Shown: positions 1 to 32,358 of the stretch, piece by piece | How the letters are laid out: every line of letters starts with the position of its first letter | Position numbering within the stretch: the first letter of the stretch is position 1 | NCBI GenBank assembly: GCA_937900945.1 | Contig: CALCGG010000009.1 | Location: 1-32,358, forward strand | DNA: 32,358 nucleotides | Origin: an uncultured Sulfurimonas sp. | Lineage (GTDB): Bacteria > Campylobacterota > Campylobacteria > Campylobacterales > Sulfurimonadaceae | Reading direction: 5' to 3' | Made by a program: the position numbers and the translations under genes | The notes under the pieces: generated by a model | What the model was told of the DNA's origin: nothing | The model's database searches: none | The model's input: the letters and a program-made list of their open reading frames with translations, nothing else

Positions 1-1
1 T

Positions 2-643
2 AAAGAGCTGCATGTTGTGCTTTTAATCAGTTATTTTGAAAAAGCTGGTGACAAGGTAGAGGGTAGCCTGGGCTATGAGTATTTCAACTCATTAGTTGTT
101 GTTGACACAGATGGGACAGTTATGGATAACTACCGTAAAACCCACATCCCGGATGGTCCCGGTTATGAAGAAAAATTTTATTTTAAACCGGGCGACAGCG
201 GCTTCAAAGTTTATGATACTGCATTTGGAAAAATCGGTGTAGGGATTTGCTGGGATCAGTGGTTTTGTGAAACAGCAAGAGCTTTAACACTTATGGGGGC
301 TGAGATTATCTTTTACCCAACTGCGATAGGCAGTGAACCTGAGATAAAACTCGATTCAAAAGAGCACTGGCAAAGAGTACAAATGGGGCATTCTGCTACA
401 AATACCGTTCCCGTTGTAGTTGCAAACAGATTTGGTGAGGAAGTTGGAGAAAGTTGTACTTTAAACTTTTATGGTTCTTCGTTTATAACTGACTATACAG
501 GTGCAAAAATTGCTGAAGCATCAAGAGATAAAGAAGAAATTCTTTATGCTGAATTTGATTTGGAAGAAAATGCAAAACAGAGAGAATATTGGGGATTACT
601 TAGAGATAGAAGAGCTGAAGCATATGAGACTATTTGCAAATGA
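2..643 (+). CDS. aguB: N-carbamoylputrescine amidohydrolase, 5' end cut by window
   Basis: Carbon-nitrogen hydrolase (nitrilase superfamily) that hydrolyses N-carbamoylputrescine to putrescine, CO2 and ammonia in the agmatine route of polyamine synthesis; cytoplasmic. The frame is open from base 2, so the true start lies before the window. About 213 residues of a family length near 290 are present. Visible signatures are YRKTHIPDGPGY, which carries the catalytic Lys, GVGICWDQWF, which carries the nucleophilic Cys, and FYPTAIGSEP. The N-terminal Glu of the Glu-Lys-Cys triad would lie in the missing part. A GTG at 17 is inside the conserved fold (the preceding frame reads KELHV) and is not a credible start. 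The family match is strong along the whole fragment. The stop codon sits inside a terminator-like hairpin. Confidence 0.93.
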   Translation, partial: KELHVVLLISYFEKAGDKVEGSLGYEYFNSLVVVDTDGTVMDNYRKTHIPDGPGYEEKFYFKPGDSGFKVYDTAFGKIGVGICWDQWFCETARALTLMGAEIIFYPTAIGSEPEIKLDSKEHWQRVQMGHSATNTVPVVVANRFGEEVGESCTLNFYGSSFITDYTGAKIAEASRDKEEILYAEFDLEENAKQREYWGLLRDRRAEAYETICK

Positions 644-657
644 TAATCTCATTTTTT
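625..657 (+). terminator. Intrinsic terminator of aguB
   Basis: TGAGA (625-629) pairs with TCTCA (647-651). After one mismatch, TAT (631-633) pairs with ATA (643-645). The 9-nt loop is at 634-642 and six T residues follow (652-657). The stem overlaps the aguB stop codon. The only gene just downstream is on the opposite strand and ends at 649, which suits termination between convergent genes. The stem is short and AT-rich, so strength is uncertain. Confidence 0.5.
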
Positions 658-897
658 CTGATTAAGTCTAGTTAGGATTTTTTCACCTTTTTTTATTTGT
701 AATGCGATGATAGCTAACTCTTCTTGTAGTTCTGTATCATCCTCATACGGTGCATTTCTAATGGATTCAAAGATTTTTAACCTACGTTTTTTCAATTTTT
801 TTAAAAGATCTTTTATAGCCTTTTTTTTACCTGAGATAACAAAATTATCTAACTGTAAATATTCTGCTATGCTATCGATAAATTTTTTTACACTCAT
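649..897 (-). CDS. Small Lys-rich protein of unknown function
   Basis: 82-residue basic protein, convergent with aguB and separated from it by five bases. I do not recognise a family. The middle (about residues 24-40) is a dense Lys/Arg stretch including KKKAIKDLLKKLKKRR, and the C-terminal half is predicted helical and acidic then basic. There is no signal peptide and no cysteine. The start is supported by a clear Shine-Dalgarno (AAGGA, complement of 905-909) about seven bases before the ATG. The strong ribosome binding site and good spacing make it a probable real gene. The opposite-strand open frame at 707-928 looks like its shadow. Role unknown; a nucleic-acid-binding helix bundle is only a guess from charge. 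Confidence 0.6.
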   Translation of the reverse strand: MSVKKFIDSIAEYLQLDNFVISGKKKAIKDLLKKLKKRRLKIFESIRNAPYEDDTELQEELAIIALQIKKGEKILTRLNQKK

Positions 898-948
898 TTT
901 AAGTCCTTTTTTGAAGATAGCTATATGACGGAGTATAGTATTTAGATA

Positions 949-986
949 TTACAACATGGTTACGTGCTAAAATATACTTGGTAACC
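949..986 (+). promoter_or_regulatory. Possible promoter with flanking inverted repeat, J-domain gene
   Basis: TATACT at 973-978 resembles a -10 box, with a weak TTACAA at 949-954 eighteen bases upstream. The -10 lies between the arms of a 6-bp inverted repeat, GGTTAC (958-963) and GTAACC (981-986). A factor binding the arms would cover the polymerase site. The arms are short and could be chance. Confidence 0.35.
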
Positions 987-1056
987 TTCTGAAATAAGTA
1001 TAAATGGAACTAAATTTGCTTAATTTTATAAAATATCCCAAAAAAAGGTAGGAAAG

Positions 1057-1860
1057 ATGGACATTGTATTACGCAATAACCTTATTCTTATCACTACAGG
1101 ATTTGATACGCTAAATACCAAGTGGATGAGAGATTTTTTAAATCATCATTCTCGAGGCATGCTCTTCTTGCCGAAGGCTGTTCTGGTCTTTAGAAATGAG
1201 ACTTTAAAAGATATTAGGGACGCGTTTATACATCAGCTGAGTGAGTATCATGCGGTAGCAAATGATTTTTCGCATGAATTTTTTTTAAGATCTTTGTTGA
1301 AGTATGGAACTCAACCAATCAAAATAGAACTTGATAAGTTGTTGGAGCCTGAAATTGTAAAAGTAAATCTCTATGCATATGATAAAAATACTGTTTTAAT
1401 ATCTTTAGAACATCCAAATTCTTGGGTGCTAAGTTATATGCGCTCACAACTCGAAGTGTATGTTGAGAGAGGTACTGATATGTCGTTGGTAATAGATGTT
1501 TCAGACTACAAAGCAAAGGCCAGACTTGACAGAGCTTTAAATAAACGCCATATTTTGCATTATCAAATACAATACAATTATGATAATCATTTCATAAGTA
1601 AACTTTATTCAGATTTTGCAAATTTTAGTTTTGGTGATTTATGTAAAAACAAAAAAGAAGATGAAAATATTTATTTTTACACTGTCTTGGAATGCCCAAT
1701 CGGAGCAAGTCAGGATGCTCTTAAAAAGAGTTATAAAAAACTCACAAAAGCGTACCATCCGGATAAGATTTTTCAGGAAAATCCATACATGATAAAGCAT
1801 TACACTCAAAAATTTCAACTTTTGCAAGAAGCATATACTGCACTTAAAGTAGTCTCTTAG
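1057..1860 (+). CDS. J-domain (DnaJ-like) protein, C-terminal J domain
   Basis: 267 residues. The last ~64 residues form a J domain: YTVLECPIGAS, a basic helix II (KKSYKKLTKAY), the diagnostic HPD tripeptide at 234-236 and a helix III/IV ending EAYTAL. A J domain stimulates DnaK ATPase, so the protein is probably a specialised Hsp70 co-chaperone. The first ~200 residues show no recognised domain, no Gly/Phe-rich linker and no zinc-finger cysteines, so it is not DnaJ itself. It resembles the type III layout with the J domain at the C-terminus. Start ATG at 1057 follows a purine-rich site (aggtaggaaag). Its stop overlaps the stop of the convergent DUF234 gene. The client specificity presumably lies in the unassigned N-terminal part. 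Confidence 0.8.
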   Translation: MDIVLRNNLILITTGFDTLNTKWMRDFLNHHSRGMLFLPKAVLVFRNETLKDIRDAFIHQLSEYHAVANDFSHEFFLRSLLKYGTQPIKIELDKLLEPEIVKVNLYAYDKNTVLISLEHPNSWVLSYMRSQLEVYVERGTDMSLVIDVSDYKAKARLDRALNKRHILHYQIQYNYDNHFISKLYSDFANFSFGDLCKNKKEDENIYFYTVLECPIGASQDALKKSYKKLTKAYHPDKIFQENPYMIKHYTQKFQLLQEAYTALKVVS

Positions 1861-2801
1861 CTTATAATGAAATCTTCTATCAGCTCATCTTCTCTATTGC
1901 TCTTCAGCAGTGCTTTAAAATCCTCTGAAGAGTAGAGTGCGAGCTCTTTTCCCTGGCGATGCATCAACTTTTTGGAAAAACCTCTTTTTGAAAAAAACAC
2001 TATTTGCGTTGGTTGGATATCGAGCTTTTCACATTTATCAAGAAGTTTATTTATCTCTTTTGTATTGACTTTGTGATTTGTCCATTTACACTCTGCTACA
2101 TACACTTTGCCATTGTGGGTGATAGTAAGTATGTCTATTTCAATTTTTGCATCCCAATAGCTTCCAGAACTGAGTATCTGTGCATCTCTCAGGTTATAGT
2201 TTAACAGTAACTCTGAGAGTTCTTCAAAAACCAAACTTGTATAACTGTTTTGCCGAAGTTCAAAATCTTTTAAAAGGCTTTCGTAATTTTTCATCTTGAT
2301 ATCTTGGATATGCGGAGCTATGAAATAAAACCAAAATCTTACAAAAGGCTTTGTGAAAAGGACTTTGTGGGATATTCTCTGTCTTGCTTCTTCTCTTTTG
2401 AGTTTGCCGTAAGGATTTGCCTCTCTAGGTGATTTTTCTCTGGAGTATTCGATTTGGATAAGACCTTTTTCTTGTAAATAGTTGAGTGCCATTCCCCCAT
2501 TTTGATTGTTAAGCCCAGCTCTGTTAAAGGCTGAAAAGATTCGCCTGTCACCTACAGCAAGCGCTCTTAAGAGTCTTTTGTTGATTGTGTCACCAAGAGT
2601 TAATTGCTCTATCTTTTCATGCAACATTTCAAAATTCTCAAGGATTAACTCTCTGATCAATGTGCTAATCGGTTTCGTTGTATCAACTTTCCATCCAAGC
2701 CCGCCAAAAACCGAAAAGTACTCTATCATGGTTTCCATATCATCGGGAAAATTTCTAAAATAAAAGGAACGAAATTGATTTAAAAGTTTAGGATTTGTCA
2801 T
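1857..2801 (-). CDS. DUF234-domain protein, putative PD-(D/E)XK nuclease without ATPase domain
   Basis: 314 residues. The C-terminal ~170 residues match the DUF234 region usually found at the end of archaeal-type AAA ATPases: a FVRFWFYFIAP segment (153-163), then WDAKIEIDI and VAECKW. E221, D223, E237 and K239 form the ID...ECK pattern of the restriction-endonuclease-like (PD-(D/E)XK) fold, so nuclease activity is plausible. The N-terminal half looks helical with a winged-helix-like segment (about 85-120). No Walker A or B motif is present, so the ATPase half typical of the family is absent. The gene starts 18 bases after the Y-family polymerase stop on the same strand, so the two are probably cotranscribed. 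Link to repair or mobile-DNA defence is inference only. Confidence 0.7.
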   Translation of the reverse strand: MTNPKLLNQFRSFYFRNFPDDMETMIEYFSVFGGLGWKVDTTKPISTLIRELILENFEMLHEKIEQLTLGDTINKRLLRALAVGDRRIFSAFNRAGLNNQNGGMALNYLQEKGLIQIEYSREKSPREANPYGKLKREEARQRISHKVLFTKPFVRFWFYFIAPHIQDIKMKNYESLLKDFELRQNSYTSLVFEELSELLLNYNLRDAQILSSGSYWDAKIEIDILTITHNGKVYVAECKWTNHKVNTKEINKLLDKCEKLDIQPTQIVFFSKRGFSKKLMHRQGKELALYSSEDFKALLKSNREDELIEDFIIS

Positions 2802-2819
2802 AAATATATTCTATCATAA

Positions 2820-4091
2820 TTACATTTCACTAGCCCATTTTATAGCATCTATTCCATATTTCTCTCTTAGGCTTTGAGCTGAATCTGTTAGTTTTTTCAT
2901 TTTTTGTTCATCACAAAAGCCGATAAGCGAAAGCTCTTTTTTGGAGTCACGCGTAAAACTTGAGCAGTTTATACTTAGCCTGATTACATGTAACCTTTTA
3001 TGAACATCTGCCTCATGAAACAAGGAAATGCATAAAGAGTCAAACTTTTTTTCTGTAAATATCTCAGCTAAAGAGATGTTTTTATGGGATTTCTGGTTCA
3101 TTTCATACGCTATGCTCAAATGAAAAACTGTAGGAATGACTTCAAGTTTTAAGATGGCAAAACTTAGATGACGCGCTAAAACATGCACTCTTCTTTTTAA
3201 TTCTGTTCTGTCATGAAGCGGATCAAAGGTACGTGAAATCCCTATGGACTTCCTTTGCGAAGAGGTTATTATGGGTGCATCACTTGTTCCGTTGACTCTT
3301 TTGTACAACTCTTGTGCGTAAGGTCCCCAAGATTCCACCGTTCCACGCCTTTTTCTTAACTCTCCCAATGTATGAATTTGAGCGGCTCTCAGTCTCTCTT
3401 TCATACTTTTACCGATACCGGCAAATTTCTCTACATGTATAGGGTTTATAAATTTGTCAAATTCATAGGGATATATAGTTTTACATCCAAAAGGTTTTGC
3501 AGCCGATGTTGCCATTTTAGCGATATAGCGGGTGTGAGCAGATCCGATAGAAACCGGAAGTTTCAACTCCCTTTTTATCTCATGCCGGAGATTGTCTATA
3601 AACTGAGGAACATCCTCATCTTCAACCCAGCCGCTCAAATCTCCGTAAAACTCATCTATGCTGGCTTGTTCAATAAGCGGAATTTTTAGTTGCAAAAACT
3701 GATGAAGCGCATGGGAGAGTTTTTGATACAGCGACATATTAGGAGCTTTGATGATAAGCTGCGGACAAAGACTGAGAGCTTCACTAATGTTCATGGCAGT
3801 TTTTACCCCAAAGGCTCTCGCCTCATAACTTGAGGTTGTAAGGATGCCTCTGACTTTTCCGCTCTCATCTTTAAAAGCATCCAAATCATCATCTTTGTCT
3901 TCATAAGCCTTATAAAAAGTAGGTACAAAAGAGCCGGAGTTTTCAAGGTTGACAGTTTGGTTTTTCGCTTCTTTGTTAAATATCTTAGTGTCACTTCTCC
4001 CACCAATGGCTACAGCCTTATGTTCAAGTGAACTATCAATAATTCTGGCAGCGGAGACAAAAAAGCAGTCTATATCTATATGTATTTTCAT
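2820..4091 (-). CDS. dinB: Y-family DNA polymerase (DNA polymerase IV type)
   Basis: 423-residue translesion polymerase. HIDIDCFF at the N-terminus provides the first metal-binding Asp (D6) and an aromatic steric gate (F11). SIDEFYGD (144-151) gives the second catalytic acidic pair, D146 and E147. A helix-hairpin-helix thumb follows (FAGIGKSMKERL, about 223-234) and a little-finger region from about 290. Residues ~33-80 are an acidic, low-conservation insert between the GG of the first strand and the conserved TTSSYEARAFGV, longer than in E. coli DinB. No C-terminal clamp-binding motif (QxxLF type) is obvious. It is first in a minus-strand pair with the DUF234 gene. No good Shine-Dalgarno is visible before the ATG. 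DinB and UmuC subfamilies are hard to separate here. Confidence 0.88.
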   Translation of the reverse strand: MKIHIDIDCFFVSAARIIDSSLEHKAVAIGGRSDTKIFNKEAKNQTVNLENSGSFVPTFYKAYEDKDDDLDAFKDESGKVRGILTTSSYEARAFGVKTAMNISEALSLCPQLIIKAPNMSLYQKLSHALHQFLQLKIPLIEQASIDEFYGDLSGWVEDEDVPQFIDNLRHEIKRELKLPVSIGSAHTRYIAKMATSAAKPFGCKTIYPYEFDKFINPIHVEKFAGIGKSMKERLRAAQIHTLGELRKRRGTVESWGPYAQELYKRVNGTSDAPIITSSQRKSIGISRTFDPLHDRTELKRRVHVLARHLSFAILKLEVIPTVFHLSIAYEMNQKSHKNISLAEIFTEKKFDSLCISLFHEADVHKRLHVIRLSINCSSFTRDSKKELSLIGFCDEQKMKKLTDSAQSLREKYGIDAIKWASEM

Positions 4092-4131
4092 GTTTTCATA
4101 TTAGTCTATTTTGCATTAATATTTAAATTTT

Positions 4132-4161
4132 ATGACAAATTGCCTAAAGATTGATTATAAT
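4132..4161 (+). promoter_or_regulatory. Sigma-70-type promoter for small four-Cys gene
   Basis: ATGACA (4132-4137, one mismatch to TTGACA) is followed after 18 bases by a perfect TATAAT (4156-4161). It lies 23 bases before the ATG at 4185 in the 93-base divergent gap with dinB, so predicted transcription starts near 4168 with a short leader containing GGAGAT. Confidence 0.6.
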
Positions 4162-4184
4162 TTCAAAAAAATATGGAGATAAAG

Positions 4185-4343
4185 ATGGCACAAGTACCAG
4201 AAGATATAGGATGTCTAAACGAAGAATGTATAGCAAAAGATGATTGTAAGCGCCAAGAAATAGCAAAAAACAAGACAGCTCGCGAGATTCAGGAATTTGG
4301 CGGTTCACAAGCTAAAAAATGTGGTAAGTTTATACAAAAATAG
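4185..4343 (+). CDS. 52-residue four-cysteine small protein
   Basis: Small protein of unknown function beginning MAQVPEDIGC and ending CGKFIQK. Cysteines at 10, 15, 21 and 46 are the notable feature: C-x4-C-x5-C near the N-terminus and a fourth near the end, compatible with a metal site or structural zinc. The middle is charged and helical. A good Shine-Dalgarno (GGAGAT, 4175-4180) sits four bases before the ATG, and a consensus promoter lies just upstream. The next gene begins about 20 bases downstream, so it may lead the lipoprotein-nfo operon. No membrane segment or signal peptide. The family is not recognised; the promoter, ribosome site and cysteine pattern are the support for calling it. 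Confidence 0.65.
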   Translation: MAQVPEDIGCLNEECIAKDDCKRQEIAKNKTAREIQEFGGSQAKKCGKFIQK

Positions 4344-4363
4344 AGATACTCAAGGATTATTGT

Positions 4364-4837
4364 ATAAAATATTTATTACTTATTTTTATTATTTTTTTCA
4401 CTGCATGCAGTACAAAAAACTACGAGCATACTCAAACAAAAATCATTTTAATTAAGTCTCCAAAACTCAAATTTGCAGATTTGGGGTTTGTACGAAATAG
4501 TGATAAAAGTATAGAACTTGAACTCTTCGTGGCTGGAAAATCTGTACAAAAGATTACTATAAATCATCTCATTTGCGTAGACGATGGCTGTATGAGTAAA
4601 AGCGGATTTAATGGAGATTATTTAAACAAATATTATCCTGATGACATACTCCAAAATATTCTTTTGGGGGATGTTCTTTATGATGGTATAGCTTTAGTTA
4701 AAACAGCAGATGGATTTGAGCAGCAAATCAAAGATGCTCATGTGGAAATCGCCTATAAAGTAACTCCACATGTAATAGAGTTTAAAGATAAAAAAAATAA
4801 GATAATTTTTGTAATAAAAGATACGGAGCAAAGATGA
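4364..4837 (+). CDS. Predicted lipoprotein with apparent ATA start
   Basis: Unrecognised ~157-residue protein upstream of nfo. The open frame runs back from a conventional TTG at 4481 without a stop to 4328. The upstream part encodes a clean lipoprotein signal: K, then a hydrophobic run ([10 protein letters not shown]), then lipobox TAC followed by STKN. No ATG, GTG or TTG exists in frame before the signal. The natural start is ATA at 4364, eight bases after the AAGGA-type Shine-Dalgarno at 4352-4356. Starting at 4481 would delete the signal peptide. The mature part has two further cysteines (CVDDGC) and is mixed beta-like. The stop overlaps the nfo ATG (ATGA), implying translational coupling. 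Location is probably the periplasmic face of a membrane. A mutated start or a base error is the alternative. Confidence 0.6.
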
Positions 4838-5685
4838 CAAACAAAAAGTTCGTAGGAGCACATACTTCAGCAGCAGGCGGTGTTTTTAATGCAGTCAAAA
4901 ATGCAGAGGCGATTGGGGCAAAAGCCTTTGCACTTTTTACTAAAAATCAAAAACGCTGGGATGCAAAACCGCTCGAGACGGCTACGATAGACAAGTTTCA
5001 AAAAGAACTTGATAAAAGTGGAATTTTAGCCAAACATGTTTTGCCTCATGACTCATACCTTATAAATCTAGGTCATCCAGAAGTAGAGAAACGTGAAAAA
5101 TCAATGGACGCTTTTTTGGATGAAGTGCAAAGATGCGAGCTTTTAGGGCTTGACAAGCTCAATTTTCACCCAGGAAGTCATCTCAAACAAATAAGTGAAG
5201 ATGAGTGTTTAGGTAAAATCGCAGAGGCAATGAATAGGACGCTTGACAAAACAAGCGGTGTGAGTTTAGTTCTTGAAAATACTGCAGGACAGGGAAGTAA
5301 CCTTGGCTGGAGATTTGAGCATCTGGCAGCTATAATTGACAAGATAGAAGACAAATCACGTGTGGGTGTCTGCATAGATACCTGTCACATGTTTACGGCA
5401 GGTTATGACATAAGAACCAGAGATGTTTACGATAAAACATGGGCAGAATTTGAGCATATTGTAGGTTTTAAATACTTGATGGGGATGCACATAAACGATT
5501 CTAAGCCTGATTTAGGCTCACATGTAGACAGGCATCACTCTTTGGGTCTTGGAAAAATCGGCTTGGATGCTTTTAGATTTATTATGAATGATGAGAGGAT
5601 GGATGATATTCCTCTTATCTTGGAGACAATTGATGAGAGTATTTGGAAAGAAGAGATAGAGCTTTTATATTCTTTCGTAGATTAA
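4834..5685 (+). CDS. nfo: Endonuclease IV (AP endonuclease)
   Basis: 283-residue TIM-barrel AP endonuclease of base-excision repair that cleaves the phosphodiester 5' to abasic sites and removes 3' blocking groups using three zinc ions. All nine metal ligands expected from E. coli Nfo are seen: H72, H112, E148, D182, H185, H219, D232, H234 and E264, in the motifs PHDSY, NFHPGS, LENTAG, IDTCH, MHINDS, VDRHH and LILET. The start GAHTSAAGG is typical of the family and the length matches. Its ATG overlaps the stop of the lipoprotein gene by four bases, so translation is probably coupled. The family call is very secure. Confidence 0.96.
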
Positions 5686-5730
5686 GCATATATTGTGTAA
5701 CATAACTCAATGAAATTTTAAGGAATTATT

Positions 5731-7467
5731 ACGAAAACATTAATCAACTTTTTACAAACAAAAGATATTGAAAACTCTACAATTTTTATACATTTAAAGT
5801 GCAGTATTGCAGAGGCTAGATTGCTTCAGAATTTAGCAAAAAAATATACAGAAGGTCAGGATGATGTCCTTGTGTTAGAACTTTTGCAGGAGTTGTATGA
5901 TGGTAAAAGTTATGAGTATTTAAGCCATTTGAGTGAAGTGAAAATATTGCTGGAACTCGGTTGGCTTCATCAGCAAAGTTTTACGCCCATGAAAATATCT
6001 GAAGTCACTCCGCTCGAACTTTTAAATACAGCAGTCGGTTTATCTCCATCGTTTTTAAAGCTTTTGCAAGAGGGCACGCTTGATACAGAGTTGCCGGACA
6101 TCAAGCCATATGCCGACCATTTAGAATATCTCCAAGACCAGTTTTTCAGAATAGAGCTTTACCAAAAAATGACGACTATCCGCCAAAATGTACATGAGCA
6201 TTCTTTAGCAATAGACAGGGTGCAGCATAAGCTTCATCTCTTGGAAATACGTATAGAGGATAGAGTTGCGCAAACTTCTCAGGTGCTTGCATTAGACAAG
6301 TTTTTTAAACAAAGAAAGATGAATAAGAATGAGCAGGTTTTATTTATTGCTCTGCTTCGTGAAGAATACAGTGCTACAGATTCGTCACTTCGAGAGATGA
6401 ATGCTCTCATAGATTTAATCTCATTTGATGAGTATGAGAGAATTAAAAACCGTTCCCTTTTGGAAGAAGGCTCGAACCTTATAAGTGAAGGGATTATCGA
6501 CTACGAGGAGATGCTAAACCCTTTTGGCGGAATATCCCGTGCATTTTACATCGTCGATGAGATTCTCCAAAGCATCATCCATCCGCAAAAAAATAAAAAA
6601 GTGAGACGCCTAAAGCTAAATGCACTTATGAGTGAACAGGATATTTTTGAATTAGTTGAGCCTGAGACTTCGCTCACAGATGTCGTACTCAACAAAAAGA
6701 CACAAGATACGCTTGAAAACTTAATGAGACAGGTTGATAAAGAGGTTATAAACAGACTCGTTGCATGGGGGATAAAAGATAAAAAAAGCGGCATAGATGC
6801 AAGAATTATCTTTTACGGAGCAGCCGGAACCGGAAAAACCATGACAGCTTACTCCTTAGCTAAATCTTTAAAAAGACAAGTTCTTGCCTTTGATTGTTCA
6901 AAAATTCTTTCCATGTATGTGGGTGAGAGTGAAAAAAATGTTCGTAAAATCTTTGATACTTTTTATGATTTATGCGAAAAAACAAAAACTGAGCCAATAC
7001 TTCTTTTAAATGAAGCAGATCAGTTTTTAAGTTCCCGCTCAAGCGGCATAAACTCAAGTGCAGACCAGATGCACAATCAGATGCAAAATATATTTTTGGA
7101 ACAGATAGAGAATTTCAAAGGGATGCTGATAGCAACTACTAACCTGCTGGAAAATATAGACAAAGCTTTTTCAAGAAGATTTAACTATAAGATAGAGTTT
7201 AAAAAACCTGACGAGGCGCAAAGGGTAGAACTTTGGAAAAAGATGCTTCCAAAAGATGCTCCTTATGAAGAAAATTTTGATTCTTTGCCTTTGTCAAAAT
7301 ATTCTTTAACAGGCGGACAGATAAACTTGATAGTGAAAAACACAGCGTATAAAGTAGCCGTCAGAGAAAATCCTGTCTTTACTTTAAAAGATTTCACGGA
7401 AGAGATAAACAGAGAAAAAGATGCAAATTTTGACAGTGAAAAATCTATGGGATTTTTAAATACATAA
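5731..7467 (+). CDS. AAA+ family ATPase with apparent ACG start
   Basis: About 578 residues. The C-terminal third is an AAA+ module: Walker A GAAGTGKT (363-370), Walker B ILLLNEAD (423-430) with Asn replacing the usual Asp before the catalytic Glu, sensor 1 LIATTN (466-471) and Arg-finger residues in SRRF (R482, R483). The N-terminal ~300 residues are helical, with a probable coiled coil around 140-180. This resembles AAA proteins that remodel protein complexes, but the substrate is unknown. The frame extends upstream of a TTG at 5821 with normal-looking coding back to a stop at 5719-5721. In that part only ACG at 5731 (or ATT at 5728) can serve as start, six bases after the Shine-Dalgarno AAGGA (5720-5724). 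The resulting N-terminus would read MKTLINFLQTKD. Confidence 0.78.
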   Translation, partial: TKTLINFLQTKDIENSTIFIHLKCSIAEARLLQNLAKKYTEGQDDVLVLELLQELYDGKSYEYLSHLSEVKILLELGWLHQQSFTPMKISEVTPLELLNTAVGLSPSFLKLLQEGTLDTELPDIKPYADHLEYLQDQFFRIELYQKMTTIRQNVHEHSLAIDRVQHKLHLLEIRIEDRVAQTSQVLALDKFFKQRKMNKNEQVLFIALLREEYSATDSSLREMNALIDLISFDEYERIKNRSLLEEGSNLISEGIIDYEEMLNPFGGISRAFYIVDEILQSIIHPQKNKKVRRLKLNALMSEQDIFELVEPETSLTDVVLNKKTQDTLENLMRQVDKEVINRLVAWGIKDKKSGIDARIIFYGAAGTGKTMTAYSLAKSLKRQVLAFDCSKILSMYVGESEKNVRKIFDTFYDLCEKTKTEPILLLNEADQFLSSRSSGINSSADQMHNQMQNIFLEQIENFKGMLIATTNLLENIDKAFSRRFNYKIEFKKPDEAQRVELWKKMLPKDAPYEENFDSLPLSKYSLTGGQINLIVKNTAYKVAVRENPVFTLKDFTEEINREKDANFDSEKSMGFLNT

Positions 7468-7588
7468 ATCTTTAAGACAGGTATGAATATTATTTAATGT
7501 AATACTCATGTAACCAAATAGTAATTCCTTTGTAACATTATATTTGCATAATTTCGGCATAAAATGTTTTTACAAAGGAACTTATGCC

Positions 7589-7768
7589 ATGCAAGTTTTT
7601 TCTATCACTTTAACCAACTACCTGACCAAGCGTTATAATGTCAATATAGCAGATGCTATGATGATAATCGATGAAGAATGGGATTATATTGAGGAAGATT
7701 ATAATATAAATAACAATTCTGTTGAGAATATTGCCAAAAATCTTATTGATATTTACATGGTAGCATAG
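7589..7768 (+). CDS. 59-residue acidic small protein, unknown function
   Basis: Small protein, MQVFSITLTNYL to the C-terminal LIDIYMVA. It is acidic (DEEWDYIEEDYN in the middle) and mostly helical, with no signal peptide or cysteine. The frame could extend to a TTG at 7544, but AAAGGA at 7574-7579 is nine bases from the ATG at 7589, and the extension is poor coding, so the shorter form is chosen. Only two bases separate its stop from the acyltransferase start, which points to cotranscription and translational coupling. It may be an accessory or regulatory partner of that enzyme. No family recognised. Confidence 0.65.
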   Translation: MQVFSITLTNYLTKRYNVNIADAMMIIDEEWDYIEEDYNINNNSVENIAKNLIDIYMVA

Positions 7769-7770
7769 TC

Positions 7771-9486
7771 ATGGCAGTAAGTGTAGAGAGTTATTTTAAT
7801 CATAATTATCCTTCATTTGAGAAGTTGCCGCAAATTGTCCGCGGAGGGATAGTCTCCTTATTTAAAAGAGTCTTTCATGAAGATGAAATCAATGGTTTCA
7901 TCGCCGAGCATAAACATTTAGATTCTTTTAGTTTTATAGAAGCTGCGTTAGAATACTTTAACATTGACATAGCTATAAATAAAAATCAACTCTCACGAAT
8001 ACCCTCTTATGGCAAAGTTGTGATAATTGCGAATCATCCGCTTGGCGCACTTGATGGGCTGGCACTTTTAAATGTACTCAAAGAGGTAAGAAAAGATATA
8101 AAAATAGTTGCTTCAAACTTTTTGAGTGAATTTGAAAACATTAATGATTTGTTGATACCGATAGAAAATATCAGAGGAAAGATGGATAGAGCTTCCGTAG
8201 AATCTATCTATGAAGCTTTGAAAAAAGAGCAGGCTGTGATTATATTTCCCTCAGGAGAAGTGAGCCGCGCACGTCCAAACGGTGTAAAAGATACAAAATG
8301 GCAAAGCGGGTTTTTAAAAGTTGCACAGAAAATGCAAGCACCTATACTTCCTATCCATATAAATGCAAAAAATTCTAAAAGTTTTTATTTTTTATCCATG
8401 CTCAACAAGTCTTTGGCAACAGCGACTATTCCCCATGAAATGTTTAAATACAAAGATAAAAGAATTGCTTTTAATATAGGTAAAACTATCCCTTATGAGA
8501 GTTATCATCTTCCTTCGCTGTCTATCGCCGACAGAGTGAAGCTGCTTCGTAAACATTTTTATCTCTTTGCAAAAAAGCAAAAAGAGATTTTTAAAACCTA
8601 TAATGCCATTGCGTTGGCGGAAAATAGACAAGAACTCAAGCATGAGCTTGAAAATGCACAGTCGCTTGGAGAGACTAAAGATGGAAAAAAAATTTATCTT
8701 TATTCTAACAGTGAAGACAATGTACTTATAAATGAGATAGGACGCTTAAGAGAAATAAGTTTTCGTCAGGTAAAAGAGGGAAGCGGAAAAAAGCGTGATA
8801 TTGATGAGTTTGACTACCATTATGAACATATTATTCTCTGGGATGATAAAGACTTGGAAATTGTCGGCTCATACCGAGTAGTTAAAGCGCAGGATATTAT
8901 TGATATATTTGAAGTGGAGGGACTTTATACATCAAGCTTGTTCAAGTATAAAGATGAATTTGCACAATACTTTGCAGAGGGGATAGAACTAGGCCGCAGT
9001 TTTGTACAGCCAAAATACTGGAACTCAAGAGCATTGGATTACCTGTGGCAGGGAATAGGCGCTTATCTAAGAGAAAATCCAAGTATCAGATATATGTTCG
9101 GAGGTGTCAGTATTTCACGCTCATATAACGATGATGCAGTGTCATTGCTTGTTTATTTTTATATGAATTATTTTGGTTCAAAGCAAAAAATAGTAGAGCA
9201 CATGGATAGTTACCAAATCTCAAATGACAATTTGCGTAGATTTGAAACACTATTTTTGCATGACAGTTATGAAGAGGATCTTTTTACTTTAAAAAATGAG
9301 CTTCAGGCAAGCGGATATGCTATCCCGACGCTCTACAAGCAATATAGTGATTTGTGTGATGAAGACGGCGTTCAATTTATGGACTTTGGTGTAGATAAAG
9401 AGTTTGACAATTGTGTTGACGGATTTATAGTAGTAGACACACATAAGTTTAAGGCTCAAAAAAGAAAACGTTATATTGCCGCTTAG
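7771..9486 (+). CDS. Two-domain acyltransferase, OlsF-like (ornithine lipid synthesis)
   Basis: 571 residues. The N-terminal half is a PlsC-type glycerolipid acyltransferase domain: NHPLGALDG (88-96) supplies the His...Asp catalytic pair in a His-x5-Asp form, and IFPSGEVSR (158-166) supplies the second block. The C-terminal half (about 300-490) is a GNAT-like acyltransferase related to OlsB/hemolysin-type proteins, with LREISFRQVKEGSG, DIDEFDYHY, GSYRV and ELGRSFV. This order matches OlsF, a bifunctional enzyme that makes lyso-ornithine lipid with its C-terminal domain and adds the second acyl chain with its N-terminal domain. The protein is probably peripheral at the inner membrane. Product identity (ornithine versus another amino-acid lipid) cannot be read from sequence. 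It is translated directly after the 59-residue protein and ends before an inverted repeat. Confidence 0.78.
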   Translation: MAVSVESYFNHNYPSFEKLPQIVRGGIVSLFKRVFHEDEINGFIAEHKHLDSFSFIEAALEYFNIDIAINKNQLSRIPSYGKVVIIANHPLGALDGLALLNVLKEVRKDIKIVASNFLSEFENINDLLIPIENIRGKMDRASVESIYEALKKEQAVIIFPSGEVSRARPNGVKDTKWQSGFLKVAQKMQAPILPIHINAKNSKSFYFLSMLNKSLATATIPHEMFKYKDKRIAFNIGKTIPYESYHLPSLSIADRVKLLRKHFYLFAKKQKEIFKTYNAIALAENRQELKHELENAQSLGETKDGKKIYLYSNSEDNVLINEIGRLREISFRQVKEGSGKKRDIDEFDYHYEHIILWDDKDLEIVGSYRVVKAQDIIDIFEVEGLYTSSLFKYKDEFAQYFAEGIELGRSFVQPKYWNSRALDYLWQGIGAYLRENPSIRYMFGGVSISRSYNDDAVSLLVYFYMNYFGSKQKIVEHMDSYQISNDNLRRFETLFLHDSYEEDLFTLKNELQASGYAIPTLYKQYSDLCDEDGVQFMDFGVDKEFDNCVDGFIVVDTHKFKAQKRKRYIAA

Positions 9487-9503
9487 ATAATATGCAACTC
9501 TAT

Positions 9504-9536
9504 ATGTCACAAATCCAGTGTTGCGATTTGTGACAT
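9504..9536. repeat. Perfect 12-bp inverted repeat downstream of acyltransferase
   Basis: ATGTCACAAATC (9504-9515) and GATTTGTGACAT (9525-9536) are perfect inverted copies around a 9-base spacer. It starts 17 bases after the acyltransferase stop. No T-run follows on either strand, so it is not a classical intrinsic terminator. It could be a 3'-end stabilising hairpin or a dimeric regulator site upstream of the nuo promoter. Confidence 0.7.
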
Positions 9537-9580
9537 CACCCACTACTTAATTGCCCACTTTCTTTTCTTTAATACTCTTT

Positions 9581-9611
9581 TTGTTATAGTGCAAGTAACT
9601 GTTTTTATAAT
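9581..9611 (+). promoter_or_regulatory. Putative promoter of the complex I operon
   Basis: A perfect TATAAT at 9606-9611 is preceded by TTGTTA at 9581-9586 with a long 19-base spacer. Weak or absent -35 boxes are common in Campylobacterota. It would give a leader of about 105 bases before nuoA that includes the palindrome at 9673-9703. Confidence 0.45.
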
Positions 9612-9672
9612 AACGATGGAAGATAAATCAGTTTTGAACTGATATTTTCTAGTGTTTTAAAACAAAATATTA

Positions 9673-9703
9673 AAAAGCTTTATTTTAATAAATTAAAGCT
9701 TTT
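9673..9703 (+). promoter_or_regulatory. Perfect 10-bp palindrome in nuoA leader
   Basis: AAAAGCTTTA (9673-9682) and TAAAGCTTTT (9694-9703) are perfect inverted copies around an 11-base AT loop. The right arm ends seven bases before the nuoA Shine-Dalgarno AAGGTAGGA (9711-9719). As RNA it is an AT-rich hairpin that could tune translation; as DNA it could be an operator. A T-tract is lacking. Confidence 0.5.
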
Positions 9704-9723
9704 GAATTTAAAGGTAGGATTTT

Positions 9724-10113
9724 ATGGAGCATATTAGTACTGCAAATCCGTATTTTGGGGTATTTGTACTTTTTGTGATTACATTTGGCGCATTTATTGG
9801 AACAACAATCATAGCTCGTTTAGCGAGTCGTGCTTTGGCTGCTAAAGATTCTGAAAAGATTAGACTTTCAGTTTATGAGTGTGGACCTGAAGTAACAAGA
9901 CAGCCAAATAGAGTTTCACCACAGTTTTATTTATTTGCATTGTTATTTTTACTTTTTGATGTGGAAATAGTTTTTATGTTCCCATGGGCAGTAGATTTTA
10001 AACTTCTTGGCTGGTTTGGTTTTGCAGAGATGTTAATGTTTATCTTGTTATTGACAATTGGTTTTGTCTATGCATGGAAAAAAGGAGCGCTTGAATGGCA
10101 CAACATAAAATAA
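9724..10113 (+). CDS. nuoA: NADH-quinone oxidoreductase (complex I) subunit A
   Basis: 129-residue membrane subunit with three hydrophobic segments. The conserved loop YECGPEV (about residues 50-56) between the first and second segments is diagnostic of the family, as is the later [16 protein letters not shown]. It helps join the peripheral arm to the membrane arm near the quinone site. First gene of the operon, preceded by a strong Shine-Dalgarno and a palindromic leader. It overlaps nuoB by 19 bases. Length is typical. Confidence 0.95.
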
Positions 10114-10604
10114 ATTATACTCAAAATGCTGGCTTACCTGTAGCCCTTACAAGTATCGATAAGATTGTAAACTGGGGTCGTTCAAACTCACTTTGGGCGC
10201 TTACATATGGTCTTGCATGTTGCGGTATTGAGATGATGGCTTCTGGAGCTTCAAGATATGACTTTGACCGTTTTGGAACAATATTCAGAGCTTCTCCTCG
10301 TCAAGCAGATGTTATGGTAGTCGCCGGAACACTTACTAAAAAACACGCTGAGTTTATTAAAAGACTTTATGACCAAATGACTGAGCCTAGATGGGTTATC
10401 TCCATGGGTTCATGTGCTAACACTGGCGGTATGTTTAACACGTATGCAACTGTGCAGGGTGTTGATAGAATTATTCCGGTTGATTTATATTTACCTGGTT
10501 GTGCTCCTCGTCCTGAGACACTTCAGTATGGTGTTATGTTACTGCAACAAAAAATCCGTGCTAACAAAGCCGGCAATGCACAAAAGCCAAAAAGGTTGAT
10601 GTAA
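10095..10604 (+). CDS. nuoB: Complex I subunit B (N2 cluster)
   Basis: 169-residue peripheral subunit that carries the terminal [4Fe-4S] cluster N2, the direct donor to quinone. The four ligands are visible: tandem C42-C43 in ACCGIEMM, C107 in MGSCANTGG and C136 in PGCAPRP. Length is normal. Start ATG lies inside the end of nuoA and the stop overlaps the nuoC start by one base, so nuoA, nuoB and nuoC are tightly coupled. All catalytic residues are intact. Confidence 0.97.
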
Positions 10605-11410
10605 TGAGAGCCTACACACCAAAAGACAATGTTCAAGCAAAAGCATACTATACAGATAGATTTTATGTATCTCCGCAAGTAGCTAAACAAGATGTTGCAA
10701 GTGACGAAGTTTTTGCAGCGGATTTAGCGGCGATTAAAGCTAAATTTGAAGTAAGTGATGCTTTTATCCAAGTTGGACAGATGGTTGTTTACATTAAAGC
10801 TGAAGACAACTATGGCGTATTGGAGCTTATGAGAGATGAGCTTGAATACACACAACTCTCAGAGATGAGTGCTATTGACTGGCTGGCAAAAGACAATACT
10901 TTTGAAGTTTTTTATCAAATGCTAAGTATGAATAAAAGAAAAAGAATTCGTATTAAAATGTCTATCAAAAATGGGCATGCTGTAAACTCTGTGGAAAAAC
11001 TTTTCCGCTCTGCTGATTGGTCTGAGAGAGAGATGTTTGACATGTTCGGCATCGAAGCTAATAACCATCCATTCATGAAGAGAATCCTTATGCCTTACGA
11101 CTGGCAAGGACACCCTCTTCTTAAAACTTATCCGTTAGAGGGTGATGAATTTGCTGCTTGGTATGAAGTAGATAAAATTTATGGCAAAGAAGCTCGTGAT
11201 ATTATCGGGCCTGAACTTCGTGATACTTCCAGAGTTGACAGATATGATTCTACAAGATTTGCCCGTTTAGGACATGAAGTTCCTTTTGGAACTGAGATTA
11301 CAGGTAATGAACCTGTGACAGAACAAAACTATCAGGAAGATAGTGGTGTTTTCTTGATTAAAAAACTTGATAAAAAGTCATCAGTAGTTATTGATGATCC
11401 TCAAAGATAG
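10604..11410 (+). CDS. nuoC: Complex I subunit C (30-kDa type)
   Basis: 268-residue peripheral-arm subunit; a separate gene, not fused to nuoD as in E. coli. The 30-kDa subunit signature is present in the middle: SADWSEREMFDMFGI followed by HPFMKRILMPYDWQGHPL. The first ~60 residues are a less conserved extension compared with many NuoC proteins, and the C-terminus continues ~75 residues past the signature. It has no cofactor of its own. Start overlaps the nuoB stop by one base (taATG). Twelve bases separate it from nuoD. Confidence 0.95.
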   Translation: MRAYTPKDNVQAKAYYTDRFYVSPQVAKQDVASDEVFAADLAAIKAKFEVSDAFIQVGQMVVYIKAEDNYGVLELMRDELEYTQLSEMSAIDWLAKDNTFEVFYQMLSMNKRKRIRIKMSIKNGHAVNSVEKLFRSADWSEREMFDMFGIEANNHPFMKRILMPYDWQGHPLLKTYPLEGDEFAAWYEVDKIYGKEARDIIGPELRDTSRVDRYDSTRFARLGHEVPFGTEITGNEPVTEQNYQEDSGVFLIKKLDKKSSVVIDDPQR

Positions 11411-11422
11411 GGTGGTATAAAT

Positions 11423-12664
11423 ATGGCACAGATAAAAAATAGATTAACACCGTTTTTTGAAAATATTACTTTTGACAGAGATGATAATGAACTTATATTA
11501 AACTTCGGTCCTCAGCATCCATCTGCTCATGGTCAGCTTCGTTTGATGCTTCACCTTCAGCAAGAACAGATAGTAAAAGCGCATCCAGATATAGGATATC
11601 TTCACCGTGGTATGGAAAAAATGGCTGAAAACATGATTTACAATGAATTCATGCCAACAACAGACCGTATGGATTATATCGCTTCATCTTCAAACAACTA
11701 TGGTTTTGCTTTAGCTGTTGAGAAACTTATAGGTTTAGAAGTTCCTCGTCGTGCAAAAGTTATCCGTATGATGCTTTTAGAGATAAACCGTTTAATGTCT
11801 CACCTATTCTGGTTAGCTACAACTGCACTTGACATTGGTGCTATGACAGTTTTCCTTTTTGCGTTCCGTGAGAGAGAATATTTGATGGATATTATTGAGG
11901 GATATTGTGGAGCGAGACTTACTCATGCTGCTATCCGTATCGGTGGTGTTCCTTTAGATATTCAGGATGGTTTTATCCTTCAGCTAAAAACTTTCTTAGA
12001 TAAACTGCCTCAAAATATTAAAGATTATGAAGACCTTCTTGATACGAACCGTATTTGGCTCATGAGGATGGAAGAGGTTGGTACTATTTCTAAAGAGATG
12101 GCAATCTCTTGGGGTTGTACCGGTCCTATGCTTCGTGCTTCGGGTGTCGCTTGGGATATTCGTAAAGAAGAGCCTTATGAACTGTATGATGAAGTAGAAT
12201 TTGAAGTTCCTTTTTCAGATAAAGGGGATAATTTTGCCCGTTACCGTATATACATGGAAGAGATGAGACAAACTGCTCGTATTCTTTATCAGACAATTGA
12301 CATGTACAGAGATACTGTAAAAAACAATCAAACAGAGTTAATGGCGCATGCTCCAAAATATATCTCAGCTCCAAAGCTCGATATCATGACTCAAAATTAC
12401 TCTTTGATGCAACACTTTGTTTTAGTAACTCAAGGGATGAGACCTCCTGTTGGAGAAGTTTATGTTGCAACTGAATCACCAAAAGGTGAACTTGGTTTCT
12501 TTATAAATTCTCAGGGTGGACCATATCCGTACAGACTGAAACTTCGTGCTCCGTCATTTTGGCATACAGGTATCTTAACAGACCTTTTACCGGGACATTA
12601 TATTCCGGATGTTGTTTCGATTATTGGTACTACAAATATCGTATTTGGAGAGGTTGACAGATAA
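11423..12664 (+). CDS. nuoD: Complex I subunit D (49-kDa type, quinone site)
   Basis: 413-residue subunit that forms the quinone-binding cavity with NuoB. The family signatures are intact: [14 protein letters not shown] near residue 28, [23 protein letters not shown] and the C-terminal [18 protein letters not shown]. Related to the large subunit of NiFe hydrogenases, but without the metal-binding cysteines. A Shine-Dalgarno-like GGTGGTA precedes the ATG. Its stop overlaps the next start by one base. Confidence 0.97.
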
Positions 12665-12885
12665 TGAAAAGATATGATTTAAGACATTTAAAAAATGAAT
12701 TTGAACCTCGAATGAAAGAGTTGCTGCACTCACATAAAAAAGGTGAAGTGGCAATTTTTTTATTTGAAATCGGTGATTTTACACCTATTCAAAGATCAGC
12801 GGATTTGGTAAAAGAGTGCGGGTATGAGTTGATGAACTCTTTAAAGTTTAACGAAGTCGACTGGACTATCGTAACAAAAAAATAG
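12664..12885 (+). CDS. Small protein in the nuoE position (Campylobacterota type)
   Basis: 73 residues where other bacteria have NuoE, a 24-kDa thioredoxin-fold protein with four cysteines for cluster N1a. This protein has only one cysteine (KECGY), so it cannot hold that cluster. Comparable short genes lie in this position in Helicobacter (HP1264) and Campylobacter (Cj1575c) and are often labelled NuoE by position. The sequence is mostly charged at the N-terminus, with a beta-like segment EVAIFLFEIGDF. It probably helps dock the altered input module. Coupled to nuoD by a one-base overlap. Function beyond position is unknown. Confidence 0.75.
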   Translation: MKRYDLRHLKNEFEPRMKELLHSHKKGEVAIFLFEIGDFTPIQRSADLVKECGYELMNSLKFNEVDWTIVTKK

Positions 12886-12895
12886 GAATTGAATT

Positions 12896-14890
12896 TTGAG
12901 TAAAGTCTATTTTTCTACTTGGAATGGTGAGCTGGTAAATAATGTTGGCAAACCTGAAGAAGAGTGGGAAGAATCAGCTTATAACCTACCGGCACAATAT
13001 GATGATCATCGTGAGTCCAAAGCCTTCATAGGCTGGGATGGTGTATCACTGTTTAATGCAGATGTGGATGTAATCCGTTTAGCTATGGAATATGCTGCAC
13101 AGTATCAAGAGTATTCTGAGGCATGTGGAAGATGTGCGCCCGGTCGTTGGGGTGGACGTATTTTATATGATCAACTGGATAAAATCGCTCGTGGTGAAGG
13201 TAGTATTTCTGATTTGGATCACTTGAGGGAGATTGGTGCCAGTATGCAAGTCACATCTAAATGTGAGATTGGTAAAACAGTGCCAAATCCTATTTTAGAT
13301 TTGATGGAGCATTTTGAGCATGAGTTTATGGCTTGTATAAATGAGCAAAAACCATCGAAGCACTATAATGAAAAAGTGGGATATATTGCAAAAATAACAG
13401 CACCTTGTACAGATGCTTGTCCTGCTCATGTTGATATTCCCGGATATATTGAGGGTGTTAGAGATTTAAGATTTGATGATTCCTTAGAAGCAACTCGTCA
13501 GACTATGCCGTTAGCTCATGTTTGCGGTCGTGTCTGTCCGCATCCATGTGAGGATGCATGTAGAAGAACAAACCTTGATGAACCTATTGCAATCATGGCA
13601 CTTAAACGTCTTGGAGCTGATTGGGAAACTGATCATGGCTTGGACTTTTTCCATCCAATGGAAAAAGCACCAAGTACAGGTAAAAAAGTTGCTGTAATCG
13701 GAGCTGGTCCTGCTGGTCTGACTACAGCATATTATTTAGCTGCTGATGGTGTTGAAGTTGATGTTTATGAAGAACTTCCGGTTTTAGGCGGTGAAGTCGC
13801 AGTCGGTGTTCCGGAATATCGTATGCCGGTTGATAAATATAACCAAGATATTGAATGTGTTAGAGATATGGGTGTTAATTTCATCACTAATAGAAGAGTA
13901 AACGCTGATGATATGAGGGCGTTTGAAAAAGATTATGACGCTACTATGATTTCAACAGGAACTAGAATATCTAAAAAAGTTTATTGTGAAAATGAGCGAA
14001 AAGAGATAAAAGGGTACTGGTCTGCTATAGAGATGCTTGATGAGATTAATCTTTGGGAAAAATACGGGATTGGTCAGCCAGTTGATTTGACTGGTAAAAC
14101 AGTTGTTTGTGTTGGTGGTGGTTTTACTTCTATGGACGTTGTAAGATGTGCCATAAGAGCAAATGCTAAAAAAGTCTACATGATTTATCGTCGTGATGAA
14201 AAAACAATCATCCGCAATACTACCTATGAAGAATACCATGAAGCGGTGGAAGAGGGTGTTGAATTTTTATTTCATTCAGCAGTTTCTGCTATGGTTGATG
14301 AAGAAGATGTACTAAAATCCTTAATGGTTGATAAGTTTGAATTGGTTCCAGATCCAAATGGCGGTCGTGCAGAACTTGTAAAGATTGAGGGTGCGTCTTA
14401 TAGTATTGAGACTGACTTCTTAATTCCAGCAGTATCTCAAGCGGCTGATTTGAAGCATTTGCCGGAAGAATGGGAAATAGAAAAAACTTCTTGGGGAACC
14501 ATTAAAACAAACGGTAAAGACTATATGACATCAAAGAAAGGTATTTTTGCCTCCGGAGATTGTGAATACGGTCCGATGACAATTGTAAATGCAGTCGGTC
14601 AAGCTAAGCGCGGGGCATCTGTTATGAGCAGATATTTACAAACAGGTGAAATAACTCTCAGTGATGATGAAATCATGGAAGACCATCTTCGTAAGTTAAA
14701 AGTCTATGATAAAAAAGAGAAAGTAACAGGTTGGCTTCCAGGTTTACCTCGCCAACATAGTGAAGTTCTTGACGTAGACATACGAAAGTTTAACAATAAA
14801 GAAGTTAACTTAGGTTTCACTCAAGAAGAAGCTTTAAGTGAAGCTGACCGCTGTATGCGTTGTTATTACATCGCTATGGTTCAAGCATAG
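12896..14890 (+). CDS. NuoF-slot flavoprotein: NuoF iron-sulfur relic fused to GltD/NfnB-like oxidoreductase
   Basis: 664 residues; starts at TTG, eight bases after AGGA. Residues ~60-140 resemble the C-terminal iron-sulfur domain of NuoF: EACGRCAPGRWGG and SKCEIGKTVP. C77, C80 and C123 match three of the four N3 ligands, and Gly83 replaces the third. The FMN-binding and SLBB domains of NuoF are absent. Residues ~165-250 are a GltD-type double-cluster domain (C171, C175, C200, C204, C208, C212). An FAD-binding GAGPAG follows at 269-274 and an NAD(P)H-binding GGG at 407-409 with a downstream YRRDE that in GltD-like enzymes often goes with NADPH. The end has C653 and C656. It probably feeds NAD(P)H electrons into NuoG. 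Nucleotide specificity is inferred. Confidence 0.85.
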   Translation: MSKVYFSTWNGELVNNVGKPEEEWEESAYNLPAQYDDHRESKAFIGWDGVSLFNADVDVIRLAMEYAAQYQEYSEACGRCAPGRWGGRILYDQLDKIARGEGSISDLDHLREIGASMQVTSKCEIGKTVPNPILDLMEHFEHEFMACINEQKPSKHYNEKVGYIAKITAPCTDACPAHVDIPGYIEGVRDLRFDDSLEATRQTMPLAHVCGRVCPHPCEDACRRTNLDEPIAIMALKRLGADWETDHGLDFFHPMEKAPSTGKKVAVIGAGPAGLTTAYYLAADGVEVDVYEELPVLGGEVAVGVPEYRMPVDKYNQDIECVRDMGVNFITNRRVNADDMRAFEKDYDATMISTGTRISKKVYCENERKEIKGYWSAIEMLDEINLWEKYGIGQPVDLTGKTVVCVGGGFTSMDVVRCAIRANAKKVYMIYRRDEKTIIRNTTYEEYHEAVEEGVEFLFHSAVSAMVDEEDVLKSLMVDKFELVPDPNGGRAELVKIEGASYSIETDFLIPAVSQAADLKHLPEEWEIEKTSWGTIKTNGKDYMTSKKGIFASGDCEYGPMTIVNAVGQAKRGASVMSRYLQTGEITLSDDEIMEDHLRKLKVYDKKEKVTGWLPGLPRQHSEVLDVDIRKFNNKEVNLGFTQEEALSEADRCMRCYYIAMVQA

Positions 14891-14903
14891 AGGGGAGGGA
14901 TAT

Positions 14904-17159
14904 ATGAATAATTTGATTAATTTTAAAATTGACGGTATCTCAGTAGAAGCTAAAAAAGGCGAGACTATTTTAACTGTAGCCCGCAGACATGATATCTACA
15001 TACCTACTATGTGTTATATCTCAAAAACTACACCTTGTGCATCATGTCGCATGTGTGTTGTTGAGGCTAAGGGAGTCGAGGGTTTTGTACTTTCTTGTAA
15101 CACTCCACCAACTCAAGGTATTGAGATTACAACCAACACGGCAGAGCTTGAAAAAGAACGAACAAATATCATGAAACTTTATGATGTCAACCATCCTTTG
15201 GAATGTGGTGTTTGTGACAAATCAGGCGAATGTGACTTACAAAATAAAACTTTAGAGTTCGGTGTATCAAGCCAAAATTTTACAGCTCGTGATCAATCTC
15301 GTAAAATAGAGGATTGGGGACTCATTAGTTATGACCCCTCTTTATGTATTTTATGTGAAAAATGTGTTCATGTATGTAATGAAGTGATTGGTGATGATGC
15401 CATAGATGTTAAATTTGGCGGATACAGTTCAACTATCATCCCTAAAAATGCTGACACTCTTGATTGTACTTTTTGTGGGGAATGTATAGCTGTTTGCCCT
15501 GTTGGCGCATTAATCAGTTCTGACTTTAAATATAGCGCAAATGCGTGGGAACTTACAAGTATACCGGCTACATGTGCTCATTGTTCTGCAGGCTGTCCAC
15601 TGGAATATGAGACTAAATACTCCGGTATTGACAATGGCTCAGAGTCTATTTTTAGAGTGAAGAACAATTTTGAATTTACATCTTTATGCGGAGCAGGACG
15701 TTTTGGTTTTGACTTTGATAATCATGCTCCAAAAAGTGAGAACGCTTTCACTAATGCTGTAACGGCAGTTAAAGGGGCAAAAGCTATCCGTTTTTCTTCT
15801 ATGATTACAAATGAAGAAGCACATACTTTAGAACTTTTAAAAGAGAAACTTGGAATCAAACTGTTCAACGAAGATGCAAGAAAATTTCAGGATTTTATGA
15901 ACTCTTACAGCAGTATAAGCGGTAAAAAACATCATAGTGGTTCACTTGATGCAATCAAGCAAGCTGACGCAGTAATTGTGATAGGCAGTAGGATTTCTAC
16001 TGATAATCCTGGTGTGAGATATGCAATAACGACTGCAAGAAAACATAATGGTGCCAAAATAGTTTATGCTCATCCAATAGAAGATACTTTACTTAAAAAT
16101 ACTGCAACACAGTTTTTAAAGTATGAAGTTGGAACGGAAGAGGGTGTTTTAGCACTTATAGCAGATGCGATTTTAAAAGAGGCTGATTTATCTGATAGAG
16201 AAAGAGCTTTCTTTAATGATTTAGATTTAGGTTATCTCGCAGCTGAGAGCAACATTGGTGACGAAGAGATAGCACTCATGATGAAATCATTTGCAAGAGC
16301 TAAAAATAAAGTGCTGGTAGTTGGAAATGATTTAATGGCGCATGAACGCTCACGCAATATTGCCAAACTCTCCGCTATGATTGAAAAATACAGCCCATTT
16401 TCATTGGTTGTTATACCAAGTGAAGTCAATACACTTGGAGTCTCTTTGATTAACAGCTTAGATGTTGATGAAGAGATGGCTGACAATGTTGTTGGCTATA
16501 ATGAAAAAGGTAACTTTGTAATCTCATCTTTAGAGTTTGCAAATTTATCGATACCATCTTTAAATCAGCAGGAGGGAACTTTTGTCAGCATTGACAACAG
16601 AGTTCTTCCAACAAATGTTGCTCTTTCATTTGATGGCTATACACTCAATGATATTGCCTTGGCATGCGGTGTTAAGACAAAAAATACAGTTGAGTATACG
16701 AAAATGTTAAGCAGTGCTTCTGGATTTAAAAATAGAGAATTTGATTCTTTAGAAAACTTTTTATCTCCGTATGGTGATGACAACAGAGGCTACTTGCTTG
16801 ATGAAGTCACATGTGCGATGAATGGTGAACTTGAAGAGATTGGAGATTTACCAGAATTTAACGGTACTGTTATCTATCATTCAAATCCGGTATTACAATT
16901 TAATGCATATACAAACAAAACAAAGCAGTTAGAAAAAGATAATACACTTAAGGGTTCAGCTCAATTTGCTGCAGCTGCGAGAATTTCTGATGGTGATAAA
17001 ATCGAAATATCATTTGGTTCAAGAGTTATTCAAAGAGAATTTAAATTGGACAACAGCCTCAAAGGTACCGTTGCCTTGAATCCTACATTTGATAATAGAG
17101 TGGATGCAAGTAGATACAGATTTGAAAAATCCAAAATAGTGAGGGTAATACATGAATAA
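14904..17159 (+). CDS. nuoG: Complex I subunit G, first copy
   Basis: 751-residue iron-sulfur subunit. The ATG at 14904 follows GGGGAGGGA; a longer frame to 14838 would overlap the previous gene without reason. Cluster motifs run in order: [2Fe-2S] ligands C37, C48, C51, C65; His-ligated N5 type H97, C101, C104, C110; two ferredoxin-like blocks C148/C151/C154/C158 and C188/C191/C194/C198; and an N7-like set C224, C227, C231, C262. The rest is a molybdopterin-oxidoreductase-like domain without cofactor, as in other NuoG. It carries electrons from the input module to NuoI and NuoB. It overlaps the second copy by eight bases. Both copies belong to one transcription unit. Confidence 0.94.
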   Translation: MNNLINFKIDGISVEAKKGETILTVARRHDIYIPTMCYISKTTPCASCRMCVVEAKGVEGFVLSCNTPPTQGIEITTNTAELEKERTNIMKLYDVNHPLECGVCDKSGECDLQNKTLEFGVSSQNFTARDQSRKIEDWGLISYDPSLCILCEKCVHVCNEVIGDDAIDVKFGGYSSTIIPKNADTLDCTFCGECIAVCPVGALISSDFKYSANAWELTSIPATCAHCSAGCPLEYETKYSGIDNGSESIFRVKNNFEFTSLCGAGRFGFDFDNHAPKSENAFTNAVTAVKGAKAIRFSSMITNEEAHTLELLKEKLGIKLFNEDARKFQDFMNSYSSISGKKHHSGSLDAIKQADAVIVIGSRISTDNPGVRYAITTARKHNGAKIVYAHPIEDTLLKNTATQFLKYEVGTEEGVLALIADAILKEADLSDRERAFFNDLDLGYLAAESNIGDEEIALMMKSFARAKNKVLVVGNDLMAHERSRNIAKLSAMIEKYSPFSLVVIPSEVNTLGVSLINSLDVDEEMADNVVGYNEKGNFVISSLEFANLSIPSLNQQEGTFVSIDNRVLPTNVALSFDGYTLNDIALACGVKTKNTVEYTKMLSSASGFKNREFDSLENFLSPYGDDNRGYLLDEVTCAMNGELEEIGDLPEFNGTVIYHSNPVLQFNAYTNKTKQLEKDNTLKGSAQFAAAARISDGDKIEISFGSRVIQREFKLDNSLKGTVALNPTFDNRVDASRYRFEKSKIVRVIHE

Positions 17160-19641
17160 AATTACTGTAAATATTGATGGAAAAGATGTTCAAACGCAAG
17201 AGGGTGAGTATATATTAAATGCTGCCCGTGCGAATGATATTTTTATTCCAGCTATCTGTTATTTAACGAGATGTAGTCCTACGCTAGCGTGTCGTCTATG
17301 TCTTGTAGAAGCTGACGGTAAACAAGTGTATGCTTGTAATGCAAAAGCTAAAGATGGCATGAACATAACGACTACAACTGCAACGATTGAGTCTGAGAGA
17401 CGGGCAATCATGGAAGTCTATGATGTAAATCATCCTCTTCAATGTGGTGTTTGTGATCAATCCGGTGAGTGTGAATTACAAAACTATACACTCGAGATAG
17501 GTGTAGATTCTCAAAATTATTCTATTAAAGATGTTGAGAGAAGCTCTCATGATTGGGGACATATTCAATATAACTCAGGTTTATGTATCGTATGTGAAAG
17601 ATGTGTAACTGCTTGTAAAGATATGATTGGTGACAACTCTCTTAAAACTATAGCTCGTGGTGCAGATGCACTTGACGCTGGTTTTAAAGAAGCAATGCCA
17701 AAAGATGCCTATGCTATGTGGAATAAATTAAATAAGTCCCTAATAGGTCTTACTAATGGTACAGATGTACTCGATTGTACCTCTTGTGGAGAGTGTGCTT
17801 CTGTTTGTCCTGTTGGAGCTTTAGTCGATACTCATTTCGTATACAAATCAAATGCTTGGGAACTAAAGCAAATTCCGGCTACATGTGGGCATTGTTCTGC
17901 AGGATGTCAAATATCTTATGATGTGAAACACAACAGCATAGAAAATCCGGAAGATAAAATCTACCGTGTTATGAATGAATGGAACTATGTTTCACTTTGT
18001 GGTGCCGGCAGATACGGATTTGATTATCAAAATGCTGGTGTCAGTAAAAATGAAGAGTCCTTTAACAAAGCAATTGAAGCCTTTAAAAAAGCGGATACTA
18101 TTAAATTTACTTCAACTATCACAAATGAAGAAGCACTAATTTTAGAGAAGTTAAAAGAGAAGTTTGGATATAAGTTAGTAAATAATGAAGCTTTTGCTTT
18201 CCAGAAATTCTTACACGATTATTCAGATATAAGCGCTACCCGTCTTTATGGAAGTGATTTAAAAGAGATGGCTGCGAGCAATTTTATAGTTTCAATTGGT
18301 TCAGCTTTAAAAAGTGATAATCCAAATGCAAGATACTCATTTAACAATTCTTTAACTGTAAATAAAGGTGCAGGTCTTTATTTCCACCCACTAGGTGATC
18401 CAATCATTGACGGTATGGGTAAAAGTATTATGAGTATTGCTCATAAGCCGCTTCAAGAAGAGGCAGTTTTATATCTAATCTTGGATTTATTTGCCGATAA
18501 AGAGAAATTACCATCGGAAATAAGTGATTATTTGGCATCTTTTCATACTAAGAAAATTATAAAAGTTGAAGAGACTATCAAAGAAAAAGTAGTTGAAATT
18601 GTTAAAGAGAAGAAAGTTAACGCGGAGACTGGTGAAGAAGAGGAAGTGGAAGTAGAGAAATCTAAAATGGTTCCTAAAATTATAACTAAAGAGGTAGAAG
18701 TTGATGATAACAGACTTCTATCTTTGGTTGGCGCACCTGAAAACTTCACAGAAAGCTTAGAAAAGTTTTTAGGTAAAAAAGACTCTTTCTGTTTAGTTGT
18801 CGGACCAGATTTATATACTCATCCAAACTCTAAAAACCTTGCAAGATTGGTTGCTTTAGTTGAAAAATACAGCGAGTTTAAACTTGTTATGATTCCAACT
18901 TTAACAAATTCTCTTGGAGTTTCTTTAATTAATGAGCTCTCTAAAGAAGATGGCAAGTACACTATAGGCTATAATACTAAAGGTGACTTCACATTATCAG
19001 CTTTAGGTGATGGAGATTTAGATATGCCGGCAATAAACCAGCAAGAAGGTACTCTTACCTCGATTAATAAAAGAGTAAACCCTACAAATGCTGCTATTGG
19101 GTATGGCGGATATGAGCTCAATGATATTGCAGTTGCGTTGGGATTACAAGCTGATAATACGATTGAATATACTAAAGAGTTGCCAACATCTAAAGGTTTT
19201 AAGGCTGAAGCGTTTGATTCTCTGCCTGATTACTACACAAATGCAGGTGAAGAGATGCGTGGATATCAACTGAAAAATATGGGCAGAAGAGTCTCCAGTG
19301 ATGAGAGTGTTGAGAAAATTGATGAAGCACTAACAATTTCTGGAAACTTAATCTATCTTGCTAATCCAGTGAGACAGTTTAGTGAGTTTACAAATAAAGC
19401 TACAAACCTTGATGAGGTTAGCGGTATCTATATGAGTGAAGAGTTTTTAAGCAACTCTGAATTCAATGTAGGTGATAAAGTAAAAGTTAAGAGTGAGAAT
19501 GGTGAGTTAATAGCTAATATAGTAAGTGATAATAAAATCACTGGAGATATAGCAGTAATTCCAACTTTTGATTCTAAATTAAATTCAGAGGCCCTGTTTA
19601 ACGGTTATCGTTTTGCTTCAGCTTCGATAGAAAAGGTGTAA
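17152..19641 (+). CDS. nuoG: Complex I subunit G, second copy with charged insert
   Basis: 829 residues, paralogous to the preceding gene along its whole length. The same cluster ligands are intact: C36, C47, C50, C62; H94, C98, C101, C107; C145, C148, C151, C155; C209, C212, C215, C219; and the N7-like C245, C248, C252, C283. Two inserts distinguish it: residues ~171-203 between the two ferredoxin-like blocks, and ~469-519, a Lys/Glu/Val-rich repetitive stretch (EETIKEKVVEIVKEKK, then EEEEVEVEKSK) probably forming an exposed coiled or beta-hairpin arm. The frame is uninterrupted, so neither insert is a frameshift. A purine-rich GAGGGTAA precedes the ATG inside the first copy. It may be a second electron entry point or extend the same wire. 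Confidence 0.92.
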   Translation: MNKITVNIDGKDVQTQEGEYILNAARANDIFIPAICYLTRCSPTLACRLCLVEADGKQVYACNAKAKDGMNITTTTATIESERRAIMEVYDVNHPLQCGVCDQSGECELQNYTLEIGVDSQNYSIKDVERSSHDWGHIQYNSGLCIVCERCVTACKDMIGDNSLKTIARGADALDAGFKEAMPKDAYAMWNKLNKSLIGLTNGTDVLDCTSCGECASVCPVGALVDTHFVYKSNAWELKQIPATCGHCSAGCQISYDVKHNSIENPEDKIYRVMNEWNYVSLCGAGRYGFDYQNAGVSKNEESFNKAIEAFKKADTIKFTSTITNEEALILEKLKEKFGYKLVNNEAFAFQKFLHDYSDISATRLYGSDLKEMAASNFIVSIGSALKSDNPNARYSFNNSLTVNKGAGLYFHPLGDPIIDGMGKSIMSIAHKPLQEEAVLYLILDLFADKEKLPSEISDYLASFHTKKIIKVEETIKEKVVEIVKEKKVNAETGEEEEVEVEKSKMVPKIITKEVEVDDNRLLSLVGAPENFTESLEKFLGKKDSFCLVVGPDLYTHPNSKNLARLVALVEKYSEFKLVMIPTLTNSLGVSLINELSKEDGKYTIGYNTKGDFTLSALGDGDLDMPAINQQEGTLTSINKRVNPTNAAIGYGGYELNDIAVALGLQADNTIEYTKELPTSKGFKAEAFDSLPDYYTNAGEEMRGYQLKNMGRRVSSDESVEKIDEALTISGNLIYLANPVRQFSEFTNKATNLDEVSGIYMSEEFLSNSEFNVGDKVKVKSENGELIANIVSDNKITGDIAVIPTFDSKLNSEALFNGYRFASASIEKV

Positions 19642-19644
19642 TAT

Positions 19645-20634
19645 ATGGATACAGCATATTTAATTGAGACAATCATAAAAGTCGTTGTAGTTTTACTCAT
19701 ATTTTCTGCATTAGCGGGGATTGGGACTTATTTTGAAAGAAAAGTTCTTGCATTTATGCAACGTCGTTTAGGACCAATGTATGTTGGACCTTTTGGGCTG
19801 TTGCAAGTTGCGGCTGATGGTGTAAAACTATTCACAAAAGAGGATATTGTTCCTACCAATGTAGTAGCAAAAGTATTTAAAATTGCACCGGTAATCACTG
19901 CAGCAACTGCATTTATGGCTGCTGCTGCGATACCTTTTTTACCTCAGTTTACACTCTTTGGATATACAGTGCATCCAATAGTCGCTGATATCAACATCGG
20001 TATTCTTTATATTCTTGGTATTATGGGTATTGGTCTGTATGGTCCTCTTCTTGGCGGTATGGCTTCGGCAAATAAGTTTTCACTTCTTTCAGCTGCAAGA
20101 ACTGCAGCTGTTTTCATATCTTATGAAGTTGTGACTGGTTTGTCACTTTTAGCTCCTATTATGATGGTTGGTTCATTATCTCTGATTGATTTTAATGAGT
20201 ATCAAGCTGGTGGAATAGGTGATTGGATTATTTGGTCTCAGCCTGTTGCTTTTGTTCTGTTTTGGATCGCTGCATTTGCTGAAACTGGTCGTACACCATT
20301 TCACTTAATTGCGAATGATCATGAGATCATTGATGGTTTTGGTACAGAGTACTCTGGTATGAGATGGGGTCTTTTCTTCATCGGTGAGTATGCCAACATG
20401 TTCTTTATCTCATTTGTTATCCCTTTAATTTTCTTAGGTGGATACGGAGATGGAAGTTTTCTCGGTGCTTTAGGACTGCTTGGAAAAATGGCATTTTTCT
20501 TTTTCTTTTTCTTATGGACAAGAGCTGCTTGGCCAGATGTAAGACCAGATCAGCTCATGTGGTTGTGTTGGAAAGTATTAATGCCATTAGCTGTGATAAA
20601 TATTGTTATCACTGGCCTAGTGATGATGTTTTAA
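19645..20634 (+). CDS. nuoH: Complex I subunit H
   Basis: 329-residue integral membrane protein with about eight helices that builds the quinone channel and the first proton path next to NuoA, J and K. Signatures ERKVLAFMQRRLGPMYVGP (about 31-49) and AETGRTPFHL plus EYSGMRWGLFFIGEYANM in the cytoplasmic loop are intact, including the conserved Glu residues. Shine-Dalgarno AAGGTG lies before the ATG. Three bases separate it from nuoG copy two. Confidence 0.97.
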   Translation: MDTAYLIETIIKVVVVLLIFSALAGIGTYFERKVLAFMQRRLGPMYVGPFGLLQVAADGVKLFTKEDIVPTNVVAKVFKIAPVITAATAFMAAAAIPFLPQFTLFGYTVHPIVADINIGILYILGIMGIGLYGPLLGGMASANKFSLLSAARTAAVFISYEVVTGLSLLAPIMMVGSLSLIDFNEYQAGGIGDWIIWSQPVAFVLFWIAAFAETGRTPFHLIANDHEIIDGFGTEYSGMRWGLFFIGEYANMFFISFVIPLIFLGGYGDGSFLGALGLLGKMAFFFFFFLWTRAAWPDVRPDQLMWLCWKVLMPLAVINIVITGLVMMF

Positions 20635-20644
20635 GGGGATATGA

Positions 20645-21259
20645 ATGAAAAATGAGCAATTTAATAACAGAGATGTTAGTGATAGCTACTTCTTAGTAGA
20701 TATACCAGACTATCCGACGGATGGCTGGGGTAAATTTACAAGAGTAGTTAAAAGAACTTTCAGAGGTGAACTTTTTGTTGGCCTTTGGGTTGTTTTAAGA
20801 GAGATGATTAAGTTTGACATTCATACTGTTCAATATCCTCTGGAAAAGATGCCGATTGGTCCACGATACCGTGCTGTTCATGAGATGAAAAGATTATGGG
20901 AATCTGGAACTGAGAGATGTATCGGCTGTGGGTTATGCGAAAAGATTTGTATCTCTAACTGTATTCAAATGGATACTAAAATAGATGAAAATTCTCGTAA
21001 AGAAGTAAGCGAATATAGTATTAATCTAGGTCGTTGTATCTTTTGTGGTTACTGTGCTGAAGTTTGTCCGGAACTTGCTATTACTCATGGCGGTCGTTAT
21101 GAGAATGGAAGTGAACAAAGAGAACACTTTGTCATGTATGAAGATATGTTAACACCAATTGACGCTCTTAAAGCTGGAAAGCAGTTAGAGTTTGAAGGTT
21201 TTGGTGCTATTACACCACATGAAGATGAGCGTGTTAAAAAAACACCTCTATCGTATTAA
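20645..21259 (+). CDS. nuoI: Complex I subunit I (N6a/N6b clusters)
   Basis: 204-residue peripheral protein carrying two [4Fe-4S] clusters that pass electrons from NuoG to NuoB. First block CIGCGLCEKIC (C92, C95, C98, C102), second CIFCGYCAEVCPE (C131, C134, C137, C141). The fourth Cys of block one is followed by Ile rather than the common Pro, and an additional C106 lies four residues on. An amphipathic N-terminal segment (about 35-55) fits the membrane-associated helices of the family. Preceded by AGGGGATATGA. Length is slightly above the usual because of a C-terminal tail. Confidence 0.96.
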   Translation: MKNEQFNNRDVSDSYFLVDIPDYPTDGWGKFTRVVKRTFRGELFVGLWVVLREMIKFDIHTVQYPLEKMPIGPRYRAVHEMKRLWESGTERCIGCGLCEKICISNCIQMDTKIDENSRKEVSEYSINLGRCIFCGYCAEVCPELAITHGGRYENGSEQREHFVMYEDMLTPIDALKAGKQLEFEGFGAITPHEDERVKKTPLSY

Positions 21260-21270
21260 GGAGTTAGGTT

Positions 21271-21846
21271 ATGTTTGAAGCAATTGCTTTTTATCTTTTC
21301 GCATTTTTAACAATTTCGATGTTTTATATAGCGGTTACAACATCTCAGGCACTCTATGCTTTATCAGCAATAGCCGCAGGCATGTTGTTTATATCGGCAT
21401 TTTTCTTTATTCTGGGTGCTGACTTTTTGGGAGCAGTTCAGATAATTGTTTATTCTGGTGCTGTTATGGCTCTTTATGCATTTGGTATGATGTTCTTTGA
21501 TACTACTCGAGAAGTAAAAGAGAAGCATGGTAACAGCATGATAGTTATTGGCTTAAGTTCATTGGCTGCAATTATGGTTGTTGTTATTTTTGCTGCTCCA
21601 ATAGTATCTAGTAATATTACAGCTTTATATCCTGTTGTAGATGGTGTCGGTAATACACAAGCAGTCGGTATGGTATTGTTTACTAAATATCTTGTTCCGT
21701 TTGAAGTTGCCGCTGTTATGTTACTGGTCGCTATGATTGCCGGAATTGTTTTAGCTGGTAAAAAAATGGATCTTTCTTTAACACTTATGAGCGATGCTGA
21801 AATAAAAGATTTAAGAGAAGATCAAAACAAAAAGGTGCTTTCATGA
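21271..21846 (+). CDS. nuoJ: Complex I subunit J
   Basis: 191-residue membrane subunit with five hydrophobic helices. The conserved third helix QIIVYSGAVMALYAFGMMFF, which includes the pi-bulge region tied to proton coupling, is present near residues 66-85. The C-terminal tail is charged and cytoplasmic. Shine-Dalgarno AAGGAG is seven bases before the ATG. The end overlaps nuoK by four bases. Confidence 0.94.
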   Translation: MFEAIAFYLFAFLTISMFYIAVTTSQALYALSAIAAGMLFISAFFFILGADFLGAVQIIVYSGAVMALYAFGMMFFDTTREVKEKHGNSMIVIGLSSLAAIMVVVIFAAPIVSSNITALYPVVDGVGNTQAVGMVLFTKYLVPFEVAAVMLLVAMIAGIVLAGKKMDLSLTLMSDAEIKDLREDQNKKVLS

Positions 21847-22151
21847 TGGAAATAGGACTTAATCACTACTTAGCACTTTCAGCTATCCTTTTTGCGATTG
21901 GTCTGATTGGTGTAATGCGTAGAAAAAATCTTCTTTTATTGTTCTTGGCAACAGAGATATTGCTAAATTCTGTAAATGTTGCTTTTGCTGCGATTTCGCA
22001 TTACTACGGTGACTTAACTGGTCAGATGTTTGCATTTTTTGTTATTGCAATCGCTGCATCAGAGGTCGCTGTGGGACTTGGTTTACTTATTGTATGGCAT
22101 AAACGCCACGGAAATATAGACTTAGATAATATGTCAACGATGAGAGGATAG
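21843..22151 (+). CDS. nuoK: Complex I subunit K
   Basis: 102-residue membrane subunit with three helices. The two buried Glu residues central to proton transfer are visible, in ATEILLNSVN (helix 2) and ASEVAVGLGLL (helix 3). The C-terminus HKRHGNIDLD follows the family pattern. Two adjacent ATGs (21843, 21846) could start it; the first overlaps the nuoJ stop (ATGA) and is used here. Four bases separate it from nuoL. Confidence 0.95.
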   Translation: MMEIGLNHYLALSAILFAIGLIGVMRRKNLLLLFLATEILLNSVNVAFAAISHYYGDLTGQMFAFFVIAIAASEVAVGLGLLIVWHKRHGNIDLDNMSTMRG

Positions 22152-22155
22152 GCAC

Positions 22156-24078
22156 ATGGAAGTATATTTATATATAGCATTATTTGCTCCACTTGTTGGT
22201 TCGTTGTTTGCAGCACTTTTTACTGCAACTCCAAAGAAGATGTTTACCGGTGTAATTGCCAGTTTATTGATAATATCAGCATTTGTAAGCAGCACTATAC
22301 TTTTAATGTACATATTAAATGGTGGAGAGCCTGTTCAAGTTGAAATGATGACATGGATGGCTACGGGAGACCTTTATATACCATTTGGATTTGTTGTTGA
22401 TCAAGTATCAGTAACAATGATGATGGTTGTTACTCTAGTATCATCTGTTGTACATGTATACTCTGTAGGTTATATGGATCACGATAAAGGCTTTAACAGA
22501 TTCTTCTCTTACCTTTCAGCATTCGTATTTTCAATGATGGTTCTTGTTATGAGTGACAACTTTGCAGGTCTTTTCATTGGTTGGGAAGGTGTTGGTCTTT
22601 GTTCTTGGCTACTTATCGGATTTTGGTATCACAAAGAAAGTGCTACATGGGCAGCTAACGAAGCGTTTATAATGAACCGTATTGCTGACCTTGGAATGCT
22701 TATCGGACTATTCTTGATTTATTGGAATACAGGCACTCTTCAATATACAGAAGCTTTTGCAGCAATGCCAGGCTTAGATACTGAAATATTGGCATGGATG
22801 GGTATTTTCTTATTTATCGGTGCTATGGGTAAATCAGCTCAGTTTCCACTTCATACATGGCTTGCAGATGCAATGGAAGGTCCAACTCCTGTTTCCGCAC
22901 TTATCCATGCGGCTACCATGGTAACTGCTGGTGTATATTTGGTTGTTCGCGCAAATCCTTTGTTTGATTTAATTCCACATGTAGGATTATTTATTGCCAG
23001 TCTTGGTGCATTTGTTGCGCTATTTGCAGCTTCTATGGCGCTTGTTAACCGTGATATGAAAAGAATTATTGCATACTCTACACTTTCACAGTTAGGTTAC
23101 ATGTTCGTAGCAGCTGGGCTTGGCGCTTACTGGGTTGCATTATTTCACCTTATGGCACACGCATTCTTTAAGGCACTTTTATTTCTTGGTGCAGGTAATG
23201 TTATGCATGCTATGCATGATGAGCTTGACCCATTTAAAATGGGTGGACTTAAAAAGCCTATGAAGTGGACATTTATTATGATGACTTTAGCTTCGGTAGC
23301 ACTTGCCGGTATCTATCCTCTTGCAGGTTTCTTCTCGAAAGACTTGATTTTAGAAGTTGCTTTTGTTGATCATCATTATATTTTATATGCTGTATTGTTA
23401 TTTACTGCAGGTTTAACAGCTTTCTATTCATTTAGATTAGTTGCTCTTATCTTCCATGGTGAAGAGAGATATAAACTGTTTGGTATCCATCCACATGAAG
23501 CATATAAGTACATGTTGATAGGAATGAGTCCATTACTGATACTTGCAATTATTGCAGGTTCGTTTAAGATGACATATTTTGAGATGGTAACGGCTCTTCT
23601 GCCGGCTACAGAATATCATATTCACTCTCATTTAACATTTTGGATTATGACAATTGGGACTCAGCTTTTTGTAGCTTCATCAATAGTATATGCATATAAA
23701 AAATATGCTAACAACAAAATAACTGTTCCAGACGGTACATCAAAAATGGAAAATAGTTTTGCATACAAACTACTATTTAACCAATACTATATTCCATATA
23801 TTTATGAAGAGTACTTAGTTAAACCATACAGAGAACTATCAACGATTTTTTGGGAGCAGATTGACCTTAAAATTGTGGATGCAAGTGTGGATGGAATAGC
23901 TGGTATTGTTTATGGTACAGGTGAAAAAACAAGAGCGATGCAGAGTGGTAATTTATCTACTATGCTTAAATGGATGGTAGCTGGTACAGTTGGCTTATTA
24001 TCATTAGCTGTAGTCTTTGGACTTGCAGCTAGATATTCTGATGAAATTATGGCAATTTTATCAGGTTTAGGAGTTTAA
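22156..24078 (+). CDS. nuoL: Complex I subunit L (antiporter-like, long lateral helix)
   Basis: 640-residue membrane subunit, one of three Mrp-antiporter-like proton pumps, at the distal end of the arm. The core signature GWEGVGLCSWLLIGFW gives the conserved Glu of helix 5, and GAMGKSAQFPLHTWLADAM plus PTPVSALIHAATM carry the key Lys and His. The C-terminal ~130 residues contain the region of the lateral amphipathic helix and final anchor helix. Length is normal for bacterial NuoL. Three bases precede nuoM. Confidence 0.97.
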   Translation: MEVYLYIALFAPLVGSLFAALFTATPKKMFTGVIASLLIISAFVSSTILLMYILNGGEPVQVEMMTWMATGDLYIPFGFVVDQVSVTMMMVVTLVSSVVHVYSVGYMDHDKGFNRFFSYLSAFVFSMMVLVMSDNFAGLFIGWEGVGLCSWLLIGFWYHKESATWAANEAFIMNRIADLGMLIGLFLIYWNTGTLQYTEAFAAMPGLDTEILAWMGIFLFIGAMGKSAQFPLHTWLADAMEGPTPVSALIHAATMVTAGVYLVVRANPLFDLIPHVGLFIASLGAFVALFAASMALVNRDMKRIIAYSTLSQLGYMFVAAGLGAYWVALFHLMAHAFFKALLFLGAGNVMHAMHDELDPFKMGGLKKPMKWTFIMMTLASVALAGIYPLAGFFSKDLILEVAFVDHHYILYAVLLFTAGLTAFYSFRLVALIFHGEERYKLFGIHPHEAYKYMLIGMSPLLILAIIAGSFKMTYFEMVTALLPATEYHIHSHLTFWIMTIGTQLFVASSIVYAYKKYANNKITVPDGTSKMENSFAYKLLFNQYYIPYIYEEYLVKPYRELSTIFWEQIDLKIVDASVDGIAGIVYGTGEKTRAMQSGNLSTMLKWMVAGTVGLLSLAVVFGLAARYSDEIMAILSGLGV

Positions 24079-24081
24079 TAG

Positions 24082-25635
24082 ATGTTAGATCATATCTTAT
24101 CGATTTTAATTTTCTTCCCGGCATTGGCAGCAATACTTGGATTTGCGATTCAAAAAGACAGTATTCGCTCTTATGGTATAGCGGTTGGGGCAATTGAGTT
24201 CTCTTTATCTTTATTGCTTTGGTTTATGTTTGATTCAAATGCTTCTGGCATGCAGTTTATGGAAGAACTTCCATTGGTTCCAGTATTTGGAATAAACTAT
24301 ATTCTGGGTGTAGATGGAATATCTTTATTTATTATCATCTTATCAACATTTTTTACATTGATTGGTATCGCGTCTTTAGGCGAGATGAAAAACATAAAAT
24401 ATATGATTATAACTTTATTGTTTTTGCAAATGACAATGACGGGTGTTTTCGCTGCTCTTGATGCAATTGTATTTTATGTCTTTTGGGAACTTTCACTTGT
24501 GCCAATGCTTTATATTATTGGCGCATGGGGCGGCCCTTTAAGAATATACGCTTCAATCAAGTTCTTCTTGTACACATTTACAGGTTCACTTGTAATGCTT
24601 GTAGGTATGTTGTTTATGGCATATTTTTACTATCAGGCAAGCGGAGTATGGAGTTTTGCGTTACTTGACTGGTACCGTCTGATTTTACCTGAGAATTTAC
24701 AACTGTGGCTGTTTGCAGCATTCTTTGTTGGTTTTGCTATTAAAGTACCTATGTTTCCATTTCATACTTGGTTGCCATACGCTCACGGTCAGGCACCAAC
24801 AATAGGTTCTGTAATGCTTGCGGCAATTTTACTTAAAATGGGTACATACGCATTTGTCAGATTTTCATTACCGTTGTTTCCGGATGCTTCAGTATTCTAT
24901 ATGATGCCTATCGCTGTTCTTGCGATTATTATGATTATATACACTGCTATGGTTGCTTATGCTCAAAAAGACATTAAGCAGGTTGTTGCATATAGTTCTG
25001 TGTCACACATGGGTGTAATTATCCTTGGAACATTTGCATTAAATGTTGAGGGAATCTCGGGTTCAGTTTTCTTGATGCTGGGTCATGGGGTAGTTGCCGG
25101 AGCACTGTTCTTCCTTGTAGGTGTTATTTATGATAGAAGACATACAAAGATGATGAGTGAATTCGGCGGTTTAGCCACTGTTATGCCAAGATATGCGACT
25201 ATTTTTGGAATCATGATGATGGCATCAGTTGGGCTTCCTTTGACTATCAACTTTGTTGGTGAATTTTTAAGTTTCTTAGGTTTTTATCAGCAATCACATA
25301 TTCTGACGTTGATAGCAGGTTCAGGTATAGTTGTTGGAGCTATTTACATGCTCGCAGCATTTAAAAAAGTATTTTTTGGTGAAGTTACGAAAGAAGAAAA
25401 TAAGAATCTTCCAGATTTAAATAAAAAAGAATTAATCGCATTAGTTCCTTTATTGATTATAAGTATTTGGTTAGGTGTATATCCAAAACCTGTATTGGGA
25501 CCAATCAACAATAGCGTAGAGTCTATTGTTCAGTTGATGCATGATAAAGCGATTACGTCAGAAGCGAAATCTAGAATTCCAAACCTTATGAAAGATGTAA
25601 AGAGTGCAGGAAATTCTGAAGAGGGGGCAAACTAA
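24082..25635 (+). CDS. nuoM: Complex I subunit M (antiporter-like)
   Basis: 517-residue polytopic membrane subunit, about 14 helices. The helix 5 Glu is in FYVFWELSLVPMLYIIG, and the helix 7 Lys in AIKVPMFPFHTWLPYAHGQAP. The sequence QKDIKQVVAYSSVSHMG is typical of the second half-channel. A polar C-terminal tail of ~25 residues follows the last helix. The stop overlaps the nuoN ATG by one base. Its role is proton translocation coupled to quinone reduction. Confidence 0.97.
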   Translation: MLDHILSILIFFPALAAILGFAIQKDSIRSYGIAVGAIEFSLSLLLWFMFDSNASGMQFMEELPLVPVFGINYILGVDGISLFIIILSTFFTLIGIASLGEMKNIKYMIITLLFLQMTMTGVFAALDAIVFYVFWELSLVPMLYIIGAWGGPLRIYASIKFFLYTFTGSLVMLVGMLFMAYFYYQASGVWSFALLDWYRLILPENLQLWLFAAFFVGFAIKVPMFPFHTWLPYAHGQAPTIGSVMLAAILLKMGTYAFVRFSLPLFPDASVFYMMPIAVLAIIMIIYTAMVAYAQKDIKQVVAYSSVSHMGVIILGTFALNVEGISGSVFLMLGHGVVAGALFFLVGVIYDRRHTKMMSEFGGLATVMPRYATIFGIMMMASVGLPLTINFVGEFLSFLGFYQQSHILTLIAGSGIVVGAIYMLAAFKKVFFGEVTKEENKNLPDLNKKELIALVPLLIISIWLGVYPKPVLGPINNSVESIVQLMHDKAITSEAKSRIPNLMKDVKSAGNSEEGAN

Positions 25636-27143
25636 TGTTAGAATCAGTAAATGTTTCGTTAGAGTCGTTAAATTTAATAACTCTTTTGCCAATGCTAATT
25701 CCTGTAATAGGTGCATTGTTAATTTTAGTCATAGATATGTTTAAAAGTGGACAGGACAAATCATTATATGTAATGATAGCTATTATCTTTTTATTTATGG
25801 ATTTTGCATCATTGGTAGACTCAGCAGGTGCCTTTAGTCAAGATGGAACAGTTATGGGTGTGTTTAATGTTATGCTTATAGATGGTTTAGCAATATTGTC
25901 TCAGTTTATTATAGTTGGGGCATCTATAGTGTTTATACCACTTTCATTGACATCAAAAAGATTTCATGAGTTCTCTTATCCAGAGTTTTTTGCACTTTTC
26001 TTGTTTATGATTGCAGGCTTTCAGTTTATGGTTGCAACGGATAATTTAATTCTTATCTTTGTTGGATTAGAAACAGCATCTTTAGCACTTTATACTTTAA
26101 TTGCTATGCATAATCGTGATAAATCATTTGAAGCGGCAGTGAAGTATTTTACAATGGGTGCTCTTGCAGCTGCATTTTTCAGTTTTGGTTCTATGGTATT
26201 TTATGCCCTTACCGGTTCTGTTGAGATTAACCAGATAGCAACAGTATTGGCAGGAAATGGATATGCTGACATAGCTTATGTATTAGTTGCTGTTACATTT
26301 ATGCTTGCTTCACTTGGATTTAAATTATCACTTGTCCCATTTCATACATGGGCACCGGATGTTTACGAAGGTTCAAGTGCGTCTATGGCAGGATACATGT
26401 CAATTGTTCCAAAAATAGCAGGTTTTATTGTTGCTATGAGAATCTTTGAATTTTTAATTCATAGTGGTGTAGAATGGCTGGAAGTAGTTTTATATATCTT
26501 TGTGGTTGTAACTATGACAGCTGCAAACATGTGGGCATTGGTTCAAACAGATGTTAAAAGAATGCTTGCATACAGTTCAATCTCACATGCAGGTTTTGTT
26601 ATGGCTGCTATACTCATAGGAACTACACAATCAAACAGTGCATTATTTTTATATTGGGTATTGTTTGCATTTACAAACCTTGGTTCTTTTGCGATGTTAT
26701 GGATTTCTCGTCAAAAAAATATTCCATGGTATCAAACATCAGATCACAGCTATAATAAATTTGCCGGTATGATTAAAACATCACCGATAGCAGCAGTAAT
26801 TATGGCTTTATTTATGTTGAGTCTAGCCGGCGTTCCTCCTTTTGCTCTGTTTTGGGGTAAATTATATATGATTTCTTCTGCTGTAAATGCGGGCTATAAT
26901 GCCTTAGCATTGATTATGGCATTAAATTCAGCGATAGCAGGTTATTATTATTTGAAACTAATAATTTACATGTTTATGAAGGAACCAATAGTTGGAGCAG
27001 ACGAGCAAGTGTTTACAAATAACTCTTCATTGCCTCTTCGCAGTATAATTGGTTTTGCAGCTATTGGAACTGTATTTGCTTTTATATTAGTAAATCCTTT
27101 ATTGGAATTTATTACTTCGTTTGTATATAATAGCGGGTATTAA
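25635..27143 (+). CDS. nuoN: Complex I subunit N (antiporter-like)
   Basis: 502-residue polytopic membrane subunit, the antiporter-like pump nearest NuoK. Conserved residues are kept: Glu in VGLETASLALYTLIA, Lys in GFKLSLVPFHTWAPDVYEG and the TDVKRMLAYSSISHAG motif. Last gene of the complex I cluster. A hairpin-rich spacer of about 100 bases separates it from pflA, with no clean intrinsic terminator, so read-through into pflA is possible. Confidence 0.96.
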   Translation: MLESVNVSLESLNLITLLPMLIPVIGALLILVIDMFKSGQDKSLYVMIAIIFLFMDFASLVDSAGAFSQDGTVMGVFNVMLIDGLAILSQFIIVGASIVFIPLSLTSKRFHEFSYPEFFALFLFMIAGFQFMVATDNLILIFVGLETASLALYTLIAMHNRDKSFEAAVKYFTMGALAAAFFSFGSMVFYALTGSVEINQIATVLAGNGYADIAYVLVAVTFMLASLGFKLSLVPFHTWAPDVYEGSSASMAGYMSIVPKIAGFIVAMRIFEFLIHSGVEWLEVVLYIFVVVTMTAANMWALVQTDVKRMLAYSSISHAGFVMAAILIGTTQSNSALFLYWVLFAFTNLGSFAMLWISRQKNIPWYQTSDHSYNKFAGMIKTSPIAAVIMALFMLSLAGVPPFALFWGKLYMISSAVNAGYNALALIMALNSAIAGYYYLKLIIYMFMKEPIVGADEQVFTNNSSLPLRSIIGFAAIGTVFAFILVNPLLEFITSFVYNSGY

Positions 27144-27153
27144 TCACTCTATT

Positions 27154-27221
27154 TGCCTCGAAGGAGGCACCTTTAGTGCCATAGCGGCTAGCGTAGCTAA
27201 GTGGGCTTTGCTCAATTAGCG
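27154..27221. repeat. Hairpin-rich intergenic element between nuoN and pflA
   Basis: TGCCTC-gaag-GAGGCA (27154-27169) is a 6-bp tetraloop hairpin. Its right arm overlaps the left arm of a second hairpin, GGCAC-cttta-GTGCC (27166-27180), so only one can form at a time. A TAGC-gta-GCTA stem follows (27189-27199), then a GGGC-ttt-GCTC wobble stem (27204-27214). TAGCG occurs at 27182, 27189 and 27217. The tract is clearly more GC-rich than its flanks and no T-run follows. It looks like a dispersed palindromic repeat or an attenuator-like RNA. Confidence 0.5.
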
Positions 27222-27247
27222 TTTAAATGAGTAAAAAGGAAGGAAAT

Positions 27248-29614
27248 TTGTTTAAATGGATAATCCTTCCTCTACTCTGCTTTAATCTCGCAGCACTAGA
27301 AGTTTCGATGACTGGTGCTAAAGAGAACTTTCAAGATTATTCAACACTGCATATTAAAGAAAAAGATAAGTTTATTTGTGAAGAACGCAAAGATGATTTT
27401 GATGAAACAATTCAAATAATTTGTGCATTTTCAAAGCAACCGACACAAAATTTTAGAAAATTACAAAATGATTTTTTTGAGATAGACAGTGTGCTTAAGA
27501 ATAAAATGTTTTTCTTAATAATCACACCAATGTATAAAATTAAACTATACCCTATGATTTTTGATTTATCCAGTGATGACAGTGTTTACCAAGCGCATGT
27601 TAAATTGTCAAATCATTGGATGGCTGTTGGTTATAAAGATCAATTACCGTACATGAAAAATGATAAAATCTCAGACAATGCAATCAATTTCCCTTTTTTC
27701 TTAAGCAAAGACAAGTTACCTTTTGTCGGTGGGCTAGATATCAAAGGTAATCCAATCCATATTAATAAAGTCAAAGATGTGACTGATTATTTAGAGATTA
27801 AAAAATATTATAAAGATAAAAGGTATGAAGAAGCCCTTCCTCTGATAACTGAAATTATCGAAAAATATCCAGATACATTATTTATGAGTGAATTGCTACT
27901 TTACAAAATAAGAGTATTTAATGAGCTTAAGAAGTATGATTCTTTAATCTCTGTGTCAAAAGAGTATTTAAGGGAGTACTCATCGGATGAAAATGTACCA
28001 GAAGTGTTGTCACTTACAGCAAGGGCATATGGAAAAAATGGATTGGATATTGATGCTGATTATTTTTATGACAGACTCTTCAGTGAACATGAAAACTCAC
28101 CTTTTACTAAATGGGGTTATATTTATAGAGGTGAAATGCTTGAAGAGTCCGGAAGCTCAAGCAAAGCAATAGAACTTTATCAGCGGGCACTTCAAGAAAC
28201 AGAGGATATTACAATTGCGGCAACTGCTGCATTTGATTTGGCAAAATATAAAATTTCATACTCAATTGCTAAAGAAGCATCTCTATATGTAGACAAAATT
28301 CTAAATGCAAAACCGGACTTTTTTATGAGTAAACAAGATGAATCATTAGTCATGATGGATAATTTTATAGTAGAAAATGATTTTTTAACAGCAGCACTCA
28401 TCGCTCAATCTCTTTTAGCCGAGATGAAAGGCAGTGAAGAGAATTACGAAGAGTTATTAAAAAACAGGGCTATCTGGTTAAGCAAAACTGACAAAAAAGA
28501 AGATGCACTGCAAGCAATCAATGAATATATAAAAAAGTATAAAGACGGTTCCTATATTGATGAGATACAAATTGCCAAAGATGCTCTGTTTTTTGATTTA
28601 AGTGATAAGGCAGATGCTAATTTATCTACAAAACTTTCAGAATATAATCAACTCATTGATACCTACACCAATGATACCATAGGAAACAAAGCGATGTACG
28701 AAAAAGCGAAGTTACTTTTAAGCCATGGTCTATACAGTGATGTATTGGGGTTGAAGGAAAGCATTCTGGTGCTTGATAAGGAAATCTATCCTGACACACA
28801 GGAAATTGTTAAAGAGTCTGCTGTGGGAATTATGAAAAGGGCTTTGAAACAAAAAGAGTGCCAAGAGGTATTAAATATCTCATCTGATTATAATATTACA
28901 CTCTCAAGTGATTGGGATGAAGGCTTATATGATTGTTTTATGAAAGGTGCTGATTTTACGGCTGCAAAAAAAATAGCATCTGATAATATACAATCAACAG
29001 ATTTGCAGTTGAGAAAAAAATGGCTTTACAGATATATAAAAGTTGATTTTGCAACTGGAAATTATAGTGAATTGATTGATGCATCAAAAGACTTGTTGGT
29101 GCTGATAGAAGAGGATAAAGATTCACAATATGAAGATGTATACAGAATTTTATTTGATACCTATGCTAGACTGGAAAACAAAGATAAAATGATAGAAACT
29201 ATTGCAAAAGTACAAAAAATATATGGAATAAATTATAAAGATACAGACAGATATGTAGCAGTCATGACAATAGGCAGTGAATTTAAAGATGACAATATAA
29301 TCATCAAATACGCAACTCAAGTGATTGATATACAAACATCATCCAATTCTTTCGCTCAAAGTCCGTTTGTAGAATTCACCCTCTATCAGGCATACATCAA
29401 TAAAGATGATTTTAATAAAGCCCTGGATGTGATAAAGTTGCTGAACACAGTAGATTTAAGCAAAGAACAAAGATCAAGACAAAAATATCTTTTAGGAACT
29501 GTATACAGCAGATTGTGGAGAGATGATGAGGCAAAGCAGGCATATCAAGAAGCTATAGATGCGAATCCAAAGTCTGCTTGGGCAAAGCTAGCACAAGGTG
29601 CTATGAATATTTAG
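27248..29614 (+). CDS. pflA: Paralysed flagella protein A (periplasmic TPR-type motor scaffold)
   Basis: 788 residues from TTG 27248. An N-terminal signal peptide (FKWIILPLLCFNLAALE) precedes an immunoglobulin-like or beta region (~30-170). A long array of helical TPR/Sel1-like repeats follows to the C-terminus, ending with a typical TPR (AKQAYQEAIDANPKSAWAKLA). Length and place after nuoN match PflA of Campylobacter jejuni (Cj1565c) and Helicobacter pylori (HP1274). There PflA is a periplasmic part of the large flagellar motor disk that works with PflB to recruit stators. An ATG at 27227 lies seven codons upstream but has no Shine-Dalgarno, whereas AAGGAAGGA sits just before the TTG, which I prefer. 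The last 14 bases overlap convergent miaA. Synteny is the strongest evidence. Confidence 0.83.
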   Translation: MFKWIILPLLCFNLAALEVSMTGAKENFQDYSTLHIKEKDKFICEERKDDFDETIQIICAFSKQPTQNFRKLQNDFFEIDSVLKNKMFFLIITPMYKIKLYPMIFDLSSDDSVYQAHVKLSNHWMAVGYKDQLPYMKNDKISDNAINFPFFLSKDKLPFVGGLDIKGNPIHINKVKDVTDYLEIKKYYKDKRYEEALPLITEIIEKYPDTLFMSELLLYKIRVFNELKKYDSLISVSKEYLREYSSDENVPEVLSLTARAYGKNGLDIDADYFYDRLFSEHENSPFTKWGYIYRGEMLEESGSSSKAIELYQRALQETEDITIAATAAFDLAKYKISYSIAKEASLYVDKILNAKPDFFMSKQDESLVMMDNFIVENDFLTAALIAQSLLAEMKGSEENYEELLKNRAIWLSKTDKKEDALQAINEYIKKYKDGSYIDEIQIAKDALFFDLSDKADANLSTKLSEYNQLIDTYTNDTIGNKAMYEKAKLLLSHGLYSDVLGLKESILVLDKEIYPDTQEIVKESAVGIMKRALKQKECQEVLNISSDYNITLSSDWDEGLYDCFMKGADFTAAKKIASDNIQSTDLQLRKKWLYRYIKVDFATGNYSELIDASKDLLVLIEEDKDSQYEDVYRILFDTYARLENKDKMIETIAKVQKIYGINYKDTDRYVAVMTIGSEFKDDNIIIKYATQVIDIQTSSNSFAQSPFVEFTLYQAYINKDDFNKALDVIKLLNTVDLSKEQRSRQKYLLGTVYSRLWRDDEAKQAYQEAIDANPKSAWAKLAQGAMNI

Positions 29615-30506
29615 AGAAGATAATCCCTTCTAGCTTATCAAGCGGTGCATTTATAATATCCGTAAACTGAGTGCGGTTAAAAGTTTGTTGTCTTTTTGCA
29701 AGTTGCGCTGTGTGGGTTGAGATATTTTCAAGCATTTGTTGTTTTGTAACTTTTCCGTCTAAATATTCCAGCACTTCTATGATGCCGATAGAATTCATGG
29801 CATGGGGGAGTCTTGTATATTTTTGTTCTAAATAACATACTTCATCAATGAGCCCAAGTTCAAGCATTTTATGGGTTCTCTTTGAAATCCTGTCTCTTAA
29901 AATTTGCCTATCGACTTCAATATTATAAATATCCAAATTTTCTATAATTGGCTTTGGAGGGTTCTGTTTAAACCATTCGGTAGGAGCGAGTTTTGATGCT
30001 TCATAGATTAGAAGTATTTTTTCTATTCTGTAACTGTCGTTAGTGCTGATATTTTTCATATATACCGAGTCAAGATTATACAAAAAATTATAGCACTCTT
30101 GCAGATTTCTCATTTTCATCTTCACATGTGAAGCAACTTCTTTGCTAATTACTGGAACATCGGAGAGACCCTGTACCAAAGATTTTAAATAAAAAGAAGT
30201 TCCTCCCACAATGACAAGATTTCTATTATCCTGCCTACATGTAGATAAGACTTCTTTGTATATATCTATAAATATGTCAACACTAAAATACTCATCAGGG
30301 TGTAAAACATTGATACCAAAATGTTTTACACTTGAGAGTTCTTTTTGTGAGGGCTTAGCGGAGACAATATCGATTTCTTTGTAGATGCTCAGAGAATCGA
30401 TAGATAAGATATAAGCATCCGTTTTTTTCGCAATTTTGATTGCCAAATCACTTTTCCCCGATGCCGTAGGACCAATAATCGCGAGTTGTTTTATATCTGA
30501 AATCAT
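29601..30506 (-). CDS. miaA: tRNA dimethylallyltransferase
   Basis: 301-residue enzyme that transfers a dimethylallyl group to A37 of tRNAs reading U-starting codons. P-loop IIGPTASGKS (10-19), the DSLSIYKEIDIVSAKPS block (37-53), GGTSFYLKSL and the C-terminal RQQTFNRTQF are all family landmarks. Length is normal. The 3' end overlaps convergent pflA by 14 bases. Its start is unusual: no Shine-Dalgarno precedes the ATG, and a TATAAT (complement of 30513-30518) sits so close that the transcript might begin at or next to the start codon. mqnP is divergent, 68 bases away. Confidence 0.95.
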   Translation of the reverse strand: MISDIKQLAIIGPTASGKSDLAIKIAKKTDAYILSIDSLSIYKEIDIVSAKPSQKELSSVKHFGINVLHPDEYFSVDIFIDIYKEVLSTCRQDNRNLVIVGGTSFYLKSLVQGLSDVPVISKEVASHVKMKMRNLQECYNFLYNLDSVYMKNISTNDSYRIEKILLIYEASKLAPTEWFKQNPPKPIIENLDIYNIEVDRQILRDRISKRTHKMLELGLIDEVCYLEQKYTRLPHAMNSIGIIEVLEYLDGKVTKQQMLENISTHTAQLAKRQQTFNRTQFTDIINAPLDKLEGIIFSKYS

Positions 30507-30512
30507 TGTGAA

Positions 30513-30518
30513 ATTATA
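30513..30518 (-). promoter_or_regulatory. miaA: -10 box of miaA, possibly leaderless
   Basis: The complement reads TATAAT, ending seven bases before the miaA ATG. Transcription from this box would start at about the A of the ATG. No ribosome binding site is present between them and no convincing -35 is seen. A more distant promoter inside mqnP's leader is the alternative. Confidence 0.35.
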
Positions 30519-30574
30519 TCATTTTAAATCAACTTTAGATAAAATGGCTATCAATTGTTCTCAAAGGGTTAAAG

Positions 30575-31435
30575 TTGCAAAAATATATCAATAAACTAAA
30601 AGTTTTTCATGAATTAGTAATGTTTCAACACTCTATATTCTCACTTCCTTTTATTTTTATAGCGATGATTGTTGCTGCGGATGGATGGTTTGGTTTTTGG
30701 TTACTGTTTATGGGTGTTTTAGCGGCAGTAAGTGCAAGAAACTTTGCGATGGGATTAAACAGATATGCAGACAGAGACATAGATAGCCTGAATCCTAGAA
30801 CTGTAAATCGTCCAAATGTTGATGGAAGACTTGACGGTTATAGCATTTTGATTTTTATTTTTGTAAATGCTTTGGTTTTTATCGCAGTAGCATATATGAT
30901 TAATCCACTTGCGCTCTACCTAAGTGTTCCGATTCTTGTTGTTTTGGGAAGTTACTCCTATTTTAAAAGATTTTCATCATTAGCACATGTTGTGTTGGGC
31001 GTATCTCTTGGCCTTGCTCCAATCGCCGGAGTAGTTGCTGTTCAAGCATCAATTCCGGCATGGTCGGTAATTTTGAGTTTGGGTGTAGTTTTCTGGGTGG
31101 CCGGTTTTGATTTACTTTATTCCCTTCAAGATATAGAATTTGACAAAAAAAATAATCTTTATTCTATTCCCTCACGCTATGGAGCAGATGCCACTCTTTT
31201 TATAGCGGCACTCTTTCACATGTTGAGTGTAATCTTTTGGGCACTTTTTGCCTGGGTAGCTGGACTTGGAATCTTTGCCTTTATAGCAGTGATTCTAAGT
31301 GCAGGGATGCTTGCGTATGAGCACAAACTTGTCCGTCATGATTTCACAAAAATTGACCATGCTTTTTTTACTGTGAACGGCTATCTTGGAATTGTATTTT
31401 TTGTATTGATTGTTTTAGATAGGGCTCTTTCATGA
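30575..31435 (+). CDS. mqnP: UbiA-family prenyltransferase of menaquinone synthesis (MqnP type)
   Basis: 286-residue integral membrane prenyltransferase, about eight helices. Two Asp-rich motifs that bind Mg-prenyl diphosphate are visible: NRYADRDID (62-70) and YSLQDIEFD (182-190). In futalosine-pathway bacteria, including Campylobacterota, MqnP attaches the polyprenyl tail to 1,4-dihydroxy-6-naphthoate. Menaquinone is the quinone complex I would reduce here. UbiA (4-hydroxybenzoate) is the near alternative, but a ubiquinone pathway is not expected in this group. Start TTG is six bases after AAAGGG (30563-30568). The stop overlaps the next ATG (ATGA), so translation is coupled. Confidence 0.85.
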   Translation: MQKYINKLKVFHELVMFQHSIFSLPFIFIAMIVAADGWFGFWLLFMGVLAAVSARNFAMGLNRYADRDIDSLNPRTVNRPNVDGRLDGYSILIFIFVNALVFIAVAYMINPLALYLSVPILVVLGSYSYFKRFSSLAHVVLGVSLGLAPIAGVVAVQASIPAWSVILSLGVVFWVAGFDLLYSLQDIEFDKKNNLYSIPSRYGADATLFIAALFHMLSVIFWALFAWVAGLGIFAFIAVILSAGMLAYEHKLVRHDFTKIDHAFFTVNGYLGIVFFVLIVLDRALS

Positions 31436-31953
31436 GCATTCGCTTAGTCCCTGCTCCAATCAGTATAGTTTTCAGTGAGGTTGATGTAGATAGCGAAAAT
31501 TTTATGAGAGAATATCATCAGCTTAGTGAGTCAGATGATGATCCGATTAGTCAATGGCTAAAACTTGCTAAAGCAAAAGGGGACACTTCTGATAGTGACC
31601 CGATTTTACTAAATCTTGTAGTGGAACTTCACAGAAAGATAGATGCCTTAGAAATGTTTTTGAAAAATGAGCAGCCAAAAAGAATTTCATTGACCAATGA
31701 AGCCAATATAATTTCGATAGGTTTTGAGTATTTTAAGTTAGGTGAAGAGATTTTAGAAGTGCAGAAAGAATACTATGGCAGAATACAAATGCCGGTTCAT
31801 CCCAAAAGAGATGTAGCTGTTTTTTTTCAAGCCCAGAGTAAAACACTGGCAAAAATTACAAAAATGCATGAAAGAGATGAAAAAGAGTGGGCTGCATATT
31901 TGACCGCAAGAGAAAGGGTGCTAATTCGTGAAGCAAAAGAGAATAAACAATGA
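31432..31953 (+). CDS. Possible PilZ-like protein, unknown function
   Basis: 173-residue soluble protein. A helical N-terminal part contains DPILLNLVVELHRKIDAL (57-74). The C-terminal half begins RISLTNEANIISIGFEYF and GEEILEVQKEYYGRIQMPVH, which resembles the spacing of a PilZ-like beta-barrel, followed by a long C-terminal helix (HERDEKEWAAYLTARERVLIRE). The canonical c-di-GMP ligands (RxxxR and D/NxSxxG) are not convincingly present, so a degenerate PilZ domain is only a hypothesis. Translationally coupled at both ends: ATGA with mqnP and ATGA with the next gene. Confidence 0.6.
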   Translation: MSIRLVPAPISIVFSEVDVDSENFMREYHQLSESDDDPISQWLKLAKAKGDTSDSDPILLNLVVELHRKIDALEMFLKNEQPKRISLTNEANIISIGFEYFKLGEEILEVQKEYYGRIQMPVHPKRDVAVFFQAQSKTLAKITKMHERDEKEWAAYLTARERVLIREAKENKQ

Positions 31954-32358
31954 ATTTTGAGTCAATACCCATAGAATATATCGTAGTTGCTATGGCAGCT
32001 ATGATTTTATTTCTTCTATATTATGTATTTACAAAAGATTCTGAGTACCGTAAAAATATTCATTCAGTAGCATCAGTAGTTGAAGAATTAAATAGAGATT
32101 TATATTATTTAAAAAAGAAATTAGGTGAGAGCGAAAAAAATCTGGAACAAAATTCAACTCATATGAGTGATGAAGAGATATATCAAGAAGTTGAGAGAAC
32201 AGTTTATGACATGGTTCAGCCTCTCTCTTTGGGTTTAAAAAAAATGCAAGAAAATTTACATGCAATAGATTCTCATATAGATTCAAGACTTTCATCACTA
32301 GAGACCGGGGTGAAGCAAATCTCTATCCCATCTTCTGTGCATGGTAATGATGATGAAA
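31950..32358 (+). CDS. Membrane-anchored coiled-coil protein, 3' end cut by window
   Basis: The frame is open from ATG 31950 to the window end (136 codons seen), so the stop lies outside. One N-terminal transmembrane helix (YIVVAMAAMILFLLYYVF, about 10-27) is followed by a charged heptad-like region (VVEELNRDLYYLKKKLGESE, then EVERTVYDMVQPLSLGLKKM). The C-terminal part looks cytoplasmic and helical. The start overlaps the previous stop (ATGA). No family recognised; the layout would suit an envelope or cell-division-associated bitopic protein, but this is inference. Confidence 0.65.
   Translation, partial: MNFESIPIEYIVVAMAAMILFLLYYVFTKDSEYRKNIHSVASVVEELNRDLYYLKKKLGESEKNLEQNSTHMSDEEIYQEVERTVYDMVQPLSLGLKKMQENLHAIDSHIDSRLSSLETGVKQISIPSSVHGNDDE

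Follow-up and report, generated by a model that had tools for sequence, protein, structure and literature searches.

A complex I operon of a Sulfurimonas-like bacterium encodes two ancient NuoG paralogues that probably act in one peripheral arm

Canonical complex I contains one NuoG (Nqo3, NDUFS1) per complex. The subunit, as known from E. coli, Thermus and Aquifex, carries the ligands of clusters N1b, N5, N4 and N7 and a C-terminal domain with a Mo-enzyme-like fold, and it is partnered by NuoE and NuoF. Clusters N1b, N4 and N5 lie on the electron path of the complex, N7 and an extra ferredoxin-type cluster lie off it, and NuoI takes electrons from the NuoG wire.

A close described relative is the enzyme of Helicobacter and Campylobacter (epsilon-Nuo), reported to use flavodoxin in place of NAD(P)H (PMC6682613, PMC4178425). 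The replacements of NuoE and NuoF in these bacteria (HP1264/HP1265 and Cj1575c/Cj1574c) are called only "two other genes" in a review, from which the name nuoX used here was taken (PMC6682613). HP1264, whose NMR structure is available (2LXR), was described as FMN-binding (PMC6269979) and HP1265 is annotated as NuoF (PMC3561388); for Cj1574c, a role in passing electrons from flavodoxin on to complex I was reported (PMC4178425). A second relevant system is the Sporomusa-type transhydrogenase StnABC (8OH5, 9BOV), a soluble enzyme with bifurcating StnAB (HydBC-like) subunits, lacking a quinone site or membrane arm. In its StnC chain, a GltD-like FAD/NADPH module and a NuoG-like module are electrically joined as one electron path, and the Mo-enzyme-like part is off-path and needed for assembly (PMC10482914).

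The window analysed here, a stretch of 32,358 nucleotides, comes from a Sulfurimonas-like genome (Campylobacterota), with the nearest named loci in Sulfurimonas and Sulfuricurvum. It carries an operon in the order nuoA-B-C-D-X-F-G1-G2-H-I-J-K-L followed by two more NuoL-like antiporter ORFs, in which a single set of the subunits other than NuoG is encoded. The features relevant to this study are as follows.

11423..12664, + strand: nuoD (PF00346, 4.5e-104)
12664..12885, + strand: nuoX, 73 aa, HP1264/Cj1575c family (PF16514, 8.1e-38; PDB 2LXR, 3.5e-20)
12896..14890, + strand: gene of the nuoF-slot protein F, 664 aa (PF10589, 8.6e-20; PF14691; PF07992)
14904..17159, + strand: nuoG1 (G1), 751 aa, putative distal NuoG; Fe-S domain aa 1-270, Mo-enzyme-like domain aa 217-751 (NuoG profile, ligand alignment, model)
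15939..16418, + strand: G1 block 1, approximately aa 346-505, present in all relics; signature D-x-GY-xx-x-E-x-N-xx-EEE at aa 441-455
16821..17156, + strand: G1 block 2, approximately aa 640-751, retained in relics
17152..19641, + strand: nuoG2 (G2), 829 aa, canonical, putative proximal NuoG; orthologue of the single NuoG in Helicobacter/Campylobacter-type lineages (NuoG profile, ligand alignment, tree)
19645..20634, + strand: nuoH (operon context)
20645..21259, + strand: nuoI (NF004542, 1.1e-100)

The operon order is that of epsilon-Nuo and the same NuoX (PF16514, a family named "putative NADH-ubiquinone oxidoreductase chain E") is encoded at 12664-12885, between nuoD and the nuoF slot. This gene was absent from the list of the sequence-only reading of this DNA. 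Epsilon-Nuo has a single NuoG, orthologous to G2, and lacks both F and the Fe-S domain of G1; its NuoY corresponds to a C-terminal G1 remnant. In the window, no short nuoY devoid of the Fe-S domain was found and full-length G1 occupies its place. The form of epsilon-Nuo in the window is the ancestral one, prior to reduction. In comparison with canonical complex I, two NuoG instead of one are encoded, and NuoX and a GltD-like F stand in place of NuoE and NuoF; neither NuoE nor the FMN/NADH domain of NuoF, which mark a canonical NADH:quinone oxidoreductase, was found in the operon. Set against these known systems, the locus represents a complex I variant.

The F protein combines a NuoF-type N3 domain (aa 74-146) with a GltD/NfnB-like FAD-NAD(P)H domain (aa 168-583). 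The latter matches NfnB/GltD, although members of the NfnAB/GltD family lack the added N3 domain, and F, unlike them, is encoded in a nuo operon. Only the C-terminal N3 domain of NuoF was recognized in F, with no Pfam match to the 51 kDa FMN domain. The best PDB matches were 9bov and 8oh5. Three of the four cluster cysteines of the N3 domain are present: C77, C80 and C123 were invariant in 95 F homologues, and in the CGRCAPG motif the third cluster cysteine was replaced by Gly83 in all 95. With such a three-cysteine site, the usual hand-over from N3 to N1b may not operate. The AlphaFold model of F was poor (pLDDT 63) and was set aside. By analogy, we propose StnC as a solved precedent for the wiring of a GltD-like to a NuoG-like module and for the role suggested below for the C-terminal domain of G1. 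In StnC both modules form one chain, whereas here they are encoded by the adjacent genes F and G1 and may be in electrical contact.

The tandem arrangement of two nuoG genes overlapping by eight bases, described in the sequence-only reading, was borne out (G1 stop at 17159, G2 start at 17152), and this junction was the most frequent one among related operons (38 of 96). The start of G1 was assigned to the ATG at 14904, preceded by GGAGGG, while the mechanical ORF begins at 14838. Both proteins matched the NuoG model NF006305 above its cut-off of 591 bits (G1 913, G2 1175) and were 37% identical to each other over the full length. A genome search revealed no third nuoG elsewhere in the source genome.

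The same reading had also held that both proteins retain every cluster ligand, and the alignment with E. coli and Aquifex NuoG agreed. The ligands were C37/48/51/65 in G1 and C36/47/50/62 in G2 for N1b, H97 C101/104/110 and H94 C98/101/107 for N5, C148/151/154/198 and C145/148/151/219 for N4, C158/188/191/194 and C155/209/212/215 for the extra ferredoxin-type cluster, and C224/227/231/262 and C245/248/252/283 for N7. When 95 G1 and 117 G2 were aligned with NuoG of E. coli and the N-terminal part of that of Aquifex, the N1b, N5 and N4 ligands were invariant across all G1 and G2. The extra cluster, which Aquifex shares and E. coli lacks, was retained in about 89 of the 95 G1 and in almost every G2. 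The N7 ligands were kept in 94 of 95 G1 and in 87 of 91 G2 from full-type operons, but only in 13 of 26 G2 from reduced operons, i.e., those lacking F and full-length G1. On-path clusters are thus strictly conserved in both paralogues and losses are tolerated among the off-path ones. A conserved Cys41 adjoining the [2Fe-2S] ligands was specific to G2.

In the AlphaFold model of G1, the Fe-S part was of low confidence (pLDDT < 50 for aa 90-217) and the interpretation was limited to the C-terminal domain. Residues 217-751 aligned with formate dehydrogenase H (Z 26.1, 3.5 A, 509 aligned residues) and with Thermus Nqo3 (Z 23.8), and the model shows a complete predicted fold of the formate dehydrogenase type. 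The identity to G1 over the whole length indicates a Mo-bisPGD-enzyme-like C-terminal domain also for G2. A charged, repetitive insertion (KEKVVEIVKEKK...EEEEVEVEK) lies in the middle of this G2 domain, at approximately aa 470-535. G1, G2 and F were all under strong purifying selection (omega 0.04-0.10), with about equal constraint on the two NuoG (0.06-0.10).

NuoG of the G1/G2 type was detected in 202 of 249 Campylobacterota genomes. Two NuoG were present in all 19 sampled members of the family-level group of the window and in members of many other family-level groups. In the NuoG tree, all G2, including every tested single-copy NuoG, grouped together with a support of 100, and all G1 fell outside this clade. 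Long outgroup branches (E. coli and Aquifex) left the root and the monophyly of G1 unsure but did not affect the G2 clade. Because all single-copy NuoG fell inside the G2 clade, it was G1, not G2, that single-copy lineages lost. A phylogeny had been suggested earlier as a means of dating the duplication, and the tree places it before the split of the sampled families. By this evidence, the duplication predates the Campylobacterales radiation and the pair, present across the order, is neither a chance nor a local feature. No description of a second nuoG in Campylobacterota was found in the open-access literature searched.

The region from nuoD to nuoG2 could be read in 122 operons. F and full-length G1 (mostly 668-790 aa) were both present in 96 and both missing in 26, with no exception, and in the 96 operons the two genes always lay between nuoX and nuoG2. 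NuoX was found in full and reduced operons alike. A search of the 249 genomes detected F in 60, but the matches in four of them (G041, G159, G212 and G226) covered only aa 157-661, had no N3 domain and were not counted, being GltD paralogues. The remaining 56 included all 53 genomes with at least three NuoG segments. Two other candidates were rejected. An apparent G1-G2 fusion in G167 (open frame of 1544 aa) resolved into two distinct genes, with a frameshift in G2, and sizeable additional ORFs in L137, located between F and G1, are overlapping non-coding frames. The frameshift-split nuoG2 (L161, G167:C1, approximately 11681-14051) occurs in a one-contig genome and may be real or a sequencing error.

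When the full and the reduced state were mapped onto a phylogeny of seven concatenated subunits (NuoB, C, D, H, I, K and L), at least 11 changes between them were required, or 13 under irreversible loss. Several of them fell within Sulfurimonas, among genomes whose NuoD is more than 92% identical to that of the window, and full-length G1 was not found elsewhere in six reduced Sulfurimonas-type genomes. In one Sulfurimonas-type operon (L094), nuoX directly precedes nuoG2, with neither F nor any part of G1 left. The C-terminal domain of G1 is therefore not indispensable.

In the other 25 of the 26 reduced operons, a protein of 215-511 aa was encoded in the slot between nuoX and nuoG2. All 25 matched the C-terminal part of G1 (39-582 bits) far above that of G2 and kept at least the two collinear G1 blocks, approximately aa 346-505 and 640-751. 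What the reduced operons lack fits the removal of one uninterrupted segment spanning F and the 5' portion of G1, in most cases accompanied by a smaller internal deletion. Two Sulfurimonas-type operons encode intermediate relics (L047:11476-13011 and L095:11478-12986), in which G1 is kept from the N7 motif onwards and N1b, N5 and N4 are lost. Of the G1 signature D441-x-G-Y ... E448-x-N ... E455, the residues D441, E448 and E455 were kept in 25 of 25 relics, whereas D441 and E448 differ in G2; the relic alignment was correct for block 1 only, and the assessment of block 2 relied on HMM domain matches. Omega values of 0.24-0.47 indicated purifying selection on the relics, and in one locus NuoX and the relic were fused into one protein of 351 aa (L178:4211-5266, + strand). 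The relic had no Pfam family and at best a sub-threshold NuoG match in NCBIfam.

The NuoX of one reduced operon (L148) matched H. pylori HP1264 at about 70 of 71 residues, and its slot protein of 339 aa thus stands in place of HP1265. Judged from sequence, the relic is the HP1265 "NuoF" slot protein (nuoY), an Fe-S-poor C-terminal piece of G1, and Cj1574c would by position be its Campylobacter counterpart. The open literature searched held no earlier statement that a NuoF replacement of the Helicobacter/Campylobacter type is left over from a second NuoG.

The sequence-only reading had offered two explanations of the pair, both NuoG in one arm or two alternative complexes. The strict joint pattern of F and G1 in 122 of 122 operons and the C-terminal part of G1 kept beside G2 in 25 of 26 reduced ones favour the former and disfavour the latter. 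In alternative complexes, a shared membrane arm with NuoBCDI would take either G1, served by F and a pyridine nucleotide, or G2, served by a different donor, for instance ferredoxin or flavodoxin. The full ligand set in both paralogues, the single set of other subunits and the sufficiency of G2 alone in reduced lineages are consistent with this. However, the two genes overlap and are presumably co-translated, a G1 C-terminal domain unable to replace G2 was kept beside it in at least 10 lineages, and the relic occurs fused to NuoX, which together make alternative complexes unlikely.

Alternatively, F and G1 could make up a separate soluble enzyme, an Stn-like transhydrogenase or an NAD(P)H:ferredoxin oxidoreductase, whose genes merely lie in the nuo operon. 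Such an enzyme would agree with the joint loss of the two genes, the composition of StnC from GltD-like and NuoG-like domains (PMC10482914) and the best PDB matches of F (9bov/8oh5). It is quite improbable, however, in view of the NuoF-type N3 domain of F, the constant location of both genes between nuoX and nuoG2 in 96 operons, the retention of the G1 remnant in the nuo operon and the link of its C. jejuni slot-mate Cj1574c to flavodoxin-to-complex-I transfer (PMC4178425). Moreover, no StnAB (HydBC-like) module or StnA/StnB-like subunit was found among the operon ORFs examined. It is hardly credible that G1 is a superfluous copy in decay that serves no function: the relics show its degradation in many lineages, but intact G1 is as constrained as G2, which contradicts decay, and its ligands are invariant in 95 G1 from about 12 family-level groups.

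We therefore consider it likely that a single complex I is encoded, with NuoG on two storeys of its peripheral arm, in which G1 would be a distal adaptor between F and G2. The survival of the G1 C-terminal domain beside G2 in at least 10 lineages, together with the NuoX fusion, makes the presence of G1 in the same particle the simplest reading. The joint loss of F and the G1 Fe-S domain would be due to their working as a single functional unit for pyridine-nucleotide input. A longer electron wire from F to NuoI via both NuoG is plausible and agrees with the invariance of the on-path ligands in G1 and G2.

In the two-storey arrangement, G2 would be the canonical NuoG seated on NuoI and NuoD, and G1, the ancient paralogue, would couple F, replacing NuoF/NuoE, to the remaining arm. 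Electrons may pass from NADH or NADPH to the FAD of F, through the Fe-S clusters of F and G1 to G2 (N1b, N4, N5), and on to NuoI and quinone, or in the reverse direction. The Mo-enzyme-like domain of G1 would serve mainly as a scaffold that also holds NuoX, useful even without a wire. In lineages fed by flavodoxin or ferredoxin, F and the Fe-S domain of G1 would have been deleted jointly, and the trimmed C-terminal domain (nuoY) would stay with NuoX on the arm. F and G1 could also constitute a subcomplex that is only loosely attached.

The fuller proposal is held with moderate confidence, somewhat better than even. It comprises a two-storey complex I, with a GltD/NfnB-type flavoprotein feeding or fed by a serial two-NuoG wire that approximately doubles the peripheral wire, and a "NuoF replacement" of H. 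pylori and C. jejuni that is the scaffold remnant of a second NuoG, not an unrelated flavodoxin-docking protein. The finding offers an origin for at least one of the NuoE/NuoF replacements of Helicobacter and Campylobacter, NuoY being the leftover of a second NuoG. At least 11 natural deletions separate the putative redox part of G1, lost with F, from the putative scaffold part, which was kept. Full-type Sulfurimonas and relatives, set against species with the reduced form, thereby become a structural target, in which a new complex I arrangement is predicted, with two NuoG per arm and a likely pyridine-nucleotide entry via a GltD-like flavoprotein.
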